From contig NZ_WPZY01000005.1 of assembly GCF_013031405.1 (NCBI RefSeq), positions 62,001 through 126,000 of the forward strand: a DNA stretch of 64,000 nt. Direction: 5' to 3'. This stretch comes from Ruegeria sp. HKCCD8929 (GTDB lineage: Bacteria > Pseudomonadota > Alphaproteobacteria > Rhodobacterales > Rhodobacteraceae). Below are positions 1 through 64,000 of the stretch, in pieces (position 1 is the stretch's first letter; every line of letters starts with the position of its first letter). The notes under the pieces are model-generated. The model was not told the DNA's origin. It was given only the letters and a program-made list of their open reading frames with translations, and searched no databases. A program made the translations under genes and the position numbers.

Positions 1-1
1 T

Positions 2-571
2 GCAGGGTGCACGGATCGCGGCCCCGAGGCCGATCCCGCCACCATCGCCGCCGCAGCCTATCGCGCGCCGGGATCGGCGACGCTAACCCTCTATACCATG
101 GTCAACACCCGCACCGGGTCGGGGGCGCATACCTCGCTGATGATCAACGCGCGTGAACGGATCGTCTTTGACCCGGCGGGATCGTTTTATGCCGATGTGG
201 TGCCCGAGAAGGACGATGTGCTCTACGGCATCACGCCCGCGGTGGAAAAGGCCTATCGCGGCTCGCACGCGCGCTCGACACACCACGTGATCGTACAAAA
301 CGTCGAAGTAACGCCGCAGCAGGCCGAGATCGCCTATCAGCTTGCCAAGCAGATGGGCCCGGTGCCAGGCGCGTACTGTGCCAACTACACCGCTAGGTTG
401 CTGCAGCAGGTGCCGGGGTTCGAGCAGATCGACGTCGTATTCCAGCCGGTGAAACTGTCCGACCAGTTCGGCAGCCTTCCTGGTGTCGTGACCGAGAAAT
501 ACTATGAAAACGACGATGCCGATCTGCAAAAGGGGCTGGCCGAGAACAACGCCCGCCTCAACCAGACCTGA
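2..571 (+). CDS. Lipoprotein of unknown function (5' partial)
   Basis: The frame is open from the first bases of the window, so the start lies upstream. The first visible residues are A-G-C-T-D, which look like the end of a lipobox with Cys at visible codon 3; only the signal peptide would be missing. 189 residues are visible. There is a GAH-TSL motif (visible His43), a stretch predicting beta strands, then GAY-C-ANYT (Cys126). This His-before-Cys order recalls permuted NlpC/P60 (LRAT-like) papain folds, but that is inference only. The gene runs convergently towards azlD, with 3 bases between the stop codons. Function unknown. Confidence 0.75.
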   Translation, partial: AGCTDRGPEADPATIAAAAYRAPGSATLTLYTMVNTRTGSGAHTSLMINARERIVFDPAGSFYADVVPEKDDVLYGITPAVEKAYRGSHARSTHHVIVQNVEVTPQQAEIAYQLAKQMGPVPGAYCANYTARLLQQVPGFEQIDVVFQPVKLSDQFGSLPGVVTEKYYENDDADLQKGLAENNARLNQT

Positions 572-574
572 GGT

Positions 575-907
575 CTATCCCAGCAGATAAAGCAGACTAT
601 AGAGCGTGACGGCACCGGAAAAGATCGCCGCAAGCACGTTCTTGGTAAAGAGCCCCACGACAATCGCCACGGCCGCCGCGCTCATCCGCGGCGCATCCGG
701 CGCGCCTCCGGTGGCGGCGGGCCAGACCACCAGCGGCGCGATCAGTGCAGGCAGAATCGCCACCGCCGTATAGCGCAGATGCCGCAGCAGCCAGGGCGGC
801 ATGGGCCGGTCACCGACAAAGCCGAGAAACACAAAGCGCAGGGCGAAACTGCCCGCGGCCAGCCCGACGATGATGGTCCACATGGTGGTGGGATCGATCT
901 GGCTCAT
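575..907 (-). CDS. azlD: AzlD-family branched-chain amino acid export subunit
   Basis: A 110-residue, very hydrophobic protein with about four membrane segments, the size and composition of AzlD. AzlD partners with AzlC in the inner membrane to export branched-chain amino acids and analogues. Its ATG overlaps the stop of the upstream azlC-like gene by 4 bases (ATGA), the usual azlCD arrangement and the reason this start was chosen; the frame stays open further upstream but only inside azlC. The exported substrate cannot be read from sequence. Confidence 0.85.
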   Translation of the reverse strand: MSQIDPTTMWTIIVGLAAGSFALRFVFLGFVGDRPMPPWLLRHLRYTAVAILPALIAPLVVWPAATGGAPDAPRMSAAAVAIVVGLFTKNVLAAIFSGAVTLYSLLYLLG

Positions 908-1620
908 GCCCGCACCTTCCTGCGCTCCAGCATCACCTCGGCCTGCGCGCCCGCCATCATGCCCGCGCAGCCCGCGATCAGCAGCCCGAGGTTGAACGGC
1001 ACTGCCACGGTCAGCAGCGACACAACGATGGCCACAAGTGCGGCCACCACATGCGGCAGCGTGCGCAGCATCGGCCCGATCATCGACAGAAAGGTGATCG
1101 GCAGCGCGAAATCCAGCGCCCAGCTCTCCGGGATCTGCGTGCCCAGAACAGCCCCCAGAAAGGTGCATAGATACCAGAGCGGCGCGATGGGTGAGATCGA
1201 GCCGAAGAAATAGGCCATCCGCTGCCCGATGCTCATCTGCGGCTCTTTCTCAAACCGCGCGATGGAGCAGGCATAGGACTGATCCACCACGAAATAGGCC
1301 GCGCAGGCCCGCTGCCACAGCGGTGCCGCACCCAGATAAGGGGTCAACGAGGCCGAATACATCGCCACCCGCAGATTCACCGCCAGCGCCGAGGCCAGCA
1401 CGATCAGGGTCGGCGTCTCTTCCTGCAGCAGTTGCAGCGCGGCGAACTGAGCGGCCCCGGCAAACACGGTGGCGGTAAAGGTCATCGTCTGCACGATGTT
1501 CAGCCCGGCCTCGGTGGCGAAAACGCCGAACAGGGTGCCGAAGGGGATAGCCACCAGCACAAAAGGGGCGCCGTCGCGAAAACCCTTCCAGTAGTAGGAA
1601 TTGGATGTGGTGAATGCCAT
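904..1620 (-). CDS. azlC: AzlC-family branched-chain amino acid permease
   Basis: 238 residues with multiple membrane segments and the AzlC-like N-terminal region (FRDGAPFVLVAIPFGTLFG, residues about 14-32). AzlC is the large subunit of the AzlCD export system. It starts with ATG at 1620 and is translationally coupled to azlD through an ATGA overlap. It diverges from fdhD, leaving about 49 bp for both promoters. The substrate range of individual AzlC proteins is not predictable from sequence. Confidence 0.88.
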   Translation of the reverse strand: MAFTTSNSYYWKGFRDGAPFVLVAIPFGTLFGVFATEAGLNIVQTMTFTATVFAGAAQFAALQLLQEETPTLIVLASALAVNLRVAMYSASLTPYLGAAPLWQRACAAYFVVDQSYACSIARFEKEPQMSIGQRMAYFFGSISPIAPLWYLCTFLGAVLGTQIPESWALDFALPITFLSMIGPMLRTLPHVVAALVAIVVSLLTVAVPFNLGLLIAGCAGMMAGAQAEVMLERRKVRA

Positions 1621-1669
1621 GGCTAAATCCTAATGTAGGCGCGACAGCAGTAACGGGCTTGGGAAAGGG

Positions 1670-2557
1670 TTGCAATTGGCCAGAGCGGAAGATCTGTCGG
1701 ACTACATCATCGCCCCCGATCCCGGCGCCGCCCGCCTGACCCGCGCGGTCGACGGCGTGGACCAGAACGGCGCGGCCAGCCACATTTCGGTGGTCGAGGA
1801 ACGCCCCCTGACGATCTTTCTCAACGCGCAGGAGATCGTGACGGCGATGACCATCGGCGATTATCCCGAATACCTGGCGTTGGGCTTTCTGCGCAATCAG
1901 GGCATGTTGCGCGACGATGATAAGATCACCGGGGTCGATTACGACGACGATCTGGAAACCGTCGTGGTGCGCACCGCCACCCAGACCTCCTACGAGGACA
2001 AGCTGAAGAAAAAGACCCGCACCAGCGGCTGCGCCGTGGGCACCGTGTTCGGCGACATGATGGAGGGGCTTGAGGGCGTGCGCCTGCCGCAGGTCCCGGT
2101 CCGCACCTCGTGGCTCTACGACCTGGCCGCCAAGATCAACCGCACCCCGTCGCTCTATCTTGAGGCCGGGGCGATCCACGGCACGGTGCTGTGCCACCAG
2201 AACCGCCCTCTGGTCTACATGGAGGACGTGGGCCGCCACAACGCGGTGGACAAGATCGCGGGCTGGATGCTGTCCGAGCGCGTGGGGGCCGACGACAAGA
2301 TCCTCTACACCACCGGACGGCTGACGTCCGAGATGGTGATCAAGACCGCGATGATGGGTATCCCGGTGCTGGCCTCACGCTCAGGCTTCACCGCCTGGGG
2401 CGTCGAGATCGCGCGCGAGGTCGGCCTGACCCTGATCGGCCGCATGCGCGGGCAACGCTTCGTGTGCCTGTCGGGCGAGGACCGGCTGCTACGGGATGTG
2501 GACCCGGCGACTGTGCCGGTCGAAGACAAGAAACATCGCAGGAAGAGTGCGGGATGA
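1670..2557 (+). CDS. fdhD: Formate dehydrogenase accessory sulfurtransferase FdhD
   Basis: FdhD passes sulfur from IscS to the molybdenum cofactor, which formate dehydrogenase needs for activity. The hallmark EDVGRHNAVDKI is present near residues 185-196. The start is TTG at 1670 behind GGGAAAGGG; no ATG lies near. 295 residues, normal length. The catalytic loop reads TSG-C121-AVG: the first Cys of the family CxxC is present at the same number as in E. coli, but the second is replaced by Gly124. The stop overlaps the next start (ATGA), heading a molybdenum-cofactor gene chain. Confidence 0.93.
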   Translation: MQLARAEDLSDYIIAPDPGAARLTRAVDGVDQNGAASHISVVEERPLTIFLNAQEIVTAMTIGDYPEYLALGFLRNQGMLRDDDKITGVDYDDDLETVVVRTATQTSYEDKLKKKTRTSGCAVGTVFGDMMEGLEGVRLPQVPVRTSWLYDLAAKINRTPSLYLEAGAIHGTVLCHQNRPLVYMEDVGRHNAVDKIAGWMLSERVGADDKILYTTGRLTSEMVIKTAMMGIPVLASRSGFTAWGVEIAREVGLTLIGRMRGQRFVCLSGEDRLLRDVDPATVPVEDKKHRRKSAG

Positions 2558-3048
2558 CATACGCGCATTTTGGGATCACGCTTCTCGGCGTTCTGATCAT
2601 TATCGCTATGACGACGCTGATTTTTTTGGCGCTCAGGCACTACGAGCGAACCAAGATGCGATTGTTCGACGGCATGGCCGCCCTGCCAGATGCAAAGCTG
2701 AATGCGCTGGGCTGGACTCCGAAAGAGGCGGTGACGTTCTGGCATATCAAAAGCTGGCGACGGATCGGATGGATCGAGGCATCGCGGCGCCACAACGAGA
2801 TGTCCACGACGTTGCAGCGGGTCCTGCTCCGGGGGCTGCCAAAACACAGTGACGTCCCCGAAACGGCCAAACGCGCGGCATTGCAGTACCGGCTGTATTT
2901 CTTCCTTGGCCTGATGCCGGTGGCGGGCCTCATCTTTTTGTCCGCGCTTCTCAGATATCCGGTGTTATGGGTCGCCATGCCTCTCCTTGTCCTGTTCCCA
3001 TTGCAGAAATTTCAACGATGGCCCTCAGAGAATGAGGTGGCGTCATGA
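2554..3048 (+). CDS. Membrane protein of unknown function inside the Mo-cofactor operon
   Basis: 164 residues. One membrane segment at residues about 5-27, a soluble basic/aromatic middle part, and two close membrane segments at about 115-155. I recognise no family. The start overlaps the fdhD stop (ATGA) and its own stop overlaps the mobA start (ATGA), so it is co-translated with cofactor genes. Its base composition and codon use (for example ctt, ttt and cga codons) are less GC-rich than both neighbours, which suggests later arrival. A role in formate dehydrogenase or cofactor work is only inferred from position. Confidence 0.8.
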   Translation: MTYAHFGITLLGVLIIIAMTTLIFLALRHYERTKMRLFDGMAALPDAKLNALGWTPKEAVTFWHIKSWRRIGWIEASRRHNEMSTTLQRVLLRGLPKHSDVPETAKRAALQYRLYFFLGLMPVAGLIFLSALLRYPVLWVAMPLLVLFPLQKFQRWPSENEVAS

Positions 3049-3680
3049 CCCAACCACTCGGCATCATCCTGGCCGGGGGGCTCGCCACGCGCATGGGCGG
3101 CGGCGACAAGGGGTTGCTGACCCTCGGCGGGCAGACCCTGCTGGCCCATATCATTGACCGGCTGGGGCCGCAGGTGGCGGGGCTGGCGCTCAATGCCAAT
3201 GGCGATCCCGAACGCTTCGCGGGTCTCGGCCTGCCGGTGATCGCCGACTCCATCGAAGGTTTCGCCGGGCCTCTGGCGGGCGTTCTGGCGGGCCTCGACT
3301 GGGCGGCAGAGCAGGGGGCCGATGCCATCGTCACCGCCGCCGCCGATACCCCGTTCTTTCCGCGCGATCTGGTGGCGCGCCTGATGGCCGACGCCGAGGG
3401 GCAGACGCACCCGCTGGTGCTGGCCACCACTCCACGCACGGGGGCGGAGTTGAAATCGGGCGGCAAGGTCAACCGGCACCCGACCTTCGGCCTCTGGCCC
3501 GTTGCCCTGCGCGACGATCTGCGCGCGGCGCTGAACGACGGCCTGCGCAAGGTGGTTCTCTGGACCGACAAGCATGGCGGGCGCGAGACGCTGTTTCCGG
3601 TCGATCCGTTCGACCCGTTCTTCAACGTCAACACGCCCGAGGATCTCACCCGGGCCGAAACCTTGCTGGAGCAGGCATGA
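3045..3680 (+). CDS. mobA: Molybdenum cofactor guanylyltransferase MobA
   Basis: MobA joins GMP to molybdopterin to give the MGD form used by DMSO-reductase-family enzymes such as formate dehydrogenase. The nucleotidyltransferase signature I-LAGG-LATRMGGGDKGLL is near the N-terminus (residues about 6-26) and AAADTPFF carries the metal-binding Asp. 211 residues, normal for MobA. Start ATG overlaps the previous stop, and its stop overlaps mobB (ATGA). Confidence 0.95.
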   Translation: MTQPLGIILAGGLATRMGGGDKGLLTLGGQTLLAHIIDRLGPQVAGLALNANGDPERFAGLGLPVIADSIEGFAGPLAGVLAGLDWAAEQGADAIVTAAADTPFFPRDLVARLMADAEGQTHPLVLATTPRTGAELKSGGKVNRHPTFGLWPVALRDDLRAALNDGLRKVVLWTDKHGGRETLFPVDPFDPFFNVNTPEDLTRAETLLEQA

Positions 3681-4168
3681 GGGTCTACGGTGTCACCGGC
3701 TGGAAGAACGCCGGCAAGACCGGGCTGATAGAACGGCTGGTGGCCGAGATCACCGGGCGGGGCTTCAGCGTTTCGACCGTCAAGCACGCGCACCACTCCT
3801 TCGACGTGGACCACCCGGGCCGCGACAGCTATCGCCACCGGCAGGCGGGGGCCGCCGAGGTGCTGCTGGCCTCGCAATACCGCGTCGCTCACATGCAAGA
3901 GTTGTGCGGCGCACCCGAGCCGCCCCTCTCCGACCTGCTCCAACGCCTCTCACCGGTCGATCTGGTCCTGATCGAGGGCTACAAGCGCGAACGCCACCCC
4001 AAGATCGAGGCCTACCGCGCCGCGCCCGGCAATGACCTGATCGCCCCGGGGGATGACACCATCCGCGCCGTGGCAAGCGATACGCCGCTGGATCTGGACC
4101 GCCCGGTGTTCGATCTGAACGACACGAGCCGCATCGCCGATTTCATCCTGGCCGAGGTCGGCCTGTGA
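3677..4168 (+). CDS. mobB: Molybdopterin-guanine dinucleotide biosynthesis protein MobB
   Basis: A GTP-binding accessory protein of MGD synthesis. A P-loop of the form G-W-K-N-A-G-K-T stands at residues about 6-13, followed by TVKHAHHSFDVD and, further on, DLVLIEGYKRE, all typical of MobB. 163 residues, usual size. Overlaps mobA upstream and the moeA fusion gene downstream, so the three are translationally coupled. Confidence 0.94.
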   Translation: MRVYGVTGWKNAGKTGLIERLVAEITGRGFSVSTVKHAHHSFDVDHPGRDSYRHRQAGAAEVLLASQYRVAHMQELCGAPEPPLSDLLQRLSPVDLVLIEGYKRERHPKIEAYRAAPGNDLIAPGDDTIRAVASDTPLDLDRPVFDLNDTSRIADFILAEVGL

Positions 4169-6234
4169 CCCCCTTCCGGACCTTCGCCATGGTGGACTGG
4201 TCCGGAGGCAACGACACCGGTCCAACCCCGCGCAAGGATGCGATCTGGGCCTGCGTCGTCCGCGACGGCAACGCGGTCGAGCCGGTCTATCTGCGCAACC
4301 GGGCACTGGCAGAGAATTGGCTCGCAGACCTGATCGAGGCCGAGACAAGCGCGGGCCGTCGCCTGTTTCTGGGCTTCGATTTTCCCTTCGGCTACCCGCG
4401 CGGTTTCGCCCGCGCGCTGACCGGGTCAGACGACCCGCTGACCCTGTGGGACTGGTTCGAGGCGCGGATCGAGGATGCGCCCAAGGCCAACAACCGCTTC
4501 GATCTGGCTGGAGAGATCAACCGCCGTTTCGGCGGGCGCGGCCCGTTCTGGGCCAATGGGCTCAAGCGCGACATCGAGGGGCTGCCGCGCCGCAAAGACA
4601 CCTATCACAATCCGTTTCCGGACCGTCGCGCGGTCGAGCATTTGGCCAAAGGCAGCTTCACGTGTTGGCAGATGGCCGGGGCGGGAGCCGTGGGCAGTCA
4701 GGTGATGATGGGCCTGCCGGTCCTGACCCGCCTGTGCCGCCGGTTTGCCGGGCAAGTGGCGGTGTGGCCTTATGAGGCACTGGACAAACCGGTGGCCTTC
4801 GTCGAAATCTGGCCCTCGCTGACGCTGGGTGCGGCGCCCGAAGGGCGGATCAAGGATGCCTGGCAGGTGGAACAGGTGGCGCTCGATCTGGCGCATTTGC
4901 CGCCCGAGGACCTGGCGCGGCAACTGGACGTGAGCGCAGCAGAGGAAGGCTGGATCTTGGGTGTGAAACAGAACAGGCCGGATATCGCGCCGCCGCCCCT
5001 GCGCAACGACTGTTTTGCGCTTCCAGCGGGGGTGAACTGGACCCCGGTGGATGACGCGCTGGCGCTGCTGCGGGACCGGCTGGGCCCGGTGACCGGTGTC
5101 AAGACGGTGCCGTTGGGGCAGGCGCTGGGCCGGGTTCTGGCGCAGGATGTCGTGGCCAAACGCTCGAACCCGCCGCAGCCCAATACCGCCGTTGACGGAT
5201 ATGGGTTCGCCGGGGCGATCCCGGACGGAGAACACGTGATGCCGCTGCTCGAGGGCCGCGCGGCGGCCGGTATCCCCTTCGACGGCACCGTGCCCCCCGG
5301 CAACGCTCTGCGTGTACTGACTGGCGCGGCCCTGCCCGAGGGGGTTGAGACCGTGATTCTGGAAGAGGATGTGACCGTACAAGACAACCACATCGCCTTT
5401 CGCGGCCCCCTCAAGCGCGGCGCCAACGCCCGCAAGGCGGGCGAGGATGTGAAGGCCGGAGAGATCGCCCTGACCGCCGGGCGCCGGGTGACCCCGGCGG
5501 ATCTCGCGCTGTTGTCGGCGGTCGGGCTGGCCGAGGTGCAGGCGCGCCGGCCCCTGCGGGTCGCTGTGGTGTCGACCGGAGATGAACTGGTCGAGCCGGG
5601 GCAGGCGGCGGGGCCGGGGCAGATCTTCGACGCCAACCGTCCGATGCTGCTGGCGATGGCCGACCGCTTCGGGTTCGACACCGTGGATATGGGTCGCATC
5701 GCCGATGACCGCGTCGCCCTGCGCGCGGCATTGGATACGGCGGCAGACACGGCGGATGTCATCCTGACCAGCGGTGGCGCCTCGGCGGGGGACGAAGATC
5801 ATGTCTCGGCTCTGCTGCAAGAGGCCGGGGCGCTGCAGGAATGGCGCATCGCGCTGAAACCCGGACGGCCTCTGGCGCTGGGCATGTGGAACGGCACCCC
5901 GGTCTTTGGCTTGCCCGGCAACCCGGTGGCGGCGATGGTCTGCACGCTGATCTTCGCCCGCCCCGCCATGGGGTTGATGGCGGGCGAGGGCTGGCACGAG
6001 CCGCAAGGCTTCGATGTCCCCGCCGCCTTCGAGAAACGCAAGAAACCGGGCCGCCGCGAATACCTGCGCGCGCGGGTGCGGGACGGCAGGGCCGAGGTCT
6101 TTCACTCCGAAGGCTCGGGCCGGATCAGTGGGCTGAGTTGGGCCGAGGGGCTGGTCGAAATTGAAGACGGCGAACGCCACATCCGCCCCGGCGACCCGGT
6201 GCGGTTCATCCCTTACGGAAGTTTCGGGTTGTGA
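4165..6234 (+). CDS. moeA: MoeA molybdotransferase with an extra N-terminal DUF429-like domain
   Basis: 689 residues, about 280 more than ordinary MoeA. Residues about 290-689 are a full MoeA, which inserts molybdate into adenylylated molybdopterin: NTAVDGYGF, DANRPMLLAM, TSGGASAGDEDHV and GLPGNPVAAMVC are all present. Residues 1-270 form a separate domain with VDWSGG (Asp11), FDFPFGYP (Asp72), VEIWPS (Glu214) and EGWILG, an order that fits DUF429/RNase-H-like proteins. That assignment is my inference from motifs. Start GTG at 4165 overlaps the mobB stop (GTGA); the stop overlaps the GNAT start the same way. Confidence 0.92.
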   Translation: MTPFRTFAMVDWSGGNDTGPTPRKDAIWACVVRDGNAVEPVYLRNRALAENWLADLIEAETSAGRRLFLGFDFPFGYPRGFARALTGSDDPLTLWDWFEARIEDAPKANNRFDLAGEINRRFGGRGPFWANGLKRDIEGLPRRKDTYHNPFPDRRAVEHLAKGSFTCWQMAGAGAVGSQVMMGLPVLTRLCRRFAGQVAVWPYEALDKPVAFVEIWPSLTLGAAPEGRIKDAWQVEQVALDLAHLPPEDLARQLDVSAAEEGWILGVKQNRPDIAPPPLRNDCFALPAGVNWTPVDDALALLRDRLGPVTGVKTVPLGQALGRVLAQDVVAKRSNPPQPNTAVDGYGFAGAIPDGEHVMPLLEGRAAAGIPFDGTVPPGNALRVLTGAALPEGVETVILEEDVTVQDNHIAFRGPLKRGANARKAGEDVKAGEIALTAGRRVTPADLALLSAVGLAEVQARRPLRVAVVSTGDELVEPGQAAGPGQIFDANRPMLLAMADRFGFDTVDMGRIADDRVALRAALDTAADTADVILTSGGASAGDEDHVSALLQEAGALQEWRIALKPGRPLALGMWNGTPVFGLPGNPVAAMVCTLIFARPAMGLMAGEGWHEPQGFDVPAAFEKRKKPGRREYLRARVRDGRAEVFHSEGSGRISGLSWAEGLVEIEDGERHIRPGDPVRFIPYGSFGL

Positions 6235-6821
6235 CCACCATGGTGATGCCCGGCTTTGCCGAGGCCGAGCGGGCTCAGGCCGCACGGCTGTTCTGGCAGG
6301 CCTTCGCGGCCAAGCTGGGCAAGGTCATGGGCCCCGAGGACAAGGCGCTGCGGTTCTTCGAGGCGGCGCTGGACCCGCGGTTCGCGCTGGTGGCGCGGGA
6401 TGACGACGGGCGCTTGCTGGGGCTGGTCGGGTTCAAGACGGAAGAGGGCGGGCTGACGGATGCGGGCCTGCGCGATCTAGCGCAGGTCTATGGCTGGTTC
6501 GGCAGCCTCTGGCGGGCGGTGGTTCTGAGCGTGCTCGAGCGCAAACTGCAACCCGGTGTGTTTCAGATGGACGGAATTTTCGTGGACACCGCGGCGCGGG
6601 GGCGGGGCGTGGGCACCGCCTTGTTCGACGCGGTGTGTGCTGAGGCCGAAGCGCGCGGAATGCGTGAGGTGCAGCTTGACGTGATTGACACAAATCCCCG
6701 TGCGCGCGCGCTTTATGAGCGGGTGGGGTTCAAAGTCATAGGCGAAGAGGAAACCGGGCCGCTGCGTCCGCTCTTCGGGTTCCGCAAGGCCACCCGGATG
6801 AGCAGGCCGGTTTCCCGCTGA
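6231..6821 (+). CDS. GNAT-family N-acetyltransferase
   Basis: The acetyl-CoA binding motif RGRGVGTALF (residues about 123-132) and the following DVIDTNPRARALYERVGF are classic GNAT signatures. 196 residues. The GTG start at 6231 gives a GTGA overlap with moeA, the same joint used one gene earlier; an ATG at 6240 is possible. The substrate is unknown. Its place at the end of the Mo-cofactor chain does not by itself tie it to that pathway. Confidence 0.88.
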   Translation: MTTMVMPGFAEAERAQAARLFWQAFAAKLGKVMGPEDKALRFFEAALDPRFALVARDDDGRLLGLVGFKTEEGGLTDAGLRDLAQVYGWFGSLWRAVVLSVLERKLQPGVFQMDGIFVDTAARGRGVGTALFDAVCAEAEARGMREVQLDVIDTNPRARALYERVGFKVIGEEETGPLRPLFGFRKATRMSRPVSR

Positions 6822-6835
6822 CACCGGGCGCGGGC

Positions 6836-6896
6836 AAGCCGCTTGGAAGCGGCTTAAGCGGTTTTCAAACCGCTTCAAGGCGTTTGCAAACGCCTT
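6836..6896. repeat. Triple-hairpin intergenic repeat, copy A (reversed order)
   Basis: Three consecutive perfect inverted repeats with 9-bp arms and 2-base loops: AAGCCGCTT/AAGCGGCTT (6836-6855), AAGCGGTTT/AAACCGCTT (6856-6875), AAGGCGTTT/AAACGCCTT (6877-6896). The same three hairpins occur at 35016-35077 and 56642-56706 in the opposite order. It sits between the convergent ends of the GNAT gene and the membrane protein gene. Confidence 0.92.
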
Positions 6897-6899
6897 TCT

Positions 6900-6920
6900 G
6901 CGCTGCAAGGAAAGCAGCGC
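6900..6920. terminator. Hairpin between convergent genes (possible terminator)
   Basis: GCGCTGC (6900-6906), a 7-base loop, and GCAGCGC (6914-6920), four bases before the stop of the minus-strand gene. No strong T-run follows on either strand, so terminator function is only possible. Confidence 0.4.
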
Positions 6921-6923
6921 GCG

Positions 6924-7934
6924 TCAGTCGAAGGTTCCGGCCACCCGGCCCAGCAGCATGAAGGCGCGGGCGGTGCGGGTTTCGCTGAGGCCCGAGATTT
7001 CGGCATCCGTTGCCTCGGCCTCGAACTCGACGAACATCTGGTCGAACCGGCGGAGAAAATGATGCGCTGCATCGCGAAAGATCGGGTCCTGTTTCAACCG
7101 GCCAGCGGTCAGGGCCAGCGACGACCTGTCCCGGATCCCACCCAGTGCCGCAACCGCACGGCCCCGCACCCCATGGGCAAACTGGCGCCAGATCTCGGGC
7201 CGGGCCATGTCGGGGCGCAGATCGTCCATATAGATGCCCTCCTGGCTCAGCAGGGTCAGAACGTCCTGTGCGGCCTGGATCAGCTGCGCCGCCTTGCGGT
7301 CCTTCAGCGCCCGGCGCAGCGCGGCGAAGCCTTCGGTGTCCTCGGTCGTTTCCGGGAAATGCAGGGCGCGGATGAATTCTTCGGTCGAAAGCGGCGGCGA
7401 CAGCGCCTCGGCGGGGGTGCCCAGCTCCAGCGACCCCTGATCCCCGGCACCGCCTCGCGCCCCGCGCAGCGAGGGCAGAACAACACGCGACGTCTCCCGG
7501 CGCTTGGTCGAGAACGTGGCCAGCGCGGTTTCGGTCTTTTTCGTCGCCTCGGCGATCTCGTCCAGCTTACGGGTGACCGAGGGCTCATGTGTGATCGCGG
7601 CGCGCTGCTGTTGCACCACATAGGCGTTGCGGATCGCGTCGATGGCGGTCTGCAGACGCTGGCTTTCCTCACGCATCACCCGCGCCGTCCGCATCGCCGT
7701 CGCGGCCACCCAGATCATCGCGACCGGCATGAAGACGGCCAGCATGGTGACCAGAAAGCTGCCATCGCGGGGCTCGGGGTTCAGCACAAAGACCACGACG
7801 GCGAAGGCCAGCCACAGCAGGCTCAGCAGGATCGCGGCAATCTCGATCCCGGTGACGGCGGGCCGCCCGGGGCGGTCGTAGATCCCCAGCGAGGTCGGAT
7901 GGGCCGAATCAGGATCTGGCGTCTGGCCGGACAT
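6924..7934 (-). CDS. Membrane protein of unknown function
   Basis: 336 residues. Two membrane segments near the N-terminus (about 29-52 and 59-81) are followed by a long cytoplasmic part that starts as a likely coiled coil (about 85-150, rich in E, Q, R) and continues as a helical domain. No catalytic motif seen. I do not recognise a named family. Downstream of greA on the same strand with 12 bp between, so co-transcription is likely. Confidence 0.8.
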   Translation of the reverse strand: MSGQTPDPDSAHPTSLGIYDRPGRPAVTGIEIAAILLSLLWLAFAVVVFVLNPEPRDGSFLVTMLAVFMPVAMIWVAATAMRTARVMREESQRLQTAIDAIRNAYVVQQQRAAITHEPSVTRKLDEIAEATKKTETALATFSTKRRETSRVVLPSLRGARGGAGDQGSLELGTPAEALSPPLSTEEFIRALHFPETTEDTEGFAALRRALKDRKAAQLIQAAQDVLTLLSQEGIYMDDLRPDMARPEIWRQFAHGVRGRAVAALGGIRDRSSLALTAGRLKQDPIFRDAAHHFLRRFDQMFVEFEAEATDAEISGLSETRTARAFMLLGRVAGTFD

Positions 7935-7946
7935 GTGAAAGCTCCG

Positions 7947-8417
7947 TCAGGAGTACTGGATACTTAGAACTTCGTAGGACCGCAGGCCGCCGGGGGTGCG
8001 CACCTCGACGCTGTCGCCTTCGTCCTTGCCGATCAGGGCGCGGGCGATGGGGGATTTGATGTTGAGCAGACCGTTTTCGATATTGGCCTCGTGCTCACCC
8101 ACGATCTGCCAGGTCTTTTCCTCATCCGTGTCCTCGTCCACCAGCGTGACGCGGGCGCCGAACTTGATGGCGCCGGACAGCCTTTTGGGGTCGATCACAT
8201 CGGCCAGCGACAGGATGCCCTCAAGCTCCTTGATCCGGCCCTCGATGAAGGACTGCTTTTCGCGCGCCGAATGGTATTCGGCATTCTCGGACAGATCGCC
8301 ATGCTCGCGCGCCTCGGCGATGGCCCGGATGATGGCGGGCCGCTCCTCGGTCTTGAGCTGCTTGAGTTCGGCCTCGAGCGCGGCAAAGCCCGCAGGCGTC
8401 ATCGGGATCTTTTCCAT
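7947..8417 (-). CDS. greA: Transcription elongation factor GreA
   Basis: GreA rescues stalled RNA polymerase by stimulating cleavage of backtracked RNA. The N-terminal coiled coil carries [16 protein letters not shown] (residues about 40-55), whose acidic tip residues act in cleavage; the C-terminal part is the FKBP-like domain. 156 residues from ATG at 8417. A TTG seven codons upstream would add MCVDYED, but the ATG gives the family N-terminus MEKIPMT. Confidence 0.96.
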
Positions 8418-8553
8418 GTCTTCGTAATCCACGCACAAATTGCGTCGCCCCGTCGCGCAATGCGCCGGGGCGACAGGTAGGGTCGGGGAATACCTGACCC
8501 AAATGAGGTGGGGATTGCAAGGGGCGAGGTCCGCAAGACGCGCGGATTACGGC

Positions 8554-8934
8554 CTAGTCATAGGCCACGACCTCAAACTCGATGCCGTTGTCATCGTCGA
8601 AATAGAACCGGCGGCCGGGCTCATAGTCGGCGTGATTATGCGGCTCGAACCCTGCGGCACGTACCCGGGTCTCGGTCGCGTCGATGTCCTCGACCAGGAC
8701 GCCCACATGGTTGAGGCCGCCCACGGTGTTGTACGTGCTTTCTGCCGAGGGTTTGGGTGCGTTCGGCGCGTAAAGCGCCAGATAGGTATGGGCGCTGCCC
8801 ACGTGCACGGTGTAGCCGCCAGCCATCGCAGCGCCCTCCCAGCGGGTTTTCCAGCCAAAGACATCGTGCATCCAAGCCGCCGTCGCCTTGGGATCGCGCA
8901 CGGTGAAGTTGGTGTGTTCCAATGTCGCCATCAT
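8554..8934 (-). CDS. VOC-family (glyoxalase/bleomycin resistance-like) protein
   Basis: 126 residues with two beta-alpha-beta-beta-beta repeats: LEHTNFTVRDP at the N-terminus and LNHVGVLVEDI in the second half, plus a late FEVV Glu, as in metal-binding VOC proteins. Start ATG at 8934 behind GAAAGGA; an in-frame TTG upstream lacks support. It diverges from a SoxR-type gene, and its promoter shows the geometry of MerR-family activation, so it is probably the target of that regulator. The substrate is unknown. Confidence 0.88.
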   Translation of the reverse strand: MMATLEHTNFTVRDPKATAAWMHDVFGWKTRWEGAAMAGGYTVHVGSAHTYLALYAPNAPKPSAESTYNTVGGLNHVGVLVEDIDATETRVRAAGFEPHNHADYEPGRRFYFDDDNGIEFEVVAYD

Positions 8935-8970
8935 GGTCTGTCCTTTCAAATAACGGGGTTGTTGCGACTC

Positions 8971-9001
8971 ACCGTAATTTCTAAACCTAACTTTAGGTCA
9001 A
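8971..9001 (-). promoter_or_regulatory. MerR/SoxR-type promoter with operator in a 19-bp spacer
   Basis: Reading on the minus strand: a -35 box TTGACC (9001-8996), a 19-bp spacer, and a weak -10 box TACGGT (8976-8971). A perfect dyad ACCTAA-CT-TTAGGT (8985-8998) lies over the -35 end and spacer. Over-long 19-bp spacers with a central dyad are typical of promoters activated by MerR-family proteins; here the downstream gene is the VOC gene. Confidence 0.65.
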
Positions 9002-9021
9002 GGTATTTCTGAGAGGTGCAT

Positions 9022-9477
9022 ATGCCAGTATCCGAGGGGCTTTCGATCGGCGCGCTGGCCAGCCGCACCGGGCTGGCGGTGTCGGCGATCCGGTATTACG
9101 AGGCGCAGGGCCTGATCGCGCCCTGGCGCAACCCGGGCGGGCAGCGGAGGTACCAGCGCGCCGACATCCGCCGGCTGAGCTTTGTCATGATCGCGCAGCA
9201 ATTCGGTCTGTCGCTGCCGGAAATCCGCGAGGTGCTGGCGGGGCTGCCCGACAAGCGCACTCCGACCCCGCGCGACTGGGCACGGATCGGCAAGGGGCTG
9301 CGTGTGCATCTGGACCAGCGAATCGACACCCTGACCCGGCTGCGCGACAATCTGGACGGCTGCATCGGCTGCGGCTGCCTCAGCCTGCCAAAATGCGCGC
9401 TTTACAACCCAGATGACCGGGCAAAATCCAAGGGAAGCGGGCCCAGATACCTGATGGGTGACGCGCCGGAGGACTGA
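9022..9477 (+). CDS. soxR: SoxR-type redox-sensing MerR-family activator
   Basis: The N-terminal winged helix reads LSIGALASRTGLAVSAIRYYE, as in MerR proteins, followed by a dimerisation helix. The C-terminal part has Cys114, Cys117, Cys119 and Cys125 (spacing C-x2-C-x-C-x5-C), the [2Fe-2S] ligand set of SoxR. 151 residues from ATG at 9022, with GAGAGG six bases upstream; GTG at 9016 overlaps that site and is less likely. SoxR senses superoxide or redox-cycling compounds and twists an over-spaced promoter into an active one. Confidence 0.93.
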   Translation: MPVSEGLSIGALASRTGLAVSAIRYYEAQGLIAPWRNPGGQRRYQRADIRRLSFVMIAQQFGLSLPEIREVLAGLPDKRTPTPRDWARIGKGLRVHLDQRIDTLTRLRDNLDGCIGCGCLSLPKCALYNPDDRAKSKGSGPRYLMGDAPED

Positions 9478-9613
9478 ACTGCCGCATTGCAGCGATGTTA
9501 CGCCGTGTTTTGATTGACCAAGGTCTTTCACACCGGGTAATCAGCCGTGAAACAAAATTGCGCCGACCATGCGTTGAGAGCGCCAATTCGGAAAGTTAGC
9601 TAAGGAGCCCGCG

Positions 9614-11260
9614 ATGGCCGAAATTGAACGCGAAGCGATGGAATACGACGTGGTGATCGTGGGCGCAGGCCCCGCGGGCCTGTCGGCGGCCATCCGTCTG
9701 AAACAACTCGATGCAGACGTGAACGTCGTGGTGCTGGAAAAGGGCTCCGAGGTTGGCGCCCACATCCTGTCGGGCGCGGTGCTGGATCCCTGCGGCATTG
9801 ACGCGCTGATCCCGGACTGGAAGGAAAAGGGCGCGCCGATCAACACCCCGGTGACCGAGGACAACTTCTATATGCTGGGCGAGGCGGGCAAGCTGCGCAT
9901 CCCCAACTTCCCGATGCCGCCGCTGATGAACAACCACGGCAACTACATCGTCTCGATGGGCAATGTCTGCCGCTGGATGGCCGAGCAGGCCGAAGAGATG
10001 GGGGTCGAGATCTTCCCGGGCATGGCGTGCTCGGAACTGGTCTATGGCGAGAATGGCGAGGTCAAGGGCGTCGTCGCCGGTGAGTTCGGCAAGGATGCCG
10101 AGGGCAACCCCGGACCGGGCTACGAGCCGGGTATGGAGCTGCACGGCAAATACGTGTTCCTGTCGGAAGGCGTGCGCGGATCGCTGTCGAAAGAGGTCAT
10201 CGCCAAATACGACCTGGGTGCCGGCAAAGAGCCGCAGAAATACGGCGTCGGCATGAAGGAGATCTGGGAGATCGACCCGGCCAAGCATAAGCAGGGCACC
10301 GTCACCCACACGATGGGCTGGCCGTTGGGCGGCAATGCCGGGGGTGGCTCCTTCATCTATCACCTTGAAAACAATCAGGTCTATGTCGGATTCGTGGTGC
10401 ACCTGAATTACAAGAACCCGCACCTGTTCCCTTACATGGAGTTCCAGCGCTTCAAGCATCACCCGATGGTGGCCGAGCTGCTCAAGGGCGGCAAGCGTGT
10501 GGCCTATGGCGCGCGCGCGATCACCGAAGGCGGCTGGCAGTCGATGCCGAAACTGGTGGCTCCGGGCGTAGCGCTGCTGGGCTGTTCTGCGGGCATGGTC
10601 AACGTGCCGCGCATCAAGGGCAACCACAACGCGATGCTCTCGGGCAAGGCGGCGGCCGAGGCCGCCTTTGACGCCATCAAGGCCGAGCGGTCGGGCGACG
10701 AGCTGACGGCCTACGAGGCGGATGTGCGCAGCGGCCCCATCGGCAAGGACCTCAAAAAGGTCCGCAACGTCAAACCGATGTGGTCGAAATGGGGCATGCT
10801 GCCGTCGCTGGCGCTGGGTGGCCTGGACATGTGGACCAACACGCTGGGCTTTTCGTTCTTTGGCACTCTGGGCCACGGCAAGAACGATGCCGAGTCGACC
10901 GAGGATGCCAGCAAGCACAAGCCCATCGAATATCCCAAGCCCGACGGCACGCTGTCCTTCGACCGTCTGACCAACGTCTCCTTCGCGATGACCAATCACG
11001 AGGAAAGCCAGCCCTGCCACCTGCAACTGAGCGACCCGGATATCCCGGTCAAGGTCAACCTGCCGAAATTCGCGGAACCGGCGCAGCGCTACTGCCCGGC
11101 GGGGGTGTATGAAATGGTCGAGGATGACGACGGCCCGCGCTTCGTCATCAACTTCCAGAACTGCGTCCACTGCAAGACCTGCGATATCAAGGACCCCAGC
11201 CAGAACATCACCTGGAAGACGCCTCAGGGCGGCGATGGTCCGAACTATCCGAATATGTAA
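9614..11260 (+). CDS. etfD: Electron transfer flavoprotein-ubiquinone oxidoreductase
   Basis: ETF-QO takes electrons from reduced electron transfer flavoprotein (from acyl-CoA and other dehydrogenases) and passes them to ubiquinone at the membrane. An FAD motif GAGPAG stands at residues 17-22, and four cysteines (494, 517, 520, 523; CVHCKTC) bind the 4Fe-4S cluster. 548 residues, full length. RBS AAGGAG precedes the ATG by six bases. Single gene, closed by a strong terminator. Confidence 0.96.
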   Translation: MAEIEREAMEYDVVIVGAGPAGLSAAIRLKQLDADVNVVVLEKGSEVGAHILSGAVLDPCGIDALIPDWKEKGAPINTPVTEDNFYMLGEAGKLRIPNFPMPPLMNNHGNYIVSMGNVCRWMAEQAEEMGVEIFPGMACSELVYGENGEVKGVVAGEFGKDAEGNPGPGYEPGMELHGKYVFLSEGVRGSLSKEVIAKYDLGAGKEPQKYGVGMKEIWEIDPAKHKQGTVTHTMGWPLGGNAGGGSFIYHLENNQVYVGFVVHLNYKNPHLFPYMEFQRFKHHPMVAELLKGGKRVAYGARAITEGGWQSMPKLVAPGVALLGCSAGMVNVPRIKGNHNAMLSGKAAAEAAFDAIKAERSGDELTAYEADVRSGPIGKDLKKVRNVKPMWSKWGMLPSLALGGLDMWTNTLGFSFFGTLGHGKNDAESTEDASKHKPIEYPKPDGTLSFDRLTNVSFAMTNHEESQPCHLQLSDPDIPVKVNLPKFAEPAQRYCPAGVYEMVEDDDGPRFVINFQNCVHCKTCDIKDPSQNITWKTPQGGDGPNYPNM

Positions 11261-11271
11261 GCGAGAATACG

Positions 11272-11312
11272 GGCAATGGCAGGGTCGTGAAGCCTCTGCC
11301 ATTGCCTCTTTC
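11272..11312 (+). terminator. Rho-independent terminator after ETF-QO
   Basis: A perfect 11-bp stem, GGCAATGGCAG (11272-11282) with CTGCCATTGCC (11296-11306), followed by TCTTTCCC. It starts 12 bases after the ETF-QO stop. Confidence 0.8.
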
Positions 11313-11358
11313 CCTCCGACGCCCTAGCTTGTGCCAAGTCAATAACAAAAGGCAGTGC

Positions 11359-13077
11359 GTGGTGTTTTCCCTGTTACGACATGCGGCGGTCGCCGCGATT
11401 GCCGCTGCGGCGGCTTTTCCTGTTCCGGTTGCCGCCCAAAGCAGCGCCGGCGCCTATCTGGCCGGTCGGCAGGCGGTATATCGCAGCGACTATGACGCGG
11501 CTGCCCGCTATTACATTCGGGCGCTCGCGCTCGATCCCGCCAATCCGGGCCTGATGGAAAATGTCGTGCTGGCGCAGCTGTCGCTGGGCGAGCTCAAGCG
11601 CGCTTATCCGGTGGCGCTGCAGATGGAGGATCTGGGCCTGCGCAGCCAGGTCGCGCAGATGGTCGTGGCGGCCAATCTTAGCGCCGATGGTAAATATGAC
11701 GAACTGCTGGCCCGCGATCCGGAAACCAAGGGCGTCGGCCCGCTGGTCGACGGTCTGCTGATGGCCTGGGCCTATATGGGCAAGGGCTCGGTCGGCAAGG
11801 CGCTCGAGCAGTTCGACAAGGTGGCCACCGAAAACGGGCTGCGCGATTTTGCCCGCTATCACAAGGCGATGGCGCTGGCCTCGGTCGGTGACTACGAAGG
11901 GGCCGAGGCGATCTTTGCCGCCGATGATGGCGCCGTGACCACGCTCTCGCGCCGTGCCGCGCTGGCCCGGGCCGAAGTGCTGTCCCAGCTCGACCGCAAC
12001 GATCAGGCGCTGGCAATGCTCGCGGATGTGTTCGGTGCGGGCCCCGATCCGTCGCTGACGGCGGTGGCCGACCGGCTGGCGGCGGGCGAAAAACTGCCCT
12101 TCACCCATGTGCGCTCGGTTCAGGACGGCATGGCCGAGGTGTTCTTTACCATCGGTGCCGCGCTCAACAGCGAGGCGGCGGACGATTATGTGCTGGTCTA
12201 TGCCCGCACCGCCAGCTTCCTGCGCCCCGATCACATCGACGCGCTGCTGCTGAGTGCCGAACTGCTGGACGAACTGGGCCAGTACGATCTGGCGGTGGCG
12301 ACCTACAAGCTGGTTCCGCCCGGCAGCCCCGACCACCACGCGGCCGAACTGGGCCGGGCCGAGGCGCTGCGCCGTGCGGCCAAGCCGGACGCCGCGATCG
12401 AGGTGCTGGAGCAGCTGGCGCGCAACCATCCGACCCTGCCGGCGATCCACAGCGCGCTTGGCGACCTGCAGCGTCAGCAGGAAAACTATGCCAAGGCGGT
12501 GCAGGCCTATGACAAGGCGCTGGACTACACCGAGGACGGTTCGACCGGACAGTGGTTCCTGTACTATGCCCGCGGCATCAGCCACGAGCGGCAGAAACAG
12601 TGGGAACAGGCCGAGTCCGACTTCCGCGCCGCGCTTGAGTTGAACCCCGATCAGCCGCAGGTGCTGAACTATCTGGGCTATTCGCTGGTCGAAAAGCAGA
12701 TCAAGCTGGACGAGGCGCTGGACATGATCCAGCGCGCCGTCGCCGCACGCCCGGACAGCGGCTATATCGTGGACAGCCTCGGCTGGGTCCTGTTCCGTCT
12801 GGGCCGCTATGACGAGGCGGTGGGCCATATGGAACGCGCGGTCGAACTGATGCCGGTCGATCCGGTGGTCAACGACCATCTGGGCGACGTCTACTGGGCC
12901 GTGGGCCGTGCCCGCGAGGCCGAGTTCCAGTGGAAACGCGCCCTGTCTTTCGTCGATCCCGAGGATACCGATGGTGAGGCCGACCCCGAACGCATCCGCC
13001 GCAAGATCGAGATCGGGCTGGACGCGGTGCTGGCCGAGGAAGGGGTTGCGCCGCTAAAGGTGGCCAATGACGGTTGA
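11359..13077 (+). CDS. Secreted or periplasmic TPR-repeat protein
   Basis: About 572 residues. A signal peptide (SLLRHAAVAAIAAAAAF...VAAQ) is followed by tetratricopeptide repeats across nearly the whole length; clear units include YDAAARYYIRALALDPANP and WEQAESDFRAALELNPDQPQVL. TPR proteins act as scaffolds, and no enzyme motif is seen. I prefer GTG at 11359 (or 11362), since upstream frame space overlaps the ETF-QO terminator. Its end overlaps ispE by 11 bases, so the two are coupled. Confidence 0.85.
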   Translation: MVFSLLRHAAVAAIAAAAAFPVPVAAQSSAGAYLAGRQAVYRSDYDAAARYYIRALALDPANPGLMENVVLAQLSLGELKRAYPVALQMEDLGLRSQVAQMVVAANLSADGKYDELLARDPETKGVGPLVDGLLMAWAYMGKGSVGKALEQFDKVATENGLRDFARYHKAMALASVGDYEGAEAIFAADDGAVTTLSRRAALARAEVLSQLDRNDQALAMLADVFGAGPDPSLTAVADRLAAGEKLPFTHVRSVQDGMAEVFFTIGAALNSEAADDYVLVYARTASFLRPDHIDALLLSAELLDELGQYDLAVATYKLVPPGSPDHHAAELGRAEALRRAAKPDAAIEVLEQLARNHPTLPAIHSALGDLQRQQENYAKAVQAYDKALDYTEDGSTGQWFLYYARGISHERQKQWEQAESDFRAALELNPDQPQVLNYLGYSLVEKQIKLDEALDMIQRAVAARPDSGYIVDSLGWVLFRLGRYDEAVGHMERAVELMPVDPVVNDHLGDVYWAVGRAREAEFQWKRALSFVDPEDTDGEADPERIRRKIEIGLDAVLAEEGVAPLKVANDG

Positions 13078-13888
13078 GGCTTTTGCGCCCGCCAAGATCA
13101 ACCTGACCCTGCATGTGACCGGCCAGCGCGACGACGGCTATCACCTTCTGGATTCGCTGGTGGTCTTTGCCGATATCGGCGACCGCCTGGAGTTTAAGCC
13201 CGGACCGGAGTTGTTGTTGACCGTCACCGGGGAACACGCGGATGGCGTGCCAGCGGACAGCCGCAATCTGGTCTGGAAAGCCGCGCAGGCGGTTGGCTGG
13301 ACCGGGCATATTCACCTGAACAAGGTCCTCCCGCATGGCGCCGGAATTGGTGGCGGTTCCTCGGATGCTGCTGCAACGCTTTGGGCGCTTGCGGGGCAAG
13401 GGTTAGACATCCCGAAACAACTCCCTGTGTCCTTGGGGGCTGATGTGCCCGTTTGCGTGACTGCCAGAGCGGCTCGCATGAGAGGAATTGGCGACGAAAT
13501 CACGCCCACTAGTTTGCCACACCTACCAGCAGTTCTTGTAAATCCGGGCATTTCGGTACCGACCGGATCGGTCTTCAACGCTCTGGCATGGAGGAATAAT
13601 CCGCCGATGCCTGACGACATCCCCGAGTTTGAAACCGCCGCAGATTGCGCCTACTGGCTGCGTGATCAACGCAACGATCTGGAAACCCCAGCGATGGGTG
13701 TGGCGCGAGAGATCGAATTCGTACTAGACGAGTTGAGATTCATCGAGGCCCCTCTTTTGGCGCGCATGTCTGGATCGGGATCGACTTTTTTCTTGCTCTA
13801 CCCCTCGATGGCGACGGCACATTCTGTCGCCGAAGCTCTTTCGGCGGCACATCCCGACTGGTGGTGCCGCGCAACGCAGCTCAATTGA
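13067..13888 (+). CDS. ispE: 4-diphosphocytidyl-2-C-methyl-D-erythritol kinase
   Basis: IspE phosphorylates CDP-methylerythritol in the non-mevalonate isoprenoid pathway. FAPAKINLTLHV opens the protein and the GHMP-kinase ATP loop GAGIGGGSSDAAAT lies near residues 89-102; SGSGSTFF is near the C-terminus. 273 residues. It overlaps the TPR gene by 11 bases and the end of the convergent prenyl synthase gene by 8. From about 13,400 on, codon choice shifts (aga, cta, gta, ttg), unlike the first third. Confidence 0.95.
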   Translation: MTVEAFAPAKINLTLHVTGQRDDGYHLLDSLVVFADIGDRLEFKPGPELLLTVTGEHADGVPADSRNLVWKAAQAVGWTGHIHLNKVLPHGAGIGGGSSDAAATLWALAGQGLDIPKQLPVSLGADVPVCVTARAARMRGIGDEITPTSLPHLPAVLVNPGISVPTGSVFNALAWRNNPPMPDDIPEFETAADCAYWLRDQRNDLETPAMGVAREIEFVLDELRFIEAPLLARMSGSGSTFFLLYPSMATAHSVAEALSAAHPDWWCRATQLN

Positions 13889-14879
13889 GCCGCGACACCA
13901 CGTAATCGGCCAGATCGCGCAGCAGCGTGCGAATCTCGTGATCCGGCAACAAATCCAGCGCGGATTTGGCCTTGGCCGCCCAGCCATTGGCATCGACCCG
14001 GGTCGCCTCCAGCGTCCCGTATTTCTGCATCAGCGCCAGCGCGTGATCCAGATCGCCCTCCCGCTGACGGCCTTTCTCGATCGTGCGCTCCCAGAATGCG
14101 CGCTCTTCCGGCGTGGCCTGCGCCACCGCCTTGATCACCGGCAGGGTCAGCTTGCGCTCGCGGAAATCGTCACCGACATTCTTGCCGGTCGCCTTGCTGT
14201 CGCCCTGATAATCCAGCAGATCGTCCGCGATCTGAAACGCGACCCCCAGCGCATCGCCGTAGTCGAACAGCGCCTGAACCTGCGCGTCCGAAGCCCCGGC
14301 AATCACGCCGCCCACCTCGGTCGCCGCCGAAAACAGGGCCGCGGTCTTGCCGCGCACCACCTGCAGATAAACGCTCTCATCCGTCCGCAGATCGGTGGCC
14401 GCCGTCATCTGCAACACTTCCCCTTCGGCAATCGTGGCCGAGGCATTCGCCAGGATGTCCAGCACCCGCAAGGACCCGGTCTCGACCATCAACTGGAAAC
14501 TGCGTGAAAACAGGTAATCGCCCACCAGAACGCTGGATTTGTTGTCCCACAGCAGGTTGGCGGTGGGCCGCCCGCGCCGCTGGGCGCTTTCGTCCACCAC
14601 ATCGTCATGCAGCAGGGTCGCGGTATGAATGAACTCGACCGTTGCCGCCAGCCGCACGTGATGCGCGCCCGCATAGCCGAACATTCGCGCCGCCGCCAGC
14701 GTCAGCATCGGGCGCAGCCGCTTGCCACCTGCCTCGACCAGATGTGCGGTCACCTCGGGAATGCGCGGCGCGTGTTCCGAGGCCATGCGCACCCGGATCA
14801 ACTCGTTCACGGCCTCCATTTCCCCTGCAAGAATGTCAGCCAGGCGCTCATGCGGTTTCGAGATCGTGCCGATGTTCAT
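13881..14879 (-). CDS. Long-chain polyprenyl diphosphate synthase (octa/decaprenyl type)
   Basis: Makes the isoprenoid tail of ubiquinone by adding isopentenyl units. Both Asp-rich motifs are present: LLHDDVVDES and ADDLLDYQG, along with GGKRLRP. 332 residues from ATG at 14879, four bases after AGGAG; a GTG one codon upstream is too close to that site. Chain length (8 or 10 units) cannot be read from sequence, though C50 is usual in this group. ispE, the convergent neighbour, supplies the same precursor pathway. Confidence 0.93.
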   Translation of the reverse strand: MNIGTISKPHERLADILAGEMEAVNELIRVRMASEHAPRIPEVTAHLVEAGGKRLRPMLTLAAARMFGYAGAHHVRLAATVEFIHTATLLHDDVVDESAQRRGRPTANLLWDNKSSVLVGDYLFSRSFQLMVETGSLRVLDILANASATIAEGEVLQMTAATDLRTDESVYLQVVRGKTAALFSAATEVGGVIAGASDAQVQALFDYGDALGVAFQIADDLLDYQGDSKATGKNVGDDFRERKLTLPVIKAVAQATPEERAFWERTIEKGRQREGDLDHALALMQKYGTLEATRVDANGWAAKAKSALDLLPDHEIRTLLRDLADYVVSRLN

Positions 14880-14935
14880 CACACTCCTGCTACAAGGCTC
14901 GACTTGAGTGCCGCCTTGCCTTTACATCCATCCCC

Positions 14936-15151
14936 ATGAAAGAACTTCTGCGCAGCACCGATCCCACCATCATGGCCTTCGCATCCGCCCTTCTTGAGGG
15001 CGAGGATATAGACTGCTTTCAGATGGACGTAAATATGAGCATCCTCGAAGGCGGCATCGGAATCTTTCCCCGGCGCCTGATGGTGCGCACCGACGACTAT
15101 ACGCGTGCGCTGCGGGTGATGCAGGACAACGAAATCCCCCTCGGCAAATGA
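14936..15151 (+). CDS. DUF2007 small protein
   Basis: 71 residues with the DUF2007 pattern: MKELLRSTDP, FASALLEGEDIDCFQMDVNMS, and RLMVRTDDYTRALRVM. The family is annotated as putative signal-transducing, without known biochemistry. Divergent from the polyprenyl synthase with 56 bp between. Its stop overlaps the next start (ATGA), so it is coupled to the methyltransferase. Confidence 0.85.
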   Translation: MKELLRSTDPTIMAFASALLEGEDIDCFQMDVNMSILEGGIGIFPRRLMVRTDDYTRALRVMQDNEIPLGK

Positions 15152-15921
15152 TCAGATTTTCAGACACCGAGCTGACCCGCAACGCGTTTCTGGGCGGGCG
15201 TCTGAAACTGTGGCAGCCGCGCGATGGCTATCGCGCCGGGGTCGATCCGGTGCTTCTAGCGGCTTCCGTTCCGGCGCGGGCGGGGCAGACGGTGCTGGAA
15301 CTGGGATGCGGGGCAGGGGCGGCGATCCTGTGCCTTGCGGAGCGGGTGCCGGGCCAAGTGTTGACTGGGGTGGAGCTGCAACCCGCCTACGCCGATCTGG
15401 CCCGCCGCAACGCCGCCGAAAACGATGCGGCGCTCGAGGTGATCGGGGCCGATCTCTCGGCCTTACCCCCGGACATGAAACAGCGCCAGTTCGATCATGT
15501 GATCGCCAACCCACCCTATTACCGCCCGGGCGCGCACAGCCCGGCCACTGACAAAGGACGGCGCACCGCGCTGGGTGAGCAGACACCGCTGGAGATGTGG
15601 ATCGACGTGGCCGCCCGGCGGCTGGCCCCGCGCGGCGATCTGCACATGATCCAGCGCGCCGACCGGCTGCCCGACATGCTGGCCGCCTGCACCGGACGGC
15701 TGGGCTCGGTCGAGGTTCTGCCGTTGGCGCCGCGCGCGGGACGGGCCTGCGAACTACTGATCCTGCGGGCCCGCAAGGGCGGCCGTGCCGCGTTTCGCCT
15801 GCATGCCCCGGTGATTCTCCACTCCGGCGACCGGCACCAGCGGGACGAAGATGACTATCACCCGGCGGTCTCCGCCGTGCTGCGGCAGGGCGCAGCAATG
15901 CCCTGGCCCGGAACGCGCTAA
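15148..15921 (+). CDS. Class I SAM methyltransferase, TrmN6-like
   Basis: 257 residues. The SAM motif LELGCGAGAA (residues about 51-60) and the N-methylation motif NPPYY show a base N-methyltransferase; overall it resembles tRNA1(Val) adenine-37 N6 methyltransferases. The N-terminal LGGRLKLWQPRDGYRAGVD is also typical of that group. Coupled to the DUF2007 gene. The exact RNA target is inferred. Confidence 0.85.
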   Translation: MIRFSDTELTRNAFLGGRLKLWQPRDGYRAGVDPVLLAASVPARAGQTVLELGCGAGAAILCLAERVPGQVLTGVELQPAYADLARRNAAENDAALEVIGADLSALPPDMKQRQFDHVIANPPYYRPGAHSPATDKGRRTALGEQTPLEMWIDVAARRLAPRGDLHMIQRADRLPDMLAACTGRLGSVEVLPLAPRAGRACELLILRARKGGRAAFRLHAPVILHSGDRHQRDEDDYHPAVSAVLRQGAAMPWPGTR

Positions 15922-16036
15922 GCAGCCTTCAGCCGAATTTGTCGGATTTATGACAGATTCTGTGCCCCTGCGGCGTGACAGTCCGTATGCGATATGCTCA
16001 ACTCAGCATGTGACACTCAAGAGAAGGAGGATCGCC

Positions 16037-16201
16037 ATGAGCGTGAGCGCACATCTGACGGAACTGAAGAAGAAGCACGCAAACCTCAGTCTCGAAGTAG
16101 AAGAAGCCCAGCGCTCGCCAGGTATCGACGATCTCCACATCGCTCAACTCAAGAAGCAGAAGCTGAAACTGAAAGAAGAGATCGAACGACTGTCTAACTA
16201 G
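16037..16201 (+). CDS. YdcH-family (DUF465) small coiled-coil protein
   Basis: 54 residues, almost all helical and charged (HLTELKKKHANLSLEVEEAQ, IAQLKKQKLKLKEEIERL), the pattern of YdcH/DUF465. It has a very strong RBS (AGAAGGAGG) six bases before the ATG, so high expression is likely. Its stop overlaps the last codon of the convergent transporter gene. Function unknown. Confidence 0.88.
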   Translation: MSVSAHLTELKKKHANLSLEVEEAQRSPGIDDLHIAQLKKQKLKLKEEIERLSN

Positions 16202-17064
16202 TCTTTGAGACTGGCGCGCGCCGCGATGAGGGCGCCGCCGGTAATCAGCAGGGCCGCGATCGCCAATGTCCATGAGGGCGCGGCGATTCCGGCCACAACC
16301 AACACAAGCGTGGACAGCAGCGGCGCAGCGTACGAGCTGGTGCCGAGCATCTGAATGTCGCCCTGCTTGACCCCGATATCCCACACGTAAAACGCCAGTC
16401 CCACCGGCCCCAACCCCAGCGCCAGGGTTGAGGCCCAGCCGAATGCACCGGCGGGCCAGACCGTCTCTTCAACCGCGAAATGCAGCGCCCATGAGGCCAG
16501 CGCAGTCGCCACGCAGAACACCGCAACCGAACTGGTGGGCGTTTTACCCAATCGGCGCGACAGCACCGAATAGCCCGACCATGTGAGCGCACAGAGCAGC
16601 GCCAGCGCATAGCCGGGCAGGTGCTGCGCCTCGAACCCGGCACCGCCACCCCCGGTGATGATCAGCGCCGCCCCGGCAAAGCCCAGAAGCGCGCCGAACA
16701 GATGCCCGGCCCGCAGCGCCTCACCCGGCAGCAGGCCCGAGAACAGCACGATCAGCAGCGGCCAGAGATAGGCGATCAGCCCGGCCTCGGCGGCGGGCGC
16801 CATGCGCAGGGCCGAGAAATAAAGCGCGTGATAGCCAAACAGCCCCAGCGTACCAAAGGCATAGATGGTCCACCGCACGGTCCTGAGCTGCGCCAGACCG
16901 CCGTTGAAGGCTGTCCAGATCAGGCCCAGCGTGCCGCCAATGGTGAAGCAGATCGCGTTCAGCAGCAGCGGCGGGGTCGGGGCAGACCCCACAGTAAACA
17001 GCGCCAGCAGCGACCAGAGCAGCACGGCAACAAAACCGATGGCGGTGGCACGGGCTCGGGTCAT
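16198..17064 (-). CDS. EamA-family (DMT superfamily) exporter
   Basis: 288 residues with about ten membrane segments in two halves, as in EamA drug/metabolite transporters. The ATG at 17064 overlaps the stop of the upstream LysR gene (ATGA), so regulator and transporter form one unit. The substrate is unknown. Confidence 0.87.
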   Translation of the reverse strand: MTRARATAIGFVAVLLWSLLALFTVGSAPTPPLLLNAICFTIGGTLGLIWTAFNGGLAQLRTVRWTIYAFGTLGLFGYHALYFSALRMAPAAEAGLIAYLWPLLIVLFSGLLPGEALRAGHLFGALLGFAGAALIITGGGGAGFEAQHLPGYALALLCALTWSGYSVLSRRLGKTPTSSVAVFCVATALASWALHFAVEETVWPAGAFGWASTLALGLGPVGLAFYVWDIGVKQGDIQMLGTSSYAAPLLSTLVLVVAGIAAPSWTLAIAALLITGGALIAARASLKD

Positions 17065-18008
17065 GTCTGGGAAAGATCCTCGACGGGGATGATGGTGAAC
17101 GCGTCCGAGATATGCGCGGTTTTCTCGATCTCGGCAAGAAACCAGTCGCGAAAGGCGGCGATCTGCGGTCGCGTCTCGGCCCCCTGCAGGCACAAAAACC
17201 GGAACCGCGCCTGGCTTTCAATCGCGGTCTTGAACGGCGCCACCAGCCGCCCCTCTTCCAGATCCTTCAGGATCATGGCCCGGCGGCCCAACGCCACACC
17301 CACCCCCGCCACAGCGGCATCCACCGCATGATCGGCGTTCGAGAAATGCGCCCCGGGTCTGGGTGCGGGATCGAGACCAACAGCGCGGAACCACGCGGGC
17401 CAGTCACAGGGCGGGCGCAGGAAATCTATGGATTCGTCATGGATCAGCGGCGCCTCCATCAGGCTTTCCGGGGTCGGAAACCGTTTTGCCAGTTCCGGCG
17501 CCATCACCGGAGTGGCCCACTCCTTGCGCACCGGAACCGAATACAGCCCGTCATCCTGCCCATAGCCAAAGCGGATCGCCACATCCACATCGTCTCGCTC
17601 CAGATCCATCACCCGCAGCGTGGCCGAGAACCGCAGGTCGATCTCGGGATGCGCGCGGGCGAATTCGTAAAGGCGCGGCGCCAGCCACTTGGCCGTCAAA
17701 GCGGGGCCTGCCGTCACAGTCAGAGTGGTGTTGTCCAACAGCCTGCGCGTCGCTGCCCATGCCGCGTGCAGTGTTGCAAAGCCATCCGCAGTTCCCGGCG
17801 CCAGCGTGCGTCCCGCCTCGGTCAGTTCAACCGCACGGTTGAGGCGGCGGAACAGCGGCTGGCCCAGATGCTCCTCCAGCGACTTGATCTGAAACGAAAG
17901 CGCGGCGGGCGTGACGTTCAATTCCTCTGCCGCCTTGGCAAAGGACATGTGCCTTGCAGCGGCATCAAAGGCACGCATGGCGGTCAGCGGGGGCAGGCGG
18001 TCGCTCAT
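17061..18008 (-). CDS. LysR-family regulator, GcvA-like
   Basis: 315 residues. The N-terminal helix-turn-helix reads LPPLTAMRAFDAAARHMSFAKAAEELNVTPAALSFQIKSLEEHLG, typical of the GcvA group, followed by a ligand-binding domain. ATG at 18008 gives the usual N-terminus; the frame upstream is open but has no family match. Coupled to the EamA gene and divergent from a 36-residue gene at 18124. Confidence 0.9.
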   Translation of the reverse strand: MSDRLPPLTAMRAFDAAARHMSFAKAAEELNVTPAALSFQIKSLEEHLGQPLFRRLNRAVELTEAGRTLAPGTADGFATLHAAWAATRRLLDNTTLTVTAGPALTAKWLAPRLYEFARAHPEIDLRFSATLRVMDLERDDVDVAIRFGYGQDDGLYSVPVRKEWATPVMAPELAKRFPTPESLMEAPLIHDESIDFLRPPCDWPAWFRAVGLDPAPRPGAHFSNADHAVDAAVAGVGVALGRRAMILKDLEEGRLVAPFKTAIESQARFRFLCLQGAETRPQIAAFRDWFLAEIEKTAHISDAFTIIPVEDLSQT

Positions 18009-18078
18009 GGTCAGACAAATAATACTTAACTGAACAGATGGAAAGTCTCGTTTGTACGCACCCTTCCCAGCGCGCATA

Positions 18079-18088
18079 TTGATATCAA
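18079..18088. promoter_or_regulatory. Palindrome in the divergent LysR / small-gene interval
   Basis: TTGATATCAA is a perfect 10-bp palindrome midway between the LysR start (18008) and the small gene start (18124). It is a candidate operator only; the classical LysR T-N11-A form is not clear here. Confidence 0.3.
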
Positions 18089-18123
18089 GTCAAGTGAAGC
18101 TGATGTGAAACAAGGAACCCGCC

Positions 18124-18234
18124 ATGATTGAGATCACTACCAATCCCGCGACCCGGCGTGCCTCGCAGCAGGCGCATGTCGAACGGGCAAAAGCCATCCG
18201 GTCGGCCTTTGGCTGGCTGTTCGGTTCCCGCTGA
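18124..18234 (+). CDS. 36-residue conserved-looking small protein
   Basis: Reads MIEITTNPATRRASQQ, then a basic helix and ends in RSAFGWLFGSR. An AAGGA site stands eight bases before the ATG, and a strong terminator follows 33 bases after the stop, so this is a complete small transcription unit. The arginine- and tryptophan-rich tail could bind a membrane or nucleic acid. I do not recognise a named family. Confidence 0.7.
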   Translation: MIEITTNPATRRASQQAHVERAKAIRSAFGWLFGSR

Positions 18235-18267
18235 GCGCAGCGCGCGCGCTCTTACGGGATAAAAGAA

Positions 18268-18299
18268 GGGCCGGTCCCAAGGGGCCGGCCCGTTTGTTT
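18268..18299 (+). terminator. Rho-independent terminator after the 36-residue gene
   Basis: GGGCCGGTCCC (18268-18278) pairs, with one mismatch, with GGGGCCGGCCC (18281-18291), then TTTGTTTCT. It lies between the small gene and the convergent phaB and may serve both. Confidence 0.75.
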
Positions 18300-18315
18300 C
18301 TATAAGGCGCGATGC

Positions 18316-19038
18316 TCAGACGAAGAACTGGGCACCATTGGCCGAGATGGTCGAGCCGTTGATGAACTGCGACTCGTCCGATGCCAGGAACGCGACGCAG
18401 CGCGCGATTTCCTCGGGCTCGCCCAGACGGCCCGCCGGGATCTGACCGATGATCGACTCACGCACCTTTTCCGGAACCGCCATCACCATCTCGGTGGCGA
18501 TGTAGCCGGGGCAAATGGCGTTGGCTGTGATGCCCGCGCGCGCGCCCTCCTGCGCCAGCGACTTGACGATGCCCAGATCGCCCGCCTTGGTCGCGGCATA
18601 GTTCACCTGCGCGAACTGGCCCTTCTGACCGTTGATCGAGCTGATCACGATGACCCGGCCAAACTTGCGCTCGCGCATGCCGGGCCAGACCGGGTGCACG
18701 GTGTTGAACACGCCGGTCAGGTTGGTGTCGATCACCTGGTGCCACTGTTCCGGGGTCATCTTGTGGAACGGAGCGTCGCGGGTGATGCCCGCATTGGCCA
18801 CGACCACGTCGATCGGACCGACCTCGGCCTCGACCTTTTCGATCCCGGCCTTCGACTCGTCATAGTCGCCCACGTTCCACTTGTAGGTGGCGATGCCGGT
18901 CTCTTCGGTGAAGGCCGCCGCCGCTTCGTCATTGCCCGCATAGGTGGCGGCCACGTTGTAGCCTTCGGCCTTCAGCGCCTTGGAAATGGCCGCGCCGATG
19001 CCGCGCGAGCCACCGGTGACGAGTGCTGTTCGTGCCAT
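18316..19038 (-). CDS. phaB: Acetoacetyl-CoA reductase PhaB
   Basis: An NADPH-dependent short-chain dehydrogenase that reduces acetoacetyl-CoA to (R)-3-hydroxybutyryl-CoA for PHB storage and for entry to the ethylmalonyl-CoA pathway. The cofactor loop GGSRGIG (residues 9-15) and the catalytic set Ser134, Tyr147, Lys151 are present. 240 residues. It lies downstream of phaA, but a terminator lies between, so it probably has its own promoter in the 186-bp gap. Confidence 0.95.
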   Translation of the reverse strand: MARTALVTGGSRGIGAAISKALKAEGYNVAATYAGNDEAAAAFTEETGIATYKWNVGDYDESKAGIEKVEAEVGPIDVVVANAGITRDAPFHKMTPEQWHQVIDTNLTGVFNTVHPVWPGMRERKFGRVIVISSINGQKGQFAQVNYAATKAGDLGIVKSLAQEGARAGITANAICPGYIATEMVMAVPEKVRESIIGQIPAGRLGEPEEIARCVAFLASDESQFINGSTISANGAQFFV

Positions 19039-19174
19039 TGAGGAATCCTCCGATCTGAATTGTCTTGGTAATGTTGCTACAAACTATGCTGCAGATGCGC
19101 AATAATGTTTCGCAGGGAATTTCGCGTACCCCGTGCATATATTGTCGCAGCCGCAGCAATTCCTTGACCGGTAA

Positions 19175-19198
19175 AGAAAAAGGCGCCCGAAAGCGCCT
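19175..19198 (-). terminator. Rho-independent terminator after phaA
   Basis: On the minus strand AGGCGC pairs with GCGCCT across a TTTCGG loop (19198-19181), followed by TTTTCTTT. This separates phaA from phaB transcription. Confidence 0.75.
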
Positions 19199-19224
19199 CT
19201 CCCCTATTGCCGGTCCCGGGCCAC

Positions 19225-20400
19225 TCAGTCCCGCTCCACGCACAGCGCGACACCCATGCCGCCGCCGATGCAGAGGGTTGCAAGGCCCTTCTTCGCGTCG
19301 CGGCGCTTCATCTCGAACAGCAGGGTGTTCAGCACCCGGCAGCCCGAGGCGCCGATGGGGTGCCCGATGGCGATGGCGCCGCCGTTCACGTTCACGATCG
19401 ACGGATCCCAGCCCATGTCCTTGTTCACCGCGCAGGCCTGCGCGGCAAAGGCTTCGTTGGCCTCGACCAGATCCAGATCGTCAACCGACCAGCTCGCCTT
19501 TTCCAGCGCCTTGCGCGAGGCGTAGATCGGGCCGACACCCATGATCGACGGGTCCAGACCGGCGGTCGCGTAAGACGCAATACGGGCCAGCGGCTCGATC
19601 CCGCGCTTTTCGGCATTCTTGGCCGACATCAGCAGGGTGGCGGCAGCACCGTCGTTCAAACCGCTCGCATTGGCGGCGGTAACCGATCCGTCCTTGGTGA
19701 AGGCCGGGCGCAGTTTGGCCATGGCTTCCATGGTGGCGCCGTGACGGATGTATTCGTCGCTGTCCATCACGATGTCGCCCTTGCGGGTCTTAATGGTGAA
19801 GGGGGTGATCTCGTCGGCGAACTTGCCCGCCTTCTGCGCCGCTTCGGCCTTGTTCTGCGAAGCGACCGCAAACTCGTCCTGCTGATCGCGGCTGATCTGC
19901 CATTTCTCGGCCACGTTCTCGGCGGTCTGGCCCATGTGATAGCCGTTGAACGCATCCCACAGACCGTCGCGGATCATGGTGTCGATATATTTCATGTCGC
20001 CCATCTTGTGACCGGCGCGCAGCGCGGCGGCATGGGGGCTGAGGGTCATGTTCTCCTGCCCGCCGGCGGCCACGATCTCAGCATCGCCCAGCTGGATGTG
20101 CTGTGCGCCCAGCGCGACGGCCCGCAGACCCGAACCGCAGACCTGGTTGATGCCCCAGGCCGCGCTTTCCTGCGGCAGACCGGCGTTGATATGGGCCTGG
20201 CGGGCCGGGTTCTGGCCCTGGGCTGCGGTCAGGACCTGACCCATGATGGTCTCGCTCACCTCGCCTTTGTCGACGCCGGCGCGTTCCACGACAGCCTCCA
20301 GAACGGCGGCACCCAGATCATGTGCGGGGGTGTTCGCAAAAGAGCCGCCGAAACTGCCGACACCGGTGCGTGCGGCGGATGCGATTACTACGTTGGTCAT
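19225..20400 (-). CDS. phaA: Acetyl-CoA C-acetyltransferase (beta-ketothiolase) PhaA
   Basis: Condenses two acetyl-CoA to acetoacetyl-CoA. The catalytic residues Cys88 (NQVCGSG), His347 (IGHPIGASG) and Cys377 (CIGGGMG) are all present. 391 residues, full length. The gene stands alone between its upstream interval with a TGC-rich dyad and its own terminator, with phaB next on the same strand. Confidence 0.96.
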
Positions 20401-20523
20401 ATGGTCAATCCTTTACCGTCATAGTCCTTCGGGAAATCTGACGGCGCAGGTCAGGGGGTCACCCCCTCAACGTCAAAGAGCGCCACAACATCCCCCGCTC
20501 CAACTCTACCTGCCATAACGTAA

Positions 20524-20539
20524 TGCTGCACATGCAGCA
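20524..20539. promoter_or_regulatory. Possible PhaR operator upstream of phaA
   Basis: A perfect dyad TGCTGC-ACAT-GCAGCA, 124 bp before the phaA ATG. PhaR repressors of Paracoccus and Rhodobacter bind TGC-rich CTGC-N-GCAG sites, so this is a reasonable candidate. TGC-rich stretches also occur upstream of phaB at about 19,087-19,100 and 19,146-19,159. Confidence 0.5.
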
Positions 20540-20596
20540 ACCGACAGCTTGTCTCATGCGGGAAAACCCGCCGGATCATACCCGTCGCAGCAGGTG

Positions 20597-21436
20597 CTAA
20601 GCGGTCGCGCGGCCATCGTTTTTCTGTTTCCACGGCGGATTGACCGAGGGCGCGCCGAACAGATAGCCCTGCAGACAGTCGACACCATTGGCCACAAGAA
20701 ACGCGGCGTCCTCCTCGGATTCCACCGATTCGGCGATCACTAGGATCTCGAACTCGCGCGCCACCGCGACCAATGCCCGGATCAGGGTCTGGTTCTCGGG
20801 GTCCGCGCCGACACCGCGCACGAACTGCCCGTCGATCTTGACCGCGTCGAAAAAGAAGTTCCGGAAATGGCGGAAACTGAAATTGCTGGCACCATAGTCA
20901 TCCAGTGCGAAGGCAATGCCGCGCGATTGCAGCCGGTCCATGAAATCGATCACCAGTTCGGGCACCAGCATGGCCGAGCTTTCGGTGATCTCAAGGATCA
21001 GACGCTCGCCCAGCGTCCTGTCCCGCTTCAAAAACCGCTCAAGCACCCGCATCCAGCGTTGATACCCGATCGACCGTGCCGACATGTTGATGGACAGCCG
21101 CACCCCGGGGTTGCGCGCCAGCGTGCGCAGCCCGGTTTCCAGCGCGATACAGTCCAACTCGCGCCCGATCTCGGTCTCTTCCACGACCGGCATGAACTCG
21201 CGCGCGGGGATCACCCGCCCGGTGTCGTCCAGTACACGAATGAAGCCCTCGTGGAACGCAACGCCATGGGGCGGGTTTGCCTGCATCACCGGCTGAAAGG
21301 CCAGCATGCACTGCTTGTGCTTGACCGCCTCGGTCGCCATCTGCAGGGCAGAGCGATCGCGCGCGGTGACGGCCACGTTCAGCGGGTTCTCCGCGCCTTC
21401 CGGCATATTGGCCATCTTCCTGCGGCGGTTCCTCAT
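20597..21436 (-). CDS. Stand-alone EAL-domain protein (c-di-GMP phosphodiesterase-like)
   Basis: 279 residues that are almost only an EAL domain. NMSARS, ITESSAM, DDYGASNFSF, KIDGQFVRG, AESVES and QGYLFG cover the usual catalytic positions, but the name-giving motif is HEGFIRV rather than EALLR, and the DDFGTG loop is altered. It may hydrolyse c-di-GMP or only bind it. No sensory or membrane domain is attached. ATG at 21436 is preferred over a TTG 16 codons upstream. Confidence 0.88.
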   Translation of the reverse strand: MRNRRRKMANMPEGAENPLNVAVTARDRSALQMATEAVKHKQCMLAFQPVMQANPPHGVAFHEGFIRVLDDTGRVIPAREFMPVVEETEIGRELDCIALETGLRTLARNPGVRLSINMSARSIGYQRWMRVLERFLKRDRTLGERLILEITESSAMLVPELVIDFMDRLQSRGIAFALDDYGASNFSFRHFRNFFFDAVKIDGQFVRGVGADPENQTLIRALVAVAREFEILVIAESVESEEDAAFLVANGVDCLQGYLFGAPSVNPPWKQKNDGRATA

Positions 21437-21551
21437 GACGTTTCCCCTGCTGTCCGGCGGTGCTGCGCGGACAGTGTTCGTCAAACCCCTGAAGCAAGGG
21501 TTAATCCGACAATTTTTGGGAAACCGCCCCGCGCTGGTCTGCGCGGCAGGC

Positions 21552-21740
21552 TCAGCGCACCGTCGGCCGGACGATGCTGCGGGCCAGGGCCGCGCTGATC
21601 ACGACGCCGACGGCGCCGAGGAACATCATAGCGTACCCGGCAGCGATCAATGCGGTGGGAAGGGGGCTCAGCGACACGGTCATGGCGGTCAGCAGGCCCA
21701 AAAGGCCGACGGTCAGAAAAACGAGTGTGATGCGGCTCAT
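21552..21740 (-). CDS. Small two-helix membrane protein
   Basis: 62 residues: two membrane segments (about 4-24 and 31-53) joined by a short SPLP turn, ending in a basic tail. No family recognised. It stands alone on the minus strand between the EAL gene and the desaturase gene. Confidence 0.6.
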   Translation of the reverse strand: MSRITLVFLTVGLLGLLTAMTVSLSPLPTALIAAGYAMMFLGAVGVVISAALARSIVRPTVR

Positions 21741-21854
21741 GCCGGCCTCCGGTCGCGAACTGGATAAAAAAAGATACCGGACCCATATGTGTCGGCCCGG
21801 ATCAAATTCAACCGGTTCGGCGGAATGACGTTATGTCCGCATCTCACATTGCCG

Positions 21855-22829
21855 TCAGAGAGTTTGCTGCACCGACCCTCCGGCACCGGCATCCGCAGCC
21901 CCCTTGAACCCGGGCGTTCCGCGATCCTCGGGGTGGCGCACCAGGTGCTTGGCCTTGATCCGGTCCGAGGTGTCGCGGCTGCCGTCATGGCTGTATCCCG
22001 GCGGGGCAAAAGCATAGGCCAGACGCTGCCGCAGGCTCAGCCCCGGCTGGGTGACGTCGCGCCAGATCGAGAGCCATTCGTGAAAGGCCACGCGCAGCGG
22101 ATTGAAAGTGCCGATATTATGCACGAGGCCATAATCGACCTTCTCGCTCGCCTGCTCGGGCACGAAGGTGCCGAACATCTTGTCCCAGATGATGAAGACC
22201 CCGGCATAGTTGCAGTCCAGATACCGCGCGTTGCGCCCGTGATGCACGCGGTGGTGGCTGGGCGTGTTCATCACCGCCTCGAACCAGCGCGGCAGCCTGT
22301 CGATGGCCTCGGTGTGGATCCAGAACTGATAGATCAGGTTCAGACCGCCGCAGAACAGCACCAGCGCCGGGTGAAAGCCCAGCAGGATCAGCGGCGCGCT
22401 GACCACCATCTTGAAGGTGAAGGTCCCGGTCCAGGTCTGCCGCAGCGCCGTGGTCAGGTTGTAGTGCTGGCTGGAGTGATGGTTCACATGGCTGGCCCAG
22501 ACCCAGCGGATGCGGTGGCCGAACCGGTGCACCCAGTAATAGCGCAGATCGTCCAGCACGAAACACAGGACGATCACCGGCAGCGAGGTGCCCAGATCCA
22601 GCGGCGTCAGCGACCACAGGAACATGAAGAACCCGTAAGCGATGAACCCCAGCACCAGCCCCGAGGCGACGCTGCCCGCCCCCATGATCAGCGAGGTCAC
22701 GGCATCGCGCGTCTCATAGCGCCCGCCGCGGTGCTTGAGCGCGATCCACGTGAACTCGATCAGGATCGCGGCGACGAAAAAGGGGATGGCCAGTTGTGTC
22801 GGGTCGGGAAAGCTCAGCGCGTCAGTCAT
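21855..22829 (-). CDS. Sterol desaturase / fatty acid hydroxylase family protein
   Basis: 324 residues with several membrane segments and the di-iron His boxes of the family: H101-RFG-H105, H114-VN-HH (117-118) and, later, HHRVHH. Such enzymes hydroxylate or desaturate lipids at the membrane. The true substrate in this group (sterol, hopanoid, ornithine lipid or other) is not known. It overlaps the end of the preceding small gene by 8 bases. Confidence 0.88.
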   Translation of the reverse strand: MTDALSFPDPTQLAIPFFVAAILIEFTWIALKHRGGRYETRDAVTSLIMGAGSVASGLVLGFIAYGFFMFLWSLTPLDLGTSLPVIVLCFVLDDLRYYWVHRFGHRIRWVWASHVNHHSSQHYNLTTALRQTWTGTFTFKMVVSAPLILLGFHPALVLFCGGLNLIYQFWIHTEAIDRLPRWFEAVMNTPSHHRVHHGRNARYLDCNYAGVFIIWDKMFGTFVPEQASEKVDYGLVHNIGTFNPLRVAFHEWLSIWRDVTQPGLSLRQRLAYAFAPPGYSHDGSRDTSDRIKAKHLVRHPEDRGTPGFKGAADAGAGGSVQQTL

Positions 22830-23211
22830 GTGGTGAAATAAGTCTCTTCCAGTGGGGCCGTTCTTCTTCGGTCAGATGCAGGGTGACCTGCGGCGCGGTG
22901 AAATCGTGAAAGATGATGCGGAAGCCCTTGGGATGGTCGATCAGGTCGAAATCCAGCAGGTGGCGGCCCACCGTATCGGCGCCAAAGGACCACAGCAGAC
23001 CCGGCCCGGTCTCGGTCCGCAGCAGGGCGGCGTGGCCGTCGCGGGCCACGGTGACGTCGATCACCGCATCGTCGGGGAAATGGCGCAGCCAGTCCGCCCG
23101 CGCGGCCTCGGGCGTCAGGAGACGCCGCGCCGACTGCCCGGTCAGATGCAGCAGCAACGCGATCCCGGCAATGCCGCCAACCACGAGGATCAGCAGGATT
23201 TCTAAAGACAT
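22822..23211 (-). CDS. Membrane-anchored protein of unknown function
   Basis: 129 residues: one N-terminal membrane segment (residues about 4-24), then a soluble part (WLRHFPDDAVIDVTVARDG..., HLLDFDLIDHPKGFRI). ATG at 23211 behind GAGGAG is clear. Its stop overlaps the start of the desaturase gene, so the pair is coupled and may act together. No family recognised. Confidence 0.75.
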   Translation of the reverse strand: MSLEILLILVVGGIAGIALLLHLTGQSARRLLTPEAARADWLRHFPDDAVIDVTVARDGHAALLRTETGPGLLWSFGADTVGRHLLDFDLIDHPKGFRIIFHDFTAPQVTLHLTEEERPHWKRLISPHD

Positions 23212-23272
23212 CGGCTCCTCCCTCGCGCCAAACCTGCAAAGGCCCTGCCCGAGTGTCAAAGGTAGCGTCGCG

Positions 23273-23602
23273 TCAGCCTGGCTGCATCTGGCCCAGCACC
23301 TCGTGCCGCACCACCCGTTCGACAAAGGGCACCAGCCCTTCGGGCCCCGAGGCGCGGTCCTTCAGATGCATGCAGACATCCGGTCTGCGCGCCGCGATCA
23401 CCCCGACCAGAGCGCCGCGCGTCGCATCGTCCAGCCCGGCCCCCATGATGACGCAGCCGATGCGCGGTTCCGCGTCAAGCTGCCGGATCACCTCGTCCTG
23501 ATCATGGGCGCCCAGCCATTCGATGGGCAGATGCTGAAGCTGCCGCGCGACGTCGCCGATCACATGGGGCAGCCGGCCAATCAGGAGAACCACAGGTTTC
23601 AT
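23273..23602 (-). CDS. Small Rossmann-like protein of unknown function
   Basis: 109 residues with alternating strands and helices (KPVVLLIGRLPHVIGDVARQ, PRIGCVIMGAG). The layout resembles a response-regulator receiver, but the phosphoryl-accepting Asp is not evident. ATG at 23602 behind GAAGGGG. Upstream of the 129-residue gene on the same strand. Confidence 0.65.
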   Translation of the reverse strand: MKPVVLLIGRLPHVIGDVARQLQHLPIEWLGAHDQDEVIRQLDAEPRIGCVIMGAGLDDATRGALVGVIAARRPDVCMHLKDRASGPEGLVPFVERVVRHEVLGQMQPG

Positions 23603-23682
23603 GGCCCCTTCCTTTCCGTCTGTTGGTCCCGTTCCCGACCTTTTTGCCAAAGGTCGGGATCAGTATAGCACGGAGAACTAAT

Positions 23683-23779
23683 GCACTTTGCGAAAAACTT
23701 GAGACACCAAGCATCACTTGACGCGTTGAAATCTACGATTTCAGGCAGCGTTAAGTGGTTCGGGTATTTCGCAAAGTGC
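23683..23779. repeat. 97-bp nested inverted repeat (cruciform-like element)
   Basis: Outer arms GCACTTTGCGAAA (23683-23695) and TTTCGCAAAGTGC (23767-23779) match perfectly over 13 bp. Inside, CACTTGACGC (23715-23724) pairs with GCGTTAAGTG (23748-23757) with one mismatch, and TGAAATC (23727-23733) with GATTTCA (23737-23743) perfectly across a 3-base loop. Lies in the gap between two minus-strand genes. No coding frame inside. Confidence 0.85.
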
Positions 23780-23796
23780 TCTAGGGAGGATGCCGA

Positions 23797-24162
23797 TTAG
23801 TTGATCGTGTAAACGCCGCCGCTCTTGCCTTTGCCCTTGTCGCGCGTGAAACGGGTCGTACTGCCGTCGATTTCGACCAGCAGGCAATTGGTGCCCAGCT
23901 CTCTGCCGCCGATTACGCCATTCCTACACCAGTACCGACCACTCCACTTCCAGGACCCGGTATAGGTGTTGCCGTTGAACTTGCCGCTCTGGGTGCCGTC
24001 GGACTTGATGATCGTCCAGTTGCCTTTCGCATCGGTCAGCTTGCGATCGACGATCTGCTGCCGGAACTGGGCTTCTTTCTTGACGGCCTTGAAGTCGGCG
24101 AGGGCCGCATTTCCAGCAATCGCAAGGGACAGGGATAGCAGAGAAAGCGTAAGAATCTTCAT
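23797..24162 (-). CDS. Secreted protein of unknown function
   Basis: 121 residues. A clear signal peptide (KILTLSLLSLSLAIAGNAALA) is followed by a small, mostly beta domain with W/Y/G-rich strands (GNTYTGSWKWSGRYWC, ELGTNCLL) and two cysteines that could form a disulphide in the periplasm. ATG at 24162 with GGGAG upstream. No family named. Confidence 0.75.
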   Translation of the reverse strand: MKILTLSLLSLSLAIAGNAALADFKAVKKEAQFRQQIVDRKLTDAKGNWTIIKSDGTQSGKFNGNTYTGSWKWSGRYWCRNGVIGGRELGTNCLLVEIDGSTTRFTRDKGKGKSGGVYTIN

Positions 24163-24238
24163 GATAATGCTCCCAGATATTCATTAAATATCCGGGAACT
24201 TTACCAGAATTGCGGGTTTTCGACAAATATGCGCCGAC

Positions 24239-24805
24239 CTAGCTGCTGCCGCCGACCAGCTCTGCGATGATCGCCTTGGCGCTGTCCGAGTTCCACTCGG
24301 CATCGCCGATCAGGCGCGCAATCTCGTTGCCCTCGGGGTCGATGATCATGGTCATCGGCAGCCCGACAACCCCCATTTCCCGCGCTACCGCCTGTTTCGG
24401 GTCCTGATGCCGGGGCAGGTTGGTGATGCCGTTCTCGTCAAAGAACTTCCGGATTCCGGCGGGCGAATTGCGCCCGGTTGCCAGGGTCAGGACCTCGAAC
24501 TTGTCGCCCCCGAACTCTGCCTGCAACTCGGCGATCTGCGGCATTTCCTTGCGACAGGGCGCGCACCAGGTGGCCCAGAAATTCACCAGCACGTATTTGC
24601 CCCGGTAATCGGCCAGCGAGCCGGTGCCGGTGTCATCCTCAAGCTGAAAATCCACCGCCTCGACCGGCTTGGGCTCGGAATGGATGATCAGCCGTTTCAG
24701 GCTGCCGTCCCGCAGCCCCTCCAGCGTTGCGACATCTGCCGCCAGCGCAGCGTTTGCACCCAGCGCGAGGGCCATATAAAGGGGGATCAGACGAAATAGG
24801 CGCAT
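24239..24805 (-). CDS. TlpA-like thiol-disulphide oxidoreductase
   Basis: 188 residues: signal peptide, then a thioredoxin fold with active site W-C81-A-P-C84 and cis-Pro loop GVVGLPMTM. TlpA/ResA proteins reduce disulphides in the periplasm, often for cytochrome or copper-centre assembly. The ATG at 24805 is 21 bp from the divergent argH start, so the promoters overlap. Target proteins unknown. Confidence 0.9.
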
Positions 24806-24826
24806 ACCAACTCCGGGTTTTCGAAC

Positions 24827-26218
24827 ATGACTGAGCAATCCTCGAACCAGATGTGGGGCGGCCGCTTTGCCGCCGGTCCTGACGCTATCATGGAGGCGAT
24901 CAATGCCTCGATCGGGTTCGATCAGCGCATGGCAGCCCAGGACATTGCAGGCTCAAGGGCCCATGCGGCCATGCTGGCCGCCACAGGCGTCATAACGGAT
25001 AGCGATGCAAAGGCCATTCGGGAAGGGCTGCTCACAGTCTTGTCAGAGATCGAGCGGGGAGAGTTTCAGTTTTCCACCGCGCTGGAAGACATCCACATGA
25101 ATGTCGAGGCCCGGTTGAAAGAGATCATCGGCGAACCCGCAGGCCGCCTGCACACCGGCCGCTCGCGCAACGATCAGGTGGCGACCGATTTCAAACTCTG
25201 GGTGCGCGACCAACTGGATGCGGCGGAAACCGGGCTTCTGGCCTTGATCCGTGCGCTGCTGGCACAGGCCGAGGCCGGGGCCGATTGGGTGATGCCCGGC
25301 TTCACCCATTTGCAAACCGCGCAGCCGGTGACCTGGGGCCATCACATGATGGCCTATGTCGAGATGTTCGGGCGTGACCTTTCCCGCGTGCGCGACGCCC
25401 GCGCGCGGATGAACGAATCGCCTCTGGGTGCGGCGGCGCTCGCAGGCACCTCGTTTCCAATCGACCGCGACATGACCGCCAAGGCGCTGGGCTTCGACCG
25501 CCCCGCCGCCAACTCGCTGGATGCCGTCAGCGACCGCGATTTCGCGCTGGAGTTCCTGTCCGCCGCCTCGATCTGCGCCATGCACCTCAGCCGCTTTGCC
25601 GAAGAACTGGTGATCTGGTCCTCGGCCCAGTTCCGCTTTGTCACTCTGTCGGATCGGTTCTCGACCGGCTCCTCGATCATGCCGCAGAAAAAGAACCCCG
25701 ACGCCGCCGAGCTGATCCGCGCCAAGGTCGGCCGCATCTTCGGCGCCAACACCGCGCTGATGATGGTAATGAAGGGGCTGCCGCTGACCTATTCCAAGGA
25801 CATGCAGGAGGACAAGGAACAGGTCTTTGACGCCGCCGACAACTGGATGCTGGCGCTGGCCGCGATGGAGGGCATGGTCCGCGACATGACCGGCAACCGC
25901 GAAAGTCTTGCCGCCGCCGCAGGCTCGGGTTTTTCGACCGCCACCGATCTGGCCGACTGGCTGGTGCGGGTGGTGGGCCTGCCCTTCCGCGACGCCCACC
26001 ACATCACCGGCGCGCTGGTCGCACTTGCCGAAAGCAAGGGCTGCGACCTGCCGGATCTGTCGCTGGACGAGATGCAGTCGGCCCATGCCGGGATCACCCA
26101 GGACGTCTATTCTGTTCTCGGGGTGGAAAATTCGGTAAACTCGCGGATGTCCTACGGGGGCACCGCGCCGACTCAGGTGCGGGCCCAGATCGAACGGTGG
26201 AAGGCAAACCTCGCATGA
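24827..26218 (+). CDS. argH: Argininosuccinate lyase
   Basis: Last step of arginine synthesis: argininosuccinate to arginine and fumarate. The signature [17 protein letters not shown] and the [10 protein letters not shown] motif are present. 463 residues, full length. Its stop overlaps the start of a tiny lipoprotein gene (ATGA). Confidence 0.97.
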
Positions 26219-26397
26219 CCCTGATCCGAGCCTTTTTGGTCCTCGCCGTGACCGCGCTCCTGGCCGGGTGCGGCGCGGATGGCGAACCGGTGCAGCCGAC
26301 GCTCAATGCAGGCGTCGGCATCTCGAACAACGGCGCCTATGTCGGCGGCGCTCTGGGGCTGCACAAGGGACCGGTCAGCATCTTTCTCGGCTTTTGA
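26215..26397 (+). CDS. Small lipoprotein coupled to argH
   Basis: 60 residues: basic start, hydrophobic helix and lipobox LLAGC near residue 19, then a short Gly-rich tail ([17 protein letters not shown]). Starts in the argH stop (ATGA). Small lipoproteins between argH and lysA are common in alphaproteobacteria and some are annotated as LptM-like, but I cannot confirm that here. Confidence 0.75.
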
Positions 26398-26441
26398 TTC
26401 GCTTAGCGGTTGATCCAACGCCCGCAAAGCACCAGTTTGGA

Positions 26442-26470
26442 ACCGCAGCGTTTTTTGCTGCGGTGTTTCA
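26442..26470 (+). terminator. Hairpin between the two small lipoprotein genes
   Basis: ACCGCAGC and GCTGCGGT form a perfect 8-bp stem around a T-rich loop, followed by GTTTCAGTT. A moderate terminator at best. Confidence 0.45.
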
Positions 26471-26488
26471 GTTGATAAAGGCTCCGGA

Positions 26489-26656
26489 ATGAAAATTGCC
26501 GCTCTGATCCTGTCATTTGTCGTTCTGGCCGCCTGTGACCCAAGCACCGCCTCGGCGCCGCCGCCCGAGCCGCAGACGCAGCCCCAGCCGCAACCGTCGA
26601 ACTCGGTGATCCGGATATCGGGTTCGGCCTCGGTCGGCGTTTCCCGCACCTTCTGA
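26489..26656 (+). CDS. Second small lipoprotein between argH and lysA
   Basis: 55 residues: MKIAALILSFVVLAAC with lipobox LAAC (Cys16), then a Pro/Gln/Glu linker (about 18-37) and a short tail ending GVSRTF. Its tail resembles that of the preceding lipoprotein only in Gly/Ser content. Probably an outer- or inner-membrane-tethered peptide. Function unknown. Confidence 0.72.
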   Translation: MKIAALILSFVVLAACDPSTASAPPPEPQTQPQPQPSNSVIRISGSASVGVSRTF

Positions 26657-26726
26657 GCGGGCAAGACCCCAAGGGTGGTGCGGAATCATTTGATCCGTAT
26701 GCCTCTTTTGGTCTAAGCGCGGGCGC

Positions 26727-27992
26727 ATGGACCACTTCATCTACCGCGACGGCGCGCTCTACGCCGAGGATGTTCCGATAACCGAGATCGCCGCCTCGGT
26801 GGGCACTCCGTTCTATGTCTATTCGACGGCCACGCTGCAACGGCATTTCCGCCTGTTCGACGAAGCGCTCGAAGGCACCGATCACCTGGTCTGCTACGCG
26901 ATGAAGGCGGCCAGTAATCAGGCGATCCTGAAGACGCTGGCACAAGCGGGCGCAGGGATGGACGTGGTTTCGGTCGGGGAATACCTGCGCGCCAAGGCGG
27001 CGGGCGTGCCGGGCGACAAGATCGTGTTCTCGGGCGTCGGCAAGACCGAGGACGAGATCCGTACCGCGCTCAGCGGCGGCATCCGCCAGTTCAACGTGGA
27101 ATCCGAGCCCGAGATGGAGGTGATCAACGCGGTCGCGCTGGATCTGGGCACCGTCGCCCCAATCACCGTGCGCGTGAACCCGGATGTGGACGCCAAGACC
27201 CACGCCAAGATCGCCACCGGCAAGTCCGAGAACAAGTTCGGCATCCCCATCGCCCGCGCCTCGCAGGTCTATGCCCACGCCGCCAGCCTGCCGGGGTTGG
27301 AAGTGATCGGCATCGACGTCCATATCGGCTCGCAACTGACCGAGCTGGAACCCTTCGCGCTGGCCTATCAGAAAGTCGCCGAACTGACCGAACAGCTCCG
27401 CGCCGAGGGGCACGACATACGCCGCCTCGATCTGGGCGGGGGCCTCGGCATCCCCTACACCCGCTCGAACGACGCGCCGCCCCTGCCGGTGGAATACGGC
27501 CAGCTCATCAAGAAGACGCTCGGCCATCTGGGCTGCGAAATCGAGATCGAGCCGGGCCGCCTGATCGCGGGCAATGCCGGGCTGATGATCAGCAAGGTGA
27601 TCTATGTGAAATCGGGCGAGGATCGCGATTTCCTGATCCTCGACGGCGCCATGAACGACTTGATCCGCCCGGCCATGTACGAGGCGCATCACGATATCGT
27701 CCCGGTCGCGGAACCCGCCCCGGGCACCGAGCCGCAGCCCTATGACATCGTGGGGCCCGTCTGCGAAACCGGCGATACCTTCGCCAAACAGCGCAATATG
27801 CCGCCGCTCTCTGCCGGTGATCTGATCGCTTTTCGCAGCGCCGGTGCCTATGGCGCGGTCATGGCCAGCGAATACAACACCCGCCCCCTGATCCCCGAAG
27901 TTCTCGTCAATGGGGATCAATTCGCGGTTATTCGCCCACGCCCGACCTTTGACGAAATGATAAACCGCGATACCATACCCGAGTGGCTTTGA
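26727..27992 (+). CDS. lysA: Diaminopimelate decarboxylase
   Basis: PLP enzyme, the last step of lysine synthesis (meso-DAP to lysine). The PLP lysine is Lys60 in CYAMK; HIGSQ, EPGR and GPVCETGD motifs follow. 421 residues, full length. It overlaps the open frame of the next gene slightly, but that gene is more likely to start later. Confidence 0.96.
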   Translation: MDHFIYRDGALYAEDVPITEIAASVGTPFYVYSTATLQRHFRLFDEALEGTDHLVCYAMKAASNQAILKTLAQAGAGMDVVSVGEYLRAKAAGVPGDKIVFSGVGKTEDEIRTALSGGIRQFNVESEPEMEVINAVALDLGTVAPITVRVNPDVDAKTHAKIATGKSENKFGIPIARASQVYAHAASLPGLEVIGIDVHIGSQLTELEPFALAYQKVAELTEQLRAEGHDIRRLDLGGGLGIPYTRSNDAPPLPVEYGQLIKKTLGHLGCEIEIEPGRLIAGNAGLMISKVIYVKSGEDRDFLILDGAMNDLIRPAMYEAHHDIVPVAEPAPGTEPQPYDIVGPVCETGDTFAKQRNMPPLSAGDLIAFRSAGAYGAVMASEYNTRPLIPEVLVNGDQFAVIRPRPTFDEMINRDTIPEWL

Positions 27993-28027
27993 CGCGATCA
28001 CCGCGCGGGCCCGACAGGAGGCCCGCG

Positions 28028-30577
28028 TTGACCGCCAACACATCCTTGCCCATACCGCGCCTGCCGCTATGGCTGACCCGTGCCGGAATGCTGGCCGAGC
28101 GGGTGTTGCGGGCGTTCTGGCCGCTCTTCTCGATTCTGATGGCGGTGATGGCGGCCCTGATGCTGGGCCTGCAGGACATGGTGGTGGTCGAGGTCGTCTG
28201 GACCGCTGCCGCCGTGGCCGGTCTGGGCGCGCTGGTGGCGCTGATCTGGGGCGTGCGCCGTTTCCACTGGCCAACCCGGGCCGAGGCGCTGGCCCGGCTC
28301 GACGAATCCCTGCCCGGACGGCCCATTCAGGCGCTGCTCGACGATCAGGCAATCGGGGCGCTGGACGGCGACTCGGTGATGCTGTGGCGGGCGCATCAGG
28401 CCCGTATGGCCGACCGCGCTGCGGGCGCCGCAGCGGTCAGGCCCGATCTGCGCCTGTCCGCCCGCGATCCCTTTGCACTCAGATATGTGGCCCTGCTGGC
28501 CCTGACCGTCGCGCTGCTTTTCGGCTCGGTGTGGCGGGTCGGCTCGGTGACCGAAATGGCACCCGGCAGCGCCATCGCGGGCCAGGGGCCCACTTGGGAA
28601 GGCTGGATCGAGCCCCCGCGCTATACCGGCCGCCCGACGCTCTATCTGGCGGATCAGTCCGGCGACGCGATCGACGTGCCAGAGGGCAGCCGCATCACAC
28701 TGCGCTTCTATGGTGAGGTCGGGGCGCTGTCGCTGACCGAAACCCTCTCGGGTGCGGCCACGGAAAACGTCACCGCAACCGAGCAGGAGTTCATCGCGAC
28801 GCAGTCCGGCACCCTGCGGATCGACGGCCCCGGCGGACGGGAATGGGCGGTGGGCATCCTACAGGACGCCCCGCCGCAGATCGCCGTGACCGGGGTTGCC
28901 GAGGCCGAGGCGGGCGGGCAGATGACACTGCCGTTCACCGCCAGCGACGACTATGGCATCGCATCCGGCACCGCGCTGATCGAACTGGACCTCGCAGCGG
29001 TGAGCCGCCGCCATGGCCTGATTGCCGACCCCGACCCGCGCGAGGCGATCAGCGTCGAACTGCCCATGCCGCTCACCGGCGACCGGCGCGACTTCAGCGA
29101 AACCTTCATCGAGGACTTCTCGCAGCACCCATGGGCGCATCTGCCGGTCAAGATCACCTTGTCGGCCCGCGACATGCCCGATCAGGTGACCACGGCGCAG
29201 CCCTACGCAACCAAACTGCCCGCGCGCCGTTTCTTCGACCCACTCGCGGCGGCGGTGATCGAACAGCGCCGCGACCTGCTCTGGGCGCGGGACAACGCCG
29301 CGCGCGTGGCGCTGCTCCTGCGCGCCATCTCGCACCGGCCCGAGGATGTGTTCCGCTCGCAAACCGCCTATCTGCGCCTGCGCGTCACCCTGCGCCGCCT
29401 GGAAACCTTCACCGAGTTCGGCCTGAAACCCGACCAGCAGGCCGAGATCGCCCAGTCGCTCTGGGATCTCGCCATCCTGCTCGAGGAAGGCACGCTGAGC
29501 GACGCGCTGGAACGCCTGCGTCAGGCGCAGGAACGGCTGACCGAGGCGATGAAGAACGGCGCCTCGGATCAGGAGATCGCCGAGCTGATGCAGGAACTGC
29601 GCGAGGCCACCGACAACTATCTGCGCCAGCTCCAGCGGCAGGCCCAGCAGGACGGGCAGGAGAGCGATCCGGGCCAGCCCGGCCAGAGCGGTGAAACCAT
29701 GCAGATGACGCAGGACGACCTGCAACGGATGATGGACCGCATTCAGGAACTGATGGAACAGGGCCGCATGGCCGAGGCGCAGCAGGCGCTGGAAGAGTTC
29801 CAGCAGATGATGGAGAACATGCGCGTCACCGAAGGGCAGGGCCAGGGTCAGCAGTCCGAGGGCCGCCGCGCGATGGAAGACCTCGCCGAAACCCTGCGCA
29901 ACCAGCAGGGGCTCAGCGATCAGGCCTTCCGCGACCTGCAGGAACAGTTCAACCCCGGCGCCCAGTCCGGCGAGAGCCAGCAGAACGAAGGCCGCAGTGG
30001 CGGTCAGGGACGCGGGCAGAGCCACGAGGGTCAAGGCGGCCGTGGACAGGGCTCGGATCAGGCCGAGAACGGACAGGAGGGCCAGGGCGGCTCACTTGCC
30101 GACCGGCAACAGGCGCTGCGCAATGAATTGCGGCGTCAGGAACAGGGCCTGCCCGGGGCCGGCACCGCCGAAGGCGAGGCCGCGCGCGAGGCGCTGGACC
30201 GCGCCGGCCGGGCCATGGAGGGGGCCGAGGACGCGTTGCGCAGCGACGATCTGGCCGGAGCCATCGACCGTCAGTCCGAAGCGATGGAAGCGCTGCGCGA
30301 GGGCATGCGCGCGCTGGGCGAAGCGCTGGCGCAGGACCAGCAGCAACAGCCCGGTCAGGGCGCACAAGAGGGCGACATGCAGGCTCGCAACCTCGATCCG
30401 CTCGGGCGCAATCAGGGGGCGGTCGGCTCGATCTCGACCGACGAGAACCTGCTGCAGGGCGAGGATGTCTATCGCCGCGCGCGCGAGTTGCTGGACGAAA
30501 TCCGCCGCCGCACCGGCGAAACCGACCGGCCCAAGATCGAGCTGGATTACCTCAAACGTCTGCTGGAACGGTTCTGA
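28028..30577 (+). CDS. DUF4175 / TIGR02302-family membrane protein
   Basis: 849 residues from TTG at 28028, which has a perfect AGGAGG six bases upstream; GTG at 27983 inside lysA is the alternative. Membrane segments at the N-terminus and near residue 155 are followed by a large extracytoplasmic part and a C-terminal third very rich in Gln, Glu and Gly (coiled coil plus GQGQQSEGRR-like low complexity). This matches a long alphaproteobacterial family of unknown role, probably in the envelope. Confidence 0.87.
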   Translation: MTANTSLPIPRLPLWLTRAGMLAERVLRAFWPLFSILMAVMAALMLGLQDMVVVEVVWTAAAVAGLGALVALIWGVRRFHWPTRAEALARLDESLPGRPIQALLDDQAIGALDGDSVMLWRAHQARMADRAAGAAAVRPDLRLSARDPFALRYVALLALTVALLFGSVWRVGSVTEMAPGSAIAGQGPTWEGWIEPPRYTGRPTLYLADQSGDAIDVPEGSRITLRFYGEVGALSLTETLSGAATENVTATEQEFIATQSGTLRIDGPGGREWAVGILQDAPPQIAVTGVAEAEAGGQMTLPFTASDDYGIASGTALIELDLAAVSRRHGLIADPDPREAISVELPMPLTGDRRDFSETFIEDFSQHPWAHLPVKITLSARDMPDQVTTAQPYATKLPARRFFDPLAAAVIEQRRDLLWARDNAARVALLLRAISHRPEDVFRSQTAYLRLRVTLRRLETFTEFGLKPDQQAEIAQSLWDLAILLEEGTLSDALERLRQAQERLTEAMKNGASDQEIAELMQELREATDNYLRQLQRQAQQDGQESDPGQPGQSGETMQMTQDDLQRMMDRIQELMEQGRMAEAQQALEEFQQMMENMRVTEGQGQGQQSEGRRAMEDLAETLRNQQGLSDQAFRDLQEQFNPGAQSGESQQNEGRSGGQGRGQSHEGQGGRGQGSDQAENGQEGQGGSLADRQQALRNELRRQEQGLPGAGTAEGEAAREALDRAGRAMEGAEDALRSDDLAGAIDRQSEAMEALREGMRALGEALAQDQQQQPGQGAQEGDMQARNLDPLGRNQGAVGSISTDENLLQGEDVYRRARELLDEIRRRTGETDRPKIELDYLKRLLERF

Positions 30578-30604
30578 GCGCGACCCTTCGCCCGGTAGAT
30601 GCGA

Positions 30605-31912
30605 TCAGCGGGGCGGCAGAATCGCCGCCGCCTTTGCGTCCAGCCACACCCGCGCCTGATCGACCAGCGCCACATAAGCGTTGATCATCGGATCGGCCTG
30701 CGGCACCGCCTGCGTGATCTGCGGCGCGTTGGCATAGAGCATGAACAGCGCGAGCCCGATCAGCACCATCAGCGCAAAACCCCGCAGGAACGACGCCGAT
30801 TTGCGAGGCGCGACGGCGGCCATGTCCTGCTCCGCCGCGGCGGCCTCGACATTGCCGCGCAGGGTCGAGTTGATCTCGTCGATATCCGGCAACACGTCCT
30901 TGCGCGAATCCGCAGCGGCGGGTTCATCGACCTGACCCGGCGCAGCGGCCGGTCCACTATCGGCACTGCCATGTGTCTCCAGCCCCAGATCGGGTTGGCT
31001 TTCCAGGGATTCGGCCTCGCGCGCGCGCAGCTCGGCCTCATGGGCCGCCTCCTGCTGCAGAATGGCGGCAACCGCCGGATCGAGCGCGCGTTCGCGCCCG
31101 GCAGAAGCGGCCACAGCCTCGTCCTCGACCTCCTCTGCGGCCTCCGGTTCGTGGCCCGTGTCTTCCGCCTCGACGAACGGGATGTGCATGTCCTCAGCCG
31201 CTTCGGCGGGCTGCTCGGCTTCCTTGGTCTCGGCGGGTTCGGTCTGGGGTTCCGGCTGCGCCTCCTCGACGGCCTCGACCGGCTCCTCAGCGGCCTCCTC
31301 GACCGGAGCGTCTTGCTCCGCCTCTGCCTCCTCAGCCTGAGGCTCCGGCTGCGCGTCTTCCACAGGCTCCGCTTCGACCGGCACGGCCTGTTCTTCCACA
31401 GTCTCTTCGACCGGCGCGTCCTGTTCGGCCACGTCAACCGGCTCCGGCTGCACCTCGTCCAGCGGTTCGGCCACCGGGGGCTGCTCTTCCGCCACGACTT
31501 CCGCAGGTGCAGGTTGTTCGGCTGCCTCGACCGGTTCGGCCTCAGGTTCTGGGTGCACCTCGTCTACAGGCTCGGCCACCGGAGGTTGTTCTTCCGCCAC
31601 AGCTTCCGCAGGCGCGTCCTGTTCGGCCACCTCGACCGGTTCGGCCTCTGGTTCCAAATGCATCTCGTCCACGGGGTCCGCCACGGATGGCGCGGCTTCG
31701 GCAGGCGCTTCCTCTTCAACCGCAGGCGCTTCGACCTGAGGCTCCGCCGCCTCCGGTTGCGCCTCTGCCACCGGCTCCGCCGCCGGTTTGCTCGGATGCT
31801 CCTGGAACCACGTGCTATCGCAATTCGAACATTGCACATCCCGCCCACCCGGCGGGATGACCTCTTCCGGTACCTCGTACTGGGCTCTGCATTTCGGACA
31901 TGTCAGACGCAT
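30605..31912 (-). CDS. Zinc-ribbon protein with acidic repeats and a C-terminal membrane helix
   Basis: 435 residues in three parts. Residues 1-36 are an MJ0042-type zinc ribbon (Cys5, Cys8, Cys28, Cys31). Residues about 40-290 are almost only E, P, A and V, including two near-identical 35-residue units (80-114 and 115-149) and a partial third. A membrane helix lies at about 375-396. Divergent from ftsE, convergent with the DUF4175 gene. Function unknown; the layout suggests a tethered rod. Confidence 0.88.
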   Translation of the reverse strand: MRLTCPKCRAQYEVPEEVIPPGGRDVQCSNCDSTWFQEHPSKPAAEPVAEAQPEAAEPQVEAPAVEEEAPAEAAPSVADPVDEMHLEPEAEPVEVAEQDAPAEAVAEEQPPVAEPVDEVHPEPEAEPVEAAEQPAPAEVVAEEQPPVAEPLDEVQPEPVDVAEQDAPVEETVEEQAVPVEAEPVEDAQPEPQAEEAEAEQDAPVEEAAEEPVEAVEEAQPEPQTEPAETKEAEQPAEAAEDMHIPFVEAEDTGHEPEAAEEVEDEAVAASAGRERALDPAVAAILQQEAAHEAELRAREAESLESQPDLGLETHGSADSGPAAAPGQVDEPAAADSRKDVLPDIDEINSTLRGNVEAAAAEQDMAAVAPRKSASFLRGFALMVLIGLALFMLYANAPQITQAVPQADPMINAYVALVDQARVWLDAKAAAILPPR

Positions 31913-32095
31913 ACTGCCTCCTGGCCTCGGATCAGACCTGATTTTGATTTTTCCCGCAATGATATTCGGTTAACACACGCAGGCAAAGAGAGTTTTCACC
32001 TCAGACGGGCAAGTGTCGCCCATCGGACCCGGTGCAGGCATTGAAACCCGCACCACGCTGGGGCAAGAAGACCGCAAAGCAACAGGGGACAGGTT

Positions 32096-32773
32096 TTGAT
32101 CGAGATTGAAAATGTGGGCTACAGCTATGGCGGCGGAGAGCTGCTGAGCGATGTTTCGGTGCAACTGGCGCCGGGCTCGTTCCACTTTCTGACCGGCCCG
32201 TCGGGCTCGGGCAAGACCACGTTGCTGAAACTCTGCTATGGCGCGCTGCTGCCCACTGCCGGGCAGCTCAGCGTGTTCGGCGAGGATATGCGCCGGCTGG
32301 ACCGTGACCAGATGGCGCTGCTGCGCCGGCGGATCGGAGTGGTGCATCAGGATTGCCGGTTCCTCGACCACATGCCGCTGGCCGACAACGTGGCGCTGCC
32401 GCTGCTGGTCTCACAGCGCAGCATGAAGGCGGAAGAGGCCAATCTGGGCGAGCTTCTGCAGTGGGTCGGGCTGTCCAAACGGGCCGATGCCCGCCCGCCC
32501 GAACTCTCGGGCGGCGAACGTCAGCGCGCGGCACTGGCCCGCGCCGTGATCATGTCGCCCGATGTGGTCATCGCCGATGAGCCCACCGGCAATGTGGATT
32601 GGGACATGTCGCAGCGCCTGCTGCGCCTGCTGATCGAGCTGAACCGGATGGGCAAGACCGTTCTGATCGCCACCCATGACCTCAGCCTGATCCGCGCCGC
32701 CAAAAGCCAGGTGCAGGCGCGCGTGCTGCGGATCTCGAAACGGCGGCTGCAACTTGCGGGGGCGGATCTGTGA
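32096..32773 (+). CDS. ftsE: Cell division ATP-binding protein FtsE
   Basis: ABC ATPase that, with FtsX, couples division to peptidoglycan hydrolase activation. Walker A GPSGSGKTT, signature LSGGERQR and Walker B VVIADEPTGN are present. 225 residues. Start TTG at 32096 behind AGGGGACAGG. The stop overlaps the ftsX GTG (GTGA). Confidence 0.94.
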   Translation: MIEIENVGYSYGGGELLSDVSVQLAPGSFHFLTGPSGSGKTTLLKLCYGALLPTAGQLSVFGEDMRRLDRDQMALLRRRIGVVHQDCRFLDHMPLADNVALPLLVSQRSMKAEEANLGELLQWVGLSKRADARPPELSGGERQRAALARAVIMSPDVVIADEPTGNVDWDMSQRLLRLLIELNRMGKTVLIATHDLSLIRAAKSQVQARVLRISKRRLQLAGADL

Positions 32774-33669
32774 GCACGGGAACCATCCGAAACCTGCTGC
32801 GCGGCGACAAGCGCGCCGACCGTGTGGTGCCGCCCTCGGGCTTTACCGCCCAGCTGACCCTGTTCGTCTCGGGCGCCATGGCGTTTCTGGCGGTGTTTGC
32901 GCTGGCCCTGTCGCTGGCCTCGGGCCGGCTGGCGGATCGCTGGGCCTCGGAACTGGCGCGCGCCGCGACACTGCGGATCAACGCGCCCACCGACCAGCTC
33001 GCGGGCCAGACGCAGGCGGCGCTGACCGTCCTGCGCCAGACCCCGGGGGTCGCCTCCGCCCGCGCGCTGACCACCGAGGAACAGGTGGCCCTGCTGACGC
33101 CCTGGTTCGGCCCGGACTTGCCCATCGACGCGCTGCCGGTGCCGCAGCTGATCGAGATCATCGAGGGTGAGCCCGGCTATGACGCCGCTGGTCTGCGCCT
33201 GCGGCTCAGCGCCGAGGCGCCGGGCGCGGTGCTGGATGACCACACCCGCTGGCGCGAACCGCTGGTCGATGCGGCCAGCTCGCTGCGGCGGCTGGCACTG
33301 ATCTCGATCTTGCTGATCGGCGGCGCCACCGCGGCGATGATCACCCTTGCCGCCAATGCGGCGCTGTCGGCGAACGCGCAGGTGATCGAGGTGCTGCGCC
33401 TGATCGGCGCCCGCGATCAGTTCATCGCCGGAGCGTTCGTCCGCCGTTTCACCTTCCGCGCCCTGATCGGCGCGGCCATCGGCGTTATGCTCGGCATGGC
33501 GGGCGTGCTGCTGTTGCCCGACGCCTCCGAGGCGGGCGGGTTCCTGACCGGCCTCGGCTTTCAGGGCACCGGTTGGGTGCTGCCCCTGCTGATCCCGCCG
33601 CTGGGCGCCGCTGTCGCCTTTGCCGCCACCTGGTCCGCTGCCCGCCGCACGTTGAAGGAGCTTGCCTGA
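32770..33669 (+). CDS. ftsX: Cell division protein FtsX
   Basis: Membrane partner of FtsE. 299 residues with one N-terminal and three C-terminal membrane segments and a periplasmic domain between (about 60-160), the FtsX pattern. GTG start within the ftsE stop; its own stop overlaps the acyltransferase ATG by one base (TGATG). Confidence 0.92.
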   Translation: MSTGTIRNLLRGDKRADRVVPPSGFTAQLTLFVSGAMAFLAVFALALSLASGRLADRWASELARAATLRINAPTDQLAGQTQAALTVLRQTPGVASARALTTEEQVALLTPWFGPDLPIDALPVPQLIEIIEGEPGYDAAGLRLRLSAEAPGAVLDDHTRWREPLVDAASSLRRLALISILLIGGATAAMITLAANAALSANAQVIEVLRLIGARDQFIAGAFVRRFTFRALIGAAIGVMLGMAGVLLLPDASEAGGFLTGLGFQGTGWVLPLLIPPLGAAVAFAATWSAARRTLKELA

Positions 33670-34409
33670 TGTCCCACGCCTTCCAATGGCTGCGTTCCCT
33701 GATCTTCATGATAGTGATCTACCTCTGGATGGCGGTGCTGGGCCTTGTCTTCGCGCCCTATGCGCTGTTCTCCAAACGCGGGGCGCTCTGGGCCTGCAAA
33801 ACCTACGCCCGTACCACCATCTGGCTGGCCCGCTGGATGGTCGGCATCCGCGGCGAGATTCGCGGCACCGTGCCGACGGGCGAAGTCATGGTGGCCGCCA
33901 AACACCAATCGTTCTTCGACATCATGCTGATCTTCGACGCCGTCCCGCACGGCAAGTTCATCATGAAGCGTGAGCTGCTCTGGACCCCGATCATCGGCAT
34001 CTACGCCAAGCGTCTGGGCTGCATCCCGGTCAATCGCGGCAAGAAGGGCGCGGCGATTGCCAAGATGGTCAAGGATGTGGCCAAGGAATTCAGCGAGCCC
34101 GGGCAACTGGTGATCTATCCGCAAGGCACCCGCGTGGCACCTGGTGCTGCGAAACCCTACAAGGTGGGCACCGCCGTGCTCTACGAGGGGCTGCAGAATC
34201 CTTGCGTGCCCGTTGCCACCAATGCGGGCGTGTTCTGGCCCCGCACCGGTATCCTGCGCAAACCCGGCCACGCGATCGTCGAGTTCCTCGACCCGATCGA
34301 ACCGGGGGTCGAGCGCAACACCTTCATGACGCGGCTCGAGGACATGGTCGAGACGCGGTCCAACGCCTTGATGCGGGAAGTGGGGTTTGATCCGGATGCA
34401 GTTCATTGA
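33669..34409 (+). CDS. plsC: 1-acyl-sn-glycerol-3-phosphate acyltransferase, PlsC-like
   Basis: Adds the second acyl chain in phosphatidic acid synthesis. H79-QSFF-D84 is the HX4D catalytic motif and YPQGTR is the substrate loop (usually FPEGTR). A membrane helix covers residues about 10-33. 246 residues. It continues the ftsEX operon by overlap. Confidence 0.9.
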   Translation: MSHAFQWLRSLIFMIVIYLWMAVLGLVFAPYALFSKRGALWACKTYARTTIWLARWMVGIRGEIRGTVPTGEVMVAAKHQSFFDIMLIFDAVPHGKFIMKRELLWTPIIGIYAKRLGCIPVNRGKKGAAIAKMVKDVAKEFSEPGQLVIYPQGTRVAPGAAKPYKVGTAVLYEGLQNPCVPVATNAGVFWPRTGILRKPGHAIVEFLDPIEPGVERNTFMTRLEDMVETRSNALMREVGFDPDAVH

Positions 34410-35001
34410 AGATATCGCGGCGCTCGAAGCGCTCTACGGCACACCCGGCGCCCCGGCGCTGAGAAAGGTTGCGCGGCGCATGACGCCGCTTTATCGCGAG
34501 TGGATCATGGCCTCGCGCCTCTGCGTGCTCAGCACGGTGGGGGCCGAAGGCACCGACGGCAGCCCGCGCGGGGATGACGGCCCGGCGGTGCTCGAGCTTG
34601 ACCCCAGCACCCTGGCCATGCCCGACTGGCGCGGCAACAACCGGCTGGACAGCTTGCGCAACATCGTCCGCGATCCGCGCGTGTCGCTGATGTTCCTCGT
34701 GCCCGGCTCGAACAATGTGGTCCGCATCAACGGCACTGCCCGCCTGACCGCAGACGACGCACTGCGGGCGCGGTTCGAGAAACACGGCAAACGCCCCGCA
34801 ACCGTCATCGTGATCGAAATCGGCGAGATCTACACCCAATGCGCCCGCGCCCTGATGCGCGCACGAACCTGGACCAGCGGGGATGAAAGCGGCGACCTGC
34901 CCACCATCGGCCAGATCCTCGCCGAGGTCACAAACGGGGAAGAGGGCGGCACGCGCTACGATTCCGAATGGGGCGCCCGCGCGGCCAAGACCATGTGGTG
35001 A
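34396..35001 (+). CDS. FMN-binding pyridoxamine 5'-phosphate oxidase-like protein
   Basis: 201 residues with a split beta-barrel pattern: LCVLSTVGAEGTDGSPRGD, then LDSLRNIVRDPRVSLMFLVPG and VRINGTARL, as in FMN flavin-binding PNPOx-like proteins. Substrate unknown. ATG at 34396 overlaps plsC by 14 bases. Confidence 0.85.
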   Translation: MQFIEDIAALEALYGTPGAPALRKVARRMTPLYREWIMASRLCVLSTVGAEGTDGSPRGDDGPAVLELDPSTLAMPDWRGNNRLDSLRNIVRDPRVSLMFLVPGSNNVVRINGTARLTADDALRARFEKHGKRPATVIVIEIGEIYTQCARALMRARTWTSGDESGDLPTIGQILAEVTNGEEGGTRYDSEWGARAAKTMW

Positions 35002-35015
35002 GCTCCGGTCGGGGG

Positions 35016-35077
35016 AAGGCGTTTGCAAACGCCTTCATGCGGTTGAAAACCGCATGTAAGCCGCTTTCAAGCGGCTT
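35016..35077. repeat. Triple-hairpin intergenic repeat, copy B
   Basis: AAGGCGTTT/AAACGCCTT (35016-35035), CATGCGGTT/AACCGCATG (35036-35056) and AAGCCGCTT/AAGCGGCTT (35058-35077). It begins 14 bases after the stop of the FMN-binding gene. Same order as copy C, reverse of copy A. Confidence 0.92.
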
Positions 35078-35467
35078 GGTCCCGGAAAGCAAAGAGCGGC
35101 CCGTCCGGGCTCCGCCCCGCAGAACACCGACAAACCCCCGATCCTGTAAATCTGCCTTGAAAATCCGGGAAACTACTTCCAAACACCATGCCCCTTCTGT
35201 TTGGCGCGGGCGTCAGCCCGGACCGCGCCCGACCTTTCCCCCGGGGAGGGCGCATTTGCGATGTCGTGCAAGCCTCTGACAAGGCCTCATGTTTTGAGAA
35301 ATCCGCACGGCTCCAGCGTTCCCAAGCGCCCACCCAAGGTCGGGCGTGGCCCCTGTCCCACCCACTCAACCGATGCGCGGAACGATTTTCTGCACGCCCG
35401 ATTCGCGTGGTTTGTCAGCAGTCTTGGACCGGCCCGGGGGCCGGTCTTTACTCGTAAACCGTCGATC
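35078..35467. other. Non-coding interval with inverted repeats
   Basis: 390 bp without a credible gene. GACCGCGCCCGACCTT (35221-35236) is mirrored by AAGGTCGGGCGTGG (35336-35349) with one mismatch, about 100 bp apart. A GC-rich hairpin follows at 35427-35446. Neither arm encodes a recognisable peptide. It could be a small non-autonomous element or a structured RNA. Confidence 0.6.
35427..35446. terminator. GC-rich hairpin near the end of lpd
   Basis: GACCGGCCC-GG-GGGCCGGTC is a perfect 9-bp stem 22 bases past the lpd stop (lpd is on the minus strand). On the minus strand no T-run follows; on the plus strand TTTA does. Terminator role uncertain. Confidence 0.4.
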
Positions 35468-36856
35468 TCACGAATGGATCGGCCCGTCTCCGCAGGCCAG
35501 CGCCGCCTCGCGGACCGCCTCGGAATAGGTCGGATGCGCATGGCAAGTCAGGGCCAGATCCTCGGCCGCTGCGCCGAACTCCATCGCCACGCAGACCTCG
35601 TGGATCAGCTCGCCCGCCGCCGGGCCAATGATATGCGCGCCCAGAATGCGGTCAGTCTCCTTGTCCGCCAGGATCTTGACGAACCCATCCGAGGCAAAGT
35701 TGGCCTTGGCCCGGCCATTGCCCATGAACATGAACTTGCCCACCTTATAGGCGCGGCCCTGTTCCTTGAGCGTCTCCTCGGTCTCGCCCACATTGGCCAC
35801 CTCCGGGGCTGTATAAATCACCCCCGGGATGACGCCGTAATTCACATGGCCATGCTTGCCCGCAACCTGCTCGGCCGCTGCCATACCCTCATCCTCGGCC
35901 TTGTGCGCCAGCATCGGCCCGTCGATCGCATCGCCGATGGCATAGATGCCCGGCACATTGGTCTGCCAGTCCTTGCCGACCTTGATCTGACCGCCCTTTG
36001 TGGTCTCGATCCCCAGCGCGTCCAGCCCCAGCCCCTCGGTATAGGGACGGCGGCCCGTGGCGACCAGCACCACGTCGGCATCCAGCACATGCTCGCTGTC
36101 ATCCTTGCGCAGCTTATAGGTGACCTTGGCCTTGGTCTTGGTCGCATCGGTCTTCTGCACCGCCGCGCCCATGATGAATTTCAGCCCCTGCTTCTTGAGG
36201 ATGCGCTGGAACGTCTTCTGCACCTCGCCATCCATGCCCGGCGTCACCACGTTGAGGAATTCGATCACTGTCACCTCGGTGCCCAGACGCTGATAGACCG
36301 AGCCCAGTTCCAGCCCGATCACCCCGGCCCCGATGACCACCATCTTCTTGGGGATCTTGCCCAGTTCCAGCGCGCCGGTCGATGTCACCACAACCTTCTC
36401 GTCCACCTCGACCCCCGGCAGCGAAGACGGCTCCGACCCGCTGGCGATGATGATGTTCTTGGCCTCGTGCACCTCGTCGCCCACCTTGACCTTGCCGGCC
36501 TCGGGAATGCTGCCCCAACCCTTGAGCCAGTCGATCTTGTTCTTCTTGAACAGGAACTCGATGCCCTTGGTGTTGCCGTCGATGACGTCATCCTTGTAGG
36601 CCAGCATCTGTTTCCAGTCGACGCTGGGCGATTTGCCCTTCAGGCCCATCTTGGCGAAATTGTGCTGCGCCTCATGCAGGCTGTGGCTGGCATGCAAGAG
36701 CGCCTTGGACGGGATGCAGCCCACGTTCAGACACGTGCCGCCCAGCGTCTCGCGCCCCTCGACCACGGCGGTCTTCAGCCCCAGCTGGGCGCAGCGGATG
36801 GCGCAGACATAGCCGCCGGGTCCGGCGCCGATTACGATGACGTCATATTGGGACAT
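35468..36856 (-). CDS. lpd: Dihydrolipoamide dehydrogenase (E3)
   Basis: FAD enzyme that reoxidises dihydrolipoyl groups of 2-oxoglutarate dehydrogenase and related complexes. The redox pair is Cys42/Cys47 in [13 protein letters not shown]; the FAD motif GAGPGG is near residue 10 and the catalytic HAHPTYSE near the C-terminus. 462 residues. It closes the TCA gene block on the minus strand. Confidence 0.96.
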
Positions 36857-36893
36857 TGACTAGTTTCCTCTTATTGTGGGCGTCCGCCCAACT

Positions 36894-37331
36894 TTAGTGT
36901 TCCTTGTTGCGCATCGGTATAGTTTGGCGAAGCTTTCCGGCACGTTTCAGATGGAGCGTCAAAGCAATCATGACCGCGTAGATCGCCAACCAAAGAGCAA
37001 CATTCAGAGGTTGGACCTGAATGAGATTTTCCATGGCCTGCTCAAACAGCAAGGAAGGCGCAATCCAAAACAGCAAAAGTACGATTGCCAGGTAGAACAT
37101 GCATAAACCGGCGTGTTGCAAAGCGCGTTCCGATACCCGCCACGCAGCACGCGCCCAAAGAAAATGGAGAACACCTCCAACTGCGCTCACGACCAAAAAG
37201 GTGGCGGGCCGGGCCGCTTGTTCAACTGGGTTCAGTTGACCAAGCACCAGGCCCACGACGTTGCCCATCAAGCTGAGCGAAACAAGACCAGCAAATCCGG
37301 CGGCAATCCACATTGAAAGCGGGCGTTTCAT
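36894..37331 (-). CDS. Membrane protein of unknown function inside the TCA block
   Basis: 145 residues with four membrane segments (about 6-30, 42-60, 72-95, 108-128). Lower in GC and different in codon use from odhB and lpd on either side. No family recognised. It is transcribed in the same direction with 93 bp upstream and 37 bp downstream gaps, so it probably rides on the TCA transcript. Confidence 0.72.
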   Translation of the reverse strand: MKRPLSMWIAAGFAGLVSLSLMGNVVGLVLGQLNPVEQAARPATFLVVSAVGGVLHFLWARAAWRVSERALQHAGLCMFYLAIVLLLFWIAPSLLFEQAMENLIQVQPLNVALWLAIYAVMIALTLHLKRAGKLRQTIPMRNKEH

Positions 37332-37424
37332 GCGGGCATCTCCGACGAGTGCTTGTGAACAAGAACTACTGAGCGCAATTCCAGCCCAATCCAGCCCTCT
37401 AGGTTTGTGCGGCCGGTCTTCATG

Positions 37425-37694
37425 TTAAACCGGCGTCAACAGCTTGACCGTGATATGCGCGATGCCACCGCGTTCGTGGTGCATGGCCAGCTCTTCCGAG
37501 CCGAAGAACGCCTTGGCTTTGTCCAGATCGACCACCTCGAACAGCGCGACCGCATGATCGCGCTGATCCGGGTCGCGCCAGACATGCAGGTCGCGGATGC
37601 CCGCCGCCTTGCGCATCGGCTTGTCCTCGCGGAACACCGTCAGCCAGGCGTCGAAATCCGCGACATCCGCTTGCCAGAGAACATGTGTTGCCAT
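37425..37694 (-). CDS. Small ferredoxin-fold (dimeric alpha-beta barrel-like) protein
   Basis: 89 residues starting MATHVLWQADVADFDAWLTVF and containing FEVVDLDKAKAFF, a layout like ABM-type dimeric alpha-beta barrel proteins. Its ATG lies one base past the odhB stop, so it is tightly coupled to odhB. Function unknown. Codon use matches the operon better than the 36894 gene does. Confidence 0.75.
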   Translation of the reverse strand: MATHVLWQADVADFDAWLTVFREDKPMRKAAGIRDLHVWRDPDQRDHAVALFEVVDLDKAKAFFGSEELAMHHERGGIAHITVKLLTPV

Positions 37695-37695
37695 C

Positions 37696-39237
37696 TTACA
37701 GATCCATCAGCAGGCGGCGCGGGTCTTCCAGCGCCTCTTTCACACGCACAAGGAAGGTCACCGCCCCCTTGCCGTCCACGATCCGGTGGTCATAGGACAG
37801 CGCCAGATACATCATCGGGCGGATCTTGATCTCCCCATTCACCACCATCGGACGGTCCTGGATCTTGTGCATCCCCAGAATGCCCGATTGCGGTGGGTTC
37901 AGGATCGGCGAGGACATCAGCGAGCCGTAAACGCCACCGTTCGAGATGGTGAAGGTACCGCCCTGCATCTCGGCCATGCTCAGCTTGCCCTCACGGGCGC
38001 GCTTGCCCTTTTCACCGATCGCCTTTTCGATCGCGGCAAACGACATCGAATCCGCATCCCGGATCACCGGCACCACCAGACCCTGCGGCGTGCCAGCCGC
38101 CACGCCCATATGGACGTAGTTCTTGTAGACGATGTCATTGCCATCGATCTCGGCATTGACCTCAGGCACCTCCTTCAGCGCATGACAGCAGGCCTTGGTG
38201 AAGAAAGACATAAAGCCCAGCCGGACCCCGTGTTTCTTCTCGAACTGCTCCTTGTACTGGTTGCGCAGGGCCATCACCTCGGTCATGTCCACCTCATTGT
38301 AGGTGGTCAGGATCGCGGCGGTGTTCTGGGCATCCTTCAGACGCTTGGCGATGGTCTGACGCAGACGGGTCATGCGCACCCGTTCCTCGCGCACCGCGTC
38401 CTCGGCAGCCACCGGCGCGCGCGGCGCCTGGGCAGCCGGGGCGGACGCAGCCGCCGCAGGCCCAGAGGAAACAGGTGCGGCCGTGGCTGCCGCTGCAACC
38501 GCGCGGGCCACATCCTCTTTCATCACGCGCCCGTCACGGCCCGTACCGGCCACTTGATCGGCGCTCAGACCGGCCTCGGCCATCGCCTTCTCCGCCGACG
38601 GCGCGTTGGCCACATCCCTGGCGCCGCCGGTGGCAACTGCCGGGGTGACCGCCGCCGCAGGCGCAGCCGGAGCCCGCCCGGCACCTGCCGCCGCACCCGA
38701 GATTACCGCCAGCTTGGCCGTGGCGTCCACCGTGGTGCCTTCGGGCGCCACGATCTCTGCCAGCACGCCCGAGGCGGGGGCCGGAACCTCGACCGAAACC
38801 TTGTCGGTTTCCAGCTCGCACAGCATCTCATCCTGCGCCACGCTGTCGCCCACCTGCTTGAACCAGGTCGACACGGTGGCCTCGGTGACCGACTCGCCCA
38901 GCGTGGGCACCATCACGTCGATGCTGCCACCCGCCGCGGCAGGCGCTGCCGCCGGGGCCGGAGCCGCCGCCGCGGCAGCCGGGGCAGGGGCCGCGCCTTC
39001 GCCCGCGGTGATGGTGGCCAGCAACGCATCGACGCCCACCGTCTCGCCTTCGGCAGCGACGATCTCGCCCATCGCACCGGCGGCGGGCGAGGGCACTTCC
39101 ACCGTCACCTTGTCGGTCTCCAACTCACACAGCATCTCATCCACGGCCACGGCATCGCCGGGCTTCTTGAACCAGGTGGCCACCGTTGCTTCGGTCACGG
39201 ATTCGCCAAGCGTAGGTACTCGAACTTCGATCGTCAT
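37696..39237 (-). CDS. odhB: 2-oxoglutarate dehydrogenase E2 with two lipoyl domains
   Basis: Transfers the succinyl group from E1 to CoA. Two lipoyl domains are present, with lipoyl lysines Lys43 and Lys146, both in ELETDK, joined by Ala/Pro linkers; then the E3/E1-binding domain and a catalytic domain with SYDHRIVDG. Most bacterial E2o proteins carry one lipoyl domain. 513 residues. Three bases separate it from odhA upstream. Confidence 0.95.
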
Positions 39238-39240
39238 CGC

Positions 39241-42198
39241 TTACTTTCCTTCGATGCTCAGCGCTTCGTTCACGAGCGCTTCCTGTTGGGCTTTGTGTTG
39301 GCTGGCCAGACCCGTCGCGGGCGAGGCAGAGGTTGCACGGCCCGCATAGCGCGGCCGCTTGTGTTCGGCGCCGATCCGGGTCAGCACCCATTCGATATTG
39401 GGCTCGATGAAGGACCAGGCACCCTGGTTCTTGGGCTCTTCCTGGCACCAGACCATCTCGGCCTGCTTGAACCGCTCCAGCTCATTGATCAGCGAATGCG
39501 CCGGGAACGGGTAATACTGCTCGATCCGCATCAGGTAGATGTCGTCGATCCCGCGCGCGTCGCGCTCTTCCAGCAGGTCGAAATAGACCTTGCCCGAACA
39601 CATCACCACGCGCTTGATCTTGTCATCCGCCACCAGCTTGGTGTCCGAATTGCCCTTCTGCGCGTCGTCCCACAGCACCCGGTGAAAGCTCGACCCGGTG
39701 GTGAAATCCTCGGCCGTGCTGATCGCCAGCTTGTGGCGCAGCAGCGACTTGGGGGTCACCAGGATCAGCGGCTTGCGGAAGGTACGGTGCAACTGACGGC
39801 GCAGGATATGGAAATAGTTCGCGGGCGTCGTGCAGTTGGCCACGATCCAGTTGTCCTGGCCGCACATCTGCAGATAGCGCTCAAGCCGCGCGGACGAGTG
39901 CTCGGGGCCCTGGCCCTCGAACCCGTGCGGCAGCAGGGTCACCAGACCCGACATCCGCAACCACTTCGATTCACCCGAGCTGATGAACTGATCGAACATG
40001 ATCTGCGCGCCATTGGCGAAATCGCCGAACTGCGCCTCCCACAGCACCAGCGCGTTGGGTTCGGCCAGCGAATAACCGTATTCGAACCCGAGCACCGCAT
40101 ATTCCGACAGCATCGAGTCGATCACCTCGTATTGCGACTGCCCGGCGCGGATATTGTTGAGCGGGTAATACCGTTCCTCGGTTTCCTGATGCACAAAGCC
40201 CGAATGCCGTTGGCTGAAGGTGCCGCGCGTGGCGTCCTGCCCGGCCAGACGCACCGGATAGCCCTCGGTCAGAAGCGAGCCAAAGGCCAGCGCCTCACCG
40301 GTGGCCCAGTCGAACCCCTTGCCGGCGTCGAACATCTGCTTCTTGGCGTCCAGCAGACGCCCCACGGTCTTGTGCATGGCAAAGCCTTCGGGTGCGCGGG
40401 TCAGCGCCACACCAATCTCGGCCAGGGTCTCGGGCGAGATCGCGGTCTCGCCGCGCATATATTCGTCCTTGCTCTTGTCCATGTGCGACCAGCGCCCGTC
40501 CAGCCAGTCGGCCTTATTGGGCTTGTAATCCCTGCCGGCCTCGAACTCATCGTTCAGATGCGCCTGGAAGGCGGCCTTCATGTCCTCGATTTCGCCCTCC
40601 GGGATCAGCCCGTCCTTGACCAGCCGCTCGGTATAGAGGCTCAGCGTGGTCTTATGGGTCTTGATCTTCTTGTACATGATCGGGTTGGTGAACATGGGCT
40701 CATCGCCCTCGTTATGCCCGAACCGGCGATAGCAGAAGATGTCGATGACCACGTCCTTGTGGAACTTCTGCCGGAACTCGGTCGCCACCTTGGCCGCGTG
40801 TACCACCGCTTCGGGGTCGTCGCCGTTGACGTGGAAGATCGGCGCCTCGACCATCAGGGCGATATCTGTGGGGTAGGGGGACGAGCGGCTGAAATGCGGC
40901 GCGGTGGTGAACCCGATCTGGTTGTTCACCACGATATGCATGGTGCCGCCGGTCTTGTGCCCGCGCAGACCCGACAGGCCGAACCCTTCGGCCACCACAC
41001 CCTGACCGGCAAAGGCCGCATCGCCATGCAGCAGGATGCCCATCACCCTGGTGCGGTCGGCATCGTTCAACTGGTCCTGCTTGGCGCGAACCTTGCCCAG
41101 CACCACCGGATTCACCGCCTCAAGGTGCGAGGGGTTGGCGGTCAGCGACAGGTGCACGGTGTTGCCGTCGAACTCCCGGTCGCTCGACGCGCCCAGGTGA
41201 TATTTCACATCGCCCGAGCCATCCACGTCCTCGGGCTTGAAGCTGCCGCCCTGGAACTCGTTGAAGATGGCGCGATAGGGCTTGCCCATCACGTTGGCCA
41301 GAATGTTCAGACGGCCCCGGTGCGGCATGCCGATCACGATGTCCTGCAGCCCCAGCGCGCCGCCGCGCTTGATGATCTGCTCCATCGCCGGGATCAGGCT
41401 TTCGCCCCCATCCAGACCGAACCGCTTGGTGCCCATGTATTTGACATGCAGGAACTTCTCGAATCCCTCGGCCTCGACCATCTTGTTCAGGATCGCCTTG
41501 CGGCCCTCGCGGGTGAACCGGACCTCCTTGCCAAAGCCCTCGATCCGCTCCTTCAGCCAGGCCGATTCCTCGGGGTTCGAGATATGCATGTACTGCAGCG
41601 CGAAGGTGCCGCAATAGGTCCGTTTCACCAGTTCGACGATCTGGCGCATGCTGGCCATCTGCAGGCCCAGCACGTTGTCGATGAAGATCGGCCGGTCCAT
41701 GTCGGCATCGGTAAAGCCATAGGTCCGGGGATCCAGTTCGGGATGCGGCGTGCCCGCACGCATGCCCAGCGGGTCCAGATCGGCGACCAGATGGCCCCGG
41801 ATACGATAGGCCCGGATCAGCATCAGCGCCCGGATCGAATCCAGCACTGCCCGCTTGATCTGATCTTCGCTGACCGCGACACCGGCGGCATCCGCCTTGG
41901 CCTTGATCTTCTTGCCGGCGGCCTTGGCATCGACAGCAGGCCATTCCCCGGTCAACGCCCCCGTCACTTCGTCGGCGGGCATCGGCGGCCAGTCGGCCCG
42001 CGCCCAAGAAGGCCCCTCGGCCTCTTTCTTCACATCCAGCTCAGCATCGCCCATCTGCCGGAAGAACTCACCCCAAGCGGCATCCACCGCGCCGGGGTCG
42101 TTGGCATACTGAGCGTAAAGCTGCTCCAGATACTCGGCATTATGCCCCTGCATGAAGCTGGAGGCATGGAACACGTCGTTGGGCGTATGTTCGGTCAT
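39241..42198 (-). CDS. odhA: 2-oxoglutarate dehydrogenase E1
   Basis: ThDP enzyme that decarboxylates 2-oxoglutarate. 985 residues, full length; motifs such as GMPHRGRLN, HGDAAFAGQGVV and a TPKSLLRHK stretch near the C-terminus are those of E1o. The ATG overlaps the stop of a 51-codon gene upstream (ATGA), so translation is coupled to that gene. Confidence 0.97.
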   Translation of the reverse strand: MTEHTPNDVFHASSFMQGHNAEYLEQLYAQYANDPGAVDAAWGEFFRQMGDAELDVKKEAEGPSWARADWPPMPADEVTGALTGEWPAVDAKAAGKKIKAKADAAGVAVSEDQIKRAVLDSIRALMLIRAYRIRGHLVADLDPLGMRAGTPHPELDPRTYGFTDADMDRPIFIDNVLGLQMASMRQIVELVKRTYCGTFALQYMHISNPEESAWLKERIEGFGKEVRFTREGRKAILNKMVEAEGFEKFLHVKYMGTKRFGLDGGESLIPAMEQIIKRGGALGLQDIVIGMPHRGRLNILANVMGKPYRAIFNEFQGGSFKPEDVDGSGDVKYHLGASSDREFDGNTVHLSLTANPSHLEAVNPVVLGKVRAKQDQLNDADRTRVMGILLHGDAAFAGQGVVAEGFGLSGLRGHKTGGTMHIVVNNQIGFTTAPHFSRSSPYPTDIALMVEAPIFHVNGDDPEAVVHAAKVATEFRQKFHKDVVIDIFCYRRFGHNEGDEPMFTNPIMYKKIKTHKTTLSLYTERLVKDGLIPEGEIEDMKAAFQAHLNDEFEAGRDYKPNKADWLDGRWSHMDKSKDEYMRGETAISPETLAEIGVALTRAPEGFAMHKTVGRLLDAKKQMFDAGKGFDWATGEALAFGSLLTEGYPVRLAGQDATRGTFSQRHSGFVHQETEERYYPLNNIRAGQSQYEVIDSMLSEYAVLGFEYGYSLAEPNALVLWEAQFGDFANGAQIMFDQFISSGESKWLRMSGLVTLLPHGFEGQGPEHSSARLERYLQMCGQDNWIVANCTTPANYFHILRRQLHRTFRKPLILVTPKSLLRHKLAISTAEDFTTGSSFHRVLWDDAQKGNSDTKLVADDKIKRVVMCSGKVYFDLLEERDARGIDDIYLMRIEQYYPFPAHSLINELERFKQAEMVWCQEEPKNQGAWSFIEPNIEWVLTRIGAEHKRPRYAGRATSASPATGLASQHKAQQEALVNEALSIEGK

Positions 42199-42350
42199 TG
42201 GGCTACCTCATATGGGTTGGGACCGTATTGATTGGGGCCAGACTGGGATTTGGCGCAGAGCCAGAAATACCAGTATTCCGCACCAGATGCGCGGCGCGAT
42301 AAGAGCATGCGTTTTTCAAAGCACATGTTGATGGCGCCAGAGAAGGTCAT
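42195..42350 (-). CDS. 51-residue small protein coupled to odhA on both sides
   Basis: Starts with ATG at 42350 inside the stop of the upstream gene (ATGA) and ends with TGA inside the odhA ATG (ATGA). It reads MTFSGAINMCFEKRMLLSRR, an aromatic stretch EYWYFWLCAKS, and ends in an N/Q/Y/P-rich tail (QYGPNPYEVAQ). Two tight overlaps make translation very likely. A start at 42326 (second Met) is possible. No family recognised; a role in E1o translation or assembly is only a guess. Confidence 0.72.
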   Translation of the reverse strand: MTFSGAINMCFEKRMLLSRRASGAEYWYFWLCAKSQSGPNQYGPNPYEVAQ

Positions 42351-43081
42351 TGCTGCACCTCCTCAGCGGCGTTCAGGGATTTGGGAACGACTTGGATATT
42401 CGCCGGAGCCAGAAGCTCTCTCAAATGAGGGCCCATGTCTTTCCGGTCGGTGTCTTCCGCTTCCGCTTTGGACAGGACCTCAACAAAAGCATCAACATCG
42501 ACAAGCGACATAGCGAACATGGCGTTGCCATGCTCGCCAAGCATGAGGGTAACAAGTTCGGTTTTAGCCTGGAGCCCGTCGTTTGCACCATTGCGCAAGG
42601 CTGTATGCACCAACCAATCGGGCCCTGCAAAAGCGCAATAGGGTTTGCCCTCCTCAACACCTACCAACGCGAGGCGAATGTCCGAAAGAACAAAGGCCGG
42701 CTGATTGGCCCCCAACTCAGAGTTGCCCAGAATCGAAACCGCCATGAAGAGAGCGTTGTCGACGGTATGCGCCGGGTTTGTCGCATCAACTGAAAATGCG
42801 ATTGCATTTGATGCCAGTATCGAAGCTGGCCCCTCTTCCCAAGGCGCCCAGCCCACACTCTCCAGCGTTGCGCGTGCGGTTTGCAGGCTTTCCATGCCAC
42901 CAGAGCACAGGTCCAGCGCGGTCACCAGGGCTTCCTCGATCTCTTTTTGAGGCTTTGCGGAAACAGCAGACCCCGCTGCCAACAAACCAAACGCTAATGA
43001 CATCAACCCGGAACGGATTGACCGCTCCGGGATCGTATGAGGCCTGCTAAAAGCAGTTTCCTTAGCTCTTGCAGGCCTCAT
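42347..43081 (-). CDS. Secreted protein of unknown function inside the TCA block
   Basis: 244 residues from ATG at 43081, preceded by GGAAAG. A basic n-region, hydrophobic SLAFGLLAAGSAVSA and likely cleavage site indicate export. The mature part has two cysteines and resembles no family I know. An internal ATG (43003) would lack the basic n-region. GC and codon use are lower than in sucD and odhA. The start codon itself lies in one arm of an 11-bp inverted repeat. Its stop overlaps the 51-residue gene. Confidence 0.72.
   Translation of the reverse strand: MRPARAKETAFSRPHTIPERSIRSGLMSLAFGLLAAGSAVSAKPQKEIEEALVTALDLCSGGMESLQTARATLESVGWAPWEEGPASILASNAIAFSVDATNPAHTVDNALFMAVSILGNSELGANQPAFVLSDIRLALVGVEEGKPYCAFAGPDWLVHTALRNGANDGLQAKTELVTLMLGEHGNAMFAMSLVDVDAFVEVLSKAEAEDTDRKDMGPHLRELLAPANIQVVPKSLNAAEEVQQ
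43037..43081. repeat. Inverted repeat covering a start codon
   Basis: ATGAGGCCTGC (43037-43047 on the plus strand) and GCAGGCCTCAT (43071-43081) are perfect 11-bp arms around a 23-base loop. On the minus strand the arm holds the start codon of the secreted-protein gene, two bases past the sucD stop. Confidence 0.85.
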
Positions 43082-43082
43082 C

Positions 43083-43967
43083 TCACTTTCCAATCGCTTC
43101 CAGCACCGCCTCACCCAGTTGAGCGGGGCTTTCGGCGACCACGATACCGGCCGAGCGCATGGCTTCGATCTTGTCCTCGGCGCCGCCCTTGCCACCGGCA
43201 ACAATCGCACCGGCGTGGCCCATGCGGCGGCCCGGAGGGGCCGTGCGGCCAGCGATGAACCCGGCGGTCGGCTTGGACCGGCCCTTCTTGGCCTCATCCG
43301 CCAGGAACTGCGCGGCCTCTTCCTCGGCCGAACCGCCGATCTCGCCGATCATGATGATCGACTGGGTCTCGTCATCGGCCAGGAACCACTCCAGCACGTC
43401 GATATGCTCGGTGCCCTTGATCGGGTCGCCGCCGATGCCGATACAGCTCGACTGGCCCAGTCCTACGTCGGTCGTCTGTTTCACAGCTTCGTAGGTAAGC
43501 GTACCCGAGCGCGAAACGACACCCACGCTCCCGCGTTTGTGAATATGTCCCGGCATGATGCCGATCTTGCAGGCATCGGGCGTGATCACGCCAGGGCAGT
43601 TCGGCCCGACCAGACGCGAGTTCGAGCCTTCCAGCGCGCGCTTCACCTTCATCATGTCCAGCACCGGGATGCCTTCGGTGATGCAGACGATCACCTCCAT
43701 CTCGGCATCGATCGCCTCGAGGATCGAGTCGGCGGCAAAGGGCGGCGGCACGTAGATCACGCTCGCATTGGCCTCGGTCACATGCTTGGCCTCGTGCACC
43801 GAGTTGAAGACCGGCAGGTCGAGATGGGTCATGCTGCCCTTGCCGGGTGTCACGCCGCCAACCATCTTGGTGCCATAGGCGATGGCCTGTTCGGTGTGAA
43901 ACGTCCCCTGCGAGCCGGTCAGGCCCTGACAGATGACTTTGGTGTTTTCGTCGATGAGGACTGCCAT
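43083..43967 (-). CDS. sucD: Succinyl-CoA ligase, alpha subunit
   Basis: Converts succinyl-CoA to succinate with ATP or GTP formation, with SucC. The phosphorylated His is His251 in [19 protein letters not shown] binds CoA near the N-terminus. 294 residues from ATG at 43967, preceded by GGAGA; the open frame upstream has no family match. Confidence 0.96.
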
Positions 43968-44010
43968 TTTGAGGAGTCTCCTGAATTTTGCCGCGCAGCC
44001 TGCGCGATTG

Positions 44011-44400
44011 TTAAGCCTCTGAGGCGATAACCGCCCCACCAAGTTTTTTTCCTTCAGCTTTTCCACCGTGGGAGTGGTGCAAACGAATGACCTCGAAACG
44101 GTTTGCGTCATTCGACTGAACAAACACAGATTCGATCTTGGCGCGTCGCATGGACTTCTCGATTTCTTTCATCGCTTCGCGCCAATGTTCGAAGAGCCCC
44201 AAATCACGATACAGGTTGCCTGACTGCCTGAATAACGCCGCAGAAACAGGTCCATCCTTCAAAGAGCAAACATCGCGCATTTGGGAAACATAGATAGTGT
44301 CAGTTCGGTTCGGATCTGCCAGTCGCTTTTCCTTTAGAACAACGATCAAAACGACCAGTGCTCCAAAGGCCAGTAGCGCGATGGCTTCTCCAACTCCCAT
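44011..44400 (-). CDS. Protein of unknown function between sucC and sucD
   Basis: 129 residues: an N-terminal membrane helix (about 5-22), then a soluble helical part ([25 protein letters not shown]) and a Gly/Lys-rich tail. Starts six bases after the sucC stop. Lower GC and other codon use than sucC and sucD. It splits a gene pair that is usually adjacent. No family recognised. Confidence 0.72.
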
Positions 44401-44406
44401 TGTGGA

Positions 44407-45600
44407 TTAACCCTTCACCGCCTTCACGATCTTCTCGGCACCGTCTTTCAGGTTATCCGCCGCGATCACGTCCAAACCGGATGTGTTGATGATCTCCTTG
44501 CCCTTCTCGACATTGGTGCCTTCCAGACGCACGACCAACGGTACTTGCAGGCCGACCTCTTTCACCGCTGCCACCACGCCCTCGGCGATGACGTCACAGC
44601 GCATGATGCCGCCGAAGATGTTGACCAGAATGCCCTTCACCTGCGGGTCGCTGGTGATGATCTTGAACGCCTCGGTCACCTTCTCTTTGGTCGCACCGCC
44701 GCCCACGTCGAGGAAGTTGGCAGGCTCGGCCCCATACAGCTTGATGATGTCCATCGTCGCCATCGCCAGACCGGCACCGTTGACCATGCAGCCGATCTCG
44801 CCATCCAGCGCGATGTAGTTCAGGTCATACTTGCTGGCTTCCAGCTCTTTCGGGTCTTCCTCGGTGGTGTCGCGCAGCTCGGCGATATCCGGGTGGCGGT
44901 AGACCGCGTTGCCGTCAAAGCCGACCTTGGCGTCAAGCACTTTCAGGTCGCCCTTGTCCGAGATGATCAGCGGGTTGATCTCCAGCATCTCCATGTCCTT
45001 CTCGACGAAGGCCTGGTACAGCTGGCTCATCAACTTGACGCATTGCTTGACCTGCGCGCCCTGCAGACCCAGCGAAAACGCGATGCGGCGGCCATGATAG
45101 GCCTGATAGCCGGTGGCCGGATCGACCGAGAAGGACAGGATCTTCTCGGGCGTCGCGGCGGCCACCTCTTCGATGTCCATGCCGCCCTCGGTCGAGCAGA
45201 CAAACGAGATGCGGCTGGTCTGACGATCCACCAACAGGGCCAGATACAACTCGCGCTCGATGCCGGACCCGGCTTCGATATAGATGCGGTTGACCTGCTT
45301 GCCCGCCGGGCCGGTCTGATGAGTGACCAGCGTGCGGCCCAGCATCTTCTTGGCTTCCTCGGCGGCTTCCTCGACCGATTTGGTCAGACGCACACCGCCC
45401 TTTTCACCCGCATCGGCTTCCTTGAACGACCCCTTGCCGCGACCGCCTGCGTGGATCTGAGCCTTGACGACCCAAAGCGGCCCGTCCAGCTCACCGGCTG
45501 CGGTTTTGGCCTCTTCGGCGCGCAACACGGCGCGGCCATCAGATACCGGTGCGCCATAACTGCGCAAAAGAGCTTTGGCCTGATATTCGTGAATGTTCAT
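44407..45600 (-). CDS. sucC: Succinyl-CoA ligase, beta subunit
   Basis: ATP-grasp subunit of succinyl-CoA ligase. [12 protein letters not shown] at the start and [15 protein letters not shown] near the end are typical. 397 residues from ATG at 45600; a longer frame upstream is non-coding in look. First gene of the suc-odh-lpd unit, with a paired operator 109-139 bp upstream of the ATG. Confidence 0.96.
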
Positions 45601-45708
45601 CGAAACTGTCCCGTCTGACTGCGATTGAACCGATATAGGCGTGTCTAGGCCCAATGGTTAAAGGCTTTTTTGACGTTGAGCGGGATTTTCACGAAGATTT
45701 TCATCATT

Positions 45709-45739
45709 TGTGATCACAGGGTTTTGGGGTGTGATCACA
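45709..45739. promoter_or_regulatory. Paired TGTGATCACA operator upstream of sucC
   Basis: Two perfect 10-bp palindromes TGTGATCACA at 45709-45718 and 45730-45739, centres exactly 21 bp apart, so on the same face of the helix. They lie 109-139 bp before the sucC ATG. The same pair with the same spacing stands before sdhC. The regulator is not known. Confidence 0.75.
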
Positions 45740-45938
45740 TAAATCATCGGCGGCGCCAAATATGATTCGATATCCGTGCGGCGCGGGAAAAAACGGCGCT
45801 ATGCATACTATTTGCGGCTTTAGCGCAAACGGAAATTTTGGGTCGGGTGAGCGGGTTACTTACGCCTGAGTGAAATCGCCGGAGTCGCGGAGATGGTCAG
45901 GGCGCCGTGCCATCACAATTCTGAGCCATGTCTCGTAC

Positions 45939-45966
45939 AAAAAAGCCGGCCCCCGAGGGAGCCGGC
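45939..45966 (-). terminator. Rho-independent terminator after mdh
   Basis: On the minus strand GCCGGC (45966-45961) and GCCGGC (45950-45945) form a stem with inner paired bases, followed by TTTTTT. It begins 24 bases after the mdh stop and separates mdh from the sucC operon. Confidence 0.8.
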
Positions 45967-45989
45967 CCAAATTCGATGCTGATCGCGGC

Positions 45990-47072
<1,083 letters not shown>

Positions 47073-47112
47073 CTAAATGGCTTGTGGAATAGGGGGTTAC
47101 GGGGCCGGTCCC

Positions 47113-47868
47113 ATGGTCGAACTCAACTTCATGTTTTTCGCCTTGGCGATCCCGGCAGTGATCTTTGCGGGCATCTCCAAGGGCGGGTTCGGCTCGGGCG
47201 TGGCCTTTGCCTCGGCCTCGATTCTGGCGCTGATTTTAGAGCCGGGACAGGCGCTTGCGCTGATGCTTCCGCTTCTCATGATCATCGACCTCGCCACTCT
47301 CCGCCCGTTCTGGAACCGCTGGAGCTGGCCTGACGCCCGCCTGCTGATCCTCGGCGGCTTGCCCGGCGTGGCGGCCGGGGCCTGGCTCTACACCGCAACC
47401 GACGCCGACCTGCTGCGCCTGCTGATCGGAGCTATTTCGCTGGGCTTCGTCCTCTGGCACCTGGCCCAGAGCAGCGGCTGGATCCGCAGCTTCGCAACGC
47501 GCCTGCCCGCCTGGGCCGGTCTCATCGCCGGGGCCGTCGCCGGCTTCACCAGCTTCGTCAGCCATGCGGGCGGACCACCCGCCGCCGTCTACCTCCTGTC
47601 GCAAAAACTCTCGAAAACCGAGTTTCAGGCCACCACCGTCCTCACCTTCTGGGCCCTCAACATCGCCAAGTTCATCCCCTACGCCTGGCTCGGCATGTTC
47701 ACCCTGCAAACCGCATGGGCCAACCTGCTGCTGGCCCCCTTTGCGCTCCTCGGCGCCTGGCTGGGCGTGCGCGCGCACTGGATGCTGTCCGAGCGCCTGT
47801 TCTTCCGCATCGCCTATATCCTGCTGACCCTGACCGGAACCAAGCTGATCTGGGACGCCCTGACCTGA
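47113..47868 (+). CDS. TauE/SafE-family (TSUP) membrane transporter
   Basis: 251 residues, about eight membrane segments. GISKGGFGSG near the N-terminus and FTSFVSHAGGPPAAVYLL in the second half are the two TSUP repeats. Such proteins move sulphur-containing or other small anions. ATG at 47113 is chosen for the typical N-terminus; ATG at 47077 is possible. Divergent from mdh. Confidence 0.87.
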   Translation: MVELNFMFFALAIPAVIFAGISKGGFGSGVAFASASILALILEPGQALALMLPLLMIIDLATLRPFWNRWSWPDARLLILGGLPGVAAGAWLYTATDADLLRLLIGAISLGFVLWHLAQSSGWIRSFATRLPAWAGLIAGAVAGFTSFVSHAGGPPAAVYLLSQKLSKTEFQATTVLTFWALNIAKFIPYAWLGMFTLQTAWANLLLAPFALLGAWLGVRAHWMLSERLFFRIAYILLTLTGTKLIWDALT

Positions 47869-47960
47869 TCCGGCCAGAGTTCCGGCGCGCGCCGCATATC
47901 TGCCCGAACACGGCCACCGAGGGACAGGGCCGCGCATGAGACGCGCGCCGGGAACGACGC

Positions 47961-48275
47961 TCAGGCGTCGTTGCCCTTCCCCGGCAGCGCCTCGGCCAGC
48001 GTCTCATAAGACTGACCTGACGCGACCAGACAGGTCACCCCATTGGGCATCGTCACGGTAATGGTCCAGGTCCCGGTCTCGTCCGAGGCAAACACCTCCA
48101 TCACCGAGCCCTGCTGCACCAGCCCGATCCCCCTACGGGTCTCGCTATAAGTCTCGGCCAGCCGCTTCAGCACCGCCTCGCGCGGGGCGCAGTTCCGCCC
48201 CTGCGCCTGCACCTGCTGCGCCGCCAGCACCATCAGCCCCAGCCCCATCGTCATCTTGAACATGGTCTTCGTCAT
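47961..48275 (-). CDS. Small secreted protein of unknown function
   Basis: 104 residues: signal peptide (FKMTMGLGLMVLAAQQVQA), then a small domain with CAPREAVLKRLAETYSE and TGTWTITVTMPNGVTCLV, two cysteines. Start at 48275 behind GAAAGGG. Its stop codon sits in the loop of a perfect hairpin AACGACGC-TCAG-GCGTCGTT (47953-47972). Conserved-looking but unnamed. Confidence 0.75.
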   Translation of the reverse strand: MTKTMFKMTMGLGLMVLAAQQVQAQGRNCAPREAVLKRLAETYSETRRGIGLVQQGSVMEVFASDETGTWTITVTMPNGVTCLVASGQSYETLAEALPGKGNDA

Positions 48276-48533
48276 GGGATTCACCCTTTCCCGCCAAGGC
48301 CGCGCCGCGCACCCCGCGATGTGTTCCAAGCGCGCTTCCCCTCCCGCTTCCCGGGGCCGCACCCGCTCTGATCCGATGAAAAAAGCCTGCCAAAAAGATG
48401 CTGACGCCCGGTTAATCCGCCGTCCGCCACCCGGCAACGCAACGGAAATGCTGCGTTGCGGCGATTTTGCGCTTGAACTTTCCGGCCAAAAATGCCCCCT
48501 TCTGCGCAACTTTATTTCCCTTGGGAGAGATTC

Positions 48534-49391
48534 ATGGATCAGCGCCTGCGCCCCTATCGCTCGGTTCTCTATATCCCCGGCTCCCGGCCGCGGGCCCTTG
48601 AAAAGGCCAGGACTCTGCCCGTGGACGCCATCATCTTCGACCTCGAGGATGCGGTGGCGGCGGATGAAAAGGACAATGCGCGCGAAACGCTCAAGGATGC
48701 ACTGGCACAGGGCGGCTATGGCGAACGGGTCAAGATCGTTCGGATCAACGGCCTGGATACGCCATGGGGACAGGCCGACGCCAAAGCCGTGCGCGACATG
48801 AATGCCGATGCGGTCCTGCTGCCCAAGGTCAACGCGGCGGCGGATGTGGATGCGCTGGCCGCGATCACCGGTGACCTGCCGATCTGGGCGATGATGGAAA
48901 CCCCAAGGGGCATGCTGAACGCGGCCCAGATCGCCGCGCATCCGCTGATGGCGGGCTTCGTCATGGGCACCAACGATCTGGCCAAGGAATTGCAGACCCG
49001 GTTCCGCCCCGACCGCCTGCCGCTGATCACCTCGCTGGGCCTGTGCCTGCTGGCCGCCAAGGCCGAAGGGCTGATCGCCATCGACGGTGTTTACAACGCC
49101 TTCAAGGATGATGAGGGGCTGGTCGCCGAATGCACCCAGGGCCGCGACATGGGCTTCGACGGCAAGACCCTGATCCACCCGGCGCAGGTCGAGATCACCA
49201 ATGCCGCCTACGCACCCTCCGAGGATGAGGTCGATCTGGCCCGCCGTCAGATCGCCGCCTTCGAAGAGACCGAGGCACAGGGGCAGGGCGTTGCCGTGGT
49301 CGACGGCAAAATCGTCGAAAACCTCCACGTTGCCTCCGCCCGCGAAATTCTGGCAAAAGCAGAGGCGATAACAGCTTTGCAAGCGGGGTAA
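48534..49391 (+). CDS. mcl2: CoA-ester lyase family protein, probably (3S)-malyl-CoA thioesterase
   Basis: HpcH/HpaI-type TIM barrel: SVLYIPGSRPRALEKA, FDLEDAV (metal Asp/Glu) and MMETPRGMLN. 285 residues, the length of the Rhodobacter Mcl2 thioesterase rather than the longer Mcl1 lyase; that choice rests on length and gene neighbours. It hydrolyses malyl-CoA to malate in the ethylmalonyl-CoA pathway. RBS GGGAGAG precedes ATG 48534. Heads a cluster that includes mesaconyl-CoA hydratase. Confidence 0.75.
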   Translation: MDQRLRPYRSVLYIPGSRPRALEKARTLPVDAIIFDLEDAVAADEKDNARETLKDALAQGGYGERVKIVRINGLDTPWGQADAKAVRDMNADAVLLPKVNAAADVDALAAITGDLPIWAMMETPRGMLNAAQIAAHPLMAGFVMGTNDLAKELQTRFRPDRLPLITSLGLCLLAAKAEGLIAIDGVYNAFKDDEGLVAECTQGRDMGFDGKTLIHPAQVEITNAAYAPSEDEVDLARRQIAAFEETEAQGQGVAVVDGKIVENLHVASAREILAKAEAITALQAG

Positions 49392-49398
49392 GCCAGCG

Positions 49399-49950
49399 AT
49401 GGGCTTTGTTCTTCTGATACTGGGCCTCGGCCTCTGGTGGGCCGCCCACCTGTTCAAACGCGTGATGCCCGAGCGGCGCGCGGCCATGGGCAACGCGGGC
49501 AAAGGGGCCGTGGCGCTGGCTCTGGTGGCCTCGATTGTCCTGATGGTGATCGGCTACCGCATGACCGATTACATCCATGTCTGGGCGCTGCCCGCCTTCG
49601 TCGTCCACATCAACAACACGCTGGTGCTGATCGCCATCTGGATGATGAGCCCCGCAGGCCAGAAGGGCTTGCTTCTGAACAAGATGCGCCATCCGATGCT
49701 GGCCGGGTTCAAGCTCTGGGCCCTTGCGCACCTGCTGGTCAACGGGGATCTGTCCTCAATTGTCCTCTTTGGCGGGCTGCTGGCCTGGGCGGTCACCGAG
49801 GTCATCGTGATCAACCGCGCGGAACCCGACTGGACCCCGGGCGAACCCGGCACGCTGGGCAAGGACGCGATGTTCTTTGTCGCCTCCATCGTGCTGCTGG
49901 TCGTGATCGGCTATATCCACGGGCTGGTCGGCCCCTCTCCGTTCCCCTGA
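49399..49950 (+). CDS. NnrU-like integral membrane protein
   Basis: 183 residues, about five membrane segments; the N-terminus (LGLWWAAHLFKRVMPERRA) and HPMLAGFKLWALAHLLVNGD are typical of NnrU, named from denitrifiers but without known biochemistry. No denitrification gene is near. Seven bases after mcl2, so co-transcribed. Confidence 0.85.
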   Translation: MGFVLLILGLGLWWAAHLFKRVMPERRAAMGNAGKGAVALALVASIVLMVIGYRMTDYIHVWALPAFVVHINNTLVLIAIWMMSPAGQKGLLLNKMRHPMLAGFKLWALAHLLVNGDLSSIVLFGGLLAWAVTEVIVINRAEPDWTPGEPGTLGKDAMFFVASIVLLVVIGYIHGLVGPSPFP

Positions 49951-49965
49951 TAAGGACCTGATTTT

Positions 49966-50172
49966 ATGGCGAAACTCTACCGTCTTCTGACCGAAGAGGA
50001 CACGTCGGCCTTCTGCCACAAGGTCTCGGATGCGCTGGCCAAGGGGTGGGAGCTTTATGGCTCGCCCTCCTACGCCTATGACGCAAACGGTGCCGTGATG
50101 CGCTGCGCGCAGGCCGTGACCAAAGAGGTTCAGGCCGACTATTCCCCCGACATGAAGCTGGGACAGCAATAA
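49966..50172 (+). CDS. DUF1737 small protein
   Basis: 68 residues: LYRLLTEEDTSAFCHKVSDALAKGWELYGSP is the DUF1737 pattern. Last base shared with the start of the mesaconyl-CoA hydratase gene (TAATG). Function unknown. Confidence 0.85.
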   Translation: MAKLYRLLTEEDTSAFCHKVSDALAKGWELYGSPSYAYDANGAVMRCAQAVTKEVQADYSPDMKLGQQ

Positions 50173-51200
50173 TGGCAAAAACCAATCCGGGCCGCTTTTT
50201 CGAGGATTACACGGTCGGCCAGATCCTGACGCATGCGGTGCCGCGCACCGTCTCGGGCGGCGAACGCGCGCTCTATCACGCGCTCTACCCGGCCCGGCAC
50301 GCGCTCTATTCCTCGGACGCCTTCGCGCAGTCTTGCGGTCTGCCGCAAAGCCCGATCGATGATCTGGCCGCGTTCCACGTGGTCTTCGGCAAGACCGTCC
50401 CGGATATCTCGCTGAACGCGGTGGCCAATCTCGGCTATGCCGAGGGCCGCTGGCTGAAGCCGGTCTATCTCGGTAACACGCTGCGCTCGGAATCCGAGGT
50501 GATCGGGCTCAAGCAGAACTCCAACGGCAAGACCGGCGTGGTCTGGGTCCGCACCCGCGGCCTGAACCAGCGCGGCGAAACCGTGATGGAGTACGTCCGC
50601 TGGGTGATGGTGCGCAAAGCCAACCTCGACGCCCCCGCGCCCGAAACGGTGGTGCCGGATCTGGCCAAGGTGGTTGCCGCCGACCAACTGGTGATCCCCG
50701 AGGGGCTGGATTTCTCCAACTACGATTTTGCGCTGGCGGGCGAACCGCACCGCTGGGGCGATTACGAGATCGGCGAAAAGATCGACCATGTCGATGGCGT
50801 GACCATCGAAGAGGCCGAGCACATGATCGCTACCCGCCTCTGGCAGAACACCGCCAAGGTGCATTTCGACCTGACCTTCCGCCCCGACGGGCGACTGATC
50901 TATGGCGGCCACGTGATCTCGATGGCCCGCGCGCTCAGCTTCAACGGGCTGGCCAACGCTCAGATGATCGTCGGTCTGAATGGCGGTGCCCATGCCAACC
51001 CCTGCTTTGCCGGCGACACGGTGAAAGCCTGGACCGAAGTTCTGGACAAGGCCGACACCTCCGCTCCCGGCGTCGGCGCTGTCCGTTTGCGTCTGGTGGC
51101 CACCAAGGGCGATGTACAATTCGGACTCCGGACCGATGAAGGCAAGTACAAACCGGACGTTTTGCTGGATCTCGACTACTGGGCGCTGATGCCGCTCTGA
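50172..51200 (+). CDS. mch: Mesaconyl-CoA hydratase
   Basis: 342 residues with two hot-dog folds, MaoC-like, the size and N-terminus (GRFFEDYTVGQILTHAVPRT) of mesaconyl-(C1)-CoA hydratase, which makes beta-methylmalyl-CoA in the ethylmalonyl-CoA pathway. The pairing with the malyl-CoA enzyme in one cluster supports this. Coupled to DUF1737. Confidence 0.9.
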   Translation: MAKTNPGRFFEDYTVGQILTHAVPRTVSGGERALYHALYPARHALYSSDAFAQSCGLPQSPIDDLAAFHVVFGKTVPDISLNAVANLGYAEGRWLKPVYLGNTLRSESEVIGLKQNSNGKTGVVWVRTRGLNQRGETVMEYVRWVMVRKANLDAPAPETVVPDLAKVVAADQLVIPEGLDFSNYDFALAGEPHRWGDYEIGEKIDHVDGVTIEEAEHMIATRLWQNTAKVHFDLTFRPDGRLIYGGHVISMARALSFNGLANAQMIVGLNGGAHANPCFAGDTVKAWTEVLDKADTSAPGVGAVRLRLVATKGDVQFGLRTDEGKYKPDVLLDLDYWALMPL

Positions 51201-51251
51201 TCGCGAGCGGGCAGCCTTGCCAGACCGCCGCGACTGCGTTTTGATGGCGCA

Positions 51252-51668
51252 ATGATCCGCACTCTTGCTCTTGTCACGATGCTGGCGGCAGAGTCCGCCA
51301 GCGCCCAGACGCCTTGCCCCGCCGAGGGCGGCCAGACCTTTGCCCTGTTCGAAACGGCCAAGCTGGATTTCCTGAAAGGCGACTACAAATCCTTTCACGC
51401 CCACATCGCCACCCTCATCTCCGGCACGGATTATGAGAAGCTTTTCAACCCCTTGATCCTTGGAGCGCCGGACGGATTCTCCGGCTGCACGACCGTGCTG
51501 CAACGGGTCGAGACCGGTGGAATGGTGCAGGAACTGGTCCTCTACGAGCTTCCGAACGGCGTCCCGCTCGGCCTCTACCTGCTCGCCGCACCGGTCCGCG
51601 GAGAGCTGTCATTCCTGTCGTTTCAGTTCTCGACCAGTATCGGCGACGTCCTGGACGAGCTGCGCTAG
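51252..51668 (+). CDS. Secreted protein of unknown function
   Basis: 138 residues: signal peptide (RTLALVTMLAAESASAQ), then a soluble domain with two cysteines (Cys after QTP and in FSGCTT). It ends in an aromatic/hydrophobic stretch (LSFLSFQFSTSIG). ATG at 51252. No family recognised. Confidence 0.72.
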   Translation: MIRTLALVTMLAAESASAQTPCPAEGGQTFALFETAKLDFLKGDYKSFHAHIATLISGTDYEKLFNPLILGAPDGFSGCTTVLQRVETGGMVQELVLYELPNGVPLGLYLLAAPVRGELSFLSFQFSTSIGDVLDELR

Positions 51669-51727
51669 GCCCATCCGTTCACGCCTTCGCGATGGGACAA
51701 ATCACCCAACCACGCTAAACTGCGCTC

Positions 51728-52387
51728 ATGCGCAATTTGCTCTCGCTCCTCGCCACATTCGCCACGGGTCCTGTTCTGGCCTGCGACCTCGCGCTCGCGC
51801 TGGCGGTTGACGTGTCCGGCTCGGTCGATTCACGCGAGTACCGGATCCAGATGGACGGCCTCGCCGCCGGGCTGCGCGACCCCATCGTGTCCGAGGCGCT
51901 GGTGCGCGGGCAGGCGCAGCTTATGCTGGTGCAATGGACCGGTGCCTCACGCCAGCAGGTGACCATCCCCTGGACCCGGATCGACAGTTTCGACGCGCTG
52001 GAGACCTTTGCCGCAACGGTCGCGGAGGACCCGCGCGTTTGGCGCAACTTCTCGACGGCCATCGGCGAGGCCCTTGAAACCACGATGGGTGCCTTCGACA
52101 CGGTGGCCGATTGCAAGCGGCATCTGATCGACCTGTCAGGTGACGGGATCTCGAACGAGGGGGTCGAGCCTGTCCAACTCCACCGCGATTTGCGGGCACG
52201 CGGCATCACGGTGAACGCCATCGCCATCGAGGAGAGCGAGCCCGACCTGACCGCCTATTTCTTTGAAAACGTCATCGTTGGTGAGGGGGCCTTTGTCGTG
52301 TCCGCTTCGGGTTTTCTCGACTATCCCGAGCGCATCCGAAAAAAATTGCTGCGCGAGGTCACGCAGCAAACGGCGAGCCTGAAATGA
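51728..52387 (+). CDS. DUF1194 secreted von Willebrand factor A-like protein
   Basis: 219 residues: signal peptide ending near LAC, then ALALAVDVSGSVDSREY, a MIDAS metal motif D-x-S-x-S, and later DLSGDGISNEG, as in DUF1194 proteins. Probably periplasmic and divalent-metal dependent. Partner unknown. Faces into the sdh promoter region. Confidence 0.86.
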   Translation: MRNLLSLLATFATGPVLACDLALALAVDVSGSVDSREYRIQMDGLAAGLRDPIVSEALVRGQAQLMLVQWTGASRQQVTIPWTRIDSFDALETFAATVAEDPRVWRNFSTAIGEALETTMGAFDTVADCKRHLIDLSGDGISNEGVEPVQLHRDLRARGITVNAIAIEESEPDLTAYFFENVIVGEGAFVVSASGFLDYPERIRKKLLREVTQQTASLK

Positions 52388-52401
52388 GGTCTCAAAGGAT
52401 T

Positions 52402-52489
52402 CGTGATCACAAGCTGGGGCCGTTGATATCGCTCACATTCCCGCGCTGATTGCCTGTTTGTGATCACACTGTTTCGCGCCGTGATCACA
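52402..52489. promoter_or_regulatory. Three TGTGATCACA-like palindromes upstream of sdhC
   Basis: CGTGATCACA at 52402-52411, TGTGATCACA at 52459-52468 and CGTGATCACA at 52480-52489. The last two are 21 bp apart centre to centre and end 115 bp before the sdhC ATG, nearly the geometry seen before sucC. Confidence 0.75.
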
Positions 52490-52603
52490 AACACCTGCAA
52501 ACTGCCACTTTAGGCCAAATTTCGCGTTTATTTGCAATTGCAGCACGTGACACATCCGGAAAATACGGTAAAAACTTCCTCAGCCAACCGGAAAGGAGCC
52601 ACC

Positions 52604-52990
52604 ATGGCCGATGTCAATCGGGGCAATCGCCCGCTTTCGCCGCATTTGACGATCTATCGTCCGCAGCTGACTTCCGTCACGTCGATCCTTACCCGGATCA
52701 CCGGAAACGCCCTGATCGTGGCGGCACTGCTGATCGTCTGGTGGTTTCTCGCCGCTGCGACCTCGGCTGAGTATTACGCGGTGGCGAACGGGGTGATCAC
52801 CTCGCTCTTCGGCGATCTGATCATGGCGCTATCACTCTGGGGGCTGTGGTATCACACGCTGGCCGGTGTGCGTCACCTGATCTGGGACAACGCCATGGGC
52901 CTCGACATCCCGACCGCTGAAAAGCTCGGTTGGGCCGTGGTTGCCGGTTCGGTCGTCTTGACCATCCTGACCCTGCTGATTATCCAGTAA
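52604..52990 (+). CDS. sdhC: Succinate dehydrogenase cytochrome b556 subunit SdhC
   Basis: Membrane anchor of complex II. RPLSPHLTIYRPQLTSVTSI is the SdhC N-terminal signature, and His84/His91 (HTLAGVRH) lie at the heme b site. 128 residues, three membrane helices. RBS AAAGGAG, ATG at 52604. Confidence 0.95.
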   Translation: MADVNRGNRPLSPHLTIYRPQLTSVTSILTRITGNALIVAALLIVWWFLAAATSAEYYAVANGVITSLFGDLIMALSLWGLWYHTLAGVRHLIWDNAMGLDIPTAEKLGWAVVAGSVVLTILTLLIIQ

Positions 52991-53002
52991 CGGAGGCCCA
53001 AG

Positions 53003-53374
53003 ATGCGTTATCTCACCGACCGCAAGCGCGCCGTTGGCATGGGCTCGGCCAAGACCGGAACCGCACATTTCTGGGCCATGAAGGTCAGCGCGGTGGCTCT
53101 GCTGATCCTCATCCCGCTTTTCGTCTTCACCTTCGGTCCGATGCTGGGCCAGCCGCATGAGGCCGTGGTGGCCTATTTCGCGCGACCCTTCCCGGCGATC
53201 GTTGCCGCGCTGACGCTGGCCGTCGGCTTCAAACATTTCGCAGACGGCGCCCAGGTGCTGATCGAGGACTATGTGCATGGTCTCATGCAGAAGATCCTGA
53301 TCATCCTGGTGATCTGCCTTTCCTATGCCGCTGCCGCGACCGGCCTTTTTGCCATCGCGCGCATCGCACTCTAA
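53003..53374 (+). CDS. sdhD: Succinate dehydrogenase membrane anchor SdhD
   Basis: 123 residues with three membrane helices; [21 protein letters not shown] and [19 protein letters not shown] are typical of alphaproteobacterial SdhD and carry the likely heme and quinone-site residues. RBS CGGAGG. 12 bp after sdhC. Confidence 0.94.
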
Positions 53375-53391
53375 GACCGGAGCTGAAAGAC

Positions 53392-55197
53392 ATGGCTGCT
53401 TACGAATACGAAACGCATGAATATGACGTGGTCGTTGTCGGCGCCGGTGGCGCCGGTCTGCGCGCCACCCTCGGCATGGCCGAGCAGGGGCTGCGCACCG
53501 CTTGCGTGACCAAGGTGTTCCCGACCCGCTCACACACCGTGGCCGCACAGGGCGGAATCGCAGCATCCTTGGGCAACATGGGCCCCGACAGTTGGCAGTG
53601 GCACATGTATGACACCGTCAAGGGTTCCGACTGGCTGGGCGATACGGACGCGATGGAGTACCTCGCGCGCGAGGCGCCCAAGGCGGTTTACGAGCTGGAG
53701 CACTATGGCGTGCCGTTTTCGCGCACGGAAGAGGGCAAGATCTATCAGCGCCCCTTCGGCGGCCACACCACCGAGTTCGGCGAAGGCCCCGCGGTGCAGC
53801 GTACCTGCGCCGCCGCCGACCGGACCGGTCACGCCATCCTGCACACGCTTTATGGCCAGTCGCTGAAAAATAACGCCGAATTCTACATCGAGTATTTCGC
53901 CATCGACCTGATCATGTCCGATGATGGGCAATGTCAGGGCGTCGTCTGCTGGAAGCTGGACGACGGCACCATGCATGTCTTCAACGCCAAGATGGTGGTG
54001 TTGGCGACCGGCGGCTATGGCCGGGCCTATTTCAGCGCCACTTCGGCCCATACCTGCACCGGCGACGGTGGCGGCATGGTGGCTCGCGCCGGACTGGCCC
54101 TGCAGGACATGGAATTCGTTCAGTTCCACCCGACCGGCATCTACGGCTCGGGCTGTCTGATAACCGAAGGCGCGCGGGGCGAAGGTGGCTATCTCACCAA
54201 CTCCGAAGGTGAGCGGTTCATGGAGCGCTATGCGCCACAGTACAAGGACCTCGCGCCGCGCGACTATGTCTCGCGCTCCATGACCATGGAAATCCGCGAA
54301 GGTCGGGGTGTGGGCAAGGAAGGGGATCATATCCACCTCAACCTCAGCCACCTGCCGGCCGAAGCGCTGGCGGAGCGCCTGCCGGGCATTTCCGAGTCGG
54401 CCAAAATCTTTGCCGGTGTGGACGTCACCAAGGAACCGATCCCGGTTCTGCCCACCGTGCACTACAACATGGGCGGCGTGCCGACGAACTATTGGGGCGA
54501 GGTGCTGAACCCCACCGCAGACGACCCGACCGCCGTTGTGCCCGGCCTGATGGCCGTGGGTGAGGCGGGCTGCGCCTCGGTGCATGGGGCGAACCGTCTG
54601 GGCTCGAACTCGCTCATCGACCTCGTGGTGTTTGGGCGTGCCGCCGCGATCCGCGCCGGTAAGGTCGTGGACTCCGAAGCCGCCAACCCGGTGCTGAATC
54701 AGGATTCGGTCGACAAGGCCTTCGACCGGTTTGATGATATTCGCAACGCCAGCGGTTCGATTCCGACTGCCGATCTGCGGCTGGAAATGCAGAAGACCAT
54801 GCAGGCCGACGCCGCCGTCTTCCGCACCGGCAAGACCATGGCCGACGGTGTCGAGAAGATGACCGCGATTGCGGCCAAGATGGACGACCTGAAGGTCACC
54901 GACCGCACGCTGGTCTGGAATTCCGACCTGATGGAGACCCTGGAACTGGCCAACCTGATGCCCAATGCGCTGGCCACCATTGTCGGCGCCGAGGCACGCA
55001 AGGAATCCCGTGGCGCCCATGCGCATGAGGATTTCACTGAGCGCGATGACGAGAACTGGCGTGTGCACACCGTCAGCCGTGTCGAGGGCAACAAGGTCGA
55101 TCTCAGCTATCGCCCGGTGATCGTCGATCCGCTGACCACAGAGAAACAGGGTGGCATCAGCCTCAAGAAAATCGCCCCGAAGGCGCGGACGTTCTGA
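53392..55197 (+). CDS. sdhA: Succinate dehydrogenase flavoprotein subunit SdhA
   Basis: Oxidises succinate to fumarate. FAD motif GAGGAG (residues 17-22), covalent-FAD His48 in [10 protein letters not shown], and [11 protein letters not shown] with the catalytic region downstream. 601 residues, full length. The stop shares its last base with the start of a lipoprotein gene (TGATG). Confidence 0.97.
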
Positions 55198-55517
55198 TGC
55201 GGATTGCTCGGGCTCTGATCGTCCCGGCACTGTTGGCAGGTTGCACAGCCGCCAATGATGCGGCGGATGTGATTGCGCGCGAAAGGGCCAAATCGGTGGT
55301 CAACGGTGTGGTCGCCGACAGGTTTCCGGGCCTGAATTCAGCGCCGATCACCGACTGCATCATCGACGCGGCTTCGGCCGGAGAAATCGTTCAGATCGCC
55401 GGGGCATCCGTGACCGGCGTAACTCAATCCACGGTGGAACAAGTGGTGGAGATATCCAGCCGCCCCGAGGCCGTACAATGTATTGCTGAAAACAGCATTG
55501 CCCTGCTGGGCGGCTGA
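55197..55517 (+). CDS. Lipoprotein of unknown function between sdhA and sdhB
   Basis: 106 residues: lipobox LLAGC (Cys16), then a helical domain with two cysteines (TDCIIDAA, AVQCIAEN) and the stretch VTGVTQSTVEQVVEISSRPE. Shares one base with sdhA (TGATG) and stands 15 bp before sdhB, so it is translated with complex II. No known family; not a standard Sdh subunit or assembly factor. Confidence 0.78.
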   Translation: MRIARALIVPALLAGCTAANDAADVIARERAKSVVNGVVADRFPGLNSAPITDCIIDAASAGEIVQIAGASVTGVTQSTVEQVVEISSRPEAVQCIAENSIALLGG

Positions 55518-55532
55518 GAAGGAGTAGACGAG

Positions 55533-56312
55533 ATGGTTCAACTCACATTGCCCAAGAACTCCCGCATCACCACGGGCAAGACCTGGCCCAAGCCCGAGGG
55601 CGCCACCAATGTGCGCAAGTTCCAGATCTATCGCTGGAACGAGGAAGATGGGCAGAACCCTCGGCTCGACACCTACTTCGTCGATATAGACGATTGCGGC
55701 CCGATGGTTCTGGACGCGCTCATCTACATCAAGAACAAGGTCGACGCGACGCTGACCTTTCGCCGGTCCTGCCGCGAGGGGATTTGCGGATCCTGCGCGA
55801 TGAACATCGATGGCATCAACACCTTGGCCTGCATTTACGGGATGGATGAGATCAAGGGCGACGTGAAGATCTATCCGCTGCCGCATATGCCGGTGGTCAA
55901 GGACCTGATCCCGGATCTCACGCATTTCTACGCCCAGCACGCCAGCATCATGCCGTGGCTGGAGACCAAGACCAATCGCCCGGCGAAGGAGTGGAAACAG
56001 TCCATCGAGGACCGCAAGAAGCTGGATGGCCTGTATGAATGCGTGATGTGCGCCAGCTGCTCGACCTCGTGCCCGAGCTATTGGTGGAACGGCGACCGCT
56101 ACCTCGGCCCTGCCGCTCTGCTGCATGCTTATCGCTGGATCATCGACAGCCGGGACGAGGCGACGGGTGAGCGTCTGGATTATCTGGAAGACCCGTTCAA
56201 GCTCTACCGCTGCCACACGATCATGAACTGCGCAAAGACCTGCCCCAAGGGTCTGAACCCGGCCAAGGCCATCGCCGAGATCAAGAAGATGATGGTCGAG
56301 CGGACGGTTTGA
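55533..56312 (+). CDS. sdhB: Succinate dehydrogenase iron-sulphur subunit SdhB
   Basis: Carries [2Fe-2S] (Cys80, Cys85, Cys88, Cys100), [4Fe-4S] ([10 protein letters not shown]) and [3Fe-4S] ([15 protein letters not shown]) centres to the quinone site. 259 residues. RBS AAGGAG. Confidence 0.97.
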
Positions 56313-56330
56313 ATCCGTCGAAAGGAAGGG

Positions 56331-56354
56331 CGCTTGCCGGGGTTGCGGCAAGTG
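56331..56354 (+). terminator. Hairpin after sdhB
   Basis: CTTGCCG (56333-56339) and CGGCAAG (56346-56352) form a stem, extended by G-C pairs with one mismatch, 20 bp after the sdhB stop. No T-run follows, so it may be a processing or weak termination signal. Confidence 0.4.
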
Positions 56355-56451
56355 CATGACCAGATTGCAGAAACATGCGGTGCAACCGCCCGGTCGCGGG
56401 ATTACTCTAGGTGACAGGGAGGGGTCGTGAACTCAGCACAGGATCACACCC

Positions 56452-56598
56452 ATGAAAACCGCCGAACTCACCAAGGACGAAAAGGCCGCCGAAGCTCTGA
56501 GGCTGCTGGAAGAGGCGTGGGCCTATTACACGCCGCAGCCCAAACCACAGGCAGTTGCGCGTGAGCCCGATCTCTTTGAATACGCGAACGCCGCCTGA
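56452..56598 (+). CDS. 48-residue small soluble protein
   Basis: Reads MKTAELTKDEKAAEALRLLE, an amphipathic helix, then EEAWAYYTP and a Pro/Gln linker to a DLFEYANAA end. No membrane segment. The coding frame is clean and matches genome codon use. No RBS of good quality is visible, so translation is likely but not certain. No family recognised. Confidence 0.6.
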   Translation: MKTAELTKDEKAAEALRLLEEAWAYYTPQPKPQAVAREPDLFEYANAA

Positions 56599-56641
56599 CC
56601 AATAAGGCCGGGGCAGGGTGGGTCCGTTCAAGCCCGGAGAA

Positions 56642-56706
56642 AAGGCGTTTGGAAACGCCTTGCCACGCGGTTTGCAAACCGCGTAAAAGCCGCTTGCAAG
56701 CGGCTT
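56642..56706. repeat. Triple-hairpin intergenic repeat, copy C
   Basis: AAGGCGTTT/AAACGCCTT (56642-56661), ACGCGGTTT/AAACCGCGT (56665-56684) and AAGCCGCTT/AAGCGGCTT (56687-56706), order as in copy B. It stands between the 48-residue gene and the 63-residue gene, both on the plus strand. Confidence 0.92.
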
Positions 56707-56745
56707 CACTCCTTGTGAGACCCGCGCAATTCCGGTTGGACGACC

Positions 56746-56937
56746 ATGCCCCTTCTTCTTCTCATCCTCGCCCTGGGTGTCCTCGCCTATTTCAATCGGC
56801 GGGCCCGCACGTCGTCGTTGACCCGCGACTGCCGGTGGCGGCAGAACCGGACCGAGGGAACCTGGACCTGCGCCTTTTGCGGGGCCAAGCAGGTGGGAGA
56901 GGCGACGCCCCGCCACTGCCTCCGCAGCCGGAAATAG
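56746..56937 (+). CDS. Small membrane-anchored Cys-rich protein
   Basis: 63 residues: an N-terminal hydrophobic helix (LLLLILALGVLAYF), then four cysteines in RDCRWR, TCAFCG and RHC, which could bind zinc. Arg-rich. No clear RBS. No family recognised. Confidence 0.55.
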   Translation: MPLLLLILALGVLAYFNRRARTSSLTRDCRWRQNRTEGTWTCAFCGAKQVGEATPRHCLRSRK

Positions 56938-56980
56938 GCCCGGCAGACGGCGAAAAGCCGCTCTGCTATTGCGCCCAAAT

Positions 56981-57009
56981 TTGAGAGGAAATCACTTTTT
57001 TGCTACACT
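56981..57009 (+). promoter_or_regulatory. Sigma-70-like promoter of the tyrosinase gene
   Basis: TTGAGA (56981-56986), a 17-bp spacer, and TACACT (57004-57009), 31 bp before the ATG, with AGGAG at 57029-57033 as RBS. Good spacing and boxes. Confidence 0.6.
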
Positions 57010-57039
57010 CCCGGTATTTTCAAGACCAGGAGATTTAAC

Positions 57040-58515
57040 ATGTCACGTTTTACGCGCCGCACCGCGATTGGTTTGGGTGTGGCAGGGATCGCCACCGGCA
57101 CTCTGAAATCTTTCCCCGAGTGGATGGCCCGCGCCGACGACTATCCCGGCACCAGAATCCGTTACGATGTTGCCTCTCCCGAAGGCAAAGAGCAGCTGAA
57201 AATCTATGCCCGCGGCGTTGCCAACATGAAGGCGACGGCAGAGGGAAACCCGATGTCCTGGATGTTCCAGTGGTACACGCATTGGGTCAATCCGAACACC
57301 AACAAGGAGCAGGAGATCGACCGCATCTATGGCGCGGCTTCCTCCGCCGACAAGATGCTGGCCCTTGCCATGTGGGATACGTGCCGGGGCCATATCACAT
57401 GGGCGGGTCAGCGCGACTGGTTCACCCCCTGGCACCGTATGTACGTTCTGTTCTTTGAGCAGATCATTCGCGCCGCAGCGCAGGAACCGGAGTTCACTCT
57501 ACCCTATTGGGACTACACGACCCCCGGAAAACGGGCGATCCCGGAAGAGCTGCGGATGGAGGACGATCCGGTCTTTGGCTCGCTGTTCGTCGGCAAACGC
57601 AATCCCGGAGTGAATGATGGGGTGCAGCTTGACCAAACTCCCCTTTATCCACAGCTTGAACAGAGCATCGGGCAGGATCCGCTGGGGCTCGATTGTCTCG
57701 ACATCACTCATTTCCGTGACCAGGCGCCGGCGTCCGGGTTCAACTCCAATCTGGACATGGCGCCGCATGGTATGGTGCATGTGCTGGTGGGCAACGGGCA
57801 GAACATGGGCTCGGTCCCCTGGGCCGCGAGCGATCCGGTCTTCTGGCTGCATCACGCCAATGTGGATCGCATCTGGGCAAGCTGGAATGCGGCCGGTGGC
57901 GGGCGTGAAAACCCGTCGGACGACACATGGAACGATATGATGTTTACCTTCTCTGATGACCGCGGTCAGCAGGTGCTGGCCAAAACCTCGGATTTCGTGG
58001 CGACTGAGCCTTTGGGATACGAGTATCAAGAGCTTCTGACCCCACCCGGCGTGGCCCCGGTTGTCGTTGCGCAGGCCGATGATACCACCGAGTCGGTGCC
58101 CATCGCGCCACCGGCCTCGCAGAGACTGGAGCTGGGGCAGGGGGAGGCGAGCGTTGCCGTCGAGCTTCCTGCGGGAACCGAAGAAACGATTGCTGCCGGT
58201 TCGCAACGCACCTATCTGGTGCTGGCCGATCTGCGGATCGATGCGCAGCCCGGGGTGCTCTACAGCGTTTTCCTGCAGCCTAGCGCGGAGACGACCGAGG
58301 GGCGGAAGGCCGTGGGTGTTCTGAATTTCTTCAACGCACCGCCCAAGGATCTGGAGTTGGAAGGAGCGACACCGGCCTTTTACAGCATCGACGTCACGGA
58401 CACGGTGGCCGGGTTCGACACGACTCAGGCGCCGATTGTGACCATCGCACCAACAGGCACCCCCGCAGCCGATGCGGCGCCGGTGGTGGGAGAGGTCTAT
58501 TTCGCGACCCGTTGA
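57040..58515 (+). CDS. Tyrosinase / polyphenol oxidase with a Tat signal
   Basis: 491 residues. SRFTRRTAIGLGVAGIA is a twin-arginine signal, so the folded copper enzyme is exported. Candidate copper ligands are His81, His118 and His132 for CuA and His243, His247 and His271 or 272 (DPVFWLHHANVD) for CuB. The C-terminal third (about 340-491) is a beta-rich domain that often covers the active site. It oxidises phenols to quinones. Own promoter and terminator. Confidence 0.9.
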   Translation: MSRFTRRTAIGLGVAGIATGTLKSFPEWMARADDYPGTRIRYDVASPEGKEQLKIYARGVANMKATAEGNPMSWMFQWYTHWVNPNTNKEQEIDRIYGAASSADKMLALAMWDTCRGHITWAGQRDWFTPWHRMYVLFFEQIIRAAAQEPEFTLPYWDYTTPGKRAIPEELRMEDDPVFGSLFVGKRNPGVNDGVQLDQTPLYPQLEQSIGQDPLGLDCLDITHFRDQAPASGFNSNLDMAPHGMVHVLVGNGQNMGSVPWAASDPVFWLHHANVDRIWASWNAAGGGRENPSDDTWNDMMFTFSDDRGQQVLAKTSDFVATEPLGYEYQELLTPPGVAPVVVAQADDTTESVPIAPPASQRLELGQGEASVAVELPAGTEETIAAGSQRTYLVLADLRIDAQPGVLYSVFLQPSAETTEGRKAVGVLNFFNAPPKDLELEGATPAFYSIDVTDTVAGFDTTQAPIVTIAPTGTPAADAAPVVGEVYFATR

Positions 58516-58537
58516 ACCTGCGCCAACCGGACGTTGA

Positions 58538-58566
58538 GCCCCCACCGGACCGGTGGGGGCTTTTCA
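58538..58566 (+). terminator. Rho-independent terminator after the tyrosinase gene
   Basis: GCCCCCACCGG (58538-58548) and CCGGTGGGGGC (58550-58560) form a perfect 11-bp stem, followed by TTTTC. Confidence 0.85.
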
Positions 58567-58616
58567 TAGCGCGACAACGGTGTAAGCCTGCGGGAAATTC
58601 TTAGACGAGGCCACCG

Positions 58617-59468
58617 ATGACCCGACCCGCCGCCCCACCGGACGCCGAAACCCGCCGCGCGGTTGCCCCGGTAATCTGCTATCCCAACGACACTCTTCCG
58701 GCGCCCGATCTGGACCTGTACCGAGCTGCGCGTGCCACGGCGGGCAAGATCGCAGAGGTGCTGGTGCCGCCCCGGGACGCCCGGTGTTTCGATGTCCCCG
58801 CCGGGCATTTCTTTCGCATCACCTCGGTCGACGGACCGCAGGTCGGGGATCTGAATCTGTGGAACCGCAACGACCTGTCCGAACGGTTCTATTCCGGCAA
58901 GACCCGGGCGCTGCACGGCACCCATATCACCACCGGCGAACGTATGTGGTCGGCCTTTCCGCATCTGCGGCCCATGGCGACAATCATCGAGGATACGCTG
59001 GGTTGGTACGGTATCGACCAGTACGGCGGCTCGGTTCATGACGTGATCGGCACCCGCTGCGACCCCTACACCGGCAACCTTCTGGCGGGGGGGCATTATC
59101 ACCATTGCTGCCATTCGAACCTGACCCGCGCGCTGGCGGATCATTTGGGTGTGTCTCTGAGCGAGGCGGAACCCCATGTACATGACGTGCTCAACGTCTT
59201 CATGTGTACCGGCTTTACCCGAGACACCGGTCAGTATTTCATGAAGGCGTCGCCGGTGCGGCCCGGCGATTATCTGGAGTTTTTTGCCGAGATCGACCTG
59301 CTGGGCAATCTCAGCGCCTGTCCGGGTGGCGATTGTTCCGCCGAGCATTCCTCGGACGCCGCCGCCTGTTTCCCGCTGTTGGTCGAGGTCTTTGCGCCTG
59401 CAAAAGGCGCGTTGGATGGTTGGCAAGGCCCGGCGCCAAACGGGTATGACCGCAGCCACGGCAGGTGA
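58617..59468 (+). CDS. DUF1989 (urea carboxylase-associated) family protein
   Basis: 283 residues: FDVPAGHFFRITSVDGPQVGDLNLWN and GGHYHHCCHSNL are typical of DUF1989 proteins, often encoded near urea carboxylase or transport genes. No urea carboxylase is in this window. Probably metal binding. Starts ATG at 58617, its own unit between two terminators. Confidence 0.85.
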   Translation: MTRPAAPPDAETRRAVAPVICYPNDTLPAPDLDLYRAARATAGKIAEVLVPPRDARCFDVPAGHFFRITSVDGPQVGDLNLWNRNDLSERFYSGKTRALHGTHITTGERMWSAFPHLRPMATIIEDTLGWYGIDQYGGSVHDVIGTRCDPYTGNLLAGGHYHHCCHSNLTRALADHLGVSLSEAEPHVHDVLNVFMCTGFTRDTGQYFMKASPVRPGDYLEFFAEIDLLGNLSACPGGDCSAEHSSDAAACFPLLVEVFAPAKGALDGWQGPAPNGYDRSHGR

Positions 59469-59481
59469 GGCCATGAAAAAA

Positions 59482-59511
59482 GGCGGAGGGTTGCCCTCCG
59501 CCCTTTCTTTG
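59482..59511. terminator. Bidirectional terminator between DUF1989 and deoD
   Basis: GGCGGAGGG (59482-59490) and CCCTCCGCC (59494-59502) form a 9-bp stem; TTTCTTT follows on the plus strand and TTTTTT on the minus strand, serving the two convergent genes. Confidence 0.8.
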
Positions 59512-59528
59512 TCTCAAGGCTTTCGCCG

Positions 59529-60242
59529 TCACGCCGCGTCGGGAAACGCCGCCTGCAGCGCGATTTCGACCATGTCGCCAAAGCTTCGCTCACGCTGGTC
59601 CGAGGGCAGCGCCTCACCGGTCAGCAGGTGGTCCGAGACCGTCAGTACCGCAAGCGCGCGACATTTGTGGCGGGCGGCGAGGATGTATAGCTCGGCGGCC
59701 TCCATCTCGACGCCCAGAATGCCGTGACGCACCATCTGTTCGTTCAGATCGGGGCGCTCGTCATAGAACACGTCCGAGGAATAGATCCCGCCGACATGTG
59801 TCGGGGTCCCTTTGGCCTCGGCCGCGCGGACCGCTGCCTGCAGCAGGCTCCAATCGGCGCAGGGCGCAAAGTTCAACTCCCGAAAGATGCCGCGCGACGG
59901 CGTGCTGAGCGTTGTGGATGTCATCGCAAGGATGACATCGCGGACACTTACACTGTCTTGCATCCCGCCACAGGATCCAATGCGGATCAGCGTCTTTGCA
60001 CCGTAATCCCGGATCAGTTCATTCACGTAGATGGAGAGTGAGGGCATGCCCATGCCACTCCCCTGAATGGTGACCCGATTACCGTTCCACATGCCGGTGA
60101 ACCCCAGCATCCCGCGGACATTATTGACCTGTTGCACATCGGATAAAAAAGTTTCCGCGGCCCATTTCGCCCGGTACGGATCGCCGGGGAGCAGAACGGT
60201 ATCCGCGATGTCACCTTTTTCGGCACCAACGTGAATTGTCAT
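59529..60242 (-). CDS. deoD: Purine-nucleoside phosphorylase, DeoD type
   Basis: Splits purine nucleosides with phosphate. Hexameric DeoD-type motifs: [15 protein letters not shown] and the catalytic Asp in [16 protein letters not shown]. 237 residues, normal for DeoD. Confidence 0.95.
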
Positions 60243-60260
60243 TTTGAGACCGCGCCCCGC

Positions 60261-60578
60261 TCAGATTTCCAGATCGGAAATATCAGCACCGGCTTTCAGC
60301 GAGTCATGCACCCATTGCGGTTTACGCCCACGGCCGGTCCAGGTCTGTTCGGGGTTGGACGGATTGCGGTATTTCGGTTTTGCCTTGGTGCCCTTGGTTC
60401 CGCGCCGGCTGTCTGCGGACAGTTCGGCCAGCGAGAAACCGAACTCGGCCGCCGCCTTTTCTGCGGCTGCAAGCGCTTCCTGCCGTTCCCGAATCTCTGC
60501 ATCCTTCACGGCAACATCGATGCTGTCACGCAATTCCAAAAGTTCTTTGCGCGACATTTTAGTAAGTTCAATTCCCAT
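60261..60578 (-). CDS. H-NS-family nucleoid protein, HvrA-like
   Basis: 105 residues: an N-terminal coiled coil for oligomerisation (about 8-50) and a C-terminal AT-DNA-binding motif (YRNPSNPEQTWTGRGRKPQW). HvrA-like proteins silence AT-rich DNA in Rhodobacterales. ATG at 60578 behind GGAGAAG; upstream of deoD on the same strand. Confidence 0.92.
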   Translation of the reverse strand: MGIELTKMSRKELLELRDSIDVAVKDAEIRERQEALAAAEKAAAEFGFSLAELSADSRRGTKGTKAKPKYRNPSNPEQTWTGRGRKPQWVHDSLKAGADISDLEI

Positions 60579-60689
60579 AACTTCTCCATTTTGGCAAACG
60601 CCAACTAGTCGAGGTGAGTGTTTCACTAAGTTAAGTTTCTTTGATACCTTTTTCCATCCCTCAATGCCTGAAAAGACGGAATGTGAAGA

Positions 60690-62657
60690 CTATTCGGCGG
60701 CAATATCTTTGGCGCGGACAAGCGTCACGATATCACCCATAATGGAATTCAATTCAAAGTTCTTTGGAGTGTAGATTTTCGAAACACCCATCGAGGTCAG
60801 CTTAGCCGCGTCATCGTCTGGAATGATTCCGCCAACGACCACCGGAATGTGACTCATTCCTGCCGATTGCAGACGGTCCATGACCTCTTCGACAAGTGGC
60901 ACATGGCTTCCTGACAGGATCGAGAGACCGACCACATGCGCCTCTTCCTCGATGGCGGCCGTGACGATTTCCTCGGGCGTCAGGCGGATGCCTTCGTAGG
61001 AGATATCCATCCCGCAGTCGCGCGCGCGGAATGCGATCTGTTCGGCGCCGTTGGAATGGCCATCCAGGCCGGGCTTGCCGACCAGGAATTTCAGGCGGCG
61101 GCCCAGTTGATCGCTGACCGCGTCCACTGCGGCGCGCAACTCCTCCAATCCTTCGGTCTTGTTCGAAACCGAGCCCGACACGCCGGTTGGTCCGCGATAG
61201 GTGCCGTAGGCCTTGCGCATCTCTTCGGCCCATTCGCCCGTGGTCACACCGGCCTTGGCCGCCGCAATCGAGGGCTCCATCACGTTGGAGCCGGTCTTGG
61301 CGGCCTCGCGCAGCGCGTGCAGGGCGGCCTTGACCGCTTCGTTGTCGCGCTGGTCGCGCCAGTCGTTCAGCCGCGCGATCTGTTCCTGCTCGACCGCCGG
61401 ATCGACAACCATGATGCCGCCATCCTCGGTTTGCAGCGGTGACGCCTCGCCCTCGGTCCATTTGTTCACGCCGACCACGACGGTTTCATTGCGCTCGATC
61501 CGGTTCAGGCGTTCGGCATTGGAATCCACCAACCTCGATTTCATGTATTCGATCGAGGCGACCGCACCGCCCATCGACTCCAGATTGGCCAGTTCGGCCC
61601 GCGCCCCCTCTTTCAACTCTTCGACCTTTGCATCCACCGCCGGGTTGCCGTCAAATAGGTCGCCATATTCCAGCAGGTCGGTTTCATAGGCCAGGATCTG
61701 CTGCATCCGCATCGACCATTGCTGATCCCACGGGCGCGGCAGGCCTAGCGCCTCGTTCCATGCGGGCAGTTGCACGGCCCGGGCGCGGGCCTTTTTCGAC
61801 AGGGTCACCGCCAGCATCTCGATGAGAATGCGATAGACGTTGTTTTCCGGCTGCTGCTCGGTCAGACCCAAAGAGTTCACCTGCACCCCGTAACGGAAGC
61901 GGCGGAACTTGGGGTCGGTCACGCCGTAGCGTTTCTCACAAATCTCGTCCCACAGGTCGACGAAGGCGCGCATCTTGCACATCTCAGTCACAAAGCGGAT
62001 GCCCGCGTTCACGAAGAACGAGATACGGCCCACCAGCGCCGGGAAATCTTCGGTCGGGACGCGGGGGCGCAATTCGTCCAACACCGCCTGCGCGGTTGCG
62101 AGCGCAAAGGCCAGCTCCTGCTCGGGTGTCGCGCCGGCCTCTTGCAGGTGATAGGAACACACGTTCATCGGGTTCCATTTCGGCACATTGGTGTAACAGT
62201 ATTCAGCCACATCCGCGATCATCTTGAGCGACGGTTTCGGCGGGCAGATATAGGTGCCGCGACTCAGATATTCCTTGATCAGGTCGTTCTGCACCGTGCC
62301 CTGCAGCTTGCTGACATCCGCCCCCTGTTCCTCGGCCACCGCGATATAAAGCGCCAGAAGCCAGGGCGCGGTCGCGTTAATGGTCATCGAGGTGTTCATC
62401 TGCTCCAGCGGGATCTGGTCGAACAGCACCCGCATGTCGCCCAGATGGCAGACCGGCACGCCCACCTTGCCCACTTCGCCGCGCGCCAGCGTATGGTCGC
62501 TGTCATAGCCGGTCTGGGTCGGCAGATCGAAGGCCACCGACAACCCGGTCTGCCCTTTGGCCAGGTTGCTGCGATAAAGCTCGTTCGAGGCTTTGGCTGT
62601 CGAGTGACCGGCATAAGTGCGGATGAGCCAGGGGCGATCTTTCTGCGTTTGCGTCAT
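60690..62657 (-). CDS. ecm: (2R)-Ethylmalonyl-CoA mutase
   Basis: B12-dependent enzyme that converts ethylmalonyl-CoA to methylsuccinyl-CoA. A TIM barrel with the substrate part (TYAGHSTAKASNELYRSN..., NTSMTINATAP) is followed by a cobalamin domain with D532-x-H534-xx-G537. 655 residues, the length of the Rhodobacter enzyme and distinct from methylmalonyl-CoA mutase in the N-terminus. The ATG is 62657. Confidence 0.93.
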   Translation of the reverse strand: MTQTQKDRPWLIRTYAGHSTAKASNELYRSNLAKGQTGLSVAFDLPTQTGYDSDHTLARGEVGKVGVPVCHLGDMRVLFDQIPLEQMNTSMTINATAPWLLALYIAVAEEQGADVSKLQGTVQNDLIKEYLSRGTYICPPKPSLKMIADVAEYCYTNVPKWNPMNVCSYHLQEAGATPEQELAFALATAQAVLDELRPRVPTEDFPALVGRISFFVNAGIRFVTEMCKMRAFVDLWDEICEKRYGVTDPKFRRFRYGVQVNSLGLTEQQPENNVYRILIEMLAVTLSKKARARAVQLPAWNEALGLPRPWDQQWSMRMQQILAYETDLLEYGDLFDGNPAVDAKVEELKEGARAELANLESMGGAVASIEYMKSRLVDSNAERLNRIERNETVVVGVNKWTEGEASPLQTEDGGIMVVDPAVEQEQIARLNDWRDQRDNEAVKAALHALREAAKTGSNVMEPSIAAAKAGVTTGEWAEEMRKAYGTYRGPTGVSGSVSNKTEGLEELRAAVDAVSDQLGRRLKFLVGKPGLDGHSNGAEQIAFRARDCGMDISYEGIRLTPEEIVTAAIEEEAHVVGLSILSGSHVPLVEEVMDRLQSAGMSHIPVVVGGIIPDDDAAKLTSMGVSKIYTPKNFELNSIMGDIVTLVRAKDIAAE

Positions 62658-62804
62658 AGGAGCCTCTCGAGTCTGGTGGGCAATAAAATTACGCTCAAGC
62701 GTTCTAAATCGCAATTTTCGGGACATGTCAATTCGCTGCGTTGCGGCGAAGTGAGTAAGTATCAATCGATTGTGACGCCGTCCTTTTGGTGGCAGGTTGC
62801 GGTC

Positions 62805-64000
62805 ATGACGCAGACGGTGGAACTCCCCCTTTGGTTTTTCGTTTTGATCGTGCTTTTTGCAGCGGTCACCTTTGCGTCGCATTTTCTATTTCCGTCCGTG
62901 CGCTGGTTCTTTCGCCGCAGGCTGGAGAAGGCGGTGGCGCAGCTCAATCAGCGGCTGCAACGCCCGATCCAGCCGTTCAAGCTGGCCCGCCGTCACGATA
63001 TGATCCAGCGCCTGATCTATGACCCGCAGGTTGGACGGGCAGTGCAGGAACATGCCCGCGAAACCGGCATGCCTGAGGCCGTCGCCTTTGAGCAGGCCCG
63101 CCGCTATGCGCGCGAGATCGTGCCTTCGTTCTCCGCCTTCGCGTATTTCAGCTTTGCCATTCGCGCCGCACGTCTGCTGAGCAATGCCTTCTACAATGTC
63201 CGGCTGAGCTATGAGGACCGGCAGGCGTTGTTGGAAATCGACCCGGACTCGACGGTCATCTTCGTGATGAATCACCGCAGCAATATGGACTATGTGCTGG
63301 TGACCTATCTGGCCGCCGAGCAATCCGCGCTGTCCTATGCGGTGGGCGAATGGGCGCGGGTCTGGCCGCTCAGCCGGTTGATCCGGGCGATGGGGGCCTA
63401 TTTCATCCGGCGGAAATCGGGCAGCGATCTCTATCGGCAGGTGCTGTCCTGCTATGTGCGCCACGCGACCGAGGCCGGGGTGACGCAGGCCATGTTCCCC
63501 GAGGGCGGGTTGAGTCTTAACGGAGCCCTGTCGCGTCCCAAGCTGGGGTTGTTGAAGTACATCATCGACGGTGTGAGCCTGGATGGCCGCGACGTCGTCT
63601 TCATCCCCGTGGCGATCAACTATGACCGCGTGCTTGAGGATACGATCCTGACCGCCGCCGCCTCGCGCAATGAGCGGCGGTTCCGTGCGAGAATCGGGGT
63701 TGTGACGGCGTGGTTGGCCAAACAGGTCTGGCGGCGGCTGCTGCGCCGGTATCGCCGGTTCGGGATGGCCGCGGTCCGCTATGGCCGCCCGATCTCGCTG
63801 CATGATTTCAGCGCGGGGCGGGACGGCGATCTGATGATGCCACTGGCGCGGGAGTTGATGTCCCGCATCGGGGAGGTCGTACCAGTTCTTCCCACGCCGC
63901 TAGCCTGCTGGCTGATCCGTGAGAACGGCACGATGAGCGAGCGTGACCTGACCGAGCAGGTCACCGCCGTCATGGAGAAGGCTGGAACCGGGGCCGAGCC
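62805..64000 (+). CDS. PlsB-like glycerol-3-phosphate acyltransferase (3' partial)
   Basis: Open to the end of the window; 398 codons visible. An N-terminal membrane segment is followed by MNHRSNMDYVL (HX4D), GAYFIRRKSG, MFPEGGLS and VFIPVAINYDRVLED, the PlsB-type motif series. It would make lysophosphatidic acid. It diverges from ecm with 147 bp between. Confidence 0.85.
   Translation, partial: MTQTVELPLWFFVLIVLFAAVTFASHFLFPSVRWFFRRRLEKAVAQLNQRLQRPIQPFKLARRHDMIQRLIYDPQVGRAVQEHARETGMPEAVAFEQARRYAREIVPSFSAFAYFSFAIRAARLLSNAFYNVRLSYEDRQALLEIDPDSTVIFVMNHRSNMDYVLVTYLAAEQSALSYAVGEWARVWPLSRLIRAMGAYFIRRKSGSDLYRQVLSCYVRHATEAGVTQAMFPEGGLSLNGALSRPKLGLLKYIIDGVSLDGRDVVFIPVAINYDRVLEDTILTAAASRNERRFRARIGVVTAWLAKQVWRRLLRRYRRFGMAAVRYGRPISLHDFSAGRDGDLMMPLARELMSRIGEVVPVLPTPLACWLIRENGTMSERDLTEQVTAVMEKAGTGAE

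Follow-up and report, generated by a model that had tools for sequence, protein, structure and literature searches.

A fixed pair of palindromes before the suc and sdh operons, a probable double operator for the GntR-family regulator AkgR

In R. sphaeroides, the GntR-family protein RSP_0981 is predicted to control sucCD, the 2-oxoglutarate dehydrogenase genes and sdh, according to the available part of the source (PMC4344238). The available part of a second paper gives GTGATCAC among the sites of AkgR, which it calls a transcriptional activator, and describes PS417_07240, a GntR-like protein of Pseudomonas simiae that is 32% identical to AkgR, sits at a deoxyribonate oxidation cluster and has a conserved GTGATCAC before its own gene (PMC6365646). 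PS417_07240 is unlike the system described here in that the deoxyribonate cluster is its proposed target and that one site, with no pair, is reported in that part of the paper (PMC6365646). CceR, in turn, is a LacI-family protein predicted to regulate central carbon metabolism, including sdh, in R. sphaeroides, with the motif [A/G/T]GTT-N6-8-AAC[A/C/T] (PMC4344238, available part). Among solved structures, the nearest by sequence to the regulator considered below is McbR of E. coli (PDB 4p9f; E 6.1e-18). The targets of McbR differ from suc and sdh. In what follows we take RSP_0981 to be AkgR and RSP_1663 to be CceR; AkgR is reported to activate TCA genes directly in R. sphaeroides.

The stretch of DNA analysed here (64 kb, referred to as the window) contains a suc-odh-lpd operon and an sdh operon, each preceded by a pair of palindromes. 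The features are as follows, the operators and promoter elements being predictions.

35468 to 44400, minus strand: small ORF, sucD, sucA, sucB and lpd, downstream of sucC and presumably co-transcribed with it
44407 to 45600, minus strand: sucC, first gene of the suc-odh-lpd operon (NCBIfam PRK00696.1, 590.8 bits)
45632 to 45637, minus strand: TATATC, the likely -10 element for suc, following TTTAAC by 19 bp or TTAACC by 18 bp
45657 to 45662, minus strand: TTTAAC, the likely -35 element for suc, which starts 55 bp past the first G in the proximal operator
45709 to 45718, no strand assigned: proximal operator of the suc pair, TGTGATCACA, 21 bp from the distal operator
45730 to 45739, no strand assigned: distal operator of the suc pair, TGTGATCACA; a pair with perfect core at 20 or 21 bp stands in 86 of 96 sucC upstream regions
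52402 to 52411, no strand assigned: CGTGATCACA, a third and accessory site that precedes the distal sdh operator by 57 bp
52459 to 52468, no strand assigned: distal operator of the sdh pair, TGTGATCACA; a perfect-core pair stands in 72 of 96 sdhC upstream regions
52480 to 52489, no strand assigned: proximal operator of the sdh pair, CGTGATCACA
52547 to 52552, plus strand: GTGACA, the likely -35 element for sdh, 66 bp past the first G in the proximal operator
52569 to 52574, plus strand: likely -10 element of the sdh promoter, TAAAAA, with a 16-bp spacer
52604 to 56312, plus strand: sdhC, sdhD, sdhA, small ORF and sdhB

Among the matches listed at E up to 1e-20, lpd, sucB, sucA, sucD, sucC, mdh, sdhC, sdhA and sdhB matched NCBIfam models over cut-off, and sdhD matched Pfam Sdh_cyt over cut-off. 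The two members of the suc pair are perfect copies of TGTGATCACA with a centre-to-centre distance of 21 bp, and they stand 109-139 bp before the sucC start codon (ATG at 45600), exactly as the initial annotation had read them. That annotation also saw the same pair before sdhC. This holds for the core, for the spacing (centres again 21 bp apart) and for the distance (115-145 bp to the sdhC ATG at 52604), and fails by one letter in one member: CGTGATCACA is TGTGATCACA with C replacing the first T, its core GTGATCAC unchanged. The third site on the sdh side is again CGTGATCACA; among the 96 sdhC regions, an accessory site lies 57 bp before the distal operator in four and 56 bp before it in one. 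With up to one mismatch allowed, the window holds five matches against 1.33 expected, and 0 of 100 shuffles reached five.

The genome from which the window comes (6,078,146 bases in 146 contigs) carries 200 copies of GTGATCAC. Perfect GTGATCAC-N13-GTGATCAC pairs, at 21 bp, occur only twice, both in the window; 200 sites scattered at random would be expected to form 0.0066 pairs at any one spacing. Both this count and the window shuffles agree with the earlier judgement that chance does not account for the sharing of the site by suc and sdh. The perfect palindrome TGTGATCACA is found five times (two suc, one sdh, one at a regulator gene described below and one within an ORF), and a backwards-read control for the single site gave six. 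The site within an ORF (C1:231975) was rejected as an operator and counted as chance because it lies inside a 539-aa open frame that has a weak Wzz match below cut-off (24.4 against 25.5 bits) together with nucleotide-binding domains. A near-pair with one mismatch (C60:80047) lies within a 537-aa open frame and was set aside as well. Outside suc and sdh, CGTGATCACA occurs at seven sites, under which the longest frames are 584, 696, 547, 239, 110, 435 and 310 aa. The site under the 110-aa frame is intergenic, before an OmpA/YceI gene (L125:1501-1510), and could be a further single site or a chance occurrence; the other six are probably coding, frame length alone being weak evidence in G+C-rich DNA.

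We extended the search to 100 genomes of the family, drawn from 99 genera. Of these, 88 carry at least one pair with perfect core at 20 or 21 bp, and the pairs number 160 in total (the sum of the per-genome counts, with which the upstream set of suc and sdh agrees in 98 of the 100 genomes). By position and per-genome count, 159 pairs precede suc or sdh, and the remaining one precedes a fumarase gene. Two of the 160 are additional to the upstream set. One, in G071, is a suc pair about 108 bp before a sucC start that is cut by the contig end. The other, in G042 (L422:1501-1529, corresponding to G042:C16:228293-228321), precedes a gene for fumarase C (with both Lyase_1 and FumaraseC_C matching over cut-off), an arrangement found in 1 of the 100 genomes. 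With these two placed at suc and fumC, all 160 pairs precede TCA genes. In the own genome and its relatives the pairs are thus tied to TCA genes and are not scattered, and they are conserved upstream of both genes, in 86 of 96 regions at sucC and in 72 of 96 at sdhC, as befits the shared operator that was originally proposed. The 24 sdhC regions that carry no perfect pair comprise nine from genomes without the regulator, seven with a near-pair (one or two mismatches) and eight others, in which the regulator is present (in one at 49% identity) and a near-pair is absent.

The spacing is narrowly set. Between 8 and 60 bp, with the suc, sdh and akgR upstream regions pooled, the only spacings observed were 21 bp (144), 20 bp (14), 57 bp (4) and 56 bp (1). 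When the palindromes were searched for at 30 other spacings (22-51 bp), 16 of the 100 genomes yielded 17 pairs, a mean of 0.6 per spacing as against 80 per spacing at 20 and 21 bp. A control with the pair pattern read backwards gave 0 in the family sample. The backwards pattern contains CTAG, a tetranucleotide often scarce in bacterial DNA, and the zeros of that control therefore overstate the case; we prefer the control by other spacings. Four of the pairs at other spacings are G042:C12:38212-38250 (31 bp), G061:C169:8619-8648 (22 bp), G069:C245:3559-3590 and G081:C1:524413-524444 (24 bp each); their cores are mostly T/A-flanked, like those of the real operators.

The pair also keeps a near-constant distance to promoter-like elements. 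For sdh, 55 of the 72 pair-bearing regions have GTGACA/T starting 65-68 bp past the first G of the proximal operator, against 0, 3 and 0 for three altered motifs. When no range was preset, the first GTGACA/T found 36-110 bp past the operator was at 65-68 bp in 54 of the 62 regions having one, and the spacer to a TANNA word, where such a word was found, was 16 bp in 43 of 45. The distance from this box to the ATG in the same 55 regions is variable (sd 19.5 bp, range 53-140); since the distance from operator to box is constant, the pair is fixed to the promoter and not to the gene. For suc the evidence for a fixed distance is weaker. In the 86 suc regions with a pair, 52 of the 67 TTTA/TTAA starts located 40-69 bp after the proximal operator fall at 54-56 bp, counts that overlap because they are of starts and not of genomes, and 28 of the 47 -10-like starts located 70-94 bp after the operator fall at 78-80 bp, the own genome having its start at 80. 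Between suc and sdh the pair-to-box distance changes by about 11-12 bp, close to a single turn of the helix. Relative to the predicted start sites, the operators would lie near -88 and -109 (suc) and near -98 and -119 (sdh). A-rich stretches lie between the pair and the -35 box in the window (45640-45700 and 52500-52545), and such stretches recur in relatives, as TCAAAAAA in many suc regions and as GCGCCAAAAAA in many sdh regions; they are possibly UP-like elements.

The remaining perfect site in the own genome is at a regulator gene, where TGTGATCACA stands 7 bp before the start. The encoded protein (215 aa; gene at G000:C2:142906-143550) has a GntR domain (PF00392, 49.9 bits) and an FCD domain (PF07729, 60.8 bits), both over cut-off. 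The position of this single operator is G000:C2:143558-143567 (L002:1501-1510), between TTGACC and the regulator ATG. A scan of named genomes gave 568 relatives, of which the best 80 were kept (close by construction; mostly Ruegeria, also Leisingera, Phaeobacter and others). In 80 of these 80, GTGATCAC is found no more than 80 bp upstream of the aligned start; the nearest relative of the regulator is from Ruegeria at 93% identity. Across the family, 59 of 85 orthologues have GTGATCAC within 450 bp upstream; the 26 without it argue that autoregulation is not universal. In 56 of the 59, TTGA starts 17-20 bp ahead of the site, the distance being 18 bp in 46. So placed, the palindrome would span the interval between -35 and -10, as expected for autorepression, and to judge by the box spacing, transcription of the regulator gene may begin at the ATG or close to it, giving a leaderless mRNA. 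When the regulator (L002:846-1493) is aligned to 3sxy, N stands at the Asp position of the FCD metal site and A at one metal His. Two of the four usual metal ligands thus seem to be missing, and a classic FCD metal site is doubtful.

With its GntR DNA-binding domain, a GTGATCAC operator core, and sucCD, odh and sdh as targets, this system has the features of the AkgR regulon of R. sphaeroides, where the regulator is likewise of the GntR family, the core is GTGATCAC and the targets are sucCD, 2-oxoglutarate dehydrogenase and sdh. On the grounds of family, site, targets and neighbourhood (the regulator gene is at most 25 kb from suc or sdh in 30 of 85 genomes), the GntR/FCD protein of this genome is very probably the orthologue of AkgR, and the palindromes are most likely docking sites for it. 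The regulator was initially regarded as unknown; a GntR regulator of these very operons was, however, already in print as a prediction, in the available part of PMC4344238. Given that prediction for RSP_0981, the system found here adds a member to a regulon already known.

We consider it highly likely that the palindrome pair is a double operator through which the GntR/FCD regulator AkgR would activate suc-odh-lpd and sdh, the single site at the akgR promoter being autorepressive. One AkgR dimer would occupy each palindrome through the core GTGATCAC. The two dimers would share a face of the DNA, separated by two helix turns, and their distances from the putative starts downstream would be about 88 and 109 bp at suc and about 98 and 119 bp at sdh. 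Binding by such an AkgR-like protein would be cooperative, and the paired dimers would activate the suc-odh-lpd and sdh operons jointly. The single site, between the -35-like box and the start codon of akgR, would shut the gene's own promoter when the protein is plentiful.

It is unlikely that control has the opposite sign, with AkgR acting on the pair as a repressor or anti-activator that hinders another activator or loops the DNA until an effector releases it. Many FCD-type GntR proteins do repress, and the single site overlies the likely promoter of the regulator gene. The pair, however, lies about 50-65 bp upstream of a -35-like box at a near-fixed distance, as an upstream activator would, and AkgR is termed a transcriptional activator in the available part of PMC6365646.

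The assignment to AkgR and not to another protein draws on how regulator and pair are distributed. In the 96 genomes with a sucC upstream region, the suc pair is present in 84 of 85 genomes that have the regulator versus 2 of 11 that lack it (Fisher p 4e-10), and the sdh pair is present in 71 of 86 versus 1 of 10 (p 9e-6), both p values being inflated by the relatedness of the genomes. A close orthologue of the regulator was not detected in 12 of the 100 genomes, as judged by the best match of each, and three of the 85 counted as present are a split gene at contig ends (G027 and G091) or a protein of only 49% identity (G033). G040, the sole genome with the regulator and no perfect suc pair, has a pair with one mismatch. 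On a SucC tree of 70 of the 96 genomes, built by a quick method, the regulator label changes six times. With G019 and G096, which have a suc pair and no detected orthologue, there are six contrasts, two of them strongly supported, and agreement averages 1.5 of 2. When these two genomes are left out there are four independent contrasts, two on strongly supported branches, and the pair follows the regulator on the supported ones in 2.0 of 2 on average. So few contrasts allow no significant sign test with or without G019 and G096.

Outside the family, we searched a sample of the class (289 genomes, at least 80% complete). The four family members in it have two pairs each, and one pair is found in 2 of the 285 others. 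One of these lies inside a coding sequence, an inositol monophosphatase family gene. The other, in a different alphaproteobacterial family (L414:992-1020), is a perfect GTGATCAC pair at 21 bp directly before a GntR/FCD gene, whose product (FCD 83.1 bits, GntR 56.8 bits) is 30% identical to the regulator of the own genome. An apparent TonB receptor gene flanks this pair on one side and the divergent GntR/FCD gene on the other, followed by an apparent short-chain dehydrogenase gene. A pair beside so distant a GntR/FCD gene is an independent link between the site and this kind of protein.

That a different regulator, another GntR protein or one of some unknown kind, uses the pair while the AkgR-like gene is merely a co-regulated target is therefore very improbable. 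The own genome does contain 40 GntR matches (38 over cut-off), and a pair occurs with no detected orthologue in G019 and G096. However, the completeness of G019 is 91% and that of G096 is 77%, suc/sdh co-occur with the site and the regulator gene across the family, and the distant GntR/FCD relative has the same pair at its own gene.

A regulator of the CRP/FNR type, or the LacI-type CceR, can hardly be the user of these sites. TGTGA and TCACA are CRP half-site letters, and a CRP site has the form TGTGA-N6-TCACA. In both pairs the halves abut with no 6-bp spacer, as had been recognized at the outset, and CRP/FNR was rejected on this motif form. The available part of PMC4344238 predicts R. sphaeroides to be without a CRP analogue; it gives RSP_1663 a predicted regulon that includes sdh and mdh, but the palindromes, by inspection, do not fit the CceR motif in that source, and LacI/CceR was rejected on motif form too. 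Of the LacI-, GntR- and CRP-type regulators first considered plausible, the GntR type, as AkgR, is thus the one favoured. Chance, or a restriction, methylation or repeat element with no regulatory role, can practically be dismissed: GATC is part of GTGATCAC, and the genome has as many as 200 single copies, many of those examined lying in long open frames, but the pairs number 160 at two spacings, every one of them upstream of a TCA gene, against 17 at 30 others, and the distance to the -35-like box is fixed.

If AkgR is indeed the regulator, its identity is largely known and the fixed paired layout may be new. A literature search for TGTGATCACA listed no paper that looked relevant, and the strings 'tandem' and 'autoregul' are absent from the main text of PMC4344238. 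Compared with the available parts of the AkgR accounts, the double site at 20/21 bp, the fixed -35 distance and the single site at the regulator promoter are what is seen here; these, with the near-exclusive use of the pair at suc and sdh, may be new additions. More tentatively, and with the balance of probability somewhat against it, the regulator could have two types of operator: a single, self-shutting site, and a rigid double site that is fixed to the -35 element, needs two cooperating dimers and, in the sampled genomes, occurs only before TCA operons. The difference of about one helix turn between the -35 distances of suc and sdh would then leave both pairs facing RNA polymerase alike, and suc, sdh and once fumarase would form one jointly tuned TCA module through most of the family.

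An operator read from raw sequence now has a name, and a regulon predicted in one model species is extended through the family, to 88 of the 100 genomes sampled. In these bacteria the pair predicts very cleanly the two operons that cover the steps from 2-oxoglutarate to fumarate, and with a geometry so fixed, the way in which a GntR protein activates can be put to the test.
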